A DNA stretch of 64,000 bases from NCBI GenBank assembly GCA_029262455.1, contig JAJCZJ010000090.1, positions 62,001 through 126,000 of the forward strand. Direction: 5' to 3'. Of the stretch, positions 1 to 64,000 are shown piece after piece. Below the pieces are notes generated by a model that worked only from the letters and a program-made list of their open reading frames with translations, did not search any database and was not told where the DNA came from. The stretch's first letter is position 1. The number at the start of each line of letters is the position of its first letter. The stretch comes from Deltaproteobacteria bacterium. Its GTDB lineage: Bacteria > Desulfobacterota > Binatia > HRBIN30 > CADEER01. The position numbers and the translations under genes are program-made.

Positions 1-359
1 GAGCCGATGGCTGAGGCGGTGGCGACAGCCGAGCCAGAGATGGCGCCGAAGAGCATCGAGGCGGTGATGTGGACATGGGCCAAGGCGCTGGGCAGGGGGC
101 TGAGCAATGCTGCGGCGAAGTCGACCAAGCGCCGCGCGCTGCCACCGTGGTTCATGAGGCTGCCGGCGAGAATGAAGAACGGGATTGCCAGGAGAGTGAA
201 CGAGTCGAGGCTGGTGGCGATCCGCTGCGCGACCGTCACTAAGGTCGGGTCGAGCGACATGTGCTGCGCCATGGCGAGGAGGGTGGACAATCCAACGGCG
301 AACGCGACCGGTACGCCGATTGCCAGAAAGAGGGCCAGCGTGAGGAGCAGGACGAACAC
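1..359 (-). CDS. dctM: TRAP transporter large permease DctM (partial, C-terminus beyond window)
   Basis: This is the N-terminal 119 residues of the large membrane subunit of a tripartite ATP-independent periplasmic (TRAP) transporter, which moves organic acids using a sodium or proton gradient. Reading the minus strand from a GTG at 359 gives a hydrophobic first segment (VFVLLLTLALFLAIG), the family-typical stretch around LLAIPFFILAGSLMN and then FGAISGSAVATASAIG. The GTG follows the dctQ stop directly (TGA-GTG), so translation is probably coupled. The gene runs off the left edge of the window. Assignment rests on sequence pattern and on the DctP-DctQ-DctM order. Confidence 0.88.
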   Translation of the reverse strand, partial: MFVLLLTLALFLAIGVPVAFAVGLSTLLAMAQHMSLDPTLVTVAQRIATSLDSFTLLAIPFFILAGSLMNHGGSARRLVDFAAALLSPLPSALAHVHITASMLFGAISGSAVATASAIG

Positions 360-830
360 TCAGGAGCCCCGCGGCGCTGCCAGTGCGAACAGGCTGTAGG
401 CGATCATCAACAGCCCGCTGACCGGTACGGCCAGGTAGACGTAGCCGAGTGGAACTCCAAGGGCAGCGGAGTTCTGGCCGAGTTCGAGAGTCAGTAGCGA
501 AAGGCGAGCGCCGCCGTAGACCAGTACGCCTGCGGCGAATAGCGCGATGAGGAGATGAGTCGTGTGGGAGACTGCCGTGTGCAGCCAACCCGGCAAGCGG
601 TCGACAAGCGCGGTAATACCGACGTGTGCTCGGCTTCCAACAGCGCGGGCGGCGCCGAGGAGGCCGAGCCAGATGAGGAGGAAACGGGCGGCCTCGTCGG
701 TTGCCGCACTGGGTTGGCTGAGAAGAAAGCGTGTGAAGACTTGCCAGCATACGTTGCCGACGGCCAGCGCCATCAGTGCTGCGAGGGTCGCGTCGAGGGC
801 GCGATCGAGCGCCGACCGAAGCGCGTTCAT
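360..830 (-). CDS. dctQ: TRAP transporter small permease DctQ
   Basis: The 156-residue product is the small membrane subunit of a TRAP transporter, expected to pair with DctM in the inner membrane. It shows four hydrophobic segments with the characteristic RFLLIWLGLLGAARAV and the following AHVGI stretch. I start it at the ATG at 830 because that ATG overlaps the dctP stop by four bases (ATGA); a longer reading to 1073 would lie inside dctP and encodes an arginine-rich non-family sequence. It lies between dctP and dctM in a tightly packed minus-strand operon. Confidence 0.88.
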   Translation of the reverse strand: MNALRSALDRALDATLAALMALAVGNVCWQVFTRFLLSQPSAATDEAARFLLIWLGLLGAARAVGSRAHVGITALVDRLPGWLHTAVSHTTHLLIALFAAGVLVYGGARLSLLTLELGQNSAALGVPLGYVYLAVPVSGLLMIAYSLFALAAPRGS

Positions 831-1315
831 TGGGTTGCCACGATGCGTTCGACGAGCTCTCCGACGACGGTGTCTGGGGGGTATCCTCGCCGCAGGTCCG
901 AGACTCGTTGGACGAACGGCTCCTTGGGCGGTCTCGTCACGTCGACTCCTGCCGCTTGCACCGCGGCGAGAGCTTCGGTCGTGGCCTTCTGCCACAGGGT
1001 GCGTTGGAAGATGACAGAGTCGCGGATCGAAGCCGAAAGCCAGCCTCGTTCCTCGGAGGACAGTTGATCCCAAGCGCGGGTTCCGATCAGGAGAACATCG
1101 GGAACAGCCGTGTGTTCGTCGAGCGAAAAGTGCGGCGCGACTTCGTGTCGGCCCGAGGATCTTTGCGACAGATCGGCGCCGAGGTGTTCGAGGGCAAAGT
1201 GGACCGGGTGTGGCGTGTCCAGCCCATGGGCCATTCTCAGGACACGCGCCTCTCCTGCGCTGTCACAACCGATCAGGCTGAGACACACCGCCGCCCCTAG
1301 GTACCGAGATCGCAC
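827..1315 (-). CDS. dctP: TRAP substrate-binding protein DctP, internally deleted
   Basis: The 162-residue lipoprotein looks like a DctP solute-binding protein that has lost its middle. It starts at GTG 1315 and has a lipobox (LSLIGC, Cys17). It continues into the family N-terminal motif (LRMAHGLDTPHPVHFALEHL), then jumps at about residues 52-58 (SSGRHEVA) to the part normally near residue 220 (HFSLDEHTAVPDVLLIGTRAWDQLS), and ends with the usual C-terminal helices. Family members are about 320-340 residues, so roughly 165-170 residues including most of the ligand-binding cleft are missing, without loss of reading frame. The two permease subunits downstream look normal over what is visible. 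Binding function is doubtful. Confidence 0.8.
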   Translation of the reverse strand: MRSRYLGAAVCLSLIGCDSAGEARVLRMAHGLDTPHPVHFALEHLGADLSQRSSGRHEVAPHFSLDEHTAVPDVLLIGTRAWDQLSSEERGWLSASIRDSVIFQRTLWQKATTEALAAVQAAGVDVTRPPKEPFVQRVSDLRRGYPPDTVVGELVERIVATQ

Positions 1316-1450
1316 CGTAGCGACTTATGGCAACGCTCGCACCCTCGCAAGCAAAGGACCTGGAAACTCTCGGTAGGCCTCTCGTCTGGCGTGGTAAGTC
1401 CGCGGAGGAAGTTGCTGCGGTACGACTCGTCTCCGTGCCTTGGGTGTCGG

Positions 1451-2590
1451 CTAGAACCCGAGGTGTTTCGCCAGGTAGTGCAGCATGGTTTCTTCGGAGC
1501 CGCCTCCGATCGTTCCGACCCTTGTATCGACGAAGGCGCGGCCGGCCATGCTTTCCTTCATGAAGCCGAAGCCGCCGTGTAGTTGGACGCACTCGTCGGC
1601 AACGGATGTTGCGACGCGGCAGCAGTGGATTTTTGCCATCGTGATTTTTTCGGTGGCGTCCTTGCCTTGGACCAGTTGCTCGACGCAGGCGTCGATGAAT
1701 TCCTTGGCGATGGCGATCTGCATCCACATGTCGGCCATCTTGAACTGGGTGTTTTGCATCTTCGATAGAGGCTTGCCGAAGAGGATCCTTTGGTCGGTCC
1801 ACTTCTTGGTCTCTTCCCAGAGGTGCAGCGAGCTGGCGATCAACGTGACGCATGCGACCATGCGCTCGTCTTGGAACTGCATCATTTGCTGTTGAAAGCC
1901 ACGACCGACCTCGCCGATGGTGTTTGCCACTGGCACGCGCACGTCTTCGAAGAAGAACTGCCCGGTGTCCGACCCCCAGAGCCCGATCTTGTCGAGCAGG
2001 TCGCAATCGACTCCGGGCGAGCTCGTCGGGACGATGATCTGCGAGAAACCGTTGTAGCCCGCTTCGGGATCCGTCACTGCGAGCAGGCAGAGCCAGTCGG
2101 CGTTGGCGGCGTTGGTGATGTAGATCTTCGAGCCGTTGATGACCCAGTCGTCGCCGTCGCGAACGGCGCGGGTCTTGATCGCGGAGACATCGGAGCCGGC
2201 GTCGGGTTCGGTTACGGCAATCGCCCCAACCATCTCTCCCTTGATCGACGGAACGAGGTACTTCTTCTTGAGGTCGTCGTCGCCGAACGTCGCGAGCGAT
2301 GGGGTGGCCATGTCGGTGTGAACACTCACCCCGAGGGTCGCGCCGGCGTTGTCGGAGCGACCGAACTCTTCGAACATGACCTTGGTAAAGGACCAGTCGA
2401 GGCCGGCGCCGCCGTAGGCCGGGTCGTAGCGCAGCCCCAGCATGCCGAGGTCGCCCATCTTGACGAACAGCGACTTGTCGATGCGGTTGGCGGTGTCGAA
2501 CTCGCGTGCCCGCGGTACCATTTCGTCTTCTACAAACTTGCGGACGGTCTCGCGGAACAGCTTGTGATCTTCGGTCTCTTGCAGCGCCAT
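1451..2590 (-). CDS. acyl-CoA dehydrogenase
   Basis: A 379-residue FAD-dependent acyl-CoA dehydrogenase that would introduce a 2,3-double bond into an acyl-CoA in the cytoplasm. The full family layout is present: N-terminal helical domain (LFRETVRKFVEDEMVP), the central motif AIAVTEPDAGSDVSAI, and the C-terminal helical domain with QLHGGFGFMKE. Start at ATG 2590 follows GGGAGGGGAG; an upstream ATG at 2623 is less likely. The usual catalytic Glu of the YEGTSE motif is replaced (IGGGSEE), whereas a Glu sits in QFQDERMV, the helix where isovaleryl-type enzymes carry their base. Substrate is unknown. It lies upstream of the TRAP operon on the same strand, 135 bp away. Confidence 0.93.
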   Translation of the reverse strand: MALQETEDHKLFRETVRKFVEDEMVPRAREFDTANRIDKSLFVKMGDLGMLGLRYDPAYGGAGLDWSFTKVMFEEFGRSDNAGATLGVSVHTDMATPSLATFGDDDLKKKYLVPSIKGEMVGAIAVTEPDAGSDVSAIKTRAVRDGDDWVINGSKIYITNAANADWLCLLAVTDPEAGYNGFSQIIVPTSSPGVDCDLLDKIGLWGSDTGQFFFEDVRVPVANTIGEVGRGFQQQMMQFQDERMVACVTLIASSLHLWEETKKWTDQRILFGKPLSKMQNTQFKMADMWMQIAIAKEFIDACVEQLVQGKDATEKITMAKIHCCRVATSVADECVQLHGGFGFMKESMAGRAFVDTRVGTIGGGSEETMLHYLAKHLGF

Positions 2591-2687
2591 CAATACTCCC
2601 CTCCCGGGCCGAGGCCGTATCATGGGACATGGAGCGATGCACCCCTGATCGTTTGAAGTGCTCTTGCGAAGGACCCTTGCGAACGAC

Positions 2688-3338
2688 TTATGGTTCTTCG
2701 GATCTGGGTGGCCACTGCCGCGCGGGTTGCGGGCGCTGGCCCTTGGCCCGGGTTGGTTGCGGCTGCGGCGGCGGAGGTTTGGCGCGCGCCGGCGGTGGTT
2801 GGACCGGTGCCTTGCGGCGAACCTGTTTCTCTTGCACGTGCCGGATCAGTCGCTGGATGGAAAGAACCCCGCGAGTTCGCTCTACCATGCACGAGGCGTC
2901 GCTGAATCGCTCGATTCCTTGCGGCTTGCCATTCTCGAGCCAATTCAACGTAATGGTGTCTACGACTAGACAATCTTCCTTGCGCGGATTTCGGTAGTAA
3001 TCGAGCAAAGCGTCGAGTCCGGCGACGGCAGCTGAGCTCAGGGCAACGAGGCCTCCGGCTTTGTGAGTCACCCCGACGCTGTCGCGAGATGGCTCTGCCA
3101 CGATGGCCGTTTTCGCAACACCACCGGTGATGGTCACGAAGCGGTCGTGGCTGTGGTAGTCGCCACGCGACTGGAATCGGATGCGAAGCGACTCTTTGGA
3201 GTTGAGGTCGCCGATCTTGCGACCTTCGTCGCCTTGCGAAGTTGCTTCCTGCGCGGCCGACACCGTGCCGAAGGCGAGGAGTAGAACCAGCAAGGAGACA
3301 CGGTTTGGGGCTCTCATGAGGCGAAGCATTGTGCGCAT
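2688..3338 (-). CDS. exported protein with proline-rich tail, unknown function
   Basis: I do not recognise this protein. The 216-residue product has an N-terminal signal peptide (hydrophobic VSLLVLLLAFGTVSAAQ), a mid-region rich in beta-type residues (RFVTITGGVAKTAIVAE), a conserved-looking stretch with two Cys (EDCLVVDTITLNW and DASCMVERT), and a Pro/Arg/Lys/Gln-rich tail from about residue 165 to the end (APVQPPPARAKPPPPQPQP). The start is ambiguous between ATG 3338, 3329 and 3317; all keep the signal peptide. It lies between the acyl-CoA dehydrogenase and the transglutaminase-like gene on the same strand. The tail could reach cell wall or an outer-surface partner, which is inference only. 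Confidence 0.7.
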   Translation of the reverse strand: MRTMLRLMRAPNRVSLLVLLLAFGTVSAAQEATSQGDEGRKIGDLNSKESLRIRFQSRGDYHSHDRFVTITGGVAKTAIVAEPSRDSVGVTHKAGGLVALSSAAVAGLDALLDYYRNPRKEDCLVVDTITLNWLENGKPQGIERFSDASCMVERTRGVLSIQRLIRHVQEKQVRRKAPVQPPPARAKPPPPQPQPTRAKGQRPQPARQWPPRSEEP

Positions 3339-3474
3339 TGTCTCATCTGCGCTCGCTAAGAGCACGTCCGGCGACGATTTTTTCGAGCTTGTTCCCCCGG
3401 AATCGCGTCGCGTCCTATGCGGACGGATGTGCTATGTCGCAACTAATAGTGTATGCAGTGAAGGATGCTCAGGC

Positions 3475-4512
3475 TTACGGTTGCGTAACCTTGATGGCCG
3501 CGAGGGTGGCCGCGAGGCGCTGGGCCGGGCGTAGTGTTTCGAAGTGGAATCTTGTGCGTAGTTGATCCTGCTCGACTTTTTCACCGTCTCGCTCGCTGTA
3601 GGGGTAGATGAAGAAGTTCAGCGGTTCGCCCTTCTGGGGGGGCGTGAGGATTAGATCGCGTCCCGCTGTAAACTCGATTCGATCGTTCGGCAGCTGCCCG
3701 AAGTAGTCGTCTGGCCGTCCGGTTTTCTTGGCTTCGCTGGCGTCGAGGGGGCTCCATCCAGCGTCGTCCTCGTAGAACTGACTCCAGCAATGGTATCCGG
3801 CGACCTGGGCGGAGTCGGCATCGGAGGCCAGTGGGAATCCGATCACGAATCGCGCCGGGATGCCCTGACTTCGGGCCATACCGATAAGCAGGGAATGGAA
3901 GTCGGTGCAGTTGCCACGCTGATTGTCACAAGCCCACACGGCGTCGCCGCGTCCCCAGCCGCTTCCGGCTTTGTCGTAGCGCATGTTGCGCACGACGTAG
4001 TCGTAGTAGGCGCGAACCTTCGAGCGCGTGGTCTCGTGCCCTGCGCCGTGTTTGACTGCCAGAGCGCGGATGGCTCCTGCGAGCGGAATCAATTTGTCAG
4101 CCTTGGCGAAATTCTCCGGCGCGAGGCTTTGGTTCTTGGCGATCTCTCGTTCTGAAATTCCTTGCGATGGGCTTCGCTCGACCACGAAACGCATGCGAAG
4201 GTCCTGCGGTGGGGTACCGACACCCTCCATGTAGAGAGATCGGTTGCCGAGCCGATCGCGTTCGAGGGTATACGGCCATGGGGATTCGATCGTCGTCGAG
4301 ATCAGCTGTTGATCGGATGTCTCGGCGGGGAAGGGCACCCAGATTCGAAGATGGCTGTCTCGATCGGCTTCGAGGGCGTCGAAGGCGACGTGATACTCGA
4401 ATGCGTATCGGGCGGTATCGGTCCAAGGGTCTTGCGCGCTGGCTGACGACCATTGGAGGAAGAGAATGAATGCGATGAGAGACTTTTGACGATGACGATG
4501 GAGCATGGTCAT
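3475..4512 (-). CDS. exported transglutaminase-like (papain-fold) protein
   Basis: The 345-residue product has a signal peptide (AFILFLQWSSASAQ) and a transglutaminase-core domain. The catalytic triad is visible: Cys202 in GNCTDFHSLL, His241 in GYHCWSQFY and Asp257 in PLDASEA. Bacterial members of this family are usually proteases or peptide-bond rearranging enzymes in the periplasm; the substrate cannot be read from the sequence. Start at ATG 4512 (or 4506) is supported by GGAGG just upstream. It heads the minus-strand run towards the proline-rich exported protein, 136 bp away. The enzyme looks intact. Confidence 0.85.
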   Translation of the reverse strand: MTMLHRHRQKSLIAFILFLQWSSASAQDPWTDTARYAFEYHVAFDALEADRDSHLRIWVPFPAETSDQQLISTTIESPWPYTLERDRLGNRSLYMEGVGTPPQDLRMRFVVERSPSQGISEREIAKNQSLAPENFAKADKLIPLAGAIRALAVKHGAGHETTRSKVRAYYDYVVRNMRYDKAGSGWGRGDAVWACDNQRGNCTDFHSLLIGMARSQGIPARFVIGFPLASDADSAQVAGYHCWSQFYEDDAGWSPLDASEAKKTGRPDDYFGQLPNDRIEFTAGRDLILTPPQKGEPLNFFIYPYSERDGEKVEQDQLRTRFHFETLRPAQRLAATLAAIKVTQP

Positions 4513-4835
4513 CGGACCTCCGTAAGCGCGGGGACGTTTCACGCTTGTGTCCGGAGCAGTGCCGGCTTTGGTTGCCGATGCTGCCCTAGGGGCTTACCGA
4601 TCGATGCGACACGCGCTCTGCTAGCAGTGCGGTCAGGTGAAGCCGGTTGCGAAAGGCCGCGCTTTGTCAGAACGTGAAGCCTGCATCAGTTGGTATCTCT
4701 ATGTGGGGCGAGGTGTTGGCGCAAGCTGACCGACCGGCATCCCGGTGGCGCACGATTGCTGTGGAGAGCCGGGATTATTGCCGTACACTGGTGTCCGGGT
4801 GCCGTCGGCGAAGCGGTGGCCGGGATGGAATTGCG
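4513..4835. other. divergent intergenic region without a gene
   Basis: This 323-bp gap separates two divergent genes for exported proteins. I see no RNA gene, repeat or convincing open frame. A TACACT near 4784 could be a -10 element for the plus-strand gene, but no good -35 lies at the right distance. Confidence 0.5.
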
Positions 4836-5648
4836 ATGACCAGAAACCTGTTGAGCTTAGGATTGATTGTTCTGTTGGCTGGGTGCACCAACCCCGCTAC
4901 GCCAGCGGGACATGAAGGGTATATCTATGAGAGCCCTCGTGTTTTTGGTGATGGCGGCTTTCAAGGTGTGGTCGTTGGGCCGGGCAACTTTGGAGCGTCG
5001 TTTCTCAACAACCGGGTCATCAACCTGGATATGCGGCCGGACACCTACGAGGAAACATTCAGCATCCTCGCCAAGGATGATCTCAACATTTCCTTCGCGG
5101 TCAACGCCTTGATCTCGGTCGAATCCGGCGGAGTACGTCAGGTGGTTGACGGATTTGGTGGGCCGGAATGGTACCAAAGATACGTCAAGCAGCCGTTTCG
5201 TACTTTTGTCCGCAACGCCGTCCAAGAATACGATAGTCGTGCGATCAAGGAACATCGCACGACGATTGCCGGTGCCGTCGAAGCCGATTTGAGGAAGCAT
5301 CTGGCAACCTCTCCGTTTCGATTGGTGAGTCTGGTCGTAGGCAATATCGACTATCCGGACATCGTCACCGAAGCAGTGGAGAAGAAACTGGCGGCTCAGC
5401 AGCTGCTGGAGGAGAAGAAGGTTCAGAAGGAGATCGCGCGGCGCGACGCCGAAATCCGCATCGAGGAAGCAAAGGGCATTGCTGAGGCGCAGAAGATCAT
5501 CAATTCGACACTGACGACGAACTATTTGCAGCACGAATCGATTCGGGCGCAGGCTGACATGGCTAGCTCCCCCAACCATACGACGGTCTACATTCCGGTA
5601 GGGCCGAACGGTATTCCGCTGGTCTACGACGCGCGCTCGGAACAGTAG
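4836..5648 (+). CDS. SPFH/prohibitin-family lipoprotein
   Basis: The 270-residue product begins with a lipoprotein signal (LIVLLAGC, Cys18) and then shows an SPFH (stomatin/prohibitin/flotillin/HflK) domain, followed by a charged coiled coil (residues about 185-235, QQLLEEKKVQKEIARRDAEI) with the AEAQKI pattern typical of the family's C-terminal helix. SPFH proteins form membrane-bound ring or cage assemblies that organise proteases and lipids. Here the membrane anchor would be a lipid rather than the usual N-terminal transmembrane helix. Start ATG 4836 is chosen because it gives the lipobox; a longer reading from 4647 adds unrelated sequence. It precedes the aldehyde dehydrogenase by 110 bp. 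Confidence 0.82.
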   Translation: MTRNLLSLGLIVLLAGCTNPATPAGHEGYIYESPRVFGDGGFQGVVVGPGNFGASFLNNRVINLDMRPDTYEETFSILAKDDLNISFAVNALISVESGGVRQVVDGFGGPEWYQRYVKQPFRTFVRNAVQEYDSRAIKEHRTTIAGAVEADLRKHLATSPFRLVSLVVGNIDYPDIVTEAVEKKLAAQQLLEEKKVQKEIARRDAEIRIEEAKGIAEAQKIINSTLTTNYLQHESIRAQADMASSPNHTTVYIPVGPNGIPLVYDARSEQ

Positions 5649-5758
5649 GGTTGAGGTTGCGCTCCTAGCGGACCTTGGGCCAGCGTCACGAATTCGTAGC
5701 GGCTCTTGAGGTTACCCGACGGACAGCGGAGAATACCCTTTTCCCCCCGGAGGACGGT

Positions 5759-7195
5759 ATGGCTCAGACGGCACAACTTCGCACCATCGACGAACCCCAA
5801 AACGAGGCGCAACGAGTCTTTCAGCTGCAACGTGCAGCCTACCTAAAGGACCCGTTCCCGAGTCTCGAAGAGCGACTCGAGCGGTTGAACAAGCTCGAGC
5901 GAATCTTGGTAGAGAACGCCGATGCCATCGCCGATGCGGTGAACACCGACTTCGGCAATCGCTGCGTCGAAGAGACCAAGATCCTCGAGATCTTTGGGTG
6001 CGTGGACGGGATTCGCCATACGAAACGCCACCTGAAGAAGTGGATGAAGCCGAAGAAACGGCACATCTCGATGAACTTCGCGACCGGCTCGAACCGGGTC
6101 ATCCCGCAGCCCAAGGGCGTTGTCGGCATCGTTTCTCCGTGGAACTACCCCGTCTTCCTGACCCTCAGCCCGCTGACCAGCGTCCTGGTTGCCGGAAATC
6201 GGGCGATGATCAAGATGGCGAGCAACTCGCAGAACGTCTGTGCCCTGCTCGCAGAGAAGTTTCGTGAGAACTTCGCCGAAGACACGGTCGTGATCCTGCC
6301 GGGCGTTCGCGGCAGTGAGTTTTCGACGCTGCCCTTCGATCACATGATCTTCACGGGTTCAGCTGATGCGGGTCGAACGGTCATGCACTCGGCTGCCGAC
6401 AATCTGACTCCAGTCACGTTGGAGCTTGGCGGTAAATCTCCAACGATCATCTGCGACGACTTCGACATGGATACGGCCGCTTCGCGCATCATGTATGGAA
6501 AGTTGGTCAATGCGGGTCAGACTTGCTTGGCACCGGACTACCTCTTTGTGTCCGAGGCAAAACGTGACGCTTTCGTCGAAGCAGCTCGGCGCATCGTCCC
6601 GCAGCGCTATCCGGATATCAACGACCGCAGCTACACCTCTGTGATCGACGAAAAGTCATATCGGCGCCTGCGTGAGACCTTGGAGGACGCGGAGGCGAAG
6701 GGTGCCGAGTTGGTTTCGTTGGTTCCGGGGTCGACGTTCAACGACGTGCAGCGCAAGATCCCTCCTTACCTGGTGCTGAACCCGACCGATGACATGATCA
6801 TCATGCGTGAAGAAATCTTCGGGCCGCTCTTCCCTGTCAAAACGTACAAAGACCTCGATGAGGTCATCGAGTACATCAGTCAGCGTGACCGACCGTTGGG
6901 GCTCTACGTATTTACGGATGACCGCGCCGTCGAGGAGAAGATTCTGTACAGCACGATCTCGGGTGGTGTTACGGTCAACAACTGTATTCTTCACGTTGCC
7001 CAGCACGACATGCCGTTCGGCGGCATCGGCGCGAGCGGCATGGGGCACTACCACGGCCACGAAGGTTTTCTCGAGTTCTCGAAGATTCGCCCGGTTTTTA
7101 CGAATCCGAAACTGAAGATCTTGGAAATGTTCTTTCCGCCCTACCGCAAGCGGCACAATCGCATGGTTGACCTGATGCTGAAGTACGGTCGCTAG
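5759..7195 (+). CDS. aldehyde dehydrogenase, coniferyl-aldehyde type
   Basis: A 478-residue cytoplasmic NAD(P)-dependent aldehyde dehydrogenase. Catalytic Cys256 (NAGQTCLAP), Glu222 (LELGGKSP) and Asn129 (SPWNYP) are all present. The short length and the long C-terminal end (FFPPYRKRHNRMVDLMLKYGR pattern) resemble coniferyl aldehyde dehydrogenase and related fatty or aromatic aldehyde dehydrogenases. Start ATG 5759 follows GGAGGACGG. It would oxidise an aromatic or long-chain aldehyde to the acid; the substrate is not determinable here. A perfect 8-bp inverted repeat lies just after it. Confidence 0.9.
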   Translation: MAQTAQLRTIDEPQNEAQRVFQLQRAAYLKDPFPSLEERLERLNKLERILVENADAIADAVNTDFGNRCVEETKILEIFGCVDGIRHTKRHLKKWMKPKKRHISMNFATGSNRVIPQPKGVVGIVSPWNYPVFLTLSPLTSVLVAGNRAMIKMASNSQNVCALLAEKFRENFAEDTVVILPGVRGSEFSTLPFDHMIFTGSADAGRTVMHSAADNLTPVTLELGGKSPTIICDDFDMDTAASRIMYGKLVNAGQTCLAPDYLFVSEAKRDAFVEAARRIVPQRYPDINDRSYTSVIDEKSYRRLRETLEDAEAKGAELVSLVPGSTFNDVQRKIPPYLVLNPTDDMIIMREEIFGPLFPVKTYKDLDEVIEYISQRDRPLGLYVFTDDRAVEEKILYSTISGGVTVNNCILHVAQHDMPFGGIGASGMGHYHGHEGFLEFSKIRPVFTNPKLKILEMFFPPYRKRHNRMVDLMLKYGR

Positions 7196-7204
7196 AAGAG
7201 GGGT

Positions 7205-7235
7205 CCCGAGCCGGCGTAGGGAGGCGCGGCTCGGG
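7205..7235. other. inverted repeat between aldehyde dehydrogenase and DUF3604 genes
   Basis: CCCGAGCC (7205-7212) and GGCTCGGG (7228-7235) are perfect 8-bp arms with a 15-nt loop. There is no T-run after either side, so it is not a classical intrinsic terminator. It may be an attenuating hairpin or a protein site. Confidence 0.4.
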
Positions 7236-7263
7236 GTGTCGAGTCAGATAAAGGGGGACGTTG

Positions 7264-9609
7264 GTGAATCAAGTACTGAAGACCGCAGTGGCGGTGCTGC
7301 TCATGTGCGGCGCGGCGTTTGCCGATCCTGGCCCGTGGCAACGCACGGAAGTGCGGAGTGATTGCAGCACTTTCGATACCATGCGCAGCCCGTTTTTTGG
7401 TGAGACGCACGTGCACACGGGAATTTCGTTCGACGCCGTCTCCGGGGGGATCAATCTGGGGCCGCGCGATGCCTATAGCTTTGCGACTGGTTCGAGTCTG
7501 AACCTACCCGGAAACCCGAGTGTGCGCCCGGTCCAGCTGCGCCGACCTCTCGATTTTACGGCGGTGACGGACCATGCCGAGTTCTTTGGTGAGGTCCACA
7601 TGTGTCTCACGCCCGGTTCGATTGGTTACAACTCGACCGAGTGCACTCAGTTTCGAGCAGCGATCCCGCAGACGACGCAGAGTTCGAGTCTCGGTGTGGT
7701 TTTGTTCGGTGTGCAGTTGACCAACGACCCCTCCTCTCGTTTCGCCTATTGCGGGGCAGGGGGGGCGGACTGTTTGAGCGCTGCTTCGCCGATTTGGATC
7801 GATACGCAGGCTGCAGCCGAAGAGTTCTACGACCGCTCGGCAACCTGCTCGTTTACGACCTTCCCGGCGTACGAATGGACCGGGAATCCGGGAGTTCAAA
7901 ACATCCATCGCAATGTCATCTTTCGCAATGCGTCGGTGACGAACCTGCCCATCAGCTACCTCGACGAATCGAAGCCTCAGGGATTGTGGGCCGAACTGCG
8001 CACGCAGTGTCTGGACGCCGGCACGGGTTGCGACGTCATGGCGATCCCGCACAATTCCAATCTGAGCAACGGGATCATGTTCGTGCCGGAGAACGCCGAC
8101 GGGAGTCCCTTGACCGCCGCCGACGCTGCGTTTCGCTCTGAGATCGAGCCGCTGGTCGAAGTGATGCAGCACAAGGGCGATTCGGAGTGCCACCCCGACA
8201 TTTCGCCGAACGATGAACTCTGCGGCTTTGAAAAGTGGTCCTCCGATCAGATCGGAATCCCTCCGAGCCTGATCACGGTGGTGCAGGAGCCGCAGTCGTA
8301 TGTTCGCGGCGCGTTGATGGAGGGTCTGGTCCAGGAGCAGCTGCTCGGGTCCAACCCGTTTCGGATGGGAATGCTGGCTGCGACCGACACCCACAATGGA
8401 ACGCCCGGGCTAGCGCACGAGACCGACTTTATCGACGCGGGCCATCTGGGTTTGCGCGATGCGACACCCGCAAACCAAACCGTTCCCCTCAATATTGGAG
8501 TGGTTGGCGGTATCGAAGCGAACGGTGGTGGACTGGCGGTTGTCTGGGCCGAGGAGAACTCGCGCGATTCTCTGTTCTCAGCGATGCGCCGCCGTGAAGT
8601 TTATGCGACGAGTGGGACGAGACCGATCGTTCGGTTCTTCGGCGGGCGGATTCCGCGCAATGTGTGCCGACAGGGAACGGTCGTCGATCGTGGCTACCAG
8701 AGCGGTGTTCCGATGGGCGGAGAGATCGGCCCGGTAGCGAGTAAGCCGCGCTTTGCGGTCATGGCCACGCGCGACCCCGGAGCACCTGGCTTCGCAGGGA
8801 CGCCGCTGCAGCGGATTCAGATCGTCAAGGGCTGGGTCGATGCGATGGGCACGGCGCAGGAGCGCGTCTTTGAAGTCGCCGGTGATGCCGACAACGGTGC
8901 GACGGTCGATACGGCCACTTGCGTCACGAGTGGTGGGGGCTCCGATTCTCTTTGCGAGGTGTGGACCGACCCGACCTTCGATCGCACGCAGCGTGCATTC
9001 TATTACGCCCGCGTCGTCGAGAATCCGATCTGCCGTTGGAGTCAGGTCCTGTGCAACGCGCAGGGGGTCGATTGTGATGGTGGGGTGATCCCCCCGGGAT
9101 TGGCACAGTGCTGTGCCGCCGGTCGTCCGAAGACGATCCAAGAGCGGGCCTGGACCTCGCCGATCTGGTACCGCCCCGAAGGTGTGGCGCGCATGCGAGG
9201 CAAGGTCAGCTTTGGTAGTGGAGTCGGGCAAGACATGTTGCGGCTGACGCTACGTATCGGCGATGTTCCGGCGGATCTCGACCCGGCGCTGAATGATATC
9301 TCCGTCACCGTCAGCGACGATGACGAGATCTACAGCATCACGATTCCTGCGGGGACCCTGCTGGCGAAGGGGAACAAGTTCGTTTACACCGACCCGAGCG
9401 GCGCCCTGAACGGCTTGAAGCGGGCGGCCCTGACTCTGACTTCAAAGGGGGAGGCTGTGTTGGTTGTGCAGACAGTCCGAATGGACCTATCCAATGCGGA
9501 TCGTACCGATCACATGGTGCACGTCACACTTCGGACGGGCGATTATTTGGCGACTCACAATCGATTGTGGAGGGCAGTCGGCAATCGTTTCGTTACCAGC
9601 CGACGGTAG
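7264..9609 (+). CDS. exported DUF3604 protein (PHP-like metal hydrolase fold)
   Basis: The 781-residue product has a signal peptide (AVAVLLMCGAAFA) and a DUF3604 domain. This family is distantly related to PHP metal-dependent phosphoesterases. Likely metal ligands are visible in FFGETHVHTGISFD near residue 45, in AVTDHAEFFGE near residue 107, and later in AIPHNSN and ATDTHNGTPG. Many Cys occur, which fits export to an oxidising compartment. The actual reaction of this family is not established. The start is GTG 7264, or TTG 7261, after an AAGGGGGA ribosome-binding site. The GDPD lipoprotein gene begins 18 bp downstream, so the two probably form an operon of exported hydrolases. Confidence 0.85.
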   Translation: MNQVLKTAVAVLLMCGAAFADPGPWQRTEVRSDCSTFDTMRSPFFGETHVHTGISFDAVSGGINLGPRDAYSFATGSSLNLPGNPSVRPVQLRRPLDFTAVTDHAEFFGEVHMCLTPGSIGYNSTECTQFRAAIPQTTQSSSLGVVLFGVQLTNDPSSRFAYCGAGGADCLSAASPIWIDTQAAAEEFYDRSATCSFTTFPAYEWTGNPGVQNIHRNVIFRNASVTNLPISYLDESKPQGLWAELRTQCLDAGTGCDVMAIPHNSNLSNGIMFVPENADGSPLTAADAAFRSEIEPLVEVMQHKGDSECHPDISPNDELCGFEKWSSDQIGIPPSLITVVQEPQSYVRGALMEGLVQEQLLGSNPFRMGMLAATDTHNGTPGLAHETDFIDAGHLGLRDATPANQTVPLNIGVVGGIEANGGGLAVVWAEENSRDSLFSAMRRREVYATSGTRPIVRFFGGRIPRNVCRQGTVVDRGYQSGVPMGGEIGPVASKPRFAVMATRDPGAPGFAGTPLQRIQIVKGWVDAMGTAQERVFEVAGDADNGATVDTATCVTSGGGSDSLCEVWTDPTFDRTQRAFYYARVVENPICRWSQVLCNAQGVDCDGGVIPPGLAQCCAAGRPKTIQERAWTSPIWYRPEGVARMRGKVSFGSGVGQDMLRLTLRIGDVPADLDPALNDISVTVSDDDEIYSITIPAGTLLAKGNKFVYTDPSGALNGLKRAALTLTSKGEAVLVVQTVRMDLSNADRTDHMVHVTLRTGDYLATHNRLWRAVGNRFVTSRR

Positions 9610-9627
9610 CTGATGAGACGATAGCTG

Positions 9628-10506
9628 ATGATTCGACTAGCGCTTATTTGGGGTTGTGTCGCTGCTGCGGCTCTGGGCTGTGGGGACGATGACGGTGGAC
9701 CAGCGGTACCGGCGGCAGACACCGTGCGCAGCCGTATCGCCGCTCTGGCACCGGTTGCCAATATCGGACACCGGGGTACCGGGAATACGCGGGCCGGGCA
9801 TCCCTTCCCAGAGAACTCCTTGTCGTCGTTCGCTGCGGCGATGGCCGACGGCGCGGATGGAATCGAGCTGGACGTCGAACTCACCTCGGATGGCCGGCTG
9901 GTCGTCATGCATGACGATACCTTGGACCGTACGACGGACTGCAGCGGCTGCGTGAGCGAGTTCACACTGGAGGAAGTGATTGCTTGTCGACACCTCGACG
10001 GCGATGGCAACCCCACTGAAGAGTTGGTCCCGACCTTGGCGGAAACCTACGCCGCGTTGCCGCCGACGGCGATGGTCAATGTCGAGATGAAGGTTTACGG
10101 CGCACGCTGTGTGACCGAAACCACTGGGCCGGAAGATCTGGCGCGCGCTGCGGCGGATGAAGTTCGGATGCTCGGTGTCACTGCACGAACCTTCTTTTCG
10201 TCGTTTGATCGGGTGGCGGCAGCGACCCTCAAGCAAGAGAACCCAGACTTGTACTCGGCATTGCTCTACACGGTGCCATCGGTGGAACAAGTGTCCTTCG
10301 CCATCGACGCGGGTCTCGATGCGATTCATCCACTATTTGTGATTCCCGTGGAGGATGTAGAGATGGCTCTCGCTGCTGGTCTGCAAGTAAACACTTGGAC
10401 GGTCAATCAAGAAGCCGACATGATCGCTCTGATCGATCGCGGTGCGACCGCGATCATCACCGACGAGCCGGGCCTGCTCGATTCGATCCTCGCATCACGT
10501 CGTTAG
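9628..10506 (+). CDS. glycerophosphodiester phosphodiesterase lipoprotein
   Basis: A 292-residue lipoprotein (lipobox AALGC) with a GDPD domain, which hydrolyses glycerophosphodiesters to glycerol-3-phosphate and an alcohol. Family motifs are intact: IGHRGTG, PENSLSSF, GIELDVELT and MHDDTLDRTT in the N-terminal half, and VNVEMK and LQVNTWTVN further on. Anchored in the periplasm or outer membrane, it could salvage phosphate from lipid head groups. It sits 18 bp after the DUF3604 gene and ends 36 bp from the convergent nitronate monooxygenase gene. Confidence 0.92.
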   Translation: MIRLALIWGCVAAAALGCGDDDGGPAVPAADTVRSRIAALAPVANIGHRGTGNTRAGHPFPENSLSSFAAAMADGADGIELDVELTSDGRLVVMHDDTLDRTTDCSGCVSEFTLEEVIACRHLDGDGNPTEELVPTLAETYAALPPTAMVNVEMKVYGARCVTETTGPEDLARAAADEVRMLGVTARTFFSSFDRVAAATLKQENPDLYSALLYTVPSVEQVSFAIDAGLDAIHPLFVIPVEDVEMALAAGLQVNTWTVNQEADMIALIDRGATAIITDEPGLLDSILASRR

Positions 10507-10542
10507 CAGTTGGTTCTCAAGCCGCGGGGTGCGGGCGATGGG

Positions 10543-11493
10543 TCACGAAACGCTGTGGTTGCGGGCGAGGTTGTCGATCACCTGGAAGAATCCCGAGGCG
10601 GTTTCTTCCAGGATCTGTGCGACCGGCTTGATCTCGTCGATCCTTCCGGCGACTTGGCCGCTGAGCGCAAGGCTGGCATTCATGTCGCCACCGAAATACA
10701 GCTTCATCGCGTTGCCGAACTCGCCCATGACGTTGTGATCGGCGTACTCGAGCGCTTCGCTGCGGTCCGTACGCAGGGCGCGCAAGCCGGGCCCGAACTT
10801 TCTGTTCAGAAAGACCGTGTCGGTCTCGGCGGCGTCGATGATTGCCTGCTTCCAATTCCCGTGCACGGGCGATTCGGCCGCCGACACCATGCGCGTGCCC
10901 ATCTGCACGCCTTCGGCGCCGAGCGCGAAGGCTGCGGCCATCGTCGGTCCGTCGACGATTCCGCCGGCCGCGATGATCGGTACGTCGACCTTGGATCGGA
11001 CTAGCGGGAGCAGTACCATGCTCGCCACGTCGCGTGGGTTCTTGAATCCGCCACCCTCGCCGCCCTCGACGATCAAGCCGTCGACCCCAGCGTCGACGGC
11101 TTTGATCGCGCCGCGTAGCGTCGGCACGACGTGGAATACGGTCAAACCCGCGCTCTTCAACGCCGCCGTGTATTTCGTCGGACTTCCCGCGGATGTCGTC
11201 ACGAAGCGCACGCCCTGCTCTACGACGAAGTCGACGATTCCTGGGTCGCGCACGAAGGCCTGCGCTATGTTTACACCGAAAGGCTTGTCGGTGAGATCGC
11301 GCATCTTGCGGATCTCTTCCTTGACGGCGTCGAGCTCACCCGACGAGGTCTCGATGATTCCCATCCCGCCGGCGTTGGAAACGGCGGACGCAAGCTGCGC
11401 GCGAGCTATCCAACCCATCGGGGCCTGGACGATGGGAAGCTGGACGCCGAGCATTTCGGTTACTCGGTTTCTGAACTTTGGCATCGCGGTCAT
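10543..11493 (-). CDS. nitronate monooxygenase family flavoprotein
   Basis: The 316-residue product is an FMN-dependent TIM-barrel enzyme of the nitronate monooxygenase (2-nitropropane dioxygenase) family. Signature segments are QAPMGWIARAQLA at the N-terminus, the glycine-rich VEGGEGGG, IIAAGGIVDG and GAEGVQMGTRM, which together bind FMN phosphate. In the cytoplasm it would oxidise an alkyl nitronate; several close relatives serve instead as FMN reductases or enoyl reductases, so the exact reaction is open. Start is ATG 11493 (alternative ATG 11484). It follows the arylsulfotransferase-like gene by 49 bp on the same strand. Confidence 0.9.
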   Translation of the reverse strand: MTAMPKFRNRVTEMLGVQLPIVQAPMGWIARAQLASAVSNAGGMGIIETSSGELDAVKEEIRKMRDLTDKPFGVNIAQAFVRDPGIVDFVVEQGVRFVTTSAGSPTKYTAALKSAGLTVFHVVPTLRGAIKAVDAGVDGLIVEGGEGGGFKNPRDVASMVLLPLVRSKVDVPIIAAGGIVDGPTMAAAFALGAEGVQMGTRMVSAAESPVHGNWKQAIIDAAETDTVFLNRKFGPGLRALRTDRSEALEYADHNVMGEFGNAMKLYFGGDMNASLALSGQVAGRIDEIKPVAQILEETASGFFQVIDNLARNHSVS

Positions 11494-11542
11494 CGGCGCA
11501 CCTTGGATTGCAATGAGACTTTCAGAAAGACTTTACGCATCT

Positions 11543-12961
11543 TCAGCTTCCGTTTTCGGCCCAGTCGACGGGAAAGTCGGGAGGGAGGCGTACGATCTCG
11601 AAGAGTGTGGCGATCAACTGGTCGTTCTCGCCGGCACGGTTCGGCGTGTAGTATTCCCATACGAGTTGCTTGTCCCTGGTGATCTCGACCGCCCTGCCGG
11701 AGTCGCTTTCGGTGATGAGCGTGTTGCCGTTGGGCAAGCGTTGGTTCGAGCCGCAAGTTTCGCTGAACAGTCCCTTGTCGCCGCCATCGTAGAGCCACAG
11801 GACTTCCTGAGTCTCGGGGTCGAATTCGATGACGCGCGCCCGCCCCCGGTTGCCGAGGTTGTCGAAGACCATGAGGTTAGCGCCATCGACGACGGTCGGT
11901 TGATGTTGCTTGAGCCACATCCCGTATTGCGCCCAGACAATCTTCTCCTCGGCCATGTCGACGACGGCGATGGCGTGCTGATTGAGAAGTGAGATGAGAA
12001 CGTTTCCCTCCTTGAACGCCGGGATTCTGCTCGCAAGCGATCCGTCGAGCACCTCGATGGTGTTGGTGTGGAACATTTCGATGCCGGCGAGAGAGTTCTC
12101 CAGCAGAGCAGAGTATGGGGATCTCTTGATCGCCTCGTAAATGGAAATGCTGCGTAGTTCGTTGCCGTCGGTATCCAGGACGGTGATGTAGTCGACCAGG
12201 GAGCCTTTCTTTTTGTGTGGTTGTGGGAATTTGACCCACTTCCTGGTCAGTACGTAGATCGTGCCATCCTCGCGTACCTCCAGGTCGTGGTGGGCCTTGG
12301 GAAACGACCACAATAGCTTTGAGTCGCGGTCGATCTTGATGAGCTCAATACCCTCGAAGATTGCCAGAAGGTCGCCGTTCTCCAGCAGATGCGCACGACG
12401 CCAAAACGCCACGGATTGTCGAAAAATCTCGGGAAGCTCGTTGTCGGGGAATGCCTGGTCGTAGGCGAGACTCCAGCGGTGCAGCGTGCGGCCCTGCATA
12501 TCCATGAGTCGGGCGGCGGGTGCGTGGCCGTCGGTTTCGAGATTCAGTCCGGGGTAGGCGAGTCCTGTATCGTACTTGGTTACGCCAGATTCCTTCGGGG
12601 CGTCGACGCTGCCGCTCTCATAGCCGATCGCACGCATCGCCTCGAGTTGGGCGTCGGTGAGCTCAACCTGCTGGCTGCCCGAAGTCCTCGCACTGCGAAA
12701 TCGCCCACCTTGCGGGGGCGGCGTAGGCGCGACCCCGAAGCCTTTTGGAGCGCCTCTTGGGGGCTTGGCCTTGATGGGTGGCGACGCTTTCGCTGGTTTT
12801 GCAGCCGGAACATCGGCGCGGTCGGTCCTCCCGAACGCGAAACCGATGGCCACCGAACTCAAGACGAGAAGGGAGTATGCCAACGCACGTGGCAGGGCGT
12901 TGCCTCGTTGGGGCGATTTTTTACGGCGCAACGAGGCGGCGTCACGAGTTCTTTGGTTCAC
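11543..12961 (-). CDS. membrane-anchored arylsulfotransferase (ASST)-like protein
   Basis: The 472-residue product has a positively charged N-terminus, one membrane segment (residues about 24-44, LAYSLLVLSSVAIGFAFG), a Pro-rich linker and a long beta-propeller-type domain. The pattern matches the PQQ-independent arylsulfotransferase ASST family (HDLEVREDGTIYVLTR, MFHTNTIEVLDGS, FDNLGNRG, GSNQRLPNGNTLITES). ASST enzymes move sulfate between phenolic compounds in the periplasm; the catalytic histidine may be that of MFHTN, but I cannot prove activity. The start is GTG 12961. It is divergent from the HzsA-related gene, 155 bp apart. Confidence 0.8.
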   Translation of the reverse strand: MNQRTRDAASLRRKKSPQRGNALPRALAYSLLVLSSVAIGFAFGRTDRADVPAAKPAKASPPIKAKPPRGAPKGFGVAPTPPPQGGRFRSARTSGSQQVELTDAQLEAMRAIGYESGSVDAPKESGVTKYDTGLAYPGLNLETDGHAPAARLMDMQGRTLHRWSLAYDQAFPDNELPEIFRQSVAFWRRAHLLENGDLLAIFEGIELIKIDRDSKLLWSFPKAHHDLEVREDGTIYVLTRKWVKFPQPHKKKGSLVDYITVLDTDGNELRSISIYEAIKRSPYSALLENSLAGIEMFHTNTIEVLDGSLASRIPAFKEGNVLISLLNQHAIAVVDMAEEKIVWAQYGMWLKQHQPTVVDGANLMVFDNLGNRGRARVIEFDPETQEVLWLYDGGDKGLFSETCGSNQRLPNGNTLITESDSGRAVEITRDKQLVWEYYTPNRAGENDQLIATLFEIVRLPPDFPVDWAENGS

Positions 12962-13116
12962 CGGTCGAGACTTATGATCTCCCTAGCTGTGGTTCAAGTG
13001 TCGCGAATTGTCACTGCACGATGCCCGTTTGCGGCAATCAAAATGGTTGTTTTCCGCCGAAGAATGGCAAGCCGTGTCTCTGGTGGAGTGGTGCGAGTCT
13101 TGCTCTACTTTCTCCC

Positions 13117-16100
13117 ATGCGGCGCTTAGGTGGGGTGAGTCGATCGCAGAGGGTGTCCCGGCGTGCCGGAACGCTCTTTGTACTTTGTTTGTTGGTTGTT
13201 CCATGCGCCGTCCTTGCGCAGGACATCATGTTCGTGACGCAGCCACCCTTCGGCAACGACTTCACCACGATCAATTCGACGTTCGGCAACCACTTGGGGC
13301 ACACGGGTGCGGCGCCGCGGGGTGGGGACTTGTACATCCGGTATGCCGACGGGAGCTTGCGCAACCTCACGGCGGAAGCGGGGTTTGGTGTCGCCGCTGG
13401 GGCCGAGATCGCGGTGCGTGAGCCGACCGTCCACTGGTCTGGAGACAAGGCTCTTTTCTCGATGGTCGTCGGCGGTACGACGCAAAACGATTACTCCCCG
13501 GTCTATTGGCAGATCTACGAGGTCGCAGGGCTCGGGCCGGCCGACACGGTTTCGATCGTCAAACTGACGCAACCCGCTGACTTCAACAATGTATCGCCGT
13601 TGTACGGACACGCAGATCGCATTCTGTTCACGAGTGACCGGCCGCGCAATGGGGATCGACTGCTGTATCCGCAACTCGACGAGTATGAGTCGGCACCGAC
13701 GAACACGGGGCTGTGGTCGATGAACTTTGATGGTAGCGATCTGCGCCTGCTCGACCATGCGGTTTCGGGTGTCTTCACCCCGATCGTTGCTAGCGATGGC
13801 CGGGTCTTGGCGACGCGTTGGGATCATTTGCAGCGCGATCAACAAAACTACAACGGCGCGCCGTATGGCGCTTTCAATTTTCAGTCGGAATCCAGCAGCG
13901 CCTTGACGGGCGATGCTGCGGAAGTTTTTCCCGAACCGCGCTCGCAGCAGCCCGGCAGCTCGATTCACGGGCATCGGATCAATATCTTTCTGCCGTGGCA
14001 GATTTTCGAGGACGGAACCGGTCACGAAACGTTGCAGCACGTCGGTAGGCACGAATTGTCGCACTATTTCAATTCCTCGCGAGACGGATTGCCGGAGTTC
14101 ATCCCGCCGGCGAGTCGGCGCACCGCCGATCGACTGTTCCATCTGGCCGAGGACCCGACGCGGCCGGGGTATTTCTATGCGACCTATGCTCCGGAGTTCC
14201 AGACACATTCGGCAGGGCAGATCGTCGGCCTAGACGGTGGTGAGGATGTCAATCCCGATGACATGGAGGTCGACTTCGTCACCGACCCGATCTCCGATGC
14301 CCCGGCCCCTGACGGGCCGGCCACCCCGAGTGGCCACCCGGGGCTGTTTCGCAATCCGCTGCCGCTGGCCAATGGTTCGATTGTGGCGGTGCGGACGAGC
14401 GAAGCTCGACCTGATCGCCGCACCGCTGGGCCGCTCAGCTCGCGCTATGATTTTCATCTGGTCGAGCTCGACGCGGGCGACCCGTATCGAACACCCGGGC
14501 AACGTTTGATCCCGGCGGGCATCTCCAAGGCGATTTCCTATTTCGACAACTACGAGTATCGCCAACACACGTACGATGGAGTTCTCTGGGAACTCGATCC
14601 GGTCGAGGTGCGGGCGCGAAGCCGTCCGGCAGCGCGGACCAATCCTCTGCCGAGTGTCGAGTTGGGTGTCTTCGAAGAAGAGCTCGGAGCCGCCGGGACG
14701 CAGGCGTTGCGAGACTTTCTCATCGACAATGAGTTGGCCCTGATCGTGAGTCGCAATGTCACGCGGCGTGCTGATCGTCAGCAGGACTTCAACCTCAAGG
14801 TCGCGGGTTCTTCGACGCAGACGGCCGAGCCAGGTAGCACGCCAGCGGAGGTGGCGTTTCTACAACTATTTCAGGCCGACCAGATTCGCGGGTATTCGAA
14901 CTTCAACTCCGGCCGGCGCCCGATCGCTACTCTCATGCACGATGGCTTGTTGCCGACCGTCGCCGGCGCGCCACCGGCTAGTGTCCCGGTCGCGCCCGAT
15001 GGCAGCTTCGCCGCCTTGGTCCCTGCGAGCCGTGCGTTGACGTGGCAGCTCGTCGACAACGCTGGAACGCCGGTCGTACGCGAACGCTTTTGGGTGAGCT
15101 TTAGCAGTGGGGAGATCCGGGTTTGCGCAAACTGTCACGGGTTGAACCGCACCGACGTCGTGCTCGACGAAGGGCCGCCGACCAACGAACCAGAGGCGCT
15201 ACGGGAACTGCTTGCGTGGTGGCAAGAAAACTACGGGCCCGAACCGCCGGTGGTGTATGACATCGGAGGAACCATTCGATACGACGGCAGCGGCCTTGCC
15301 GTGGCGGGAGCCGATGTGAGCGCGACCGGTCCTGGGGCGTACGTGGCGACGAGTGCGCCCGGGGGTGTATATGGCCACGCAGGGCTCGCAGCAGGCGATT
15401 GGATCGTGACGCCTGCCAAGAGCGGCGAGTTGGCCTCGGCCGTAACCGCGTACGATGCCGCGTTGGTGCTACGCGCCGTTCTCGGGCTGGATCCCTTCGA
15501 TCCAATGGTGGCACAGGCTTGCGATGCTACGGGAGACGGCAGCCTCAGTGCATTGGACGCAGTCCGGATTCTACAGAAGTCGATTGGTTCGATCGAGCAA
15601 CTGCCAGTTGCGGAGAATTGCGGCTCCGATTGGATGTTCTACCCGACGGCGGCAGCAGGCCCCGGCGAGACGATGACCCTGCCGTCAGTGTCCGGCGGTG
15701 CGTGTACGCCGGGTGCGGTCGCGGTACAGCCACTTTCTGCTGACGCTGTGGGCTGGGACTTTGCTGCGCGGATCTTTGGTGATTGTAGTGGCAATTGGAC
15801 TCCGTCGAGTCCGGCACTGGCGAGTGGTGGCCGAACAGCGGTAGCGCGGGCTCGATTGCGGATGGGCCGACCGCGAGCCCGAGGCCGGGGGTATTTCGAG
15901 ATTCCGTTGCGCTTGTATGCGCGTGGTTTGGTGCATTCGGTCGACGTTCAGGTCACCGCGCCAGACCGTCGCAGTGGAGTCCGATTCCGTCCGGCGCGCA
16001 TGCCGGATGGCGCCGTTGTCCGTCATGCGCGCCGCGATCGCCGACAAATCTCGATCGCGATTGCCAGCGGGCGACCTCTAGCCCAAGGTGCTTTGGAAAT

Positions 16101-16209
16101 CGGCACCTTGGTCATCCCGAGAACGCAGCAGCGTCGGCGTCCGTGGCGCGATCTGCGCATTTCGGCAGCTGCGGACGAATCTCCGATCCGCGTATACCGG
16201 CGAAGGTAG
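13117..16209 (+). CDS. HzsA-related exported protein with one c-type haem motif and a dockerin
   Basis: The 1030-residue product has a signal peptide (TLFVLCLLVVPCAVLAQ). It opens with a pattern shared with hydrazine synthase alpha-like proteins (FVTQPPFGNDFTTINSTFGNH, then RGGDLYIRYADGSLRNLT), followed by propeller-like repeats such as ILFTSDRPRNG and WSMNFDGSDLRLLDH. A CxxCH haem-attachment motif (VCANCHGLN) lies near residue 670. At about residues 779-830 a dockerin-like module has two loops, DAALVLRAVLGLDPFD and CDATGDGSLSALDAVRILQ. The rest of the C-terminus is arginine-rich. Function is unknown; single haem binding argues for a small redox or structural role. I start at ATG 13117 because earlier in-frame ATGs lack a signal peptide. 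Confidence 0.75.
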   Translation: MRRLGGVSRSQRVSRRAGTLFVLCLLVVPCAVLAQDIMFVTQPPFGNDFTTINSTFGNHLGHTGAAPRGGDLYIRYADGSLRNLTAEAGFGVAAGAEIAVREPTVHWSGDKALFSMVVGGTTQNDYSPVYWQIYEVAGLGPADTVSIVKLTQPADFNNVSPLYGHADRILFTSDRPRNGDRLLYPQLDEYESAPTNTGLWSMNFDGSDLRLLDHAVSGVFTPIVASDGRVLATRWDHLQRDQQNYNGAPYGAFNFQSESSSALTGDAAEVFPEPRSQQPGSSIHGHRINIFLPWQIFEDGTGHETLQHVGRHELSHYFNSSRDGLPEFIPPASRRTADRLFHLAEDPTRPGYFYATYAPEFQTHSAGQIVGLDGGEDVNPDDMEVDFVTDPISDAPAPDGPATPSGHPGLFRNPLPLANGSIVAVRTSEARPDRRTAGPLSSRYDFHLVELDAGDPYRTPGQRLIPAGISKAISYFDNYEYRQHTYDGVLWELDPVEVRARSRPAARTNPLPSVELGVFEEELGAAGTQALRDFLIDNELALIVSRNVTRRADRQQDFNLKVAGSSTQTAEPGSTPAEVAFLQLFQADQIRGYSNFNSGRRPIATLMHDGLLPTVAGAPPASVPVAPDGSFAALVPASRALTWQLVDNAGTPVVRERFWVSFSSGEIRVCANCHGLNRTDVVLDEGPPTNEPEALRELLAWWQENYGPEPPVVYDIGGTIRYDGSGLAVAGADVSATGPGAYVATSAPGGVYGHAGLAAGDWIVTPAKSGELASAVTAYDAALVLRAVLGLDPFDPMVAQACDATGDGSLSALDAVRILQKSIGSIEQLPVAENCGSDWMFYPTAAAGPGETMTLPSVSGGACTPGAVAVQPLSADAVGWDFAARIFGDCSGNWTPSSPALASGGRTAVARARLRMGRPRARGRGYFEIPLRLYARGLVHSVDVQVTAPDRRSGVRFRPARMPDGAVVRHARRDRRQISIAIASGRPLAQGALEIGTLVIPRTQQRRRPWRDLRISAAADESPIRVYRRR

Positions 16210-16430
16210 ACTTGCGGGAAAAGGCCCACCGGGCCGGGGGCCGGAGCTGTCGCACGCATTTCGACGGGTTGGCGTCCCAACTCTTCGGTTGGGCGAGGCC
16301 GGACCGAGTTTTGCGATTCGAAGGCAAAAACGGTCTTGTCGTTGAACCGGTCCGGCAGGTCAGATAGGTAGCGCTGCTGGTGATATGAATCGGCTCGGGC
16401 TTTGATTCCGGCCAGGAGCCAACTCAAACA

Positions 16431-18701
16431 ATGCAAACCCCTTCAACCGACGCTGCGGGCCCCACCTGGGTACGGCTCTCGATCTTAGGCCTACTCAGTT
16501 TTGCCAGTGGTTTGTTCTTCTTTGGCTGTTTCAAGCTGATGAACTTCCACTGGATGTCGATGAGCGTGCTTCTCAGCCTGTTGCTGATCGGGATGCCGAT
16601 CGGCGGGCTCATTGTCGTACGCTATCTAAAGGCCGACTTGCGATCCCTGTCGCTGGGGCTCGCGCTGCAGGGTGGGGCGATGCTGATGGCGTTGGCTCTC
16701 TATCCATTGTTCATGGATCCGGCGTCTCGGCTCGATAGCTTGCTCACGGGCACGATGCAGGTCTCTGGCTTGACCTTCCTCATGATCAAGTTCTTGCAGC
16801 TGGGGTCGGTGTTCGTACCGTACTACATCGCTTTCGGTATCAATGAGTTCTTAGCGTATCGATTGGCGCTCGAGGTGCTGGATCGCCGCACCGAGGTGGC
16901 TTATGCGATTTTTCTCGGCGGCACTTCGCTAGCGTACGTCGTCTTGGAGTTCGGTTCGCCTTGGACCGGCGTAGTGCCTCTGATGGTTGGCGCAGCCGGG
17001 GCCGTGGGGATGGCGTCGGCAGCTTTGCGCCGCTACCTCAATAACGGTGGGCTATGGGTGGCGGTGGTTTCTGGACTGCTCTTGGTTTGCGCCGTCATGC
17101 CAGGTCTCGAGGATCGCTACATTACTCAGCTCGAGCTCGAAGGCGGAATGCAGCTGCGGACGATTCGCGAGCGCGATAACACCGAGGTCATCTACCGTCG
17201 TTGGGGTCGATACTGTCACTTTAGCGTGATGTCGCTGGGGCCGTTCCGGATTGCCGGTTTCTACAACGGCGGACTGCACTGGTATCATCGAGTCGGTCGA
17301 ACTCTCGAGGAGCTAGAGACGGAGACCGTCGAGACGGTGCCATTCGCAGCACTACCCGAAAAGCCGAAGATTCTCATTATTGGGCCCGGGGGTGGCGAGC
17401 AGGTGCGTACCGCGCTGATGCACGATCCTGCGAAGGTGGTCGCGGTCGAAATTATTCCCGACGTAATCGATGTCCTGGGTGGTCCGCTGCGCCAGCGCGT
17501 CGGGGGAGTGTACAACGACTCGCGCGTCGAAGCGGTCAAGATGGATGGCCGCCAGTACCTGGCCAACACCGACGAGCGTTTCGACCTGATCTTCTTGCCG
17601 GTCGTCGACACGTCGATCACGATGTTGCGTTCGTTCTTCAACTCCGCGGAGACGCTTTACACGGTCGAGGCCTTTGCTTCGATGCGCGATCACCTGACCG
17701 ACAACGGAATGTTGGCGATTCAGCGTCCTGCGAACTTCGACAAGTTCGGCGTCTTGTTGCGCCAGTACTTTCGAGCGCTGCAGGACGTGGGGATGAATCC
17801 CTATGTCTGGCTCGACAATCCGGATGCGATGAAAGGGGTGTCTGCGGAGACGGCGGGGATCGCCGGCAAGACGTTTGGAACCGATCCGATCTACTTTCTA
17901 TTCGGTCGACGTAACCCGCAGGCGGGGGAGATCTCGGCGAAGGCACAGCAGCACTTGAAGTCTCGCAACTTCTTTCGCGTCGACGACTTCGGGACATTCG
18001 CGTATCAGCCCAAGACCGATAATTTCCGTCTTCGTTCCGACCAGCTCTTCAACATCTTCGGAGGTACGCCGCTGACGCGTAACCTGGGTCTCTTGCTGGC
18101 GGTGATGGCCTTTGCCGTGATTGCGCTCATCGTCGTTCTTCGTCGGATGTTTCAGGGCCAGGAGGTGCACCTTCCGTTCTCGGTGGTGGTCCTGCTGGCG
18201 GTCTTGATTGGGATGAACTTCTTGATGCTGCAGCAGTTCGTCATCTTCAGTCTCTACCGAGTGATGGCAATTCCGATGGATGCGGTCTTCTTCGGGACGG
18301 TTGGGTTTATGGTGGTGGCGGGGGTGTCTGGCATGGTGCTGACGCCGTACGAAAACCGTTTCTCGATGGGAGTATTGATCGCCTGCGTGAGTGCCGCGTT
18401 GCTAGCGACTGCGATGGTCGCCCCGGAGTCGGCTGCCGGCATTTTCGTCGTTGCTCCGTTGATCATCCTCACGGGCGCGCTCTTCCCGAGCGTTTTTCGC
18501 GGCAGCGAGAAGGTTCTTCTCGTGGTCTTTGCCGGCGACGCGATCGGCGCCCTGGTCGGTGGGGTGATCGCGTTCCTGTGGCCGATTGCGTTCGGTTTTC
18601 GCAGCTACGGCGTACTGACTGTGTTCGTGTTCGTGGCGACGGCGCTAACCGTGTGGTGGGCGCGGCGCAAGTACCAGCTCTTGCTCTTGCCGGGCGAGTA
18701 G
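16431..18701 (+). CDS. membrane protein with spermidine-synthase-like domain
   Basis: The 756-residue product has about six or seven N-terminal membrane segments (first: LSILGLLSFASGLFFFGCF), a soluble Rossmann methyltransferase-type domain, and several more membrane segments at the C-terminus. The soluble domain carries IIGPGGGEQVRTAL (nucleotide loop), VVAVEIIPDVID, VKMDGRQYLANTDERFDLI and ETLYTVEAFASMRDHL, as in spermine/spermidine synthases. Whether it makes a polyamine is doubtful; such membrane-embedded versions are common and uncharacterised. Start ATG 16431 follows AGGAG. It converges on the glycosyltransferase gene 26 bp downstream. Confidence 0.82.
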   Translation: MQTPSTDAAGPTWVRLSILGLLSFASGLFFFGCFKLMNFHWMSMSVLLSLLLIGMPIGGLIVVRYLKADLRSLSLGLALQGGAMLMALALYPLFMDPASRLDSLLTGTMQVSGLTFLMIKFLQLGSVFVPYYIAFGINEFLAYRLALEVLDRRTEVAYAIFLGGTSLAYVVLEFGSPWTGVVPLMVGAAGAVGMASAALRRYLNNGGLWVAVVSGLLLVCAVMPGLEDRYITQLELEGGMQLRTIRERDNTEVIYRRWGRYCHFSVMSLGPFRIAGFYNGGLHWYHRVGRTLEELETETVETVPFAALPEKPKILIIGPGGGEQVRTALMHDPAKVVAVEIIPDVIDVLGGPLRQRVGGVYNDSRVEAVKMDGRQYLANTDERFDLIFLPVVDTSITMLRSFFNSAETLYTVEAFASMRDHLTDNGMLAIQRPANFDKFGVLLRQYFRALQDVGMNPYVWLDNPDAMKGVSAETAGIAGKTFGTDPIYFLFGRRNPQAGEISAKAQQHLKSRNFFRVDDFGTFAYQPKTDNFRLRSDQLFNIFGGTPLTRNLGLLLAVMAFAVIALIVVLRRMFQGQEVHLPFSVVVLLAVLIGMNFLMLQQFVIFSLYRVMAIPMDAVFFGTVGFMVVAGVSGMVLTPYENRFSMGVLIACVSAALLATAMVAPESAAGIFVVAPLIILTGALFPSVFRGSEKVLLVVFAGDAIGALVGGVIAFLWPIAFGFRSYGVLTVFVFVATALTVWWARRKYQLLLLPGE

Positions 18702-18727
18702 CCCAGCGGAAATCGCGAGGAGCCCGT

Positions 18728-20431
18728 TTAGGGGTCGCACGGCTTTCGCCGATAGCCGAGCAGCCGTGCTTCGAACGAGTAGCATCGCTCGAGGTCTGGT
18801 TGGCTCCAGAGAGCGATCTCGGCCGGCAGATACGACCACTTCTTCTTGCCCTTTTTCGACAGCATGATGAGGTCGGGCTTGCGCGACATGATGTAGGCCG
18901 CGTTGGATCTCTGGTGACCAGCGCCGAGGGCGACCGGGCCCGGTAGTTCGTCTGGGAGCGGATCGGTGCTGCGGGCAACGACGGCGTCGACCAGGCCCAG
19001 ATAGTCGAGAATCGGCAACTCGGAATAATAGCCCAGCGATCCGATAGCAGCGGCCGCGACGAGGTTGATGTCGGGTGTTCTTTTGAGGAGGAGTGCGTGG
19101 TTGCGCGCCACCTGCCAAAACATCCTATCGACATTCCGTCGTCGACTCAGATTCGTCGAGCGGTCAGATGTCGCGATCGGCTTGGTCCACTCTTTGACGC
19201 CAATTCGCGCGCGGCCGGAGAGACTTGCTGTGATGAACAGGGCGAGGGTCAACGCGATCGCGCCGGGCATGATCCATGAACGCCGATTGTCGCGCGGCAA
19301 CCAATAGACCGCCGCGAGCGTGGCGAGCGCCAGGACCGTCAAGGATACAAAATTTCCGACCAGCAGCTTTGCGATGGTAGCGAAGATGAATCCGACGAAT
19401 AAAGTGCCGTGGCTGCGGCTCTTGGCCAGGGCACGGTCTGCGCCGGCCGCTGCCAGGCTCGCTAGAACGGGAATAATGGGCAGCACCAGCCGTGGGCCGG
19501 TTGAGCTCGTCGCAACTACATAGGCGAAATTGAGCGCGACGAAGAGCACCCCCGGCCAGGATGTCCGGGCGATCCCACCGAGGATGGCTGCTGGGATGAG
19601 TAGGTAAAAGTCGGACAGAAAGTTCCACGCCCAGTTGAAGCCCAAGGACCAAGGAAGGCCGCCGACCTTTGCGTAGAACGTGTTCGGCAGTGGCGGACCG
19701 TAGTAGACGACTCGAAACAGTGTGAGCGCCACGAGGAGAATCAAGTAGGGGACAGTGGGACGAAGCCGCTGCTGGAGCGTGCCCTTACCGAAGAGAAAGT
19801 TCGATCCGTAGATTGCCGCAGCGATCAGAATGCCGTCCGGTCGGGTGAGGGTCGCAATGCACAGAAAAACAACCGAAAGGCCGACCCGATTGTGGCTATA
19901 GGCGGCAAGGGCTGCGGTCGATGCGGCTAGGAATAGCGGTGTCTCCATCCCATTTGTGGAGCAGTAGACGAAGGTGGAGAATGCCAGCAGCAGCACCGCA
20001 GGTAGCGCAGCAATCCACGGCCTTCCCTCAGGTGTAATGCCGCGCGCATATACATACGTGGCGATGAGCACTGCCATCCCGCTGAGCAGTCCGAGGATGT
20101 GACCGATGGCCGGTGGGTCGCCGCCCAGCCAGATGCCGAGAGCGACGAGAATTGTCCAAAGGAAGTTGGTGTATCCTTCGACGTACTCCCCCAAATTGTA
20201 GACCAAGCCGTGGCCCGTCGCGAAGTTTCGGGCGTAGCGGTAGGTAATGTAGGAGTCGTCGTACTGGGGCTGGACCGCCCAGGATTCATAAGCGAAAACT
20301 CCGAGGCACAGCAGAAGGATGGCCCGGGCTACGCCACTGCCTGCTGATTGCGAATGCGGGTTCACGGCGCCTGCGTTGTTTGCGGTGGCGAGGGGCGATT
20401 TGTCAGAAGCATCGGCTGTAGAGGTTGCCAC
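18728..20431 (-). CDS. GT-C fold membrane glycosyltransferase
   Basis: The 567-residue product is a polytopic inner-membrane protein with about ten hydrophobic segments. The first periplasmic loop holds YDDSYITYRYARNFATGHG followed by EYVEGYTNFLW; this acidic pair and spacing match lipid-linked-sugar glycosyltransferases related to arabinofuranosyltransferase AftB and the ArnT/PMT superfamily. It would transfer a sugar from a polyprenyl-phosphate donor to an envelope glycan or protein. The soluble C-terminal part (residues about 425-567) contains IGSLGYYSELPILDYLGLVD, often seen in this family. The start is GTG 20431. No partner glycan genes lie next to it. Confidence 0.82.
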   Translation of the reverse strand: MATSTADASDKSPLATANNAGAVNPHSQSAGSGVARAILLLCLGVFAYESWAVQPQYDDSYITYRYARNFATGHGLVYNLGEYVEGYTNFLWTILVALGIWLGGDPPAIGHILGLLSGMAVLIATYVYARGITPEGRPWIAALPAVLLLAFSTFVYCSTNGMETPLFLAASTAALAAYSHNRVGLSVVFLCIATLTRPDGILIAAAIYGSNFLFGKGTLQQRLRPTVPYLILLVALTLFRVVYYGPPLPNTFYAKVGGLPWSLGFNWAWNFLSDFYLLIPAAILGGIARTSWPGVLFVALNFAYVVATSSTGPRLVLPIIPVLASLAAAGADRALAKSRSHGTLFVGFIFATIAKLLVGNFVSLTVLALATLAAVYWLPRDNRRSWIMPGAIALTLALFITASLSGRARIGVKEWTKPIATSDRSTNLSRRRNVDRMFWQVARNHALLLKRTPDINLVAAAAIGSLGYYSELPILDYLGLVDAVVARSTDPLPDELPGPVALGAGHQRSNAAYIMSRKPDLIMLSKKGKKKWSYLPAEIALWSQPDLERCYSFEARLLGYRRKPCDP

Positions 20432-20566
20432 GTTGCTTGGGCCTCGACAATCACTGTACGCAATTCATTGTTGGCACGTTGCGGGGTTTGGGGATCCGGT
20501 TAAATGGTGCTACCCGAAATCATGGTTGCTGGCTCGCGCGTGGTGCAGGTTGTCGGAGGGGGCAGG

Positions 20567-23500
20567 ATGAGGGCTCGAGTGTTTGTTGCGCTCCTTGCCT
20601 GGTTTTCTGTATGGATTTCTCCAGGCCGGGCGCTTGCCGCGTGCTATCTGATCCCAGACACAGTCAAGTCGTACGAGGGGGCAGTCGGTTCTGCCAACCG
20701 GCCGTACGCTTCCCCGGGGGAGACCGTCGACCTGCGGGTGCGTCCTTGTGATCGAGATTCCATCGGCCTGGGTCGCACGGCCGATGATCATGTTGTGACG
20801 ATCCTATCCCGTCCTGCCGGGCGTGCCCCGCATGCGACCATATTGACGGTGCAGGCGTGCTCTCTGGCCGCAGTCACTGCCTGCGAAGATGAGCTGCGAA
20901 CCGTTGACTCGGCTGCCACGGTGTCTTGTGTCGAAGGGGCCTCTGCCGGGATCGAGGTTGTCGGGGAAGGGCCTGATCGCCGATTGCGATTCCGTTTCCC
21001 AGATACGGCCGCGCAAGCTGGACCAGCTTCTGGCGGGCTGGCCGGTCCAGCGTCGATAGCCGTCTCGTCGGCCGATGGGCCACTACCTTGCGGTCAGGTG
21101 GCGAGCGGGTGTGACGCGGCTACGGGACTGCGATTCTGCATCGACCAGTTTTTCGAGAATGACGGGGCCTGCGGGCGGGATCGGAGTGATCCTGTATTTC
21201 CAGGCTTCACTGCACTTCCCCCTGCCAATGACTTTCAGGCCGCCTGCTCCTCGGAGCAGCCGCCGTGCTTGCCGTCGGGCGGCGATATCCGGCTTACAGC
21301 CGATGCGGCTGGCAACTTGCTTTTCCCTTTCAATTGGCAGGGGATTTTGGTTCGAGACGGCGGTATCCCGGTGCCGCGTCTGCTGCGGGCACGATTTACC
21401 GGTGCGTTTGATTTGCGTATTCCCGATGCCGTGTTCCTTGGTTCGTTTACGCCGGAGGGTGCGAAACTGCCACCGATCTTCGAACCTCTGGCTCCGCCTG
21501 CAGCTCGTCCGAATGATCTTTCGATTCTGGGCTCTGCGGATGCGCCCTACACAATCTTGCGTGTGGCGAGGCGGCATGGGGCGTGTGTGGGCGGGAACTC
21601 AGCGGGGTCGTTTTGCGCGAGTGATCTCGATTGTCCTGGATCTGGGGTTTGCGGCGCCACGTGCGCCCGTAGCTTTGTTCCCTGCCAGGGCGACGAAGAT
21701 TGCGGCCCTGGAGTCCGCTGCGGTCAGCTTTTCGATCCGGCGATATTGCGCGGCGAAGACGGTGTGCTGTTCATTGCACCGACGGGGGGTGGCACGATTT
21801 CGGGTTGTGGTTCGGGCGGTGACTGTGTCGCCTACGAATTCGAGGCGGAACTACCGGTTCCGCTCGAGGGGCTCGCTGAGACGAATGAGGTGCGAGCGTT
21901 CGCGGTTCGCGAAGCGATCGACGGTGTAGACCGCAATGGAGACACCGATGCGATCGATACGGTGCTGGTCGTACGCGACCGCTCGAGCGGTGAACCTCGT
22001 CCGATCCCGATCGTCGATGGTTGCGCGATCGATAGCTCCGCCGAGGGGCGTTCGATGGCGCGAATGTCGGTGCCACCGTTTTCCTTTCCGGCGTTGGCGG
22101 TCGAGGGGCAGCACGTCGCCTTCTTGGAGTCAGAGTTGAGCAGCAATCACTGCGATCTGAACGGCGACGGAGATCGCAGCGATTTGATCCCGCGTAGCTT
22201 TGGACTGGTCGACGGCGAAATTGGAACTGGCACCTGCAGTGATGGGTCGCTGTGCCGGGAAGACAGTGACTGTATAGGAAGGTGCCTGTTGCGTGCGGTC
22301 TCGCCGGCGCTGGTGATCGACGGCCAGAGCTTGGGCCTGTCGCGCGGGCGGTTTTTTTTCCGCAGCTCTGAGGCGGCCATGGTGCGTCGAGGAACAGACA
22401 TCCTTTCCGTGACCCAAAGAGGGAGCCCTGGAGATGGCTTCTCTGGGCGACCTCGGATCAGTCGCGATGGGACGACCTTGGTGTACGCGAGCGGTGCGAC
22501 CAACTTGATCGGTGCGCGAGGCGACGGCAATCAGTCCGGTGACGTCTACGTCCGAGAACTTTGCGCCGAGTGTTCGCAGGCGTCACAGCGCGTATCGGTT
22601 TCGAATTCGGGGGCTGAAGGCAACGACGACGCGTTCGGCCAGCCTGACATCTCCGACAATGGCCGATTCGTCGTCTTCGGATCGCACGCTGACAATCTGC
22701 TTGCAGACAGTCCTACTGGGCCCGGCGCATTCGATCGAAACGAGGTCGGTGATATCTTTGTTCGCGACCGCTGTACGGGGTCTGCGCCGGCCGGATGTGC
22801 GCCGTCGACGACGGTGATGAGCGTGGCGTCCGATGGCTCAGCGGCAAACGGGGCCAGCCACGGATACGCGATGTCGGGCGATGCCTTTCTGGTGGCGTTT
22901 GTGTCTGAGGCGACGAACTTGGTGGACGAGTCGCTTGCTGCTGGACCGCATGTGTTTGTGCGAGAGCGATGTGTGATCGGTCGCCAGGAGCGGGCTGAAT
23001 GCATTCTCCGGCTTGGTGGACCTGCTGGCACTCGGGTGATCGGGGCCGAGGTCGGCGCCGATGAGACGGCTCCGGTTTCAATGAGCCGTAGCGGCCGTTT
23101 TGTCACCTTCGTTGCTGCCGACGGACGCGGCATGCTCTACGATTTGGATCTCGACGAGTTGCAAACGGTCACTTTGTCGGTGACGGGGGATGATCGTACT
23201 GGAACTCCCCACGCGGTGTCGGCAGATGGGCGCCTGGTGCTCTTCGTGAGCGACGCAAGCGACCTGATCGAACAGGGGACGGATACGAACGGCGTCAGTG
23301 ATGTCTTCGTCCGCGACCGTTGTCGTGTCGACGGCCTGCCGATTCGTGGCTGTGAGCCTGGCAATCAGCGGGTCAGCGTTGCGCTTTTGGGCGGCGAGGG
23401 GGATGCCGAGTCCGTTGCTCCCGCGATGTCGGATGATGGGCGTTGGGTCGTGTTCGCCAGTCTGGCTTCCAATCTCGTCGGTCCTGATGGTGACCGCAAT

Positions 23501-25678
23501 CAGCTCTTCGACACCTTTCTTGCGGATCTCATGTCTGGAGTTGTGGAGAGGGTCAGCGAGCGCGACGATGGTGGGGAGTCGGCAGGATCATTCTCTCCTG
23601 GCGGTTCGGACGTGTCGAGCGATGGGCAAGTGGTTGTGTTTGCCAGCGGCGCTAACGACCTAACCGATGGTCGCGACTCGAATGGGGCGATTGACGTATT
23701 CGGTTCGACGGCAGAGGGCGCCGGTGAGGTTGATTCGGCCCTCTTCGCGGACGGAGAGCCAAACGATACAGTCCTGGAAGTCGTCGATCTCGGGACCCGC
23801 ACCTTGACGACTCTGTGCCCATCCGGAGCGGTTTCTGTGGGTCCGCGGCTCACCGCGTTCTTGCGCCCCGAGTCGGTCGTCGGAACCGACGAATGCCCGG
23901 GAGGGCCTCTCAATGGGGACGGCGATGTCGAGGACGAGGTCGTTCACGTCTGGTCGTCGGGCGTTGCCGTGTCGTTGGAGCGGTCGGCGGTGGCGATCGC
24001 AGCTTCCAGGGATTCGGCCTTCGACTATTTGGCGGCTCTGGTCTCCGAGAGTGGCGACGGTGTGGACTACAATCAAGACGGCGATCTGGATGACCGTGTT
24101 GTCCAGACGTGGCATGAAGATCCACCGCAGTGGTCGAATTCTGAAGCAGTCGCGGACTCCGTGTTTACTTCCGGCACTTGGGTGGCGTTTACGACCCGGG
24201 AGGCGGATCACGGCGCAGATCTGAGTGGCGACGGGTTGTTGTCGGCCCGTGTTCTGCGCGTATCGGATAGGCTGAGTGTCCCGTCGGCTGTGGTGAATAC
24301 TCGCCAGACCGTCGAGGATCTGGTGATAGGCGTAGACGCACCGTCGGCCTGTGGTGCCCAGCTGATCGCCATACGAACATCCGAGCGGTTGCAGGGGCGC
24401 AACTTGAACCGTCAGAGCGAAGGATCGCTGACTGGTGATGCCGACCTAGACGATGATGTTCTGCAGGTTTACGACTTGCGTACGCAGGAGATCCGCAACT
24501 CAGGACAAGCAATCATTCCCTGCAGGATTCCGCAGTGCGATCCGCGCTTTCCCTACAGAGTCACCGGCAGCAAGGTGTCGTTTCTGACCCGAGAGTTGGA
24601 TCAGGGCAGCAGTGATCTGTCCGGCGATGGGCAGGTTGGAGGCATCGTGCTGCAAGTTTACGATGCTTGTACTGGGGCGGTGACGACGATTGGGCCCGTC
24701 TCGGAAGATGGCGACTCGGACCCGTTGCTCGACGCCGTGCGCGGCCGCACCTTCGTCGCACCGGCGGGTCAATGCAACACGGAAGAAAGGTGCGATCCGG
24801 CAGTGAGCGGCGGTTGTGGGGCGGGGGCATCGTGTTTGGATGACCGCTGCAATGCTGCCACAGGGGCGTGTTTGGCGCAGCCGGGTCTGGCTTGTGGACG
24901 CGATGCCGATTGCAGGCGTTGTGTTCTGCGGCAGCCCGCGACCTGTGTGCGGCAGAGCGATTGCCCGCGCGACACGCTGTGCGTTGCGACCGCGGTGTCT
25001 GTCGGGACCGGGGTGGCCGATACCGACCAGGACGGGGTTCCGGACGATCAGGACAACTGCGCCGAGGAAGTCAATCCGTCACAGGGCAACGCCGATCGCG
25101 ACATGGTCGGTGATCAGTGTGATGGGCAAACGACCCCGCGTGGAGTCCTTGGTCGTTCTTTGTCTCTGCGCCAACGTGCCGGCGACGCAACATCGCGCAG
25201 ACTGGCGGTCGCGCTGCGCGATGGATTTCTCGGGGCGGCACTCACCGCAACCGGGGAAGCCCCGAGCCGTGAGGGGATGGAGATCGACGTTTCGAACCCT
25301 GCGACGGGGGAACGAGCGACCCTGCGCCTGCCCGCCAGCCGCTGGCTGGCGAGAGTTCGAGATGAAGAGGTCCGTCGCTACGAGTACCGGGATCCCCGCG
25401 GCATCGATGGTCCTTGCACGCGAGCGTTGTACGCGCCGGGAAGGATTTTGAAAGTTTCCTGCCGCGGCGAAGAGATTGAGTTCACCCTCGACGAACGCGT
25501 CCAGGAGCAGCTCGAGATCGAGGTGCGTATCGGCAGTGTGCGGCAGTGTGCCCTGTTTGGCGGCACGGTTACGCGAGATCGCCCGGTGGCCGCCGACCGG
25601 TCGGGGGCGTTCCGGGCGCGGAGCGCGCCGCGCCCCGATGGCTGTACGGGTGAAGCGGTGGCCGGGTCCGCGAGCTGA
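20567..25678 (+). CDS. 1703-residue exported PD40/TSP3 repeat protein
   Basis: Function is unknown. After a signal peptide (VALLAWFSVWISPGRALA) come a Cys-rich stretch at residues about 340-390 with repeats of the form C-x2-D-x-DC (FCASDLDCPGSGVC), a run of WD40-like PD40 propeller blades at about 618-1044 (RISRDGTTLVYASGATNLIG; DISDNGRFVVFGSHADNL), a seven-member family of calcium-type loops at about 455-1360 (LNGDGDVEDEVVHV, YNQDGDLDDRVVQT, LTGDADLDDDVLQV), more Cys-rich C-x-DADC modules, and a thrombospondin type 3 repeat near 1485-1520 (DTDQDGVPDDQDNC). The C-terminal 180 residues look like a separate beta domain. Start ATG 20567 follows GGAGGGGGCAGG. The stop shares a base with the next ATG (TGATG). 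Confidence 0.82.
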   Translation: MRARVFVALLAWFSVWISPGRALAACYLIPDTVKSYEGAVGSANRPYASPGETVDLRVRPCDRDSIGLGRTADDHVVTILSRPAGRAPHATILTVQACSLAAVTACEDELRTVDSAATVSCVEGASAGIEVVGEGPDRRLRFRFPDTAAQAGPASGGLAGPASIAVSSADGPLPCGQVASGCDAATGLRFCIDQFFENDGACGRDRSDPVFPGFTALPPANDFQAACSSEQPPCLPSGGDIRLTADAAGNLLFPFNWQGILVRDGGIPVPRLLRARFTGAFDLRIPDAVFLGSFTPEGAKLPPIFEPLAPPAARPNDLSILGSADAPYTILRVARRHGACVGGNSAGSFCASDLDCPGSGVCGATCARSFVPCQGDEDCGPGVRCGQLFDPAILRGEDGVLFIAPTGGGTISGCGSGGDCVAYEFEAELPVPLEGLAETNEVRAFAVREAIDGVDRNGDTDAIDTVLVVRDRSSGEPRPIPIVDGCAIDSSAEGRSMARMSVPPFSFPALAVEGQHVAFLESELSSNHCDLNGDGDRSDLIPRSFGLVDGEIGTGTCSDGSLCREDSDCIGRCLLRAVSPALVIDGQSLGLSRGRFFFRSSEAAMVRRGTDILSVTQRGSPGDGFSGRPRISRDGTTLVYASGATNLIGARGDGNQSGDVYVRELCAECSQASQRVSVSNSGAEGNDDAFGQPDISDNGRFVVFGSHADNLLADSPTGPGAFDRNEVGDIFVRDRCTGSAPAGCAPSTTVMSVASDGSAANGASHGYAMSGDAFLVAFVSEATNLVDESLAAGPHVFVRERCVIGRQERAECILRLGGPAGTRVIGAEVGADETAPVSMSRSGRFVTFVAADGRGMLYDLDLDELQTVTLSVTGDDRTGTPHAVSADGRLVLFVSDASDLIEQGTDTNGVSDVFVRDRCRVDGLPIRGCEPGNQRVSVALLGGEGDAESVAPAMSDDGRWVVFASLASNLVGPDGDRNQLFDTFLADLMSGVVERVSERDDGGESAGSFSPGGSDVSSDGQVVVFASGANDLTDGRDSNGAIDVFGSTAEGAGEVDSALFADGEPNDTVLEVVDLGTRTLTTLCPSGAVSVGPRLTAFLRPESVVGTDECPGGPLNGDGDVEDEVVHVWSSGVAVSLERSAVAIAASRDSAFDYLAALVSESGDGVDYNQDGDLDDRVVQTWHEDPPQWSNSEAVADSVFTSGTWVAFTTREADHGADLSGDGLLSARVLRVSDRLSVPSAVVNTRQTVEDLVIGVDAPSACGAQLIAIRTSERLQGRNLNRQSEGSLTGDADLDDDVLQVYDLRTQEIRNSGQAIIPCRIPQCDPRFPYRVTGSKVSFLTRELDQGSSDLSGDGQVGGIVLQVYDACTGAVTTIGPVSEDGDSDPLLDAVRGRTFVAPAGQCNTEERCDPAVSGGCGAGASCLDDRCNAATGACLAQPGLACGRDADCRRCVLRQPATCVRQSDCPRDTLCVATAVSVGTGVADTDQDGVPDDQDNCAEEVNPSQGNADRDMVGDQCDGQTTPRGVLGRSLSLRQRAGDATSRRLAVALRDGFLGAALTATGEAPSREGMEIDVSNPATGERATLRLPASRWLARVRDEEVRRYEYRDPRGIDGPCTRALYAPGRILKVSCRGEEIEFTLDERVQEQLEIEVRIGSVRQCALFGGTVTRDRPVAADRSGAFRARSAPRPDGCTGEAVAGSAS

Positions 25679-26832
25679 TGATTTCGATCAAGGACCGAGC
25701 GGTCGTTGTCGGGATCGGGCAGACGCGATTCGGCAAGAACCTCGAAGATAGCGAGCTATCGCTCGCCTGCCAGGCAATCTCCGCGGCGATCGACGACGCA
25801 AGTCTGGACGCCACGGATGTCGACGGCTTGGCGATGTTCTCGATGGAGGACGGTCGGGAAGTTCATGTTGCGCGGGCGGTGGGTATCGGCGACGTAACGT
25901 TCTTTTCCCAAGTCGGCTACGGCGGCGGGGCCGGCTGCGGCGTGGTCGGACAGGCCGCGTTGGCGGTAGCCACCGGCCAGTGCGAGGTCGCCGTGGCGTG
26001 GCGTGCGCGCAAGCGGGCATCGAAGGCGAGTCGACCGTGGGCGCAGGCTCGGCCAACGGTCGGTGGAGATCAGCAGTGGTCGCGGCCCTTTGGGCTACTG
26101 CGTCCGGTGGACGAAGTCGCGATGCTGACCCGGCGCTACATGCACGAGTTCGGCGCGACGCGTGATCATCTCGCCAATGTTGCCTTGGCGTTTCGCAAGC
26201 ACGCGAACCGCAACCCGCAAGCAACGATGTACGAGAAGAGCATGTCTCGCGATCAGTACATGAACGCGCGCTGGATCTCGGAGCCGCTATGTCTGTTCGA
26301 TAACTGCCTCGAAACCGACGGGGCTTTGGCCTTGGTCATCACGACGCCTGAGAGGGCACGCGACCTCGAGCAGCCGCCTGTGTATATCCATTCGTACGCT
26401 CAAGGGCTTCCGGCACAGCATACGGTCATGACCAACTACTACTGCGACGATCCATTGCGCGGGCCTTCATGGGCGTGCGCGAAGCGGCTGTGGGAGAATA
26501 GCGACATCCAGCCCGCCGACGTCTCGTGTGCGCAAATCTACGACGCGTTTTCGCCGTTGGTACCGCTTTCGTTGGAGGGCTACGGTTTCTGCGGGCGCGG
26601 CGAGGGCGCGGAGTTTACGAACGACGGTGCATTGGAGTGGCCGAACGGAAGGCTGCCCACCAACACCTCGGGGGGCGGGATGTCCGAGGCCTATGTGCAC
26701 GGCTTCAATTTGGTCCTGGAAGGCGTGCGCCAGATGCGAGGGAGCTCGACTTCTCAGGTCGAGAACGCCACCAGCTGTCTGGTGACGAGCGGCGAAGGTG
26801 TGCCGACCAGTGCGTTGCTGCTGCGCAGCTGA
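25678..26832 (+). CDS. Ltp2-like thiolase/aldolase (lipid-transfer protein family)
   Basis: A 384-residue thiolase-fold protein of the SCP-x/Ltp2 type. In characterised Ltp2 proteins the enzyme works with a DUF35 partner and performs a retro-aldol cleavage of steroid side-chain CoA esters. Two tyrosines implicated in Ltp2, about 50 residues apart, have matches here: Tyr288 (QIYDAFSPL) and Tyr339 (SEAYVHGFN). The conserved TNTSGGGMSE segment is also present, and the DUF35 partner is the next gene, 13 bp downstream. A Cys occurs in GGGAGCGVVG, so thiolase activity is not excluded. Its ATG overlaps the stop of the giant exported protein gene, an odd functional pairing. Confidence 0.87.
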   Translation: MISIKDRAVVVGIGQTRFGKNLEDSELSLACQAISAAIDDASLDATDVDGLAMFSMEDGREVHVARAVGIGDVTFFSQVGYGGGAGCGVVGQAALAVATGQCEVAVAWRARKRASKASRPWAQARPTVGGDQQWSRPFGLLRPVDEVAMLTRRYMHEFGATRDHLANVALAFRKHANRNPQATMYEKSMSRDQYMNARWISEPLCLFDNCLETDGALALVITTPERARDLEQPPVYIHSYAQGLPAQHTVMTNYYCDDPLRGPSWACAKRLWENSDIQPADVSCAQIYDAFSPLVPLSLEGYGFCGRGEGAEFTNDGALEWPNGRLPTNTSGGGMSEAYVHGFNLVLEGVRQMRGSSTSQVENATSCLVTSGEGVPTSALLLRS

Positions 26833-26845
26833 GGCGGAGTGATTG

Positions 26846-27286
26846 ATGGAAAGTGGAAGACTCTTGCCGGACATCGAAGACGAAGATGGCCGGCCGTTTT
26901 GGCAGGCGGCCAGCCGCGGCGAGCTGGTCGTTCAGTCGTGCGGCGCGTGTCGTCAGCTGCGTTTCCCACCGCGTCCGATGTGCCCGCGGTGCCAGTCGAT
27001 TGACCAGGTTTGGGTGAAGGTTTCGGGGCGCGGAAAGATCTGGTCTTGGGTGCTTGCTCACCCACCGCTACTACCTGCTTACGCCGAGTTGGCGCCGTAT
27101 CCGGTGGTCGTAGTCTCCTTGGAAGAAGACCCGAGCTTGCGAATGGTAGGCAACTTAGTCGCCAGACCGGGTGGCGCCATCAATGAGGTGAGCGCAGACA
27201 CGATCGAGATTGGCGCTAACGTTTCGGTCGTGTTTGAGGATGTGGACGGAGTGGCGATGCCTCGTTGGATCATCAGCCGCACATGA
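26846..27286 (+). CDS. DUF35 OB-fold / zinc-ribbon partner of the Ltp2-like protein
   Basis: A 146-residue protein with an N-terminal rubredoxin-like zinc ribbon (C-x2-C at SCGACRQ, then C-x2-C at MCPRCQ) and a C-terminal OB fold (GRGKIWSWVLAHPP, PVVVVSLEEDP, VVFEDVDGVAMPRW). This is the DUF35/ChsH2-type architecture. Such proteins form heteromers with Ltp2-like aldolases and bind acyl-CoA. Start is ATG 26846 after GAGGCGGAG. It directly follows the thiolase-like gene in what looks like one transcription unit. Confidence 0.9.
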   Translation: MESGRLLPDIEDEDGRPFWQAASRGELVVQSCGACRQLRFPPRPMCPRCQSIDQVWVKVSGRGKIWSWVLAHPPLLPAYAELAPYPVVVVSLEEDPSLRMVGNLVARPGGAINEVSADTIEIGANVSVVFEDVDGVAMPRWIISRT

Positions 27287-27326
27287 AGGAGCGGAGCGGG
27301 CCGATCAGCGTTTCGGCGCGTAGGCT

Positions 27327-28193
27327 TCAACGCTTGTTCGGGTCGTCGACGCGATAGATGCGTGCCATCAGCTGTGACACCAACGCAGTCGTTGGTATCG
27401 TGTACCCGACTCTCTGGGCTTCACTTAGGGCGATGGACAGATCCTTGTCGGCGATGGCGAGACGGCCGCGCATGTAGTCCTGGATTCCGTCACTGTGAAC
27501 GGTCGGATCATCCATCTGCACAATGCCGTTCATGAACGTGCCGCACGATTCGTTGAGCAGGCCGTTCGATTTCGTCACTTCCTCGTGGGCCTCGTTGCGC
27601 ACGCCGAGGTGTTTGAGCAAGTTGAACGCTTCGTAGATTCCAGAGAAGGCGATGTACTGCAGGGCGTTGTTGCAGATCTTGGTGTAGGTCGCCGAACACA
27701 GCGGACCGGTATAGACGATCTTCTTTGCCGACGTTTCGAAAGCGGGTTTGTATCGTTCGAATGCGGACTCGTCGCCGCCCACCATGTACGTCAGGGCCGC
27801 CGCTTCAGCAGCCATTGGTCCGCCGGTGACCGGCGCGTCGAGTACCTGCATGCCGCGATTCTCGGCTGCTTCGGCTACCTCGCGAACAGTCTCCGGAAAT
27901 ACTGTGCTGTGGATTGCTAGAATCAAACCCTCGTTTTCGGCTTCGAAGAACCCGTCCTTGCCGAAGCAGACGTCGCGCACGTCATTGTCGTCGCGCACGC
28001 AAATACCAATGAGGTCCGAGTTGGCGGCGAGCTCTGCCGGAGTCTTGGCTGCGGTGGCGCCCAGGGCAACGAGCTCTTCGACCGGCGGGTCCGCTACGTC
28101 ATAGACGCGAGTCTCGAGACCTTTTTCGATCATGCAACGGGCCATCGGCTTGCCCATGATCCCCAATCCTATGAAACCCGCACGTACAGACAT
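27327..28193 (-). CDS. 3-hydroxyisobutyrate dehydrogenase-family oxidoreductase
   Basis: A 288-residue NAD(P)-dependent beta-hydroxyacid dehydrogenase. The N-terminal Rossmann motif GFIGLGIMGKPMA, the substrate motif LDAPVTGGPMAAE and the catalytic-Lys region KICNNALQY fit the 3-hydroxyisobutyrate/6-phosphogluconate superfamily; it would oxidise a beta-hydroxy acid to its semialdehyde. ATG 28193 has a good GAGGAGAG site; a longer in-frame reading to 28307 starts inside the palindromic repeat described below. It is convergent with the DUF35 gene, and its upstream neighbour is divergent. Confidence 0.92.
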   Translation of the reverse strand: MSVRAGFIGLGIMGKPMARCMIEKGLETRVYDVADPPVEELVALGATAAKTPAELAANSDLIGICVRDDNDVRDVCFGKDGFFEAENEGLILAIHSTVFPETVREVAEAAENRGMQVLDAPVTGGPMAAEAAALTYMVGGDESAFERYKPAFETSAKKIVYTGPLCSATYTKICNNALQYIAFSGIYEAFNLLKHLGVRNEAHEEVTKSNGLLNESCGTFMNGIVQMDDPTVHSDGIQDYMRGRLAIADKDLSIALSEAQRVGYTIPTTALVSQLMARIYRVDDPNKR

Positions 28194-28283
28194 CGCATCT
28201 CTCCTCGCTGATTTGGTTGCGAATAGGGCATTTGCGTAGCAGGCGCAATGTATCTGGTGGGTCGGTGTGGTAGCAGTATACGC

Positions 28284-28307
28284 GTAGGTCAGGCTTAAGC
28301 CTGACAA
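28284..28307 (+). repeat. REP-like palindromic repeat, copy 1
   Basis: A 24-bp element with an 18-bp perfect palindrome (GTCAGGCTTAAGCCTGAC) flanked by GTAG and AA. A second copy lies at 28345-28368 in the opposite orientation, differing at one base. Small inverted pairs of this type resemble REP/BIME elements, which often sit between genes and are spread by transposase-like RAYT proteins. Confidence 0.75.
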
Positions 28308-28344
28308 CTCTTCGAACTTGGGAGATTGCTGCCAGGCGAGTCCA

Positions 28345-28368
28345 TTGTCAGGCTGAAGCCTGACCTAC
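28345..28368 (-). repeat. REP-like palindromic repeat, copy 2 (inverted)
   Basis: This is the inverted partner of the 28284-28307 element; its reverse complement differs only by one central base (CTT to CTG on the plus strand). The two copies are 37 bp apart and could fold into one long hairpin. No RAYT-type gene is visible in the window. Confidence 0.75.
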
Positions 28369-28470
28369 GGGTCGGAGAGGGCGTTCGGAGTTTGCATCGA
28401 GCGAATTCCGCGGTACTAGTTGATGTTGAACTCTTCGAGTTGAGCGGCTCGACCGTTATGGAGGCATCGC

Positions 28471-30183
28471 ATGGATTTTGACTTATTGATTCGCGGCGGG
28501 ACGTTGATTGACGGTAGCGGTGGGGAGCCGAGAGTTGGTGATGTTGGCATCCGCGACGGCAAGATTGTCGCTGTCGGCGACGTATCGGGTGATGCTGAGC
28601 GAACGATCGACGCGACCGGATTGGCGGTGACACCCGGGTTCGTCGATATCCATACCCACTACGACGGTCAGGCGACCTGGGACCCGCAGCTGGCGCCGTC
28701 CTGTTATCACGGCGTGACAACGGTGGTGATGGGCAATTGTGGCGTTGGGTTTGCTCCCGTGCGACCCGATCAGCACGACTTCTTGATCCAACTGATGGAA
28801 GGAGTCGAGGACATCCCCGGGGCCGCCCTGCACGAGGGGATCCAGTGGGAGTGGGAGAGCTTCCCCGAGTATCTCGACGCCCTCGATGCGCGCCAGTACT
28901 CGATGGACATTGCGACCCAAGTGCCGCACGGCTCGGTCCGGACCTATGTGATGGGCGAACGCGGTGCCAACAACGAGGCGGCGACTCCGGAAGATATCAA
29001 AGCGATGGCGGCGATTGTCCGAGAGGGGATGCAGGCAGGCGCCCTTGGCTTCTCGACCTCGCGTACGATTGCCCACAAGGCGATCACTGGTGAGCCCGTG
29101 CCGGGTACATTCGCGGCGGAGGACGAGCTTTTCGGCATCGGACGTGTCTTGGGCGAGCTCGACCGTGGCATCTTCGAAGTTGCGGGCGCCGGCGCAGCCG
29201 GTGAGGACGTCATTGCACCGAAGACGGAACTCGACTGGATGAGGCGGCTGTCGGCGGAGATCGGACGGCCGATTACCTTCGGAATGTTGCAGGTCGATGC
29301 GGCTCCGGACCTGTGGCGCGAGCTTCTCGAGTTGTCCGCGCAAGCGGTGGGTGAAGGCTCGCAGGTATATCCGCAAGTCGCGGGGCGGCCTTTTGGGTTG
29401 TTGATCGGCCACCAGGCAACGTTTCACCCATTTAACGACTATCCCTCCTACGCGGCGTTGATGTCGCTGTCTTTCGATGAACGCATCGAACGGCTACGCG
29501 ATCCCGAAGTCAAAAAGGCGATCCTGGCGGAGGCCGCGGCAGCCCCGTCGCCACTTTTCGCCGCGATGGGACGGACCTTCCCGATGGGCGATCCGCCGAA
29601 TTACGAACCAGGCTATGAGGATTCGGTCGAGGCGATCGCCAAGCGCGAGGGGCGCGATCCAGGTGAGTTGATCTACGACAAGATGCTCGAGCGGGATGGG
29701 CGGGAGTTGTTCTTGGTGCCGGTGCTCAACTACTCGCGTCTCACTGCGGATCCGATTCGGGAGATGATGTTCCATCCCAACGCGGCACTCGGATTGGGTG
29801 ACGGTGGTGCGCATTGCGCGACGATCTGTGACGCGTCGATCCAAACCTTCATGCTCACGCATTGGGTGCGCGACCGAACGCGCGGCGAGCGGATCCCGGT
29901 TGAATTTGCCGTGAAGCGCATGACGAAAGATACGGCGGACCTCTACGGACTGCCGGATCGCGGCGTCTTGGAGGTTGGGAAGAAGGCGGATATCAATGTG
30001 ATCGATCTCGAGGGGTTGCGGCTCGAAGCGCCTGAGATGATCTACGATCTGCCTGCTGGCGGTAAGCGCTTCATGCAGCGAGCGCGCGGTTACCGCGCGA
30101 CCGTTGTCAACGGGGAGGTCACGATGGAGAACGACGAACCAACGGGCGCATTGCCGGGTCGCCTGGTGCGCGGAGGTCGTTGA
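28471..30183 (+). CDS. D-aminoacylase-like amidohydrolase
   Basis: A 570-residue amidohydrolase of the N-acyl-D-amino-acid deacylase type. Metal-binding residues are visible: His61 and His63 in DIHTHYDGQ, Cys90 in MGNCGVGFAP, and an Asp/His set in LGLGDGGAHCATICDAS. The N-terminal (LLIRGGTLIDGSGGEP) and C-terminal (GVLEVGKKADINVIDL) parts form the composite beta-sandwich. It would hydrolyse an N-acylated amino acid or related amide in the cytoplasm; the exact substrate is unknown. ATG 28471 follows GGAGGCATCGC. Confidence 0.9.
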   Translation: MDFDLLIRGGTLIDGSGGEPRVGDVGIRDGKIVAVGDVSGDAERTIDATGLAVTPGFVDIHTHYDGQATWDPQLAPSCYHGVTTVVMGNCGVGFAPVRPDQHDFLIQLMEGVEDIPGAALHEGIQWEWESFPEYLDALDARQYSMDIATQVPHGSVRTYVMGERGANNEAATPEDIKAMAAIVREGMQAGALGFSTSRTIAHKAITGEPVPGTFAAEDELFGIGRVLGELDRGIFEVAGAGAAGEDVIAPKTELDWMRRLSAEIGRPITFGMLQVDAAPDLWRELLELSAQAVGEGSQVYPQVAGRPFGLLIGHQATFHPFNDYPSYAALMSLSFDERIERLRDPEVKKAILAEAAAAPSPLFAAMGRTFPMGDPPNYEPGYEDSVEAIAKREGRDPGELIYDKMLERDGRELFLVPVLNYSRLTADPIREMMFHPNAALGLGDGGAHCATICDASIQTFMLTHWVRDRTRGERIPVEFAVKRMTKDTADLYGLPDRGVLEVGKKADINVIDLEGLRLEAPEMIYDLPAGGKRFMQRARGYRATVVNGEVTMENDEPTGALPGRLVRGGR

Positions 30184-30274
30184 GCTTCTTTTCGACAGGT
30201 GGAGCGGCGCGCTGCTGAGAGCGCGATTTGTGGTCATCCACGCTGCAGCGTGGAATGTTTTTCGGGGGGAAACG

Positions 30275-31390
30275 TTGCAGCGCTTTGGATTTGCACTGGC
30301 GACCGTGGTGCTTGGGATCGTGATCGGTCTTGGGGTCGTAGAGTTGGGCTTGGCAGTCTTTGGCCCCGGCGGCGTGCACGACGCGACCGGTGGCCCGCAA
30401 AGAATGCATTACATCTACACCAACACCGGGTTGGGGAAGTGTTACCCGTCCGACAGTCGAGAGTATTTCCCGCACGATTTGACTGATCCCGAACAGCTCG
30501 CCGCTATGCGCGAGCTCATTGCAGATGTATCGGACCTTCCAGATGAATTATCGCCGGCCGAAAAGGTCGATCATCTGCGGGACAACGCGCCGTCTTGTAA
30601 CAACATCGAACTCGTAGCTCTCAACACAGGGCCGAATCCGGAACGACCCCATTCCACTCTCGTGATCGGTGATTCATTCGCCTTTGGCGAAGGGCTGCGG
30701 ATCGAGGACTCGATCGGTTATTCCCTGGCGCGCCGCTTTCCGGCGAGCAATTTCGTTAACATGGCCTGGCCCGGAGCGTCGTTGGAGACTCTCTACGACG
30801 TGTCCAAGCACATCGATCGCTACAAGGCGGTTCTTTATCTGTACAACATCAACGACCTGTATCGCACCGCCAAACTCGACCAACGAAGCTACGAACTGCA
30901 CAGCGTCAACCGCGAGCAGGAAGTGGCCGAGCCACTTGAAAATAGCGGTCGTCTTTTCGGATACTGCGGCTACTTTCGCGCTTGTCAGCTGCTCGAGCGT
31001 CGCGATGCCGAGATTCACCGGAGTCAGGCTTCCATCGACTTCTATCACGACCTCTATTTCTCGGATGAGAATGATGAGCCGCGTGAGCGGTCATTCGCGA
31101 AGATTGCGGCAATGAAAGCGGACATCGAGAGGCAGGGGGCGCGTTTCGTCGTGGTCATGTTTCCGCTCTTCTACAAAGCCCCTCTCGCCGACTATCCGCT
31201 CGGCCGGATCCACGATTACGTCCGCGAGCGAGTCGAGGGGCTCGGCATTGAGTTTATCGATTTGCTTCCGGCCTACGACGGGTACATGACCTGGGACGAT
31301 CTCACTGTGCATCCGCTAGATCGTCATCCAAGTGCCAAGGCGGTTGATGTGGCTGCAGAGTATCTGTCGAGTCGCCTGCAGCTGGAGTGA
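30275..31390 (+). CDS. SGNH-hydrolase-like protein with one membrane segment
   Basis: The 371-residue product has an N-terminal membrane segment (GFALATVVLGIVIGLGVVELGLAVFG) and an SGNH/GDSL hydrolase-like domain. The nucleophile block GDSFAFGEGL (Ser134), an Asn in AVLYLYNINDLY and the final Asp/His block in DRHPSAKAV are visible. Related proteins deacetylate or acetylate glycans. I chose TTG 30275 because GGGGGGA lies at the right distance; the frame stays open upstream to 30104, but that part overlaps the amidohydrolase and is out of pattern. It converges on the alcohol dehydrogenase gene with no gap. Confidence 0.75.
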   Translation: MQRFGFALATVVLGIVIGLGVVELGLAVFGPGGVHDATGGPQRMHYIYTNTGLGKCYPSDSREYFPHDLTDPEQLAAMRELIADVSDLPDELSPAEKVDHLRDNAPSCNNIELVALNTGPNPERPHSTLVIGDSFAFGEGLRIEDSIGYSLARRFPASNFVNMAWPGASLETLYDVSKHIDRYKAVLYLYNINDLYRTAKLDQRSYELHSVNREQEVAEPLENSGRLFGYCGYFRACQLLERRDAEIHRSQASIDFYHDLYFSDENDEPRERSFAKIAAMKADIERQGARFVVVMFPLFYKAPLADYPLGRIHDYVRERVEGLGIEFIDLLPAYDGYMTWDDLTVHPLDRHPSAKAVDVAAEYLSSRLQLE

Positions 31391-32395
31391 CTACGGCGTT
31401 ATCATGACCTTTCCGGCAACGTTTGGATCGCGCGCCGTATCGAGGGCGAGTTCGATGTCGGCAAGGGAGAAATGGTGCGTGATCGCCGGGGACAGATCGT
31501 GTTGGGTGAGAATCTCGACCATCTCGCCGTAGTTCTCAGGGTACGCCATCGATCCTGCGATGGTCAGTTGTTTGGCCATGACCATGGTGAAATCCACTGG
31601 CTCTGGATCGCGGTGCAGAGCCACGACGGAGATTGTTGCGCCGGGCCCGGCTTGGCCGATGATGTCACCGATGACTGTGGGGGCACCTGAGGCTTCGATG
31701 TATGCGTCGGTACCGTTCATCGGCAAGAAATCGAGAAACATTTTGGTTCCGTGAAGAGTCTTGAGCTCTTCCCAGAGATGATCGCGCGTCGGATTGAGAG
31801 TTTTCTTCGCGCCGAGTTGCTCGGCGATTGCGAGTCGGTTGTCGGATAGATCAACGATCGCAATGTCGTCGAAGCCGCGATAGCGGAGAGCAGCCAGCGA
31901 CATCAAGCCGATCGGTCCGGCGCCGAAGATGGTCACCTTGTCGCCAGGGCTGAGGCCGGCTCGGTTGACTGCCTGCATACCGACACCGAGTGGTTCGGCC
32001 AGCGCGGCGCGATCAAAGGGGAGATCGTCGGGAATCGGGAAGAGAGCGGCGGCGCTATCGACGTCACGAACCAAGACTTCGGGGCTAAACGCACCGGTGT
32101 CGCCGCCATTGCCGATCATGTTGGAACCAGCGAGCGGATTGATGACGACCCGGGTGCCGGGTCGGTAGTTGCGGACGTTGTGGCCGACGCGATCGATAGT
32201 GGCGGAGAACTCGTGCCCGAGCGGCAGCGGGTCGGGGCCCGGCCCGGCGACACCGCCGATCTTGATATAGCCGAGGTCCGAACCACAGATGCCGCAAGCC
32301 TCGACACGGACGACGGCATCGTCGGGTCCTGGCTCGGGCGCGGGGACGTCGTCGAGAGCAACTTTGCCAGGGCCGTGGATCCGTAGAAGCTTCAT
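31391..32395 (-). CDS. zinc-type MDR dehydrogenase lacking structural-zinc Cys cluster
   Basis: A 334-residue medium-chain dehydrogenase. The catalytic zinc ligands are present (CGICGSD near residue 33, LGHEF, and Glu in the ALAEPLGVGMQ region), as is the NAD(P)-binding loop GAGPIGLM. The lobe that normally carries four Cys for a structural zinc is replaced by a Cys-free segment (NPLAGSNMIGNGGDTGAF). It would oxidise an alcohol or polyol. Start ATG 32395 gives a normal N-terminus. It is divergent from galM. Confidence 0.88.
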   Translation of the reverse strand: MKLLRIHGPGKVALDDVPAPEPGPDDAVVRVEACGICGSDLGYIKIGGVAGPGPDPLPLGHEFSATIDRVGHNVRNYRPGTRVVINPLAGSNMIGNGGDTGAFSPEVLVRDVDSAAALFPIPDDLPFDRAALAEPLGVGMQAVNRAGLSPGDKVTIFGAGPIGLMSLAALRYRGFDDIAIVDLSDNRLAIAEQLGAKKTLNPTRDHLWEELKTLHGTKMFLDFLPMNGTDAYIEASGAPTVIGDIIGQAGPGATISVVALHRDPEPVDFTMVMAKQLTIAGSMAYPENYGEMVEILTQHDLSPAITHHFSLADIELALDTARDPNVAGKVMITP

Positions 32396-32435
32396 CCTCG
32401 GGACCCTAACGCAAGGTTGGAGATTCGTACAGCGA

Positions 32436-32452
32436 GCCTTGCCGAGCAAGGC
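32436..32452. other. short perfect hairpin in the divergent dehydrogenase-galM gap
   Basis: GCCTTGC and GCAAGGC form perfect 7-bp arms around a CGA loop, in the 153-bp gap between divergent starts at 32395 and 32549. It may be an operator or a transcript-end hairpin; no T-run follows it. Confidence 0.4.
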
Positions 32453-32548
32453 ATGCGGCGGTTAGGTTCGCCCGAGCTAGGGACTCATCAGGATGACGCG
32501 TGCAGGATTGACGGTGGCTGAGAGCGCGGCCGTTCTTGCGGAGAGGCT

Positions 32549-33595
32549 ATGGAGCAGAGTGTATTTGGACGTATGGCGAATGGGCAGACCGTCCATGCGT
32601 TCAAATTGGCGAACACGAGCGGCCTGCAAACTCAGATTCTCGACTACGGCGCGATCGTTGCGTCACTGCGCGTACCTGATCGCGAAGGGCGCCTTGCCGA
32701 TGTGGTGCTCGGATTCGATCGTCTCGAGCCTTACATTGCGAGCTCGCCATACTTCGGGGCTGTGGTTGGCCGCTACGCCAATCGCATTGCCGGAGGGAGA
32801 TTCGTCCTCGATGATACGGAGTACCGTCTCGCCGCGAACAACGGCCCGAATCATTTGCACGGAGGTGTGCTCGGCTTCGACAAGGTGCGATGGCAGTCGG
32901 AGGCCTTTGTTACCGACGTCTCGGAAGGGGTCGTGTTGCGGCACGTCAGCCCGGATGGGGATGAGGGGTATCCTGGCAATGTCTCAGCTAAGGTGGTGTA
33001 CACACTGACTTCTGATGGTGAGTTGGCGGTGGAGTTCAAAGCAACCACCGACAAGGCGACGCCGATCAACCTGTCGCAACACTCGTATTTCAACCTGGCG
33101 GGGAACGGTGACATTGGCGGACACCTGCTTACGCTCGGCGCATCTCGGTATACCCCAGTAGACGCCAATCTCATCCCAACCGGTGAGGTGGTGTCGGTTG
33201 CCGGTACGCCATTCGACTTTCGCGAAGCCACTCCCATCGGCCGCCACATCGATGCCGACGATGAGCAGATTCGTCGTGGTGGAGGCTACGATCACAACTT
33301 CGTCCTCGACCGTGACACCGCCGGTTTGTCGCGGGCTGCGCGCGTAGTCGAGCCACAGAGCGGGCGCGTGCTCGAAGTGTATACGACCGAACCCGGGCTC
33401 CAGTTCTATTCGGGTAATGCGCTGGATGGTGCTGCGATCGGTAGGGCGGGTGAGCCGTACGCTAGGCGGAGCGGCTTCTGCCTGGAAACACAGCACTTCC
33501 CCGACTCGCCGAACCAAGCGCACTTTCCATCGACCATCTTGCGGCCGGGACAGGTGTACCGATCCCGGACGGTGTTTAGGTTCGCACTTGCATGA
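32549..33595 (+). CDS. galM: aldose 1-epimerase (mutarotase)
   Basis: A 348-residue galactose mutarotase-family enzyme that interconverts the alpha and beta anomers of aldoses. Catalytic and binding residues are visible: His in NHLHGGVLGFD, His in SQHSYFNLAGN and Glu in FCLETQHFPDSPN, together with GRYANRIAGG. Start ATG 32549 follows GGAGAGG. No galactose operon is nearby; the divergent partner is a zinc dehydrogenase that might act on sugars or polyols, which is only a suggestion. Confidence 0.94.
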   Translation: MEQSVFGRMANGQTVHAFKLANTSGLQTQILDYGAIVASLRVPDREGRLADVVLGFDRLEPYIASSPYFGAVVGRYANRIAGGRFVLDDTEYRLAANNGPNHLHGGVLGFDKVRWQSEAFVTDVSEGVVLRHVSPDGDEGYPGNVSAKVVYTLTSDGELAVEFKATTDKATPINLSQHSYFNLAGNGDIGGHLLTLGASRYTPVDANLIPTGEVVSVAGTPFDFREATPIGRHIDADDEQIRRGGGYDHNFVLDRDTAGLSRAARVVEPQSGRVLEVYTTEPGLQFYSGNALDGAAIGRAGEPYARRSGFCLETQHFPDSPNQAHFPSTILRPGQVYRSRTVFRFALA

Positions 33596-33681
33596 ATTGA
33601 TGTTGCCGTAATTCCAATTCTTGAATAACGCCAGTTCGTGTGACAATTGTTTTCGCATCGACTTTCACGATTGGGGTAGGC

Positions 33682-34713
33682 ATGTCCGATGACAGACTGA
33701 CGATGGTTGGTGCGGTAGGTTCGCCGTATAGCCGTAAGTTGCGAGCGATCTTACGCTTTCGGCGAATCCCGTATGTTTGGGTTCATCAGGGCAGTCCAGA
33801 GGCGGCGGGGTTGCCGCGGCCGCGTGTCGAGTTGCTTCCTCAGTTGATCTTGGAGAACGAGTCCGGGGTCTTGAAAGCACGGACGGATACAACTCCCTTG
33901 ATCCGAGACTTGGAGACGCGTTTTCCGGTCGGGCGATCGGTGATTCCGCCCGATCCGGCAATCGCGTTCCTCGATGCTCTCGTCGAGGACTACGCCGACG
34001 AGTGGGTGACTAAGTGCATGTTTCACTACCGGTGGGCATTTGCACCGGATGTAGCGAAGGCGGCTGAGATCCTGCCGAGGTGGTTTCGCATCAACCAGCC
34101 GGAAGCCTCGGCCAAAGCGGCGGGTGTTCAGTTCTCGGAACGCCAGGTGTCGCGTCTCTGGGTCGTGGGGTCCAACGAGGTCACGGCATCGTTGATCGAG
34201 GATAGCTATCGACGGTTGCTAGCGTTGCTCGACGCACACCTTACCGAGCACCGCTTTCTTCTCGGTGGGCGGCCGGGAGTTTCAGACTTCGGCTTATACG
34301 GCCAACTGACGCAACTCGTCGGGTTTGATCCGACCTCTGCGGCAATCGCCTTGGAGGAAGCGCCGCGTGTAGCGGCGTGGGTCGACATCGTCGAGGAACT
34401 ATCGGGCGTTGAGGTAGAGGAAAGCGATTGGATGGAGCGGGATGCCGTGCCGGATACGTTCCGCAATGTCCTCACCGAGGCGGGGCGGGTGTACGCGCCA
34501 TTCTTGCTGGCGAACGCGGCGGCGTTGGCCGAGGGTGCCGAGCGTGTCGAATGCGATATCGACGGCCGACGGTGGGTTCAGAAGCCGTTCCCGTATCAAG
34601 GGAAGTGCCTGCAGTGGCTGCGGCGCGACTATGCTGCACTAGTGCCGAGCGACCGATCGTGCGTCGACGACATGTTGCGAGGGACGGGCTGCGAAGCGAT
34701 GTTCGCGACGTAG
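33682..34713 (+). CDS. glutathione S-transferase family protein, extended
   Basis: A 343-residue protein with an N-terminal thioredoxin-like GST domain (VGAVGSPYSRKLRAILRF) and a C-terminal helical GST domain (HRFLLGGRPGVSDFGLYGQL). At 343 residues it is about 120 longer than classical GSTs; a C-terminal extension (residues about 250-343) holds several Cys and an RWVQKPFPYQGKCLQWL stretch. It may conjugate or reduce electrophilic substrates. The start at ATG 33682 has a GGGGTAGG site. Confidence 0.85.
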   Translation: MSDDRLTMVGAVGSPYSRKLRAILRFRRIPYVWVHQGSPEAAGLPRPRVELLPQLILENESGVLKARTDTTPLIRDLETRFPVGRSVIPPDPAIAFLDALVEDYADEWVTKCMFHYRWAFAPDVAKAAEILPRWFRINQPEASAKAAGVQFSERQVSRLWVVGSNEVTASLIEDSYRRLLALLDAHLTEHRFLLGGRPGVSDFGLYGQLTQLVGFDPTSAAIALEEAPRVAAWVDIVEELSGVEVEESDWMERDAVPDTFRNVLTEAGRVYAPFLLANAAALAEGAERVECDIDGRRWVQKPFPYQGKCLQWLRRDYAALVPSDRSCVDDMLRGTGCEAMFAT

Positions 34714-34829
34714 GCGGAGGTGTCGGCTGACAACAACCCAACCCCATGGAGGGCGGAGCCTTGAGATGTTTTTTCGCGAGGGGCGGGTGTTCAATGCCCG
34801 GTGGGAATAAATTGTAACGTGGCTTGGGC

Positions 34830-35633
34830 CTAGTGGCCGCTGAACTTTGGCTCGCGGCGCTCTTTGAACGAGTTGACTCCTTCTTCGGCATCTTCGCTGG
34901 CTGCGAGGCCGCGCTGTACGCTGGTGAAGTTCGAGTAGCACGCCTCTTCGCCTTTCTCTGCGTACAATTGCGCCGAGGCTTTGGTGGCTTGGATGGCCAG
35001 TGGAGCTAGCTTGGCGATCTTTTCTGCCAACTCGATGGCGCGGTCGAGCTGGGTGCCGGCTGGGACCACTTCCTGTACCAGCCCGCAGCGGTGCGCTTCG
35101 GTGGCGTCGAATTCGTCGACCACTAATAGATGGTACATGCCGTTGCCCCAGCCTCCGCGCTCGACGAAGCGGAAAGTGGCGCCCCCGGTGGCCATGATGC
35201 CTCGTTTTGGTTCCAGTTGGGAGAACCTGCAGTCGTCAGCAGCGACGACGATATCACCGGCGAGCATCAGCTCGATGCCGGCAGTGTAGGTGATGCCGTG
35301 TGCAGCCGTCAGGATGGGCTTGGTGGAGCGCCGGCCTTCGAGTCCGAACGGGTTGACGCGATCCTCGCGCGCCAGTCGATTGCCGCCCTTCATTCGTTCG
35401 CGCCATTTCGGCAAATCGAGGCCGGCGGTGAAGTGCTTGCCGTGCCCGAAGAGGATCCCAACGCGCAACTCTGGATCGTCCTCGAGAGTCGTGTAAGCCT
35501 CTCCCAGCTCGCTCAGCATCTTTGGCGTCAGGCCGTTGTACTTTTCGGGCCGGTTGAAGCCCATCAAGTAGATGGGCCCGCGGCGCTCGGTCGACACCGA
35601 ACCGTCTGGATGCGTTTCTTGATTGGCAGTCAC
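34830..35633 (-). CDS. enoyl-CoA hydratase/isomerase (crotonase)
   Basis: A 267-residue crotonase-fold protein. The oxyanion-hole segments are visible (GHGKHFTAGLDLPKW and AAHGITYTAGIELMLAGDI). GIMATGGATFRF corresponds to the active-site loop, where the usual acidic residues appear replaced, so hydratase activity is uncertain and isomerase or hydrolase activity possible. Start is GTG 35633 because AAGGAGATCC precedes it; a longer frame to 36350 covers the heptamer repeat and other genes. It is convergent with the extended GST. Confidence 0.87.
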   Translation of the reverse strand: MTANQETHPDGSVSTERRGPIYLMGFNRPEKYNGLTPKMLSELGEAYTTLEDDPELRVGILFGHGKHFTAGLDLPKWRERMKGGNRLAREDRVNPFGLEGRRSTKPILTAAHGITYTAGIELMLAGDIVVAADDCRFSQLEPKRGIMATGGATFRFVERGGWGNGMYHLLVVDEFDATEAHRCGLVQEVVPAGTQLDRAIELAEKIAKLAPLAIQATKASAQLYAEKGEEACYSNFTSVQRGLAASEDAEEGVNSFKERREPKFSGH

Positions 35634-35653
35634 TTGGATCTCCTTGTAGGGGC

Positions 35654-35716
35654 GGGGTACGGGGTACGGGGTACGGGGTGCAGGGTACAGGGTACAGGGT
35701 ACAGGGTACGGGGTAC
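35654..35716 (+). repeat. tandem heptamer repeat (GGGGTAC/AGGGTAC), nine units
   Basis: Nine consecutive 7-bp units: three GGGGTAC, one GGGGTGC, four AGGGTAC, one GGGGTAC, with no gaps. The array sits between the divergent crotonase and LEH-type genes, 20 bp upstream of the crotonase start. Such arrays are known in several bacterial groups and are prone to slippage; each unit holds a GTAC palindrome. Confidence 0.9.
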
Positions 35717-35780
35717 GGGCCATTCTGGAATGTTTGGCCGGCTTTGGATATCCAGTTGCCAACAGAAAGTGGGTGAGCTG

Positions 35781-36152
35781 ATGGATGCCGACAAGATCGT
35801 TAGGGAATTTTGTGCTGCTTGGGGGCGATCGGATATTCAAGCCATTTTGGATGGTTTCACTGAAGATGCCGTTTACCACAACATTCCGATGGAGCCGTGC
35901 AATGGCAAGGCGGCGATTCGGGAGTTTGTCGAAGGGTTTCTCGCGACCAGCGACGGCGGAGTGAAGTTCGATATTCGGCAGCAGCTCGTGAGTGGCAACA
36001 TCGTGATGAACGAGCGTGTCGATACCCTGTCGGTCGGCGGCAAGACGGTGGAACTTCCGGTTTGCGGGGTCTTCGAGCTGACCGATGAAGGCAAGATCTC
36101 GGGTTGGCGCGACTATTTCGATATGGCGCCGTTTGCGGGCATGGCGGGCTGA
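35781..36152 (+). CDS. limonene-1,2-epoxide hydrolase-like protein (SnoaL/NTF2 fold)
   Basis: A 123-residue NTF2-fold protein. All active-site residues of the limonene-1,2-epoxide hydrolase family are in place: Tyr32-x-Asn34 (VYHNIPM), Arg79-x-Asp81 (NERVDTL) and Asp111 (WRDYFDM), with spacing close to the studied Rhodococcus enzyme. It would add water to an epoxide in one step. Start ATG 35781. Neighbours are a crotonase (divergent) and an APH-like gene (convergent), giving no operon partner. Confidence 0.85.
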   Translation: MDADKIVREFCAAWGRSDIQAILDGFTEDAVYHNIPMEPCNGKAAIREFVEGFLATSDGGVKFDIRQQLVSGNIVMNERVDTLSVGGKTVELPVCGVFELTDEGKISGWRDYFDMAPFAGMAG

Positions 36153-36187
36153 TACGGTTTGCAGTGTGTTTTGAACGGGCGCAACCG

Positions 36188-37261
36188 CTAGAGGAAGTCG
36201 CCGGCCTCCATGTCGATGGCGTGCTGGCCGTGTCGTTCGATCATGGCGCGGAACATCTGATCGCCGCGATCGTCCTGTCCGGACAGCATCGCGCCAATCA
36301 CGGTGATGAAAATCCCGTGGAGTGATCCTCGACGATATTGCTCCCAGCATTGTTCGCTGGTGAGTGCGACACCGTTGGAATGAAGTTCTCCGCGGTAGAG
36401 CTCGACTAGCTCACGCTCGTGTGCGCGGCGTTCCGCGAGGCGGAGGCCGCCGCCGACGAAGTAGGCTACATCGAATACGCCGCAGCCGTGGGAGCAGGAT
36501 TGCCAATCGACTACAGCAACTGGTGGTCCGCCGTCTTGGTTGCCGAAGAGCATGTTTTCGAGTCGATAGTCGGCATGAATCATGGTGCGCGGGCCGTCGT
36601 ATGACGTCGCGAAGGAGGCGAACGAGTCGATGAAGCGTTCGGCGATGGCGTTGGTTTCGGGCGAAATCGCCGACGCGAAGCGCTCGACAAAGCCGGGCCA
36701 CATCGTCTTCAACATCATCTGACCGAAGGTCGCTCCATCGTCGGTCGTTTTGACCACCCACTCTGCCGCTTCGATGGCGGCCGAACCGGTCAGAGGGCCG
36801 TGTAGCTTTGCGGCTTCGCGCAGTGCGATCTCAGCGACTGACGGGTCGCAGCCGGTGATTTGGTCGCCCGGCGCGGCCGGAGTCATGTCCTCCATCAGGA
36901 TCACGTAGTCGCTGCGGTTGTCGGCGACCATGGCGACGTATGCGCGCGGTGTGCGCATGGGAATCTTCGGCGCGACCTCCTGGTAGAACTGGACCTCGCG
37001 CCAATAGCTTCCCTGGGCCGCGGAGCTGTTGCGGGCGACCGGTTCGGCGGCCGGCAGTTTCGCGACGAATGATTGCGGGAGTCTCGGATCCGGCCGATCG
37101 TAGGTCACTCTGTAGCGAACGTTGTCGCCCATCTTGCCGGTGCCGATGGTCTTGCTCTCGACGGACGCGACGCGTTGCCCACTCAGCAGGCCGATCTCGT
37201 TGAGTGTCTCGGTGAGCCAATCGGCGTTGATGTCTTCAGGTTTGCTGACGAGTTGCGGCAT
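36188..37261 (-). CDS. aminoglycoside-phosphotransferase-like (APH family) protein
   Basis: A 357-residue kinase-like protein of the APH/choline-kinase fold. The catalytic motif HADYRLENMLFG (Asp and Asn) and the metal-binding VVDWQSCSHG are intact, as is an N-lobe Lys in SFVAKLP. Such proteins, when found with acyl-CoA and SDR genes, often resemble the N-terminal domain of ACAD10/11 and may phosphorylate hydroxyacyl-CoA or small-molecule hydroxyls; resistance to antibiotics is not implied. Start ATG 37261; divergent from the beta-lactamase-like gene. Confidence 0.88.
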   Translation of the reverse strand: MPQLVSKPEDINADWLTETLNEIGLLSGQRVASVESKTIGTGKMGDNVRYRVTYDRPDPRLPQSFVAKLPAAEPVARNSSAAQGSYWREVQFYQEVAPKIPMRTPRAYVAMVADNRSDYVILMEDMTPAAPGDQITGCDPSVAEIALREAAKLHGPLTGSAAIEAAEWVVKTTDDGATFGQMMLKTMWPGFVERFASAISPETNAIAERFIDSFASFATSYDGPRTMIHADYRLENMLFGNQDGGPPVAVVDWQSCSHGCGVFDVAYFVGGGLRLAERRAHERELVELYRGELHSNGVALTSEQCWEQYRRGSLHGIFITVIGAMLSGQDDRGDQMFRAMIERHGQHAIDMEAGDFL

Positions 37262-37340
37262 TGGTCGGCAACATTGCGCTACGGACGAATCCTGTCAATT
37301 GTGTCGACCTTCTGGATGAGAGAACGCCCGGGAGATTGAT

Positions 37341-38564
37341 GTGTCGCAGGTCCGCTCGAAGAGAATTCGGTACGTCTTGGCCGCTGTCGGCGTGCTGGCC
37401 TTGGTCGGAGCGGCCTACTTTGGCCCGGCGGCGCTGCGCCTGTATCGCGTCATTCATCTCTACGACGAGGATCGCATCGTCGGGAACTTTCTCGACATGG
37501 AGAAAATCTTCCCAGTGAGCACCATCAAGGCCGGGCCGAACCCTTCCACCTTCGGCCGGGCTCCCGCCGAGCTGCCTGCGACTTTTACGTATGATGGAAC
37601 CGAGCGCAGCACGGCCGAGTACCTCGACTATAGTTGGTCGACTGGGCTCTTGGTCCTGCGCGGTGGGGACGTGGTGCACGAGCAATATTGGCGTGGCCAC
37701 GAGAAGGACAACCAACATATTTCGTGGTCGGTAGCCAAGTCGTTCGTCTCCGCGCTGGTTGGAATTGCACTAAATGAGGGGAAGTTTTCCAGTATCGAGG
37801 AGCCGATCACGAAGTATCTGCCCGAGTTTGTCGGGACGGCTTACGACGGAGTGCGCATCAAGGACATTCTGCAGATGTCGTCCGGAGTTGGCTTCAATGA
37901 GGACTACGGCGACTACGATTCCGACATCAATCGTTTCGGTAGGGTGATTGCGTTTGGTGGTTCGATGGCTGAGTTTGCCGCCAGTCTGAAGCGCGCGCGA
38001 ACTCCTGGGACGTTCCATCACTACGTCAGTATCGACACCCAGGTGCTCGGAATGTTGGTGGCTCGTGTTACCGGGATGCCCCTGACCCAGTACCTCGAGG
38101 AGCGGATCTGGCGGCCTATCGGAATGGAGTACGACGCTTACTGGCTCTTGGACGAGAGCGGGATGGAGGTGGCGCTCGGTGGCCTCAATGTTACGTTGCG
38201 CGACTATGGCCGCTTCGGATTGTTGTATCTGCAGGGCGGCGAGTGGGACGGCACACAAATTGTACCGCGTGCTTGGGTGCAATCATCAGTTCGCCCCGAT
38301 GCGCCGCATTTGGAGCCAGGCGAGGATAATCCGGGCTCGTCGAACAGTTGGGGCTACGGTTATCAGTGGTGGGTCCCCGACCCCGATATGGGCGACTACG
38401 CCGCAGCCGGGATTTACAATCAGTACATCTATGTCGATCCGAAGCGCGAGGTTGTGATCGTCAAGAACTCGGCCAATCATCGCTACACGGCAGAGCGCCA
38501 GGAATCGAAGGATCTGCACATCGCGATGTTCCGCGCAATTGCGGCGTCTGTCGCCGGCGATTGA
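37341..38564 (+). CDS. class C beta-lactamase-like serine hydrolase, membrane-anchored
   Basis: A 407-residue protein with an N-terminal membrane anchor (YVLAAVGVLALVGAAYFG) and a beta-lactamase/esterase domain. The S-x-x-K motif is Ser130-Val-Ala-Lys133 (SWSVAKSF); the second motif appears as Tyr-Val-Ser (HHYVS). The family includes esterases, D-amino-acid peptidases and 6-aminohexanoate hydrolases, and resistance is not indicated. The start is GTG 37341, after GGGAG. Confidence 0.87.
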   Translation: MSQVRSKRIRYVLAAVGVLALVGAAYFGPAALRLYRVIHLYDEDRIVGNFLDMEKIFPVSTIKAGPNPSTFGRAPAELPATFTYDGTERSTAEYLDYSWSTGLLVLRGGDVVHEQYWRGHEKDNQHISWSVAKSFVSALVGIALNEGKFSSIEEPITKYLPEFVGTAYDGVRIKDILQMSSGVGFNEDYGDYDSDINRFGRVIAFGGSMAEFAASLKRARTPGTFHHYVSIDTQVLGMLVARVTGMPLTQYLEERIWRPIGMEYDAYWLLDESGMEVALGGLNVTLRDYGRFGLLYLQGGEWDGTQIVPRAWVQSSVRPDAPHLEPGEDNPGSSNSWGYGYQWWVPDPDMGDYAAAGIYNQYIYVDPKREVVIVKNSANHRYTAERQESKDLHIAMFRAIAASVAGD

Positions 38565-38648
38565 TCGCGGCAGTCGATCGGGAATAGTGTTCGAAGCGCC
38601 TGGCCGGCGCCACTTTCAAGCCCGGCTTCCAAGTTCAGGAGACAACCC

Positions 38649-39866
38649 ATGGTTCGAGCCGTAAAACTAGGAATCAAACGCCCCGCAACAAAACCGCTGT
38701 TGCCGGATCCCGAGCGCCGACGCGTCCGACACACGATCTTTTCGGTCGACGATCATTTGATGGAACCGCCGCATACTTTTGAAGGGCGAATGCCGGCGAA
38801 GTATACCGACCGGGCGCCGCGGGTCGTCGAAACCGAAGAGGGGCACCAGGTCTGGGTGATTGATGACACTCCGTACTTCCAAGTCGGCTTCATGTGCGTA
38901 GCAGGGCGGCCGCAAGAAGATCATCGCCTCGAGCCGGCGCGCTACGACGAGATGCGCAAAGGATGTTGGGATATTCACGCGCGGATCAAGGACATGGACC
39001 TCGGCGGCATCTGGGCGTCGGTCAATTTTCCTTCAGGCGTGACTGGCTTTGGCGGTACGTTGTTTTCTGAGTTTGACGACAAGGATTTTGGTCTCGCCTG
39101 TGTACGCGCCTGGAACGATTGGCTGTTCGAAGAGTGGCACGGATCCTATCCGGATCGCATCGTGCCGCTGGGGATCACTTTTCTGACCGATCCGCAGATT
39201 GGAGCGGATGAGATCCGCCGCAACGCGAAACGTGGGTTCACTGCGGTCACAATGCCGGAACAACCACACCGGCAGGGTTTGCCGCCGATCTTCGACGAGT
39301 ACTGGGAACCCATCATCCGCGCCTGCGCCGAAACAGAGACGGTGATGAATCTGCACGTCGGTTCCTCAGGGTTTCCGGATATGCCGCCAGGGGCTCCGAT
39401 GATGGAGCTCGGCGCGACGTTGTTTCAGTCGATGGCGTTCGATTCCTGTGCCGAGTGGCTGTGGAGCGGCTGGCCGGCGCGGTACCCGGAACTCAAGATT
39501 GCGATGTCTGAGGGAGGCATTGCGTGGGTGGCTGGATTGATCGACCGCCTCGACAATCTCATGGCTCGTTCTGGATACGGATCGGGATGGCCGGACAAGA
39601 AAGTCGGTCCGTCGGATTGTCTGCGACGAAATTTTTGGTTCTGCATGATCGACGATCCATCGACCATCTCGACCAAGGACGCGATCGGCGTCGAGAATAT
39701 CCTCTTCGAGTCCGACTACCCGCACGGCGACGGCACCTGGCCAGACACCCAGGATGTAATGGAAAAACTAATCGGGCATCTGTCCGAGAAGGAAATTCGC
39801 ATGATCGGATACGAGAACGCAGCCGAACTCTACCGCCACCCGGTGTCGGAGGGCTTGCGACCGTAG
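38649..39866 (+). CDS. amidohydrolase family 2 protein
   Basis: A 405-residue metal-dependent hydrolase of the amidohydrolase-2 type. Expected features: an N-terminal motif (SVDDHLMEPP) where the first metal ligands are Asp/His rather than HxH, a central His (NLHVGSSG) and a late Asp (LFESDYPHGDGTWP). Members decarboxylate or hydrolyse aromatic and other carboxylates. Start ATG 38649 follows AGGAGA. It is followed by the toxin-antitoxin pair. Confidence 0.9.
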   Translation: MVRAVKLGIKRPATKPLLPDPERRRVRHTIFSVDDHLMEPPHTFEGRMPAKYTDRAPRVVETEEGHQVWVIDDTPYFQVGFMCVAGRPQEDHRLEPARYDEMRKGCWDIHARIKDMDLGGIWASVNFPSGVTGFGGTLFSEFDDKDFGLACVRAWNDWLFEEWHGSYPDRIVPLGITFLTDPQIGADEIRRNAKRGFTAVTMPEQPHRQGLPPIFDEYWEPIIRACAETETVMNLHVGSSGFPDMPPGAPMMELGATLFQSMAFDSCAEWLWSGWPARYPELKIAMSEGGIAWVAGLIDRLDNLMARSGYGSGWPDKKVGPSDCLRRNFWFCMIDDPSTISTKDAIGVENILFESDYPHGDGTWPDTQDVMEKLIGHLSEKEIRMIGYENAAELYRHPVSEGLRP

Positions 39867-39889
39867 CCGGACGGATGATCGGAGTTGTG

Positions 39890-39908
39890 AGCATGCCACA
39901 AGCATGCT
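39890..39908. promoter_or_regulatory. perfect inverted repeat just upstream of vapB (operator candidate)
   Basis: AGCATGC and GCATGCT form perfect 7-bp arms around CACAA, ending 11 bp before the antitoxin ATG. Antitoxins of this type bind such repeats to repress their own operon; the position fits an operator, but that is inference. Confidence 0.55.
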
Positions 39909-39919
39909 AATGGGATGCC

Positions 39920-40147
39920 ATGGCGAACCTTCAGGTCAAGGATGTTCCGGCTGAGTTGCATCGTCGCTTGCGGAGCAGCGCAAAACGCCGGGGGACGACG
40001 ATTCGCGAGTTGGTGCTGGATGCGGTGCGCCGAGAGCTCGACCATGAGCACTTTCTGCGCAGGCTCGCCGATCGTGAGCCTGTAGATCTGGGCGGTTCGG
40101 CGGCGGATCTGCTCGTGGCCGAACGGGCTGGACGGGACTCGGGTTGA
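39920..40147 (+). CDS. vapB: antitoxin, FitA/VapB-type ribbon-helix-helix
   Basis: A 75-residue antitoxin. The N-terminal MANLQVKDVPAELHRRL pattern with RRGTTIRELVLDAVRREL fits a ribbon-helix-helix DNA-binding domain, followed by a toxin-binding tail. It overlaps the PIN toxin start by four bases (TTGA), the usual antitoxin-first arrangement. The palindrome at 39890-39908 is a likely target. Confidence 0.9.
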   Translation: MANLQVKDVPAELHRRLRSSAKRRGTTIRELVLDAVRRELDHEHFLRRLADREPVDLGGSAADLLVAERAGRDSG

Positions 40148-40539
40148 TCGTCGTTGTCGACGCAAGTGTTGCAGTCGAGTACTTGCTGCGAACCGAATTG
40201 GGTCGGTCCTGTGCACCGCGACTCGATCATGCCAACCTCGTTGCTCCCGACTTGCTCGACTCTGAAGTGCTGTCTGCACTTCGCCACGCAGTAGGGCACG
40301 GGCGGCTCGGCGTCAGGAGAGCCGAGGAGGCTCTGGCCGATCTGGTTGAGTGGCCGGTGCGCCGAATCCCGAGCCGCGACCTGGTTCGCGACGCGTGGCG
40401 CTTTCGTCAGAATGCCAGCGGCTATGATTCAATGTACCTGGCGGTCGCTTGGCGCTTCGAGTCGCCTCTAGTGACCGCCGACGGTCCACTATCCCGTGCT
40501 CCCTCGATGGGAGTCCTGATAGAGAATGTCCGGATCTGA
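40144..40539 (+). CDS. vapC: PIN-domain ribonuclease toxin VapC
   Basis: A 131-residue PIN-domain protein, predicted Mg-dependent RNase. The acidic active-site residues are Asp6 (VVVDASVAVEYLL), Glu41 (LLDSEVLSAL), Asp95 (SGYDSMYLAVA) and Asp113 (VTADGPL). Start is TTG 40144 overlapping the antitoxin stop. Toxin activity is inferred from the family. It converges on the TonB receptor gene with a 20-bp gap. Confidence 0.9.
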   Translation: MIVVVDASVAVEYLLRTELGRSCAPRLDHANLVAPDLLDSEVLSALRHAVGHGRLGVRRAEEALADLVEWPVRRIPSRDLVRDAWRFRQNASGYDSMYLAVAWRFESPLVTADGPLSRAPSMGVLIENVRI

Positions 40540-40559
40540 TCGATTGCAGCTCAAGGTGC

Positions 40560-43025
40560 TCAGAAACTCTGGCTGATTTCGACGCCCCACCAGCGCGGGG
40601 GTTGGTAGTACTTTCCGACCACGAGTGTTGCGCGTGGGCCGAGAGCGATCGAATCGCGGAAGTACTCCTCGTCGGTCACGTTGTTCACGAACAACGCAAG
40701 ACTCGTCTTGTCGTTGTTGAATGCGTAGGTCGAGCGAAGATTGAGCAAGTGGAACTTGGGTTGGATGAGCTCCGGAAGCTCGATCGCCCAGTTGGTCGTC
40801 CGGCTCTGCCAGGACCAATCGAGGCGTGGCGTGAAACTTCCGTCGGTCCACGCGGGGCCGAGGTCGGCGATTTCGAACGAGTATTGTGCTCCCAGGTGTG
40901 TTTGCCACTCTGGAAGAAAGTTGAACCGCTGGCCGGCCCGGTTGATGAGTTCGTCTGTACGCGAGTGTCTGGTATTTGCGAAGTCGTCGTAAACTGCGTC
41001 GAGGTACCCTGCCGAAGCTCGTACGGCCATCTGCGGCAGGGGCTGGGCAAGTAGCTCGATTTCGAATCCCTGAGCGGTCGATTGGCCGGCATTGGTCGTC
41101 AGGATATCGAAAACCGGGGCAGCGCAGGTGTCGCATGGAATCACTTGCGGAATCTGCTGATCGCTGCGTTGGTGGCGGAAGTAGGCGGCACTCAACGAGA
41201 GTCGGTGATCGAAGAGAAGGCTCTTCACGCCCCACTCCAGGGACTCGATTGTCTCCGGCTTGAATGGGATGCGAAGGGCGTCGGTGGTGAAGCGCGCATC
41301 GCCATTGAAGCCGCCGCCGCGGAAGCCTTCGCTGTAGGTGAAGTATCCCATGAGGTGTTCGACCTCGACCACTTCCAGCCACGAGTCCGGTACTGTGAGG
41401 GAGAGGGTGCCCATCGGCGAGGCGTCAGTGAAGATCTCGGACTCACTGAAGTTGACGGGAAGCGGATCTCCGGAGAGGGGATTGCCCTCCTCGACCTCAC
41501 CGTTCGGCTGGCGCAGTATACGGGAGAGTCCCTTCTTTTCCTGGGTGTAGCGAATGCCTCCGGTAAGGCTCAGCCATTCCCAGGGAGTGAAGGTGGCTTG
41601 GCTGTACACCGCCCAGTCCCAATTGCTCGTTTTCACGTCGCCCCGGCTCAGACCGAGACCCAGCGGCGGCTCAGAAACCAATGTTCCAGGGAGGAGGCTT
41701 ACGCCAAAGTTGTTCTCGGCGTTTTCCCAATAACCAAAGACGCCGCCGACGACCTGAATCCGGTCATCGGCTGCCGACATGTTGACCTGCATCTCCTGCT
41801 GAATCTGGCGTTGCTCGCCGGGCGCGCCGCCGATGTCGACGACCTCGCCCGCTCGCGGTCCGGTCCCGGTGACCAGATTCGGTCCGCCTCCGGCCGTAGA
41901 GGCAGTGAAAAGCGGGAAGGGGGTTTGATCCAAATCGGTGCGTCCGCGTGGCCGTTGCTCGCGCCAACCCGATCGGAGCATGACGCTGACGTCTTCGAAA
42001 ATCAGCAAGTTTCCGACGTCCCAGTTGAGGATCCCCCAGGTGCCGTAGCTCGAGATGTCGAAGAATCCGTGGTCATCCGATTCGACGCGAAACGGCGTGG
42101 TGGCGTTGCATCGGTCGCGGTACTCGTCGCGCGAGGATCCATTTGCCGTGAGAATCTGATCGATGGAACCCAGGATCAGTCCGAACGCGGTATCCACCGC
42201 TTCTGGCTCGATGTAGATGCACTTGGCCCCCAAGCCTCTGGTATGGCTCTTGGACCACATGCCGCTGACGTCGATGGTAACGTCGTCGCTCGCCAGGAAT
42301 CGCAGGGACCCCAAGAAGTTGATCGAGTTGCGGTCAGCGACGTCCTCGTCTCGAAAGGAGTTGTAGACGTATCCGTCGTGGTTGAAGCTGGCGAACGTGA
42401 AACGTCCGAAGAGCCGATCTTCGAGAGTTTCCAGGCCGAACGCAATTGGCAGGTTCAGCGTCGCTTTGGTGTCGATTTGGTTGTAGCTGCCGGCGCGTAT
42501 GAACAGCGACGACGAAAACTCGTTCTGTGGCTTGATCGTCGTAATGTTGATGGCGCCGCCGAGAGTATTCTTTCCAAACAGAGTGCCTTGCGGGCCACGC
42601 AGGACCTCGACTCCCGCTGTGTCGACGATGTCGAGAATGGTGCCAGGGTTGCGGGCCAGATAGATGCCGTCGACATAAACGCCGACGCCTTGGTCGAAGT
42701 GGATGCTGGGGAAGTTCCCGACCCCGCGCATATTGAAGGATGCGGTTTGGCCGTTGGCGCCGCGCAGCATCGTTAGATTCGGAACCATCGTTTGGATCTG
42801 ATCGATGCTGGTCGTGCCGGTGACGCTGAGTTGATCTGCATTGAAGGCTGTTACTGAGACGGGTGTTTCCTCGAGCAGCTCGGCTCTTTTGCGAGCGTAT
42901 ACGACGATCTCGTCGACCGCCCCGACGCGTTTCGCTTTCGACTCTTGCGCCGGCGACATCGCCGGAACTAGTGCGATGATTGCGACGAGGATGACGACTG
43001 CCCTGATGCCTGCTGGATTGATCAA
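40560..43025 (-). CDS. TonB-dependent outer-membrane receptor
   Basis: An 821-residue outer-membrane receptor with signal peptide (RAVVILVAIIALVPAMSPAQ), an N-terminal TonB-box-like segment (DEIVVYARKRAELLEETPVS), a plug domain (MVPNLTMLRGANGQ, EVLRGPQGTLFGKNTLGGAINI) and a beta barrel ending in Phe (VEISQSF). The plug sequence belongs to the broad class of carbohydrate, sterol or xenobiotic receptors; substrate not determined. I prefer TTG 43025, after GGGGGGAG, over the GTG at 43061, which has no such site. The divergent neighbour is a Baeyer-Villiger monooxygenase, suggesting uptake coupled to oxidation. Confidence 0.9.
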   Translation of the reverse strand: MINPAGIRAVVILVAIIALVPAMSPAQESKAKRVGAVDEIVVYARKRAELLEETPVSVTAFNADQLSVTGTTSIDQIQTMVPNLTMLRGANGQTASFNMRGVGNFPSIHFDQGVGVYVDGIYLARNPGTILDIVDTAGVEVLRGPQGTLFGKNTLGGAINITTIKPQNEFSSSLFIRAGSYNQIDTKATLNLPIAFGLETLEDRLFGRFTFASFNHDGYVYNSFRDEDVADRNSINFLGSLRFLASDDVTIDVSGMWSKSHTRGLGAKCIYIEPEAVDTAFGLILGSIDQILTANGSSRDEYRDRCNATTPFRVESDDHGFFDISSYGTWGILNWDVGNLLIFEDVSVMLRSGWREQRPRGRTDLDQTPFPLFTASTAGGGPNLVTGTGPRAGEVVDIGGAPGEQRQIQQEMQVNMSAADDRIQVVGGVFGYWENAENNFGVSLLPGTLVSEPPLGLGLSRGDVKTSNWDWAVYSQATFTPWEWLSLTGGIRYTQEKKGLSRILRQPNGEVEEGNPLSGDPLPVNFSESEIFTDASPMGTLSLTVPDSWLEVVEVEHLMGYFTYSEGFRGGGFNGDARFTTDALRIPFKPETIESLEWGVKSLLFDHRLSLSAAYFRHQRSDQQIPQVIPCDTCAAPVFDILTTNAGQSTAQGFEIELLAQPLPQMAVRASAGYLDAVYDDFANTRHSRTDELINRAGQRFNFLPEWQTHLGAQYSFEIADLGPAWTDGSFTPRLDWSWQSRTTNWAIELPELIQPKFHLLNLRSTYAFNNDKTSLALFVNNVTDEEYFRDSIALGPRATLVVGKYYQPPRWWGVEISQSF

Positions 43026-43070
43026 CTTGTTCTCCCCCCGGACTTGGCTTGTTTGGTGCACTGTCGCTAA

Positions 43071-43102
43071 CTTGATTGACCTAGTCGGCCAATTTGATCA
43101 AG
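43071..43102. promoter_or_regulatory. nested palindrome in the TonB receptor/BVMO divergent region
   Basis: Outer arms CTTGAT (43071-43076) and ATCAAG (43097-43102) enclose a second inverted repeat, TTGACC and GGCCAA, at 43076-43092 around TAGTC. The site lies between the divergent starts at 43025 and 43165. A TetR-type regulator site is plausible, but no regulator gene is adjacent. Confidence 0.45.
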
Positions 43103-43164
43103 GTTTGCGAGATGTTCTGTGTTTACTCTCGGTTGAGCAGCCCTATGACCGAAGGATCGGTTTT

Positions 43165-44628
43165 TTGAAGAGATCGGCTCCAAAGGTTGCGATCGTGGGA
43201 TCCGGGTTTGGTGGTATCTGCATGGGGATCCAGCTCCGTGAGGCCGGCTATGAGGACTTCTCGATCTTTGAGAAGGGCGATGGCCTCGGTGGGACTTGGC
43301 GGGCCAATACCTACCCCGGGTGTGAATGTGACATTCCTTCGGCTCTCTACTCCTACTCGTTTGCGCCGTATGCCGAGTGGCCGAGTAAGTGGTCGCACCA
43401 ACCGGTGATTCTTCACTATCTCGAAAAGTGCGCCCGGGACTTCGGAGTGTTGCCGCATTTGCGACGATCGACGGAGGTCTCGTCGATCGAGTGGATTGAA
43501 GGTGACCGAAAGTGGAAGTTGACGACGGCGAGTGGGTTGACTGAGAACTTTGATATCGTCGTCTCAGCGACAGGTCAGCTCAGTCGTCCTCGGTTTCCGA
43601 GCATCGAGGGGCTAGACGAGTTTTGCGGTACGGCATTTCACTCGGCGCGTTGGAATCACGATCACGATTTACGCGGCCGGCGTGTCGGAGTGATCGGTAA
43701 CGCGGCCAGCGCGATTCAGTTCATCCCGGAAATCGCACCGATCGTCGAGCACTTGACCGTGTTTCAGCGCAGCGCGAACTGGATGCTGCGCAAGAACGAT
43801 CGAGACTATTCCGAACTCGAAAAGAAGGTGCTGCGGGCGTTTCCGGCACTGAGCAAGCTGCGACGACTTTCGATCTGGCTCTTCGGTGAGTTGCTTATCT
43901 ACCCGGCGATGCGCAGCGGCGAGAGCAAGCTGCGCGAGCGCCTGGTCAACAATACACTCGAGTATATCAACGACACGATTGCGGATCCCGAGCTACGCAA
44001 GAAACTGATTCCCGATTATCCACTCGGTGCGAAGCGGATTCTGTTTTCGGACAACTACTATGAGGCGTTGGCGCGCGACAATGTCGACGTCGTGACCGAG
44101 TCGATTGAGCGAGCGTGCGCCGAAGGGGTTGTGACGGCGGATGGCCGGACCCACGAAGTGGATACGTTGATCTACGCCTCGGGATTCCAAACCAACGACT
44201 TCCTGACGCCGATGCGCGTTGTCGGGTTGGGCGGACAGGTCCTGAACGAGGTCTGGCGCGATGGGCCGGAAGCGTGCTTGGGCATCACGGCGTCGGGATT
44301 TCCGAATCTTTTTTTTCTCTACGGTCCCAATACCAATCTCGGCCACAGTTCGATCGTGATGATGATCGAATCGCAGGTGCGCTATGTGATGTCTTGCCTC
44401 GACCAGATGACATCGCAGGGAATCGCGGCCGTCAACATGCGGGAAGAAGTGCAGCGCGAATACAACCGCGAGATGCAGGATCGTTTGGCGGGCTCGTCGT
44501 GGGCGACGGTCGGTGACAGCTGGTATGTGCACGACGGCAAAGTGACCAACAACTGGCCCGGCCGCACGACCGAGTATCGCAAGCGAACGAAGCACTGCGA
44601 CCTGGCGGATTTCGAAGTCATCCAGTGA
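43165..44628 (+). CDS. flavin-containing Baeyer-Villiger-type monooxygenase
   Basis: A 487-residue FAD/NADPH monooxygenase. The FAD-binding Rossmann motif is VGSGFGG (residues 11-17), followed by GLGGTWRANTYPGCECD; the Baeyer-Villiger fingerprint F-x-G-x3-H-x3-W matches Phe153-Trp163 (FCGTAFHSARW); the NADPH-binding site is VGVIGNAASA. It would insert oxygen next to a ketone carbonyl, giving an ester or lactone. TTG 43165 is chosen for AAGGA at 8-nt spacing. It precedes the mini-ORF array, starting 14 bp after its stop. Confidence 0.9.
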   Translation: MKRSAPKVAIVGSGFGGICMGIQLREAGYEDFSIFEKGDGLGGTWRANTYPGCECDIPSALYSYSFAPYAEWPSKWSHQPVILHYLEKCARDFGVLPHLRRSTEVSSIEWIEGDRKWKLTTASGLTENFDIVVSATGQLSRPRFPSIEGLDEFCGTAFHSARWNHDHDLRGRRVGVIGNAASAIQFIPEIAPIVEHLTVFQRSANWMLRKNDRDYSELEKKVLRAFPALSKLRRLSIWLFGELLIYPAMRSGESKLRERLVNNTLEYINDTIADPELRKKLIPDYPLGAKRILFSDNYYEALARDNVDVVTESIERACAEGVVTADGRTHEVDTLIYASGFQTNDFLTPMRVVGLGGQVLNEVWRDGPEACLGITASGFPNLFFLYGPNTNLGHSSIVMMIESQVRYVMSCLDQMTSQGIAAVNMREEVQREYNREMQDRLAGSSWATVGDSWYVHDGKVTNNWPGRTTEYRKRTKHCDLADFEVIQ

Positions 44629-44642
44629 AGGAAGGTGTGGAC

Positions 44643-44699
44643 GTGAGCGAAGCGAGGTCATCGGAGCGCGCAGCGCGTACGGGAGCGGAACCAAGATGA
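44643..44699 (+). CDS. mini-ORF 1 of the 53-bp array, 18 codons
   Basis: Begins with GTG 14 bp after the monooxygenase stop, with AGGAAGG as a good ribosome-binding site. It encodes a small basic/acidic peptide ending EPR, and its TGA overlaps the next ATG. Whether it is translated is unknown; the first member of the chain is the one with the best site. Confidence 0.4.
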   Translation: MSEARSSERAARTGAEPR

Positions 44700-44960
44700 G
44701 CGAAGCGAGGTCATCGGAGCGCGCAGCGCGTACGGGAGCAAAACCAAGATGAGCGACGCGAGGTCATCGGAGCGCGCAGCGCGCACGGGAGCGGTGTCAG
44801 GATGAGCGAAGCGAGGTCATCGGAGCGCGCAGCGCGCACGGGAGCGGTATCAGGATGAGCGAAGCGAGGTCATCGGAGCGCGAAGCGCGTACGGGAGCGG
44901 TGTCAAGATGAGCGAAGCGAGGTCATCGGAGCGCGAAGCGCGTACGGGAGCGGCACCCAA
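44643..44960 (+). repeat. six tandem 53-bp repeats, each an ATGA-linked 18-codon mini-ORF
   Basis: Six direct copies with an exact 53-bp period start at 44643, 44696, 44749, 44802, 44855 and 44908. Each holds a start codon (GTG in copy 1, ATG in the rest), 18 codons encoding MSEARSSERAARTGA plus three variable residues, and a TGA overlapping the next start (ATGA). The last TGA overlaps the ATG at 44961 of a crotonase. Each unit also has ACGGGAGCGG about 12 nt before the following ATG, a possible ribosome-binding site. Copies differ only by substitutions, never by indels. On the minus strand the units read in long frames of a PYALRAPMTSLRS pattern. Confidence 0.95.
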
Positions 44961-44964
44961 ATGA
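44696..44964 (+). other. mini-ORFs 2-6 of the 53-bp array
   Basis: Five further 18-codon frames start at 44696, 44749, 44802, 44855 and 44908, each with stop TGA overlapping the following ATG. Differences are limited to substitutions: Lys for Glu at position 16 in copy 2, Asp for Glu at position 3 in copy 3, Glu for Ala at position 10 in copies 5 and 6. The last overlaps the crotonase start. No known domain; the sequence may act as a spacer or translation relay rather than for its peptides. Confidence 0.4.
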
Positions 44965-45764
44965 GCGAGATTCTGATCGAGAAGCCGCGGCCACACACGA
45001 CTGTGATCACGATGAATCGGCCGGAGCGGATGAATTCGATGTCGTTCGACCTGATGGTTCCACTGCACGACGCCCTGGACAAAGTGGCCGAAGACAACGA
45101 CACCTGGACGGTCGTCTTGACCGGAAGTGGTAAAGGATTTTGCTCCGGTGCTGACACGCGCGACATGGTCCCCCCGCCCAATGTCGACGGTCTGACGTTG
45201 ACTCGGATTGCCACGCGTTCGATGACTCTACTCGCCGATCTGGTGCCAAAAATGCGCCGCATGCCACAGCCGGTGATCGCGGCGATCAACGGAGCGGCGA
45301 TCGGTGGTGGCATGTGCCTTTCCCTAGGCGCGGAGATTCGTATCGCTGGAGAGTCGGCCTACTTCCGCGCCGCCGGAATCAACAACGGTCTGACCGCAAC
45401 TGAACTCGGCATGTCCTTCTTGCTGCCGCGTGCGATCGGGGCGACGCGAGCGTTTGAGATCGCGCTATCGGGTCGCGACGTCGACGCTGAAGAGGCGGCG
45501 CGCATTGGGTTGGTTTCGCGAACCGTGCCGGATGACCAATTGATGAATGAAGCGCTCGACCTGGCCGATCAGATCAACGGCTGGAGCACGCAAGGGGTAC
45601 AACTGACGAAACGCATGATGTGGGCAGGGCTCGAGACCGCAAGCTTGAATGCGGCGATCGAGCTCGAATCGCACACCCAACTCTTCGTACGGCTAACCAC
45701 GAAGAACTTCGAAGAAGCCGTCAAAGCCCGCGCCGCCGGAAGAAAACCAGTATTCGAGGATTAA
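44961..45764 (+). CDS. enoyl-CoA hydratase/isomerase (crotonase)
   Basis: A 267-residue crotonase-fold protein that would hydrate or isomerise an enoyl-CoA. The oxyanion-hole segments are LTGSGKGFCSGADTRD and AAINGAAIGGGMCLSLG, and the substrate loop is INNGLTATELGMSFLLPR, with a glutamate in the usual catalytic area. Its first codons (ATGAGCGA) are identical to the start of each 53-bp repeat unit upstream, and its ATG overlaps the last mini-ORF stop. The array therefore looks like a repeated copy of this gene's translation start. Confidence 0.92.
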   Translation: MSEILIEKPRPHTTVITMNRPERMNSMSFDLMVPLHDALDKVAEDNDTWTVVLTGSGKGFCSGADTRDMVPPPNVDGLTLTRIATRSMTLLADLVPKMRRMPQPVIAAINGAAIGGGMCLSLGAEIRIAGESAYFRAAGINNGLTATELGMSFLLPRAIGATRAFEIALSGRDVDAEEAARIGLVSRTVPDDQLMNEALDLADQINGWSTQGVQLTKRMMWAGLETASLNAAIELESHTQLFVRLTTKNFEEAVKARAAGRKPVFED

Positions 45765-45853
45765 CAGGAGCCAGGCGCGGGTGAGCACTGGACTCCCAAC
45801 GGGAGCGAAGTGTCCGCGCACGGAGTCAGGAACCAACATAGGAGATGAGTCTG

Positions 45854-46267
45854 ATGGGGAACGTACGAGTCGAAGAGGAAATTGCAGCAGATGCGGGCAA
45901 GGTTTGGGACTTGATGAGCGACTTCGGTGGCGTCAAGTCTTGGAATTCGGGGATTGAGACTTGCGAGGTCGAAGGTGAAGGGGTCGGGATGGTCCGCACC
46001 TTGGGGATGGGTGGGATCTCCATCCAGGAGCGCTTAGAGAAGCTCGATGCCGACAACAAAACCTACAGCTATGCGATCATCGGCGGCCCGATCCCGGCGA
46101 CAGGATATCTGGCGAAAGTCGTTGTTTCGGATGCCGGAGCTGGTCGCACCAAGATCGTATGGACCAGCGAGTTCGAGCCGAATGGTGCCACGGAAGAGGA
46201 TCTGGTGAAGCTCTTCGAAGGAATTTACCAGGGCGGCATCAAGGCCGTTGAAAAGGCGGTCGGCTGA
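45854..46267 (+). CDS. SRPBCC-superfamily protein (polyketide cyclase/dehydrase type)
   Basis: A 137-residue START/SRPBCC-fold protein (pattern VRVEEEIAADAGKVWDLMSDFGGVKSWN... as cyclase family 2). These bind hydrophobic ligands; many are cyclases or carriers, others are of unknown role. ATG 45854 is chosen over 45845 because AGGAG ends at 45844, leaving a 9-nt spacing. It lies downstream of the crotonase in the same direction, 89 bp away, and may belong to the same operon. Confidence 0.85.
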   Translation: MGNVRVEEEIAADAGKVWDLMSDFGGVKSWNSGIETCEVEGEGVGMVRTLGMGGISIQERLEKLDADNKTYSYAIIGGPIPATGYLAKVVVSDAGAGRTKIVWTSEFEPNGATEEDLVKLFEGIYQGGIKAVEKAVG

Positions 46268-46285
46268 CGGTCTAACTTTTTTTTT

Positions 46286-46390
46286 GAACCGCAGATGAAC
46301 GCGGTTGAACGCTGAGAACCTTCGCTACTCGATTGCGGGCTTTGCCCGCAATGGGCGTTTATCTGCGTTCACCTGCGGTTTTTTTTTGGA
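46286..46390 (+). terminator. long imperfect hairpin with inner stem and T-run
   Basis: Outer arms 46286-46312 and 46355-46381 pair with about six mismatches (AACCGCAG to CTGCGGTT). An inner perfect 9-bp stem (ATTGCGGGC and GCCCGCAAT around TTT) lies at 46332-46352. A T-run follows on the plus strand, so it can act as an intrinsic terminator for the SRPBCC-crotonase unit. Confidence 0.65.
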
Positions 46391-46497
46391 ATTTGAAACG
46401 TCGATGCAGCGCGGCGCGCTCGAAAATCTTCGCGCAGAAACGGGATGTTTGCACCAAGGGTTCCGTGGTGGTGCCGCATCCGTGTCTGGCCAAAGAA

Positions 46498-47301
46498 CTA
46501 CTTGCCCTGAAAGTTCGGCTTGCGCTTTTCGAGGAACGCTCGTGGACCTTCGGCCGCGTCTTTCGACATCATGACTTCCATGCCGTGTTTCTGTTCGATC
46601 TCGAAGGCGGCGGGCTCGTCCAGCATCTCTGTTTCGCGCAGGGTTGCGAGAATCGCTTTGACTGCAAGTGGCCCGTTCTCGGCGATACGCGTGGCGATTT
46701 CTTTGGCTTTCGTGAGAGCCTGGCCGTCCGCCACCACGTGATTGATCAGACCCAGCTCCCAAGCGCGTTGCGCGGGCAGATCCTCGCCGGCCAGCAGCAT
46801 CTCCGCGGCCACTGCGTAGCCGATTTGGCGTCGTAGTCGGACGGCGCTGCCGGCCATGGGGAAGAGCCCTCGCTGGACCTCCGTGATGCCGAAGCAGGCG
46901 CTGTTGCCGGCAACGCGAATGTCGGTCCCCTGAAGGATCTCGGTGCCACCAGCACGGGCGAAGCCCTCGGCGGCGAGGATGACCGGCTTTTTCGGTCGGT
47001 ACGTCTTGAGCCAGCAGCCGTAGATGACCTCCCCCTCTTTCAGGACTCTCTCCATCCACGGGCTATCGGCTTTACCAGAAGCGAGCTTGGGGATCTCGGA
47101 GAGGTCCATGCCGGCGCAGAAGGTGTCGCCGTTGCCGGTGAGGATGGCGACTCTCAGTTCGTCTTCCTCGTCCAGCCGCACCCAGGCATCGTAGAGACGA
47201 CACATGACTTCGGAGTTGACGCAGTTCTTCTTCTCGGGGCGGTTGATGGTGACGATTAGGATCGGGCCCTCGGCCTCGACGATTACGGCAGGATCGGACA
47301 T
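46498..47301 (-). CDS. enoyl-CoA hydratase/isomerase (crotonase)
   Basis: A 267-residue crotonase-fold protein. Motifs include INRPEKKNCVNSEVM at the N-terminus, the oxyanion-hole segment LTGNGDTFCAGMDLSE and VILAAEGFARAGGTEIL, and EVQRGLFPMAGSAV in the substrate loop, where the usual Glu pair appears only partly conserved. ATG 47301 gives a standard N-terminus; the frame stays open to 47613 without family sequence. Convergent with the SRPBCC gene. Confidence 0.9.
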   Translation of the reverse strand: MSDPAVIVEAEGPILIVTINRPEKKNCVNSEVMCRLYDAWVRLDEEDELRVAILTGNGDTFCAGMDLSEIPKLASGKADSPWMERVLKEGEVIYGCWLKTYRPKKPVILAAEGFARAGGTEILQGTDIRVAGNSACFGITEVQRGLFPMAGSAVRLRRQIGYAVAAEMLLAGEDLPAQRAWELGLINHVVADGQALTKAKEIATRIAENGPLAVKAILATLRETEMLDEPAAFEIEQKHGMEVMMSKDAAEGPRAFLEKRKPNFQGK

Positions 47302-47427
47302 CGGTAGGTGGCTCCTCGACAACGTTGATGTTTGTAGGCGCGGCGCAACCATGATTGATAGACGAGATCGAAGGGCTCGGGCAAGGCCGTTTGCGTTTCG
47401 ATCGGGGAGTGACCCATAGTTCCAGGC

Positions 47428-48504
47428 ATGTGGCGAATGGGACTCCAGCTGCCTTTCTATCACTTGTTCCGAACGTCGGGAGGGCCGGGGATGCTCCCGG
47501 CCAGTGTTGCGTTCAACGTCCTCTACGCCTGCAACTCGCGTTGTAAGACGTGCAACATCTACGAGCGCAAAGTGAAACCGCTGACGGTTGAAGAATTCGA
47601 CAAGGTGTTTCACTCGCTCGGAACGACACCGACATGGGCTGTGCTGACCGGCGGCGAGCCTTTTCTGCGCAAGGACATGGCGGACGTTGCTTCTGCTCTG
47701 GGACGGCGCTGCGCTCCTTCTTTCGTGACGATCCCGACCAATGGAACCATGCCGGAGCGGACTGTGACCGCGGTCGAGGAAATCGCTCGGCGGAATCCGA
47801 AAACGGATTGGGTTCTGAATTTGTCACTGGACGACCTCGGTGAACGACACAACGAGATCCGGCAGACCCCTGGCAACTGGGACAATGCGATCGAGACGTT
47901 TAACGGTCTCAAGGGCCTTGGGGCGCGCAATGTGACCGTGGGCATTCACACGTGCCTTTCGTCGTTCAACGCCGATCGCTTCGAGGAGATTCACGATGAG
48001 CTCTTGAAGCTGTCGCCCGACTCGCTGATCGTCGAGATGGCAGAGTACCGCGGCGAATTGTTGAATCGCGGTGATGAGATCGAGCCGACGGAGAAGTTGT
48101 ATAAGCGCGCCGTCGATACTCTGATCGAGCGCCTTCGCGCTGAGAGGGCGGCGACGCGCGCGACCAAGCTGGTGCGCGCCCTGCGCTTGCGCTACTACGA
48201 GTTGACCCGTGATTACCTGGCGCGCCGCCAGCAAGTAGTGCCATGTATGGCCGGCTGGATGTCTGCGCACGTCGGTGCTGACGGAGAGGTCTGGACCTGT
48301 AGCACGAGGGCGCAGCCCCTCGGCTTCCTGCGTGAGGTCGACTACGACTTTCGCCGGGTCTGGTTCTCCGAGGAAGCCGAAAAATTGCGTACGTCGATTC
48401 GCAATCGGGAGTGCGCGTGCCCGATGGTGAGCTCGGCCTACATGTCGATGATCGCCGATTGGCGCAGTATGCTTCGTATCGCTCGCGATGTGTTGGTGTC
48501 CTGA
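47428..48504 (+). CDS. radical SAM protein with SPASM-like C-terminus
   Basis: A 358-residue radical SAM enzyme. The [4Fe-4S] cluster motif is Cys35-x3-Cys39-x2-Cys42 (CNSRCKTC), with WAVLTGGEPFLRKD for SAM binding. The C-terminus carries more Cys (VVPCMAGW, EVWTCSTR, NRECACPM), suggesting a SPASM-type second cluster, as in peptide- and sugar-modifying members. Substrate unknown. It overlaps or abuts the GT2 gene; together they may form an operon that modifies a small peptide or glycan. Confidence 0.9.
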   Translation: MWRMGLQLPFYHLFRTSGGPGMLPASVAFNVLYACNSRCKTCNIYERKVKPLTVEEFDKVFHSLGTTPTWAVLTGGEPFLRKDMADVASALGRRCAPSFVTIPTNGTMPERTVTAVEEIARRNPKTDWVLNLSLDDLGERHNEIRQTPGNWDNAIETFNGLKGLGARNVTVGIHTCLSSFNADRFEEIHDELLKLSPDSLIVEMAEYRGELLNRGDEIEPTEKLYKRAVDTLIERLRAERAATRATKLVRALRLRYYELTRDYLARRQQVVPCMAGWMSAHVGADGEVWTCSTRAQPLGFLREVDYDFRRVWFSEEAEKLRTSIRNRECACPMVSSAYMSMIADWRSMLRIARDVLVS

Positions 48505-48524
48505 AGGTCCCTTGGCGCGCGCCT

Positions 48525-49541
48525 GTGGGAAGCTCGCCGACTGATCTGCCGCGCTGCGTGGTCGGCGTGATGGCGCACAATGAGGCGGCTACGATCGCGT
48601 CTGCGCTGCGGTCGCTGCTCGCGCAGGAGGTCGAGTGCGCGACGGTCGAGTCAATCGTCGTGGTTTCGAGCGGATCGACAGATCGTACCGATGAGATCGT
48701 ACGCCAGCTTGCCGGGGAGGACGACAGGATCGTGCTCGTGACGGAGGTTGATCGTCGAGGCAAGGTCCATGCCGACAATGTGTTCTTCGAGCGCTATCCC
48801 GGATTCGACTACTACTCGTTGTGCAACGCCGACGTAATCCTGGCACCGGGTGCCTTGCAGGCCCTGTTGGCGCCGCTCTCGGATCCAACGGTCGGCATTA
48901 CCGGGTGCCGGGTCGTTCCTCGGATTCGAAGCCGGGACGAACGCGGCTTTATTGAGTTCGCCAATCACGTTCTGTGGGAGGTGCACCATGTAGTCGTGAG
49001 TGAGCAGCCGAAGATGGGAGAGGCTGTGGCATTTCGGCCGCTTGTCGACCAAATCCCGGAGACGATGATCGCCGACGAGGCGTATCTCGAGGCGACGGCG
49101 CGTCGGCGCGGCCTCAGGGTGGTCTATGTGCCCGCGGCGATCGTTTCGAGCGGCGTGCCGTTGGCGTTGGGTGAGTACTTGAGCGTGCGTCGGCGCAACA
49201 CCTTCGCGCACACGGTGTTACAACGCGAGTCCGGGCACGAGGTCGCAACTCTGAGCGCGGCGCCGATCGTGCGCGCTCTTGGCGGATTGGTGTTGGAGCG
49301 GTTCGGTCGCCACTATGGCGCGGGCTCCAACGGGCGCCGGCGCCATCTCCGGCAGGACCTTCGCGAAAGCTTCTGGCTGTTGGGCGTCGTATTGCTTGAG
49401 GTGCTTGCCCGGACCGCCGCCAGCATCGAAGCCAAGGTTGCACCGCACCGTCATCGCCATTGGCGCATGGCGCGGTCGGCGCGAGAGCGCGATGCGCAGA
49501 ACGACCAATCTACAGGGCGTGGGCCGCGCGGATTGCCGTAG
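48525..49541 (+). CDS. glycosyltransferase family 2
   Basis: A cytoplasmic-facing GT2 (GT-A fold) enzyme of about 338 residues. It has a nucleotide-sugar N-terminal domain (VVGVMAHNEAATIASALRSL, VVSSGSTDRTDEIV) and the DxD-like segment YSLCNADVILAPGAL, then a C-terminal membrane-associated region (SFWLLGVVLLEVLA). The start is uncertain: GTG 48525 gives a short leader, while an ATG at 48411 would overlap the radical SAM gene by 94 bp. The 3' end overlaps the convergent aminotransferase gene by 32 bp. Confidence 0.78.
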   Translation: MGSSPTDLPRCVVGVMAHNEAATIASALRSLLAQEVECATVESIVVVSSGSTDRTDEIVRQLAGEDDRIVLVTEVDRRGKVHADNVFFERYPGFDYYSLCNADVILAPGALQALLAPLSDPTVGITGCRVVPRIRSRDERGFIEFANHVLWEVHHVVVSEQPKMGEAVAFRPLVDQIPETMIADEAYLEATARRRGLRVVYVPAAIVSSGVPLALGEYLSVRRRNTFAHTVLQRESGHEVATLSAAPIVRALGGLVLERFGRHYGAGSNGRRRHLRQDLRESFWLLGVVLLEVLARTAASIEAKVAPHRHRHWRMARSARERDAQNDQSTGRGPRGLP

Positions 49542-50604
49542 CTACAGACTCGATCGCTTCACGCGGCATAAAGGCCCAGGTCGGGAGCCACATCGATTGC
49601 GCCGAGACCCGGCGTGCAACCGGGAACTCATGCCCGATCCAGTCGTTGCGAAAGATCGGTTGGTCGGGCAGGGCGGGCCAGATACTGCGTGCGTCGACGC
49701 CGCGCTGTGCACAGCTTTGCAGAATTGCTGGTTTGTGTCGCGAGGCGACGGTATGGAGCCAGGTCGCTTCCTCGGCCCATTGCGCAACCGGGCGGCGTTC
49801 GATCGGGAGGTCGCCGAGAAGCTCGTCGTATTGCCTCGACACGTGGTTGCGGGCTGCGACTAGTTCAGCGCAGCGTTCTATCTGTCCGAATCCGATGGCG
49901 GCTGCGACGTTCGTCATTCGAAAGTTCTGGCCAATTTCCCGGTGAATGTAGGGATTGGTCGGAGACATGCCGTGGTTGTTCATCAGTGCAATGCGCTCGG
50001 CGATGGTGTCGTCATCGGTGAGCGTGCAGCCGCCTTCGCCGGTCGTGATGGTCTTGTTTGCGTGGAACGAACAAATCGAAGCAATGCCGAAGCTACCTAC
50101 GGGTCGGTCGGCGTAGCGCGCCCCAAAGGCCTCTGCGGCGTCCTCGATGATCGGAATTCCGTGTCGCTCGAGTTGACTGAAGTGGCAGGGGTGGCCAAGT
50201 AGGTCAACGGCAATGAGTGCGCGCGTGCGTGTGGTGATGGCTGGTGGGAGTAGCTCCGGATCGATCGTCCAGTCCGCAGCCGTGATGTCGACGAAGACCG
50301 GAGTGGCCCCAACGGCCGCGACCGCTGAGGCCGGGGCGGCAAAGGTCAGTGCCGGGACGATCACTTCGTCGCCAGGCCCGATGTCCATTGCCCTGAGGAC
50401 CAAGGCCAAAGCGCTGGTGCCCGACGAAGTGAGGGTGACGTGTTTTCGCTTTGTATAGCTGGCCAATGAGTCCTTGAGGCGCTGGACGTAAGGACCGCTC
50501 GACGAAATCCAACTGCTGTCGATAGCGTCGTGTGCGTACTTCTTCTCGCTCTCGGAGAGCGCGACAGAGGAGAGCGGGACTTTGAGGTTGGGGACCATCG
50601 GCAT
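49510..50604 (-). CDS. DegT/DnrJ/EryC1/StrS-family aminotransferase
   Basis: A 364-residue PLP-dependent sugar aminotransferase. The Schiff-base Lys is Lys184 in SFHANKTITTGEGG, and PGDEVIVPALTFAAPASAV and EDAAEAFGA support PLP binding. It would aminate a nucleotide-linked 4-keto sugar, such as in perosamine or bacillosamine pathways, to give an amino sugar. It sits in a cluster with radical SAM, GT2 and SDR genes that together suggest synthesis of a modified sugar or glycoconjugate. Divergent from the SDR gene. Confidence 0.92.
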   Translation of the reverse strand: MPMVPNLKVPLSSVALSESEKKYAHDAIDSSWISSSGPYVQRLKDSLASYTKRKHVTLTSSGTSALALVLRAMDIGPGDEVIVPALTFAAPASAVAAVGATPVFVDITAADWTIDPELLPPAITTRTRALIAVDLLGHPCHFSQLERHGIPIIEDAAEAFGARYADRPVGSFGIASICSFHANKTITTGEGGCTLTDDDTIAERIALMNNHGMSPTNPYIHREIGQNFRMTNVAAAIGFGQIERCAELVAARNHVSRQYDELLGDLPIERRPVAQWAEEATWLHTVASRHKPAILQSCAQRGVDARSIWPALPDQPIFRNDWIGHEFPVARRVSAQSMWLPTWAFMPREAIESVATAIRAAHAL

Positions 50605-50702
50605 CGTTCCGGGGCGTGGCGCATCAATGCATCAAGAATCTAACTTGGCAAGAAGTATCGGCAGTGCTGGTCTGGCCAAAATGCCTCGTGTAGGTTCCGG
50701 CC

Positions 50703-51467
50703 ATGGAATCCCTGAAGGACAAGAACTACGTCATCACTGGCGGTTCCAGTGGTCTCGGGCTCTCGGTTGCTCAGTCGCTAGTCGCTCGCGGGGCTCGGGT
50801 TGCACTCGCTGCGCGCCGCGAGGATGTCGTGGCGTCGGCGGCAACCGGGTTGGGGGAACTGGCCATCCCCATTGTGATGGACGTGACCGACAAGGCCTCG
50901 GTCGATGCCGGCTTTGACCGGGCTAGCGAAGAACTTGGCGGGCTCGACGGAATCGTCACGTGCGCGGGGCTCACCTTCGCTTATCGGATCGAAGTGCTAC
51001 CGGAGGAGCGATTACGGCATATTATCGATGTGAACCTGATCGGCACCGTATTCTGCTGCCAGGCGGCGATTCCACGATTGCGCGAGCGCGGCGGAGGACG
51101 GATCGTGACGATTTCTTCGGCGAGCGCGCGGCACCGCGAAGAGTTCCCCCACATGGCGATCTACGGCGCGGTGAAAGCTGCCGTCGAGAAATTTTCACTC
51201 GAGTTGCGCGATGAAGTAAAGGGCGACGGGATTGCCGTGACCTGCGTGAGTCCTGGGGCATTTGGAACTCCGATTATGGCGAATTTCGAAAAGGAGCCGA
51301 CCGCCGAAGCGTATGACGCGTGGTGTCGGGACAAGGGCCCCAATAGCGATGGCATGGCCGATCCGAAACTCTTTGGCGAAACGGTCGCGCACTGCCTGTC
51401 TTATCCGCCGGGCCTGGCGGTCGACTTCATGGAAGTGCGGCCGAACGTGCCAACGCCGAAGCGCTGA
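50703..51467 (+). CDS. short-chain dehydrogenase/reductase
   Basis: A 254-residue SDR with nucleotide-binding TGGSSGLGLS and the catalytic Ser (ISSASAR) and Tyr-x3-Lys (YGAVKAAVEK). It would oxidise or reduce a hydroxyl/keto group with NAD(P)H. Placed next to a sugar aminotransferase, it might act in sugar biosynthesis, but this is uncertain. Start ATG 50703. The GH3 gene converges on it 11 bp downstream. Confidence 0.93.
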   Translation: MESLKDKNYVITGGSSGLGLSVAQSLVARGARVALAARREDVVASAATGLGELAIPIVMDVTDKASVDAGFDRASEELGGLDGIVTCAGLTFAYRIEVLPEERLRHIIDVNLIGTVFCCQAAIPRLRERGGGRIVTISSASARHREEFPHMAIYGAVKAAVEKFSLELRDEVKGDGIAVTCVSPGAFGTPIMANFEKEPTAEAYDAWCRDKGPNSDGMADPKLFGETVAHCLSYPPGLAVDFMEVRPNVPTPKR

Positions 51468-51477
51468 AGCCCGACGG

Positions 51478-53898
51478 TCAGAGAACTTCGCCCTGCTCGA
51501 TTCTGGCGTAGAACGGCCCGCGGTTTTCCAGCTCAACGACGTCGCCATCGATCGTGAGGCCGCCGCGGAGCTGGATGTCTTCCGAAGACGAGCCGACCAT
51601 GACGTCGATCTCGCCGGGTTCGACCACAAGGCGGTATTCGCGGTTGAGAAAGGCGAGCTGCCCGACATAGACGTGAAACGTGATGCGCTTCTTCTCCCCG
51701 GGTTGCAGCTCGCATCTCGAAAAGCCGGCGAGTTGCTTGACCGGTCGTGTGACACTGGCTTCACGGTCGCGCAAATACACTTGCACCACTTCTGCACCGG
51801 CGACCTTGCCGGTGTTCGCTACCGTGCAGGAGATCTCCACCGTTTCGTCCGCAATGACCACGGTTTCTGAAATGTCCAGATCTGAGATTTCAAATTTCGT
51901 ATAGCTCACCCCGTGGCCGAACGCGTAGAGCGGGCCCAGCGCGGCGTCGATGTAGCCGTGACCGGCCTCCTCCGAGTATGAGCTCCCGGGCTTGTGCGAT
52001 GCGTAGACGGGGGTGTGGCCCGCACTGCGCGGGAATGTGATCGGCAGTTTGCCGCTTGGATTGAGAGTGCCGATCAGAGCGTCCGCAATGGCTTTCGGGC
52101 CGTGCAACCCTGGACAGCCCGCCCAGATAGTTGCGTTTGCCTGTCGGTCGATGGCGAGAGGACGGCCGCCGAAGAGAATCACCACGGTCGGAGTGCCGCT
52201 CGCGATGATGGCGTCGAGAAGATCGCTCTGGAGTCCCGGGAGTGCGAGTGAAGAACGGTCGCGGCCTTCGCCGCCGGTGGCATGACCGACCCAGCCCGAT
52301 TTCTCCCCGATCGCGCAGATTGCGACATCGGCACCCCTGGACGCCGCGACCGCAGCGTCGATATCGGCGCCGCTGGTGTCGACAACTTCGCATCCGACCG
52401 CATGAGCCGTGGGCTTGTTGCCGCGGCCATTCGACAGCGCAAGTGCCAAGGTGGGCATGTCGGGATAGATCGAACGGACCGCGTTCTCGATCGTCTCGTC
52501 GGGAATGCCGCGATCGCGGGTGCCGAAAATCACTTCTCCGATCGAATCGATGTCGAGAAGGTCGATCTCGACGCCGGCCATGGTTCCGCTCATACCGGCC
52601 GCAATGTAGTGACCGAGCTCGTCGGCCCCGACAGCGGTGTAGCCGGCAAACATCAGCCGCAACGAGTTTGCGAACGGCCCGACGAGCGCCACTTTCTGGG
52701 TATCCGCGGACAGTGGCAGGATGCCGTCGTTGTCGAGCAGGACGAGGGATTGTTCGGTTGCTTCCCGTGCCAGGTCAGACGCCGATTGCGACCCATACAC
52801 GGTGGAGACCTTGGATTCGTCGCAGTAGGGTTCGTCGAAGAGTCCGAGGTGAAACTTTGCCTCGAGGATTCGCGACACTGCGACATCAATGAATTCGACG
52901 TCGGCATGACCTTCCTCGACCGCAGTCGCCAGGTGGCGGAAGCAATTGAGCTCTGGCAACTCCAAGTCCAGACCGGCTTCGAGGGCTTGTAGTGCGGCGT
53001 CTTTCTCGTCGCGTGCGACGTGGTGCTTATCGTAGTTGTTGAGGACGGCACGGTAGTCGGCAACGACGAATCCTTCGAAGCCGAGCTCGATGCGAAGTAG
53101 GTTGGTCAGAACTTCGCGCGAGGCGGCGACGGGAACCCCATCGATCTCGCTGTAGGAATTCATGATCGACATGAGACCCGCCTGGCGGATGGCGGCTTCG
53201 AAGGGCAGCGCAAAGACCTCATAGAGCTCGCGTGGTCCCAAGTGGACGGCGGCCTGGTTGAGGGCTCCTTCGGAGAGACCGTAGCCGACGAAGTGTTTTG
53301 CCGTCGCGATGACTCCGTTGCGCAGATCTTCGCCTTGCAGGCCTTCGACGAACGCCACCCCGAACGCGGCACAGAGCACTGGATCCTCGCCGTAGCTCTC
53401 GTGAACCCGGCCCCAGCGCGCATCTCGTGCGACATCGAGTACGGGGGATAGTGCCTGATGAACTCCGGCGCCGCGCATCTCGCGTCGTGTTACATCCGTC
53501 ATTGCTCGTACGAGCGAAGGTTGCCAGGTCGCGGCGAGATTGATGGCCGTCGGAAACGTCGTCGCCGGCGCGTACATCATCCCGCACAGGGCTTCGTTGT
53601 GAATGATGGTGGGAATACCAAGCCGGGTTTCTTCGATGTGGAATCGTTGGATGGTGTTGCTGGCTGTGGCCAGATCCTCGGGACTCTTGGCGCCGATCAT
53701 CGACGCGCCGGAGATTTGTCCGATGCCGTGGGGAATCAGTTCGCGCATCTTCGTGCCATCCATCTCACCGGTGTTGCCGAGGAGGTGGAAAGGGAAGATG
53801 CCGCCGAGTTGAGCGATCTTCTCGTCGATGGTCATCTGGTTGATGAGGTCGACGACGCGGTCTTCTGCTGGTTGATCGGGGTCTTGGTAAGGGGTCAT
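51478..53898 (-). CDS. glycoside hydrolase family 3 (beta-glucosidase type)
   Basis: An 806-residue GH3 enzyme with the (beta/alpha)8 N-terminal domain, the alpha/beta sandwich and a fibronectin-III-like C-terminal domain. The nucleophile is Asp281 in GFVVADYRAV (where SDW is more common), and the acid/base region is GEKSGWVGHATGGEGRDRS. It would release glucose or xylose from oligosaccharides. I see no signal peptide after the ATG at 53898, so it is probably cytoplasmic or exported by another route. ATG 53898 follows AGAGGGA. Confidence 0.92.
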   Translation of the reverse strand: MTPYQDPDQPAEDRVVDLINQMTIDEKIAQLGGIFPFHLLGNTGEMDGTKMRELIPHGIGQISGASMIGAKSPEDLATASNTIQRFHIEETRLGIPTIIHNEALCGMMYAPATTFPTAINLAATWQPSLVRAMTDVTRREMRGAGVHQALSPVLDVARDARWGRVHESYGEDPVLCAAFGVAFVEGLQGEDLRNGVIATAKHFVGYGLSEGALNQAAVHLGPRELYEVFALPFEAAIRQAGLMSIMNSYSEIDGVPVAASREVLTNLLRIELGFEGFVVADYRAVLNNYDKHHVARDEKDAALQALEAGLDLELPELNCFRHLATAVEEGHADVEFIDVAVSRILEAKFHLGLFDEPYCDESKVSTVYGSQSASDLAREATEQSLVLLDNDGILPLSADTQKVALVGPFANSLRLMFAGYTAVGADELGHYIAAGMSGTMAGVEIDLLDIDSIGEVIFGTRDRGIPDETIENAVRSIYPDMPTLALALSNGRGNKPTAHAVGCEVVDTSGADIDAAVAASRGADVAICAIGEKSGWVGHATGGEGRDRSSLALPGLQSDLLDAIIASGTPTVVILFGGRPLAIDRQANATIWAGCPGLHGPKAIADALIGTLNPSGKLPITFPRSAGHTPVYASHKPGSSYSEEAGHGYIDAALGPLYAFGHGVSYTKFEISDLDISETVVIADETVEISCTVANTGKVAGAEVVQVYLRDREASVTRPVKQLAGFSRCELQPGEKKRITFHVYVGQLAFLNREYRLVVEPGEIDVMVGSSSEDIQLRGGLTIDGDVVELENRGPFYARIEQGEVL

Positions 53899-54104
53899 GC
53901 GTCCCTCTTGGGTCGATCTCTGATTGGGCTTGGCCGCAGGGCTAGAGGAGGACGACAACTCCCGTGGATACTCGAAGTTGTCAACACGCCGAGTTTCTCG
54001 AAGTCGCCGGGGCCGGACCTATGGTTGCACTTCGATCGTCCGGCAGAGCTGTTGAGCGAGGTGCGACGCTTTCTCGGCGACTGATCCGATATCTCAAAAA
54101 CCGA

Positions 54105-54136
54105 AAGAAGCCCGAAGGAAATCCTTCGGGCTTCTT
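54105..54136 (-). terminator. strong intrinsic terminator of the small exported protein gene
   Basis: Perfect 15-bp arms (AAGAAGCCCGAAGGA and its complement) around a 2-nt loop, followed on the minus strand by TCGGTTTTTG. It lies 33 bp after the 54169 stop, in the right direction for that gene. Confidence 0.85.
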
Positions 54137-54168
54137 CTTGATACTAGTTGGTGTTGTGTGACGGGATC

Positions 54169-54801
54169 TTAGTCGACGGCCGTGCGCTGGCCCTGGCGTG
54201 CCCATTCGACAAGGCCGAGGGCTCCGGCGTCGATGCGCGCTCCGGGGCTGGGGCTCAGGTCTTGGCAAATGCCAACCACGACTGGAACCGTATCGTTTAC
54301 TTTGTGCAACGTCGCGCCTGGTCCGTCACCTGCGACCATTCCCGCCGCGGCGCAGGCGTCGCGCCAGGTTCCGGCACCAGTGGCGTTGGAGCGGAAGGTC
54401 GCGTCGTCGCGATAGCACTTCAGGTTACCGTTGTAGCTGATGGACTCGAGCGAGCCGCAAGAGTTTGACAGAAGTACGGCTTCCCCGAGGTCGACTTTGA
54501 CCTTGAGCTGAGCCTTCTTCTCCTCGGCGGTGAAGATGATCAGACTACCGCCGAAACCGTTGACGTCGGCTTCCGCAAGGCAAATTACAAGCTCGGACGC
54601 AGCCAACCCGGTGACGGGCTTGGCCTGCAATTGCAGTGTGCATCCCTTGGACTTAACCTTTGTCTTGACGGTTGTGTTGTTAATGATGCCAGCTGCGCCG
54701 ATATCGACGAGAGTATTCTGTGACTTGTCCTTGGCTCCCGCCCACGCGGTAGACGTCAGGCCGACGGCCAGCGCGGTTGTAATCAGAAGAACCCTACGCA
54801 T
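54169..54801 (-). CDS. small exported protein, unknown function
   Basis: I do not recognise this family. The 210-residue product starts at ATG 54801 after AAGGGGG. It has a signal peptide (VLLITTALAVGLTSTAWA), a central part predicted to be beta-rich with Cys residues (KSKGCTLQLQAKPV, SELVICLAEADVNGFGGS, SNSCGSLESI) and a polar C-terminal third. Its own terminator and a candidate operator upstream suggest an individually regulated, possibly abundant product. A longer frame to 54894 would include the operator. Confidence 0.75.
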   Translation of the reverse strand: MRRVLLITTALAVGLTSTAWAGAKDKSQNTLVDIGAAGIINNTTVKTKVKSKGCTLQLQAKPVTGLAASELVICLAEADVNGFGGSLIIFTAEEKKAQLKVKVDLGEAVLLSNSCGSLESISYNGNLKCYRDDATFRSNATGAGTWRDACAAAGMVAGDGPGATLHKVNDTVPVVVGICQDLSPSPGARIDAGALGLVEWARQGQRTAVD

Positions 54802-55309
54802 GTTGAACCCCCTTCTTCCCTCTCGGGAAAGACGTTGTGGACCGCTGCCAAAATTGTGTACAAACGGTCGTTTGCGACTAATTTTACCGAGCATGGCTAA
54901 GTTTCGATAGTGCTGTCAAGAGATTTTGCATGAACCATCGTTCACTAGATCGCTTTCCCCGGTGGCGTTCTTCAGCGTGGCGGTCCGAACACGCGACCCT
55001 GGGTGCGACCCTGGGAACATCTTGACTGGTCTCTAGAGCCTGGAAAATTCAGAAGATTGAAGCGCCCGCAGATTCAAGCAGTCCAGTTCCGTTGAGCCTT
55101 TTGCCAGATTCGGAAATTGACACAGTGTCGACTCTGCACAACTCGGAGTACACGTCGTTAGCCCTGGTGTCACAACGGCTTTCGACAGGAAGCGCTTCCA
55201 GTCCATGAATAATTCGGGTTAGGACCACACGGTTGTTGCGGGCACGGGCGTTGACCGAACGCGGGGATGACCTCTAGTGTCTCGGGATTGAGTTTGGGAT
55301 GGAGGGGAT
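54802..55309. other. 508-bp divergent intergenic region
   Basis: The gap separates the small exported protein gene from the pectinacetylesterase-like gene. It holds the inverted repeat at 54861-54874 and a 12-bp direct repeat (GCGACCCTGGGT/GCGACCCTGGGA) near 54997-55020. I see no RNA gene. Confidence 0.6.
54861..54874. promoter_or_regulatory. inverted repeat CAAACG-GT-CGTTTG, operator candidate
   Basis: Six-base arms with a 2-bp spacer, 60 bp upstream of the start at 54801. The pattern resembles operators of TetR-family repressors. No regulator gene is next to it. Confidence 0.45.
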
Positions 55310-57160
55310 ATGATCAGAGTGTCGCGATACACTCCTTTGGCTGCCGTGTTGGCGTTGTCCATGGCTTCGTGTGGAAGTGACGATGGGGGTGGCGGCGCTG
55401 GTCGAGTTGCCTCCAGTGCGACGACGCAATGTGGAGCGGAAAAGCTCGAGGCAGCAGCGGAGTTCTGTCTGGCGCTGTTCTCGCCGGACGCTGGCAGTGG
55501 GCGCGCTGAATTCGATGCGGCTTGGGGCAGGGCCGAAGCCAAGGCTAGCGCGGCTGGGCTCGGTTGCTCGGACCTGGCTCTAACGTCTGATCAGGCGACC
55601 GATATTTTGGGTGCCGCCCGGGACAACGTGCAGCAGGCCGTCGTCGGTGCAGGTGGCCCGGCAGCGGGTGAGTGTACGGCGAACGTTGTCGCCGCGGCGG
55701 GGACGATCTGTGACGAAATGTTGAAGGCGGAAGGCGGATTCCTGCGCCAGCTACCGGATGGCTCTGCCGACAGCGAGCGAGGTCGGAAGCGCGAAGGCTC
55801 GCGCATCCGATTCTTAGAGAGTTCCGACCGCGCGCTGGGAACGGCCTGCGTTAGCGGCGGCGCTGCCGAAGCCCGTTTGGTTTCGAATGCTGCGCGCGTT
55901 GAGATGGATCGTGTGGTCGACGAGCTGGCGGCGGCGGTCCTTTCCGCCTTCAATCTCGGTACGACAGGCTACGTTACAGTCTCGCCGACCGGTTCTGTGG
56001 ACTACCAAGGGCAGACTCTGACGGCACAGTGCATCGATGGGTCGCCTTACCACTTCTTTGCGAAACGCGGCACGGTGAACAAGTTGGTCATGTACTACCA
56101 GGGTGGCGGTGCTTGTTGGGAAAAATTGACCTGCGGCGTTCCGGTCTGTGACGACAACGTCGATCCGAACGGCAACGACAATCCGAATAATTTCTCCACC
56201 GGTTTTACGGACATTTCCACGCCGGGGCCTCCGGCGCCGCCAAACCTAAACCCTTTCAAGGATTGGCACGCTGTGTACGTGTCTTACTGTAGCTGCGACA
56301 TTCACTTTGGCGATGCTGCGCAAGATTATGTGAACAGTCCCGACGATACGGCGCCGCTACATGTCGAGCACCGCGGGTATCACAACGCCCGCGTTGCCGA
56401 GAAGTGGGCGCGCGAGCATTTTATTGCGCCGGAAGATGTCTTCGTAACTGGATCGAGTGCCGGTGCTTACGGTGCTTGGTTCCACGCACCGCTGCTTCAC
56501 GACGCGTTCCCGGCGTCGCAATTTCACGTGCTCGCCGATGCAGGCAATGGTGTGATCACGAACCAGTTTCTCAACGACTTTTTCCCGAACTGGAATTTTG
56601 ACGGGAACTTGCCCGACGATATTCCCGAGATCCGTCAGGTCCTCGACGATGACCTCGGCATTGTTGGCTACACGGAGGTCGTGGCAAAACAGTTTCCGAA
56701 CACGAACTGGGCTCACTACTCGACAGCGTTTGACGGCGGTAGCGGCGGGCAGACAGGCTTCTACAACTTGATGCTGAACGACAACAACCCGCTCGATGCT
56801 TTGACCTGGTGGGAAGGCAGCTGTCAGTTCAACGAAGTGATGCGCGATCAAGTGATGGAGACGCACGCGGCGGTTCCGAACAACTACCGGTATTACATCG
56901 GAACCGGGTCGCGTCACACGATGTGGGGCAGTGACAAGGTGTATGACGACGTGACCGGTGATGTGCCGACGATCGTGAGTTGGGTGAATGCCATGTTGGA
57001 CAGCGATGCGCGCTCGGTGAGTCCGGACTGGGTCAACGTAGAGTGTGAGGACTGTGGCTTGCTCCTGCCTGGCGATCCGGCACCCGACCCGCTCGAGCCT
57101 CCTTTTATGACGCGGGTGAACGAAGTGGGCGAGGAAGAGGTCGCGATCGTTTGCGAATGA
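55310..57160 (+). CDS. pectinacetylesterase-family lipoprotein
   Basis: A 616-residue lipoprotein (lipobox LSMASC, Cys21). The first 220 residues are helical with several Cys and no recognised domain; the rest is an alpha/beta hydrolase of the PAE/Notum family: QGGGACW as oxyanion loop, Ser383 in VTGSSAGAYGAW as nucleophile, and a late His in GSRHTMW. It would remove acetyl groups from carbohydrate or palmitoyl groups from protein. Start ATG 55310 follows GGAGGGG. It lies upstream of the convergent sulfatase. Confidence 0.87.
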   Translation: MIRVSRYTPLAAVLALSMASCGSDDGGGGAGRVASSATTQCGAEKLEAAAEFCLALFSPDAGSGRAEFDAAWGRAEAKASAAGLGCSDLALTSDQATDILGAARDNVQQAVVGAGGPAAGECTANVVAAAGTICDEMLKAEGGFLRQLPDGSADSERGRKREGSRIRFLESSDRALGTACVSGGAAEARLVSNAARVEMDRVVDELAAAVLSAFNLGTTGYVTVSPTGSVDYQGQTLTAQCIDGSPYHFFAKRGTVNKLVMYYQGGGACWEKLTCGVPVCDDNVDPNGNDNPNNFSTGFTDISTPGPPAPPNLNPFKDWHAVYVSYCSCDIHFGDAAQDYVNSPDDTAPLHVEHRGYHNARVAEKWAREHFIAPEDVFVTGSSAGAYGAWFHAPLLHDAFPASQFHVLADAGNGVITNQFLNDFFPNWNFDGNLPDDIPEIRQVLDDDLGIVGYTEVVAKQFPNTNWAHYSTAFDGGSGGQTGFYNLMLNDNNPLDALTWWEGSCQFNEVMRDQVMETHAAVPNNYRYYIGTGSRHTMWGSDKVYDDVTGDVPTIVSWVNAMLDSDARSVSPDWVNVECEDCGLLLPGDPAPDPLEPPFMTRVNEVGEEEVAIVCE

Positions 57161-57239
57161 AGGTTAGCAGCCCTTGTGGGGGGCATCCGCGCCGGGTGTC
57201 TCCCACAGGAAAACACTACTCAACTGTCCCTTGTGCGTG

Positions 57240-58937
57240 TCAGCGCACGCGCCGCTCTGTGACCTCGCTTTCGGCCCATCCGTAGCGGATCGCCTTGGCA
57301 GTGATTTTGGCTCCGGCTTTGGCTTTAAAAGGACCGGTGTACAGGTTCCAGTCGGAAACCGCTCCGGCGCCGTTGATGCGGTAGCCAATCGATGCGCCGT
57401 CCGTCGGACACTCGATGGTGACTCTCGAATTCTCGCTCTTGATGGTCGGCGCTGCCGTCGTTGGTTGCTGCCAATTCGGCCAGAAACGTTGCACCATCTC
57501 TGCTTCGGGCGCCTCGCTCCAATCTTCCACGTGTGTCAGCCACTCGTCGCTGGCTCCCCGCATGCGCGCCAGCGTTGCTGCGTACGCGGGGTCGGTCGCC
57601 AGGTTCTTCACTTCGTCAGGGTCCTCCACGGTGTCGTAGAGTTCCTCGCGCGGCCTAGTGGCCTCGAACCAGAGAGCGGTGGCTCCTTCGAGCTTGCTGG
57701 ACTCGTGCAGCTCCCAAAGCTCACCCATCATTTCCAGGTTGTCGCGAAACGCAAGCTTCTGGGCTCCGGGCGTATCGGGGTGATAGTTGCGAATGTACTT
57801 GAAGCGGTTGTCTCGTACGGCGCGGGCGCGGTCGCGGATGGAGTCAATGCGGTCTCGTGAAGCGTAGACATAACGTCTCTCCGGTGCGCGTTGATCGCCG
57901 GCAAACACTCTTCCGTGCATCCACAGCGGGGGCTCGACGCCAGCCAGGGATAGGATCGTGCTGCTCAGGTCGATGAAGGAGACGAGGCGATTGTCGATCG
58001 TGCCCGGTTGCGCGTCGGCCGGTTCGAACCTTTCCGGCCAGCGAATCACCATCGGCACTTTGAGCCCTGAATCGTAGAGAGTCCTTTTGGCCCGGGGTAA
58101 CCCGTCGCCATGGTCGGTCGTCCAAATGACGATCGTAGAGTCGGCGAGTCCTTCGCGTTCGAGATAGCTCAGCACCGCACCGATCTCTTTGTCCATGATC
58201 TCGATGTTCCAATACTGGCGCGCGATCGTGCGGCGAACGATGTCGGTGTCCGGGTAGTAGGCCGGCACCCGAACAGCTTCAGGCGTCACGACACCTTGCG
58301 TCGAGCTACCGTAGCGAAACCAACGCATGGCCCCCATGATTGCCCGTGTCGGGTTGAGAGTGAATCCGGCGGGGAAGAGACCGCTCTCGTGCGTAACACC
58401 GAAGTTCACCTGGGCGTAGAACGGACGATCTTTTGGGCGATCCTTCCAGTCGGCGAAGACGCCGTAGTCGTCCCATATGGTGAACGGACCGCCGGTCATC
58501 GGACCGCCGATTTGGTAGTCGAGCTTGCCGTCGCTGATCGTGTAGTAGCCTGCGGCCCGCAAAAGTTCGGCGAACGCTTTTACGTACGGCGGCGGCACAG
58601 CCTCGTAGCCATCGACTCCGGCTTCGGGATTGTCACGGCCGTAGCTGGAGGCCCGCATGTGTTGTCCGCCCATGGCGATCTGATGCATGCCGGTGAGTAG
58701 CGCTGCGCGGCTCGGGGCGCATACGCCGGCGGTGGTGAAGGTGTTTGGATAGCGGATCCCCTGGCGCGCGAGTCGGTCGATGTTGGGCGTGACTGCGACT
58801 TCGTCGCCGAACGCCCGTACGCGCGGGCTCATGTCTTCGGCGACCAACAACAGGATGTTTGGGCGATCGTCGGCGCTAGCACCGGTCGCGGTGAAGAAGC
58901 CGAGAATCACGAGAAGTGTGATCGAGTGTCGAGTCAT
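57240..58937 (-). CDS. sulfatase with C-terminal beta domain
   Basis: A 565-residue exported sulfatase. A signal peptide (LLVILGFFTATGASA) precedes the catalytic domain with metal residues in LLVAEDMSP and the formylglycine site Cys73 in CAPSRAAL (C-x-P-S-R, modified by a formylglycine-generating enzyme not seen here). The domain continues with TTDHGDGLPRAK, then a C-terminal part (residues about 490-565, ECPTDGASIGYRIN, LYTGPF) like the C-terminal beta module of chitobiase/hexosaminidase, possibly for sugar binding. It would hydrolyse a sulfate ester. ATG 58937. Confidence 0.9.
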   Translation of the reverse strand: MTRHSITLLVILGFFTATGASADDRPNILLLVAEDMSPRVRAFGDEVAVTPNIDRLARQGIRYPNTFTTAGVCAPSRAALLTGMHQIAMGGQHMRASSYGRDNPEAGVDGYEAVPPPYVKAFAELLRAAGYYTISDGKLDYQIGGPMTGGPFTIWDDYGVFADWKDRPKDRPFYAQVNFGVTHESGLFPAGFTLNPTRAIMGAMRWFRYGSSTQGVVTPEAVRVPAYYPDTDIVRRTIARQYWNIEIMDKEIGAVLSYLEREGLADSTIVIWTTDHGDGLPRAKRTLYDSGLKVPMVIRWPERFEPADAQPGTIDNRLVSFIDLSSTILSLAGVEPPLWMHGRVFAGDQRAPERRYVYASRDRIDSIRDRARAVRDNRFKYIRNYHPDTPGAQKLAFRDNLEMMGELWELHESSKLEGATALWFEATRPREELYDTVEDPDEVKNLATDPAYAATLARMRGASDEWLTHVEDWSEAPEAEMVQRFWPNWQQPTTAAPTIKSENSRVTIECPTDGASIGYRINGAGAVSDWNLYTGPFKAKAGAKITAKAIRYGWAESEVTERRVR

Positions 58938-59054
58938 CTCTGGGGTTCCGTTTCGTGCTTTGGTGGTTGCATTATCGCATCCGGAGCTGCTTGTGGAGTG
59001 TCGGCGAATTGAGTACGGCAACCCCTGCGCGAATCAGCAGGAGCCGGAGGAAAA

Positions 59055-59810
59055 ATGAAGCTGGATGGAATCGAGGGCAAGGTAGCCATCGTTACGGGAG
59101 CCGGTGGCGGCATTGGCGAGGCCTACGCGAAGGGTTTGTCCGCTCAAGGAGCGAAGGTCGTGGTCGCCGAAATCGCTGTCGAGAACGGTCGCCGCGTGGC
59201 CAACGAAATTGCCTCGGCGGGCGGCGAGACGTTGTTCGTGGAGGTTGATGTCAGCTCAGAAGAATCGACGCAGGCAATGGCCAAGGCCGTGACCGACCAC
59301 TTCGGCGGCATCGATTTTCTCGTCAACAACGCTGCAATTTTTGGCACGATGAAAAACGAGTCGATGCTGAAAGTCGATTGGGCGTACTACCAGAAGTTCA
59401 TGGACGTCAATATGAACGGCGCCTTGCTCTGCACGCGTGCGTGTTACCGGTCGATGCAGTCGCGCGGTGGCGGTGCAATCGTGAATCAGTCGTCGACCGC
59501 GGCATGGATGGGGATCGGCTACTATGGTGTTGCAAAGCACGCCATCAACGGGCTGACGCATTCGTTGGCGAATGAGCTCGGCCATCGCGGGATCCGGGTC
59601 AACGCGATTGCCCCCGGGCCGACCGAAACGGCTGCTATGCGGACGCAGGCGGGCGACTACGCGAATGAAATGATCAAGCAATTTCCTCTGTCGCGTCTCG
59701 GCCAGCCGGCGGACATGGTCGATGTCTGTCTCTTCCTGCTGTCGGACAATGCTTCGTGGATGACAGCGCAGGTGATCAACGTAGACGGCGGTCAGATCGC
59801 GCGGCTGTAG
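59055..59810 (+). CDS. short-chain dehydrogenase/reductase
   Basis: A 251-residue classical SDR. The motifs VTGAGGGIGEAYAKG, NNAAIFG, Ser in NQSSTAAW and Tyr-x3-Lys (YYGVAKHAING) are all intact, and the end motif DGGQIARL is standard. It would oxidise a hydroxyl group with NAD(P)+; substrate unknown, but family relatives act on cyclic alcohols, hydroxyacyl compounds and steroids. ATG 59055 follows GGAGGAAAA. Confidence 0.93.
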   Translation: MKLDGIEGKVAIVTGAGGGIGEAYAKGLSAQGAKVVVAEIAVENGRRVANEIASAGGETLFVEVDVSSEESTQAMAKAVTDHFGGIDFLVNNAAIFGTMKNESMLKVDWAYYQKFMDVNMNGALLCTRACYRSMQSRGGGAIVNQSSTAAWMGIGYYGVAKHAINGLTHSLANELGHRGIRVNAIAPGPTETAAMRTQAGDYANEMIKQFPLSRLGQPADMVDVCLFLLSDNASWMTAQVINVDGGQIARL

Positions 59811-59839
59811 AAGAGTCCTCAACGTCCCCGAGTGTGCGG

Positions 59840-60415
59840 CTAGTCGGACTCGTAGTACGCCTTCATGTTCGCCGTGATGGTGCGGATGCGGCTACGGATC
59901 GCGCCGCCAATGAGCGGATGCATGGCGCGGCCGAACCAACCGCCGCGGATGGCGTAACTCAAGGAAAGGGTAGCCCTCGTCGCAGAACCGGAGTTGGCCG
60001 GTTCGATGTGGTAGCGGAAGAACGCGTTGGCGAGGGGGAAGTTCGGGCCGTTTTCTCCGTCGTGCAGGCGAATAAGAAACCCCGCACCGTCGGTCCATTC
60101 TACGACGGTTTCATCAAAGCCGTCGTCGTCTCCCTGGTAGACGCGGCGGCTGGCGCCGAGGCCCTCGGTTGCGTCCGTGGTGATCTCGACGCGGCTGAGG
60201 CCCGGGACGTATCTGTCGGCAGCGGTCAGATCGCGCAGCTTCGCCCAGGCATCGTCTAAGGGAAGGTTGATGACCTCCGACGCAGAGGCGATGTGAGGTA
60301 GATCCCGATCCGGAGTGGGTAATTCTTCGGCGAGCGCCATAGCAGACAGGAACGTTAGCAGAATGCCAATGACGCCCAAAGGTTGTCGCCCCCGCGAATA
60401 GTGGCGGGGCTTCAT
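59840..60415 (-). CDS. exported SRPBCC-superfamily protein
   Basis: A 191-residue protein with a signal peptide (LGVIGILLTFLSAMALA) and a SRPBCC/START-type domain (SEVINLPLDDAWAKLRDLT, VYQGDDDGF, LSLSYAIRGGWFG), likely binding a hydrophobic ligand outside the cytoplasm. ATG 60415 gives a clear signal peptide; ATG 60460 is possible. It is convergent with the SDR gene and divergent from the DsbA-like gene. Confidence 0.8.
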   Translation of the reverse strand: MKPRHYSRGRQPLGVIGILLTFLSAMALAEELPTPDRDLPHIASASEVINLPLDDAWAKLRDLTAADRYVPGLSRVEITTDATEGLGASRRVYQGDDDGFDETVVEWTDGAGFLIRLHDGENGPNFPLANAFFRYHIEPANSGSATRATLSLSYAIRGGWFGRAMHPLIGGAIRSRIRTITANMKAYYESD

Positions 60416-60542
60416 GACGCGGCGAGTCGGACCCGTTGATTTGTGCACTGACTGTGTCATTGAGTCATCCGATGGCTGGCTCGCAGAAAGCTATTCCCGT
60501 AGACGGTCGCGCGCAACGCTCGTGGCGCAGCCGGCAGCGCCT

Positions 60543-61913
60543 ATGAGTGGACTCCGCGGCGTCGTTGCGGCGAATTTGACAGGGTTGCTGACCAGCACCT
60601 GGCTGCGGGATCGACGGCGGTCTGTCGCTGCCTTGCGGCGCCGTCTGCGCGGTGGACGGATGCAGGTCCACTACTTCCACCAGGTGGATGACCCCTACAG
60701 CCAGTTGGTGGCGCAAGTACTTCCGGATCTCGCGTCGACGTACGATGTCGATATCGTCCCGCATCTCGTCGGACCGCCGCCGGACGAGGCAGCGCCGGAA
60801 CGGAGCAAGCTCGAGGCCTTCGGCCGCAAAGACGCTGCCCAGGTGGCTCCCGCCTACGGACTCTCACTACCTGATCGCCAGCGACCTCTGTCTTCCGAAC
60901 TGGTGGCTCTCGCTACGCGGGTTCTGGCCGGCGCGAGCGCCGAGCAATTCTTGAGCATTGCCGCGACGGTTGGAGGAGCGCTGTGGACCGATGATCAAAC
61001 CACTCTGTCGAGGTTGGTTGAGGAGAATTCGGCGTCCGAGCTCGACGCCGCTGCGGCGGTAGCCGAGGGGACCAGTCTGCGGGCAAAGCTGGGTCACTAT
61101 CTCGGGGCGATGTTCTACTGCGCCCCCGAGTGGTACTGGGGCATCGATCGGCTGAGCCATCTCGAAGAGCGTTTGGTGCAATCGGGTCTCCGCGTTGCCG
61201 GAAGGAAGCCCGTCGTCAGCCGTCGCGGGTTGGCTCCGTTGCCGGATGCGACACCGGAGCGCCGACTCCAGCTCGAGTTCTATCCGTCGTTGCGCAGTCC
61301 CTATTCGGCGATTTCGATCGGTCGGGTCCTCGACCTCGAGAAGCGCTATCCAGTCGACGTCGTTCTACGGCCGGTGCTGCCGATGGTTATGCGCGGGCTT
61401 CCGGTTCCGCTGGCCAAGCGGATCTACATCGTGCTCGATACAAAACGGGAGGCCGATCGGGCCGGGGTCGACTTTGGACGGGTTTGCGATCCAGTTGGCG
61501 AGCCGGTCGAGCGCGGCTTTTCGCTTTACAACTTTGCGAAATCTCAAGGCCGGGTCGGGCCCTATCTGCAGGCCTTTGCTGAAGGTGTATTCGCGCACGG
61601 CATCGATGCCGGAACAGACCAGGGATTGCAGCGCATCGTCGAGATGGCGGGGCTGTCCTGGGCTGATGCGCAACAGCATCGCAGTGACGAGTCGTGGCGC
61701 GAAGAATTAGAGGCGAATCGGAAGTGCCTTTTCGACCACGGGCTGTGGGGTGTTCCCAGCTTTCGATTGATTGGCGCTGCCGGTGACGCCGGAGCAGGCG
61801 CCAGCCCATCGGATTCTCGTGCATCCGACTTCTCTACATCCGACTTCTCTACTTGGGGCCAAGACCGTATCTGGCTGGTGGAAGAAGAGATCCGCCGCCG
61901 CCTGACGGAGTAG
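60543..61913 (+). CDS. tandem DsbA-like / HCCA-isomerase-fold protein
   Basis: A 456-residue protein with two copies of a DsbA-like thioredoxin/2-hydroxychromene-2-carboxylate isomerase fold. The second copy is clear: EFYPSLRSPYSAISIGRV, PVLPMVMRGL, GLWGVPSFRLIG. The first has YFHQVDDPYSQLVAQVL. Neither shows the C-x2-C of a redox DsbA, so it fits the isomerase branch better than disulfide chemistry. A perfect 15-bp tandem duplication (CATCCGACTTCTCTA) near the end at 61822-61851 adds a repeated SDFST. The ATG at 60543 gives the best N-terminus. Confidence 0.78.
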   Translation: MSGLRGVVAANLTGLLTSTWLRDRRRSVAALRRRLRGGRMQVHYFHQVDDPYSQLVAQVLPDLASTYDVDIVPHLVGPPPDEAAPERSKLEAFGRKDAAQVAPAYGLSLPDRQRPLSSELVALATRVLAGASAEQFLSIAATVGGALWTDDQTTLSRLVEENSASELDAAAAVAEGTSLRAKLGHYLGAMFYCAPEWYWGIDRLSHLEERLVQSGLRVAGRKPVVSRRGLAPLPDATPERRLQLEFYPSLRSPYSAISIGRVLDLEKRYPVDVVLRPVLPMVMRGLPVPLAKRIYIVLDTKREADRAGVDFGRVCDPVGEPVERGFSLYNFAKSQGRVGPYLQAFAEGVFAHGIDAGTDQGLQRIVEMAGLSWADAQQHRSDESWREELEANRKCLFDHGLWGVPSFRLIGAAGDAGAGASPSDSRASDFSTSDFSTWGQDRIWLVEEEIRRRLTE

Positions 61914-61919
61914 CCGCAC

Positions 61920-62993
61920 TCAGAGCAAATTCTTCACGGTGATTTCGTCGGAGGTGGCTGGCATTTGAATGATGATGCCGTCGCGGCCAATGGTGACCGG
62001 CCCGTCGTAGATTTCGTCGACTCCTTCGACGAATATTTCTTCCAAAACCGACAACGGGAGGGGCGGGACGATGTGGTAGAAGAGTAGGTGGCTTACCTTT
62101 GCATCGCGTGCGATTTCCGCGACCTCGACCGGCGAGGTGTGATAGTTGAGGATATCGATGGTGATCTTTTCCACGTTGGCGACTCCAGCACTACGTGCTG
62201 CTTCGGTCATGACGCCTACCAGTTGCGGGGCGAGTGCTTCGTGGACCAGGAGGTCGACGCCGTCGCTGAATCTCTGGAGATTCGGCGACTTCTTGGTATC
62301 GCCACTGATCACGACAGATCGTCCCTTGTAGTCGAAGCGATATCCGACTGCCGGTGCGATCGGTTTGTGATCGACCCGGAAGACCGAGACCTTGAGATCG
62401 CCATCGGTAAAGATCACAGGTGCCGAACCGTCGGCAGGCTCGTCGAATGGCTTGGCGGTACCGCCGGCACCGCCCGGCGAAACAGTGTCTTCGCCGTGAT
62501 GCTCGACCCGGTAGACGAAGTCCTGGGCGTAGGCCTCGTTGAAGCCATTGACGACTCGCTCGACCCCGCGAGCACCGTATACTTGTAGCGGTTCTTTGCG
62601 ACCGCCGCCGGCCCAACGCTGCAGCATGAGCTCGCCGAGTCCGTCGATGTGATCGGAGTGGAAGTGAGTCAGAAACAAGGCTTCGACGCGCCCTTGCGGG
62701 AACCCCGAGAGAGCCAGGATCCGTGAGGAACCGGAGCCGGCATCGACGATGTAGAGTTTGCCGCCGGCAACGACAGCCACGCAGGGGCCCGATCGGCTCA
62801 AGTCGGGCAGGGGTGAGCCCGCACCGCAAAGCGCGACGTGCAGGCCGTCGGGTAGCTGGTCGATCGGGGGTGACTGCAGGTTTTGCGTGACGATGCGCTC
62901 CATCATCGTCACCGCAATGGTCTTGCGAAACGCATAGGAAAAGACGCCGACCGACAGGGCGACAATGAAAATTCCGATTGCGATCTTCTTCAT
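61920..62993 (-). CDS. membrane-anchored metallo-beta-lactamase-fold hydrolase (RNase Z/AHL-lactonase like)
   Basis: A 357-residue protein with an N-terminal anchor (IGIFIVALSVGVFSYAF) and a metallo-beta-lactamase domain. The zinc motif is His110-x-His112-x-Asp114-His115 (THFHSDHIDG), with GDTKKSPN, HEALAP and the late His region YHIVPPL. Relatives include RNase Z, arylsulfatases and lactonases; location outside the cytoplasm argues against tRNA processing. ATG 62993 follows GGGAG. Confidence 0.88.
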   Translation of the reverse strand: MKKIAIGIFIVALSVGVFSYAFRKTIAVTMMERIVTQNLQSPPIDQLPDGLHVALCGAGSPLPDLSRSGPCVAVVAGGKLYIVDAGSGSSRILALSGFPQGRVEALFLTHFHSDHIDGLGELMLQRWAGGGRKEPLQVYGARGVERVVNGFNEAYAQDFVYRVEHHGEDTVSPGGAGGTAKPFDEPADGSAPVIFTDGDLKVSVFRVDHKPIAPAVGYRFDYKGRSVVISGDTKKSPNLQRFSDGVDLLVHEALAPQLVGVMTEAARSAGVANVEKITIDILNYHTSPVEVAEIARDAKVSHLLFYHIVPPLPLSVLEEIFVEGVDEIYDGPVTIGRDGIIIQMPATSDEITVKNLL

Positions 62994-63081
62994 GTGGTCT
63001 CCCAGCAGCTATCTCGATCATTTGTCATAGAGAGTGACAGTTGGTACAGGAAAGGAACACTATGGCGCAAGGAGTGTGAGC

Positions 63082-63474
63082 ATGGAAATCGCGGTATTGC
63101 CCCAAGGTGAGCAAATCTCGGAGCTACTGCAGTCGAAGGAGCCGGGTCCGGTCGTGATGCTGAACCTGCTGCGCTTCAAGGAGCTGGCCGAAGACGGCTC
63201 GGGGACAGGCCGGGAGGCGTACGGTCGCTACGCGGCAGAGATGCGCAAGATCGTCGAGGCGGCCGGCGGGCGCTTTGTTTGGAGTGGGCGGGTGGATTCC
63301 CAGGTCATTGGTTCGAGCGATGTTGTATTCGAGGTTGCCGCTCTCGTCGAATACCCGTCGCGCGAGGCCTTTGTGAAGATCGCGATGAGCCCAGAAGTTG
63401 AGGCAATCGGCGTCGACCGGACGGCGGGGCTCGAAGGGCAGTGGCTCATCGCTTGCACCGAAGGCACTCTGTGA
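63082..63474 (+). CDS. DUF1330 family protein
   Basis: A 130-residue protein of the dimeric alpha+beta barrel type (pattern GPVVMLNLLRFKELA, AYGRYAAEMRKIVEAAGG, EYPSREAFVKIAMSPEVEAI). Function is not established for this family. ATG 63082 follows AAGGAGTG. It is followed by a GST gene 36 bp downstream, probably cotranscribed. Confidence 0.9.
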   Translation: MEIAVLPQGEQISELLQSKEPGPVVMLNLLRFKELAEDGSGTGREAYGRYAAEMRKIVEAAGGRFVWSGRVDSQVIGSSDVVFEVAALVEYPSREAFVKIAMSPEVEAIGVDRTAGLEGQWLIACTEGTL

Positions 63475-63510
63475 GCGAAGTTGGCGCCTTGCCGACCCTG
63501 AGGTGTGAGA

Positions 63511-64000
63511 ATGATTGACCTGTATACCGCTCCAACGCCGAATGGTTGGAAGGCATCCTGTACTCTGGAGGAACTCGAAATTCCGTACGAAGTGCATGTA
63601 GTCGATCTCGGTAAGGGCATTCAGAAGGAGCCTTGGTTTCTCGCGATTTCACCGAACGCTCGCATCCCGGCGATTGTCGATCGCGATGCCGGCGACTTTG
63701 CGGTGTTCGAGTCGGGTGCGTTGATGATCTACCTGGCGGAGAAGACCGGAAAGCTGTTGCCGACGGACGCGAAGGGGCGTTCGCGCGTCATCCAGTGGCT
63801 GATGTTTCAGATCGGCGGGGTCGGTCCGATGATGGGCCAGGCCAACGTGTTCTACCGCTACTTCCCCGAGAAGCTGCAGCCCGCGATCGACCGGTACCAA
63901 AACGAGTGTCGGCGATTGTTCGAGGTGCTCGACGCACACCTGGCGGACAACGAGTGGCTCGCGGGCGATTTCTCGATCGCCGATATTGCGAACTGGTGCT
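63511..64000 (+). CDS. glutathione S-transferase, YfcG/YghU-like (partial)
   Basis: The first 163 residues of a GST that runs off the right edge. The N-terminal thioredoxin-like domain has [14 protein letters not shown], typical of the Nu-class (YghU/YfcG) that reduces disulfides with glutathione, and [11 protein letters not shown] and [15 protein letters not shown] for glutathione binding. The C-terminal helical domain begins at about residue 95 and is cut after [12 protein letters not shown] 63511. Confidence 0.9.

Follow-up and report, generated by a model that had tools for sequence, protein, structure and literature searches.

A 53-bp tandem array at a crotonase translation start in Binatia belongs to a dispersed repeat family and is probably a MIRU-like element

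The window analyzed here is a 64-kb stretch of DNA (64,000 nucleotides) from a Binatia genome of 7.34 Mb in 127 contigs. On its forward strand, six tandem units separate a predicted monooxygenase gene from a predicted crotonase gene, with the following features (window positions):

43006-44628, + strand: upstream gene, FMO-like FAD-dependent monooxygenase (Pfam FMO-like PF00743, E 2e-15), stop TGA at 44626-44628
44628-44635, + strand: Shine-Dalgarno (SD)-like AAGGAAGG, 7 nt before the GTG at 44643
44643-44695, + strand: unit 1, ORF VSEARSSERAARTGAEPR and stop, GTG start
44696-44748, + strand: unit 2, ORF MSEARSSERAARTGAKPR and stop
44749-44801, + strand: unit 3, ORF MSDARSSERAARTGAVSG and stop
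44802-44854, + strand: unit 4, ORF MSEARSSERAARTGAVSG and stop
44855-44907, + strand: unit 5, ORF MSEARSSEREARTGAVSR and stop
44908-44960, + strand: unit 6, ORF MSEARSSEREARTGAAPK and stop, its TGA at 44962-44964 overlapping the crotonase ATG at 44961
44946-44950, + strand: GGGAG of unit 6; every unit has this motif, 10 nt ahead of the following ATG
44961-45764, + strand: downstream gene, enoyl-CoA hydratase/isomerase (crotonase) family, 267 aa (Pfam ECH_1, E 1e-47)

The longest open frame of the monooxygenase begins at TTG 42841. TRF placed the array at 44644-44968 (period 53, 6.1 copies, 92% matches, 0% indels, score 517), and it is by far the strongest tandem repeat of the window, far above chance. 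Read unit by unit, the copies start at 44643 (GTG), 44696, 44749, 44802, 44855, and 44908. Each of the six is an 18-residue ORF of the type V/MS[ED]ARSSER[AE]ARTGA... whose TGA overlaps the next ATG by 4 nt, and the crotonase start repeats the first eight bases of a unit (ATGAGCGA, 53 bp apart). An earlier note, made from the sequence of the window, had described six units of exact period that differ by substitutions and not by indels, an 18-codon ORF in each, a chain of overlaps running into the crotonase start at 44961, and the eight-base match; all of this was confirmed. Its frame arithmetic was also right, as the ATGA chain follows automatically from a period of 53 (2 modulo 3) and an ATGA at the unit boundary. 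Its statement that every ATGA is kept holds for the overlap at all boundaries but not for the letters, because unit 1 starts with GTG and the shared motif is DTGA. Twelve of the 53 columns vary among the units, eight of them within the last nine columns and one being the A/G of the start codon. The variable columns are distributed 4/3/5 over the codon positions, and the array thus gives no indication of constraint at the codon level. Chance or an assembly artefact was ruled out as the origin of the array, since substitutions distinguish the units inside one contig and the family described below is present in four assemblies. Strong folding of the array was likewise ruled out (the array had a z of -1.3 and a single unit one of +0.3). 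Elsewhere in the window, an imperfect heptamer array (GGGGTAC, about 9.6 copies) lies at 35653-35719.

Two potential ribosome sites flank or punctuate the array. The AAGGAAGG motif at 44628-44635 was probably the original site of the crotonase, judging from the orthologue in the same-genus genome G003, which starts GTGAGC; the array genome has these six letters at 44643, after AAGGAAGG. The GGGAG of each unit is a weak SD-like site supplied by the element itself, and identical letters are present in non-coding copies too.

A two-unit query found the array unit at many unlinked places of its own genome, and degenerate unit patterns also matched there at dispersed places, with zero control matches. 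A covariance model (R1) was built from 15 copies and used in a class-wide search with a cut-off of E 1e-5. It gave 38 matches in the array genome (G000), 37, 26, and 9 in its three same-genus relatives (G001, G002, and G003, in no particular order), and 2 elsewhere in the order, in one genome; the remaining 140 of the 145 class genomes had no match at this cut-off. The array unit is a member of a dispersed small-repeat family that, among these genomes, is almost confined to one Binatia genus. Plasmid relatives of the element were looked for and none were found. Several contigs end inside or beside family arrays (C119 at its end and C5 at its start in G000; C33, C77, and C96 in G002; C312 and C172 in G003), indicating that the repeats break MAG assemblies and that copy numbers are probably underestimated. 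Some copies adjoin tRNA genes (L272 and L274 in G003, L247 in G002), where, by eye, the repeated units carry duplicated partial tRNA ends. At G000 C126:39885-39897 (L281, about 2004-2017, sense strand), a predicted gene starts with ATGAGCGAAGCGAG (MSEAR), as if the first 14 bases of the unit had become its N-terminus.

The copies of the array genome fall into two subfamilies. Type N copies (GGCGATGGAGCGCAGCGAGG...) are intergenic, mostly 60-480 bp from genes, have no start-codon link, and form tandem arrays of period 52 at C122:50225-50430 (four units) and at the C119 end/C5 start. Type J copies, which begin (A/G)TGAGCGAAGCGAG... or with close variants, lie at junctions of same-strand genes at seven loci: the window array, C31:157483 (minus strand), C31:153531, C85:60032, C90:50812, C30:59392, and C27:8590 (argF/argG). 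All seven are in sense between same-strand genes, and at six the downstream start lies at the unit end, the exact starts at these loci being predictions of a codon-usage gene caller. C90:50812 has three units, one spacing of 54, and a downstream start 8 nt beyond the unit end. Coupling of the inner ORF to the downstream gene at -4 nt is exact at the window array and at C31:157483; the contact is TAATG at C85:60032 and C30:59392 and a 7-nt overlap at C31:153531, and among the seven junction loci checked no coupling was found at argF/argG and C90:50812. The link to a start codon emphasized in the earlier note, which had suggested a genome-wide search for the unit, holds at the seven type J loci but not for the non-genic type N copies, including those at C122:50225-50430. 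Copies that abut a downstream start (within about 13 nt) number 23 in sense (7 in the array genome, 15 in the three relatives, and 1 in G013, L313) and 0 in antisense. Such copies in the relatives either reach the ATG itself, as at hslU of G001 and G002 and at other genes, or stop immediately ahead of the SD. The junction placement of the array is not accidental.

The orthologous sites in relatives were then compared. The monooxygenase-crotonase pair is kept in G001 and G003, with crotonases 85-87% identical to that of the window, but the array is absent and unrelated spacers of ~100-130 nt take its place. The closest named crotonase relatives (84-87% identity), from a 'Candidatus Binatia bacterium' MAG and a second MAG, match G003 and G001 in their sequence at the crotonase start. 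At three of the six other junction loci, relatives carry DTGA stop/start overlaps without the element (reading frames read by eye). At C31:157483, these empty sites read ..ACG CGA TGA with ATGAGTCCGCG in G002 and ..GAG TCA TGA in G003; the G002 junction, ...GGGACGCGATGAGTCCGCG, compares with ...TTGATGAGCGAAG[..]AAAATGAGTCCGCG in the array genome, and this is the only single-copy locus with a plausible target-site duplication (ATGAG). The empty site of C31:153531 is ..GAG GGA TGA (G001), and those of C30:59392 are ..CGC GCA TGA (G003) and ..CGC GGA TGA (G002). At C85:60032 and argF/argG, relatives have 30-180-nt spacers instead of DTGA overlaps. Among orthologues in other genomes of eleven genes with start-abutting copies, 28 of 30 starts lack the element; it is kept at hslU (G001/G002, with a different hairpin sequence) and as one degenerate copy. 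This pattern points to dispersal, not conserved regulation: copies that spread with a preference for start sites, or pass a filter there, account for the placement better than a conserved regulator does.

Sister-species copies have the form AGGA-[stem 5-12 bp, loop mostly 3 nt]-GAGCYCATCGGAGCGCGNAGCGCGCACGGGRGC-AAA..AYG, with two hairpins. The first stem occurs in 26 distinct sequences and shows 97% pairing, a value inflated by the selection of stems for pairing, versus 51% after its 3' arms were reshuffled; the stem score threshold was reached by 41 of 45 sister-species copies versus 23% of random 45-mers. Covariation is evident in the first stem, where GCCC/GGGGGC changes together with GCTC/GGGAGC. 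For single sister-species elements, folding gave z values of -4.5, -4.7, and -2.7. Units of the array genome have no first stem, and shuffled sequences fold just as well.

These properties invite comparison with the MIRUs of mycobacteria. PMC12548453, citing Supply 1997, describes MIRUs as seemingly mobile repeats that insert at start codons; an ORF inside the repeat is coupled at -4 nt to the gene that follows, which likely keeps the insertion from harming expression much. Like these dispersed 40-100-bp repeats, which occur singly or in tandem, the Binatia family (here a 53-bp unit with 38 R1 matches) sits at start codons or DTGA overlaps that are empty in relatives, and its inner ORF makes the 4-nt overlap at the window array and C31:157483. 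Mycobacterial species without the repeat have few-base spacers, much like the DTGA empty sites of the Binatia relatives, and the variable tandem number of MIRUs is matched by differing unit numbers across loci of the Binatia family (one genome of the array species). The differences are that MIRUs belong to another phylum, that the Binatia core is not recognizably alike, and that the sister-species form has two hairpins with a variable first stem and often stands before the SD rather than at a DTGA. Judged against the MIRU description rather than the letters of M. tuberculosis MIRUs, the array would work like a MIRU; the earlier note missed both this pattern (PMC12548453) and the dispersed nature of the unit. 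A related case is VNTR 3239/ETR-F at M. tuberculosis fpg1, whose tandem 55- and 79-bp units end at the downstream start codon and are absent in other mycobacterial species, which have few-base spacers (PMC2734929). Repeat length there correlates with mRNA level, whereas the Binatia array is known from sequence alone.

We regard the array as a probable MIRU-like element, in which a small, non-autonomous member of a dispersed repeat family entered the crotonase gene at its translation start and later multiplied in tandem. Junction copies carry (A/G)TGA at their 5' end and usually ATG at their 3' end. We infer the following route. Insertion at a stop/start or start site would create a short ORF whose stop codon shares bases with the start of the gene downstream. 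If the mini-ORFs are translated, ribosomes could still reach the gene via coupling, or via the unit's own GGGAG-N10-ATG, which would make the insertion tolerable. Slippage or unequal exchange between the 8-bp direct repeats of unit start and gene start could then have produced six units, with the period of 53 keeping the ORF chain through the expansion.

The earlier note had proposed that the chain is a relay setting the number of ribosomes that reach the crotonase, a slippage-variable switch, or a source of small peptides; the comparison gives no support to these roles. Across the family, two of the findings that the note itself had named as refuting its reading are largely borne out: free breaking of the ATGA frame in relatives, and non-genic copies with no link to a start codon. 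A selected translational relay, in which six coupled mini-ORFs set or vary ribosome delivery and copy number is the tuning knob, is unlikely. The DTGA at six of six boundaries, the GGGAG 10 nt before each ATG, and the precedent of fpg1 (PMC2734929) would favor it, but relatives with the identical gene pair have no array, substitutions are evenly spread over the codon positions, and other family arrays are out of frame. The earlier note had also suggested comparing repeat number and frame among relatives: the array is absent in two of them and the frame is freely broken, the tandem arrays of the family having periods of 52, 53, 54, 59, 60, 61, 67, and 68. A 4-base chain requires a period of 2 modulo 3, which only 53, 59, and 68 fit, and the arrays of period 59 and 68 have no ATGA at the unit boundary. 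In G002 (C149 and C33; L243, L248), period-60 units each carry AGGAGG-N6-ATG and are mutually in frame, and the last continues in frame into hslU, whose protein may thereby gain an N-terminal extension. Because family periods take any residue modulo 3, the chain is not a property that the family preserves; in the window it most likely arose as a side effect of insertion at a start site together with 53-bp duplication, not as a conserved relay. Relay or dosage effects on the crotonase itself may possibly occur. A role of the array as a peptide gene, with an 18-residue product of the MSEARSSERAARTGA type, deserves hardly any credence: all six frames are open with a common N-terminus and like peptides are encoded at C31:157483 and C85:60032, but an open frame is a consequence of the GC-rich unit, changes within the array include E/D, A/E, and a free C-terminus, and other family copies read different frames or none.

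Two further explanations concern the origin of the unit and of its placement. A conserved cis-regulatory mRNA leader, with the family as a structured RNA controlling the genes it precedes, would account for sense-only placement before starts, the two-hairpin fold (z about -4.5 in relatives), and the covariation and retained pairing of the first stem (inflated, as noted, by stem choice). It is nevertheless improbable given the 28 of 30 orthologous starts without the element, unrelated targets (hslU, EF-P, acyl-CoA dehydrogenase, nucleotidyltransferase, and others, named by eye), many copies that are not close to starts, no Rfam match up to E 1 for five element-bearing loci, and loss of the first hairpin in the units of the array genome. 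Neutral local expansion of the crotonase start region without a mobile element, the null of the earlier note, is very improbable: the 8-bp direct repeat could seed slippage and codon-level constraint is absent, but the unit occurs at many unlinked loci of genome and genus, so the first unit was not made locally. What survives of that null is the tandem expansion step, which was itself probably neutral.

REP/BIME (REPIN) elements are palindromic repeats mobilized by RAYT (Y1) transposases and typically lie 3' of genes. The Binatia family resembles them in being short, palindromic, dispersed, non-autonomous, and clustered in tandem, and the array genome has Y1-transposase genes. It differs in that its copies abut gene starts in sense and no RAYT linkage was found; none of the eight Y1-transposase matches in the array genome had unit motifs within about 1.5 kb on either side.

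The MIRU way of living, with start-codon or DTGA insertion, a coupled mini-ORF, and tandem growth, has so far been known from mycobacteria, and the MIRU-like reading of the array would extend it to an unrelated, uncultured phylum. It suggests that stop/start overlaps are a general safe harbor for small repeats, and the family offers a natural series (1, 3, and 6 units, in and out of frame) for gauging how far translational coupling chains. It also illustrates that sense-only placement before gene starts can arise through dispersal without conserved regulation. Chances are about even that the copies constitute a family of small mobile elements, not described before, that targets translation starts in Binatia. 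Its basic form would be AGGA-hairpin-hairpin, with a first stem that is free in sequence but paired, and it would land in sense immediately ahead of SD or start codons; a derived branch would settle on DTGA overlaps and build ribosome-passable ORF chains. If so, the MIRU life style would have been invented independently, and either an insertion machinery or a strong filter would read the translation-start context.

Resemblance to actinobacterial repeats was also considered. In a 13-mer search, Nocardia suismassiliense yielded 9 copies (control: 1) and an Actinomadura yielded 6 (control: 2). Several of these lie at DTGA junctions, and one is a tandem pair of 77 bp; across 151 genomes of that actinobacterial family, the excess over control seems, by impression, modest. 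Between R1 and the Nocardia MIRU-like copies (77-bp tandem), essentially only the 13-base start that had been searched for matches. Shared ancestry with actinobacterial MIRUs is not claimed, as the 13-mer was picked by the search itself, the core is unmatched, and the excess seems modest. In N. suismassiliense, the 77-bp tandem MIRU-like units (ATGAGTGAGCGAAGCGAGCGAATCATG...; L377, G148:C1:1222474-1222563, minus strand) end at a gene start, and similar single copies occur before an sdhA-like start (L380) and in Actinomadura operons (L386, L387).
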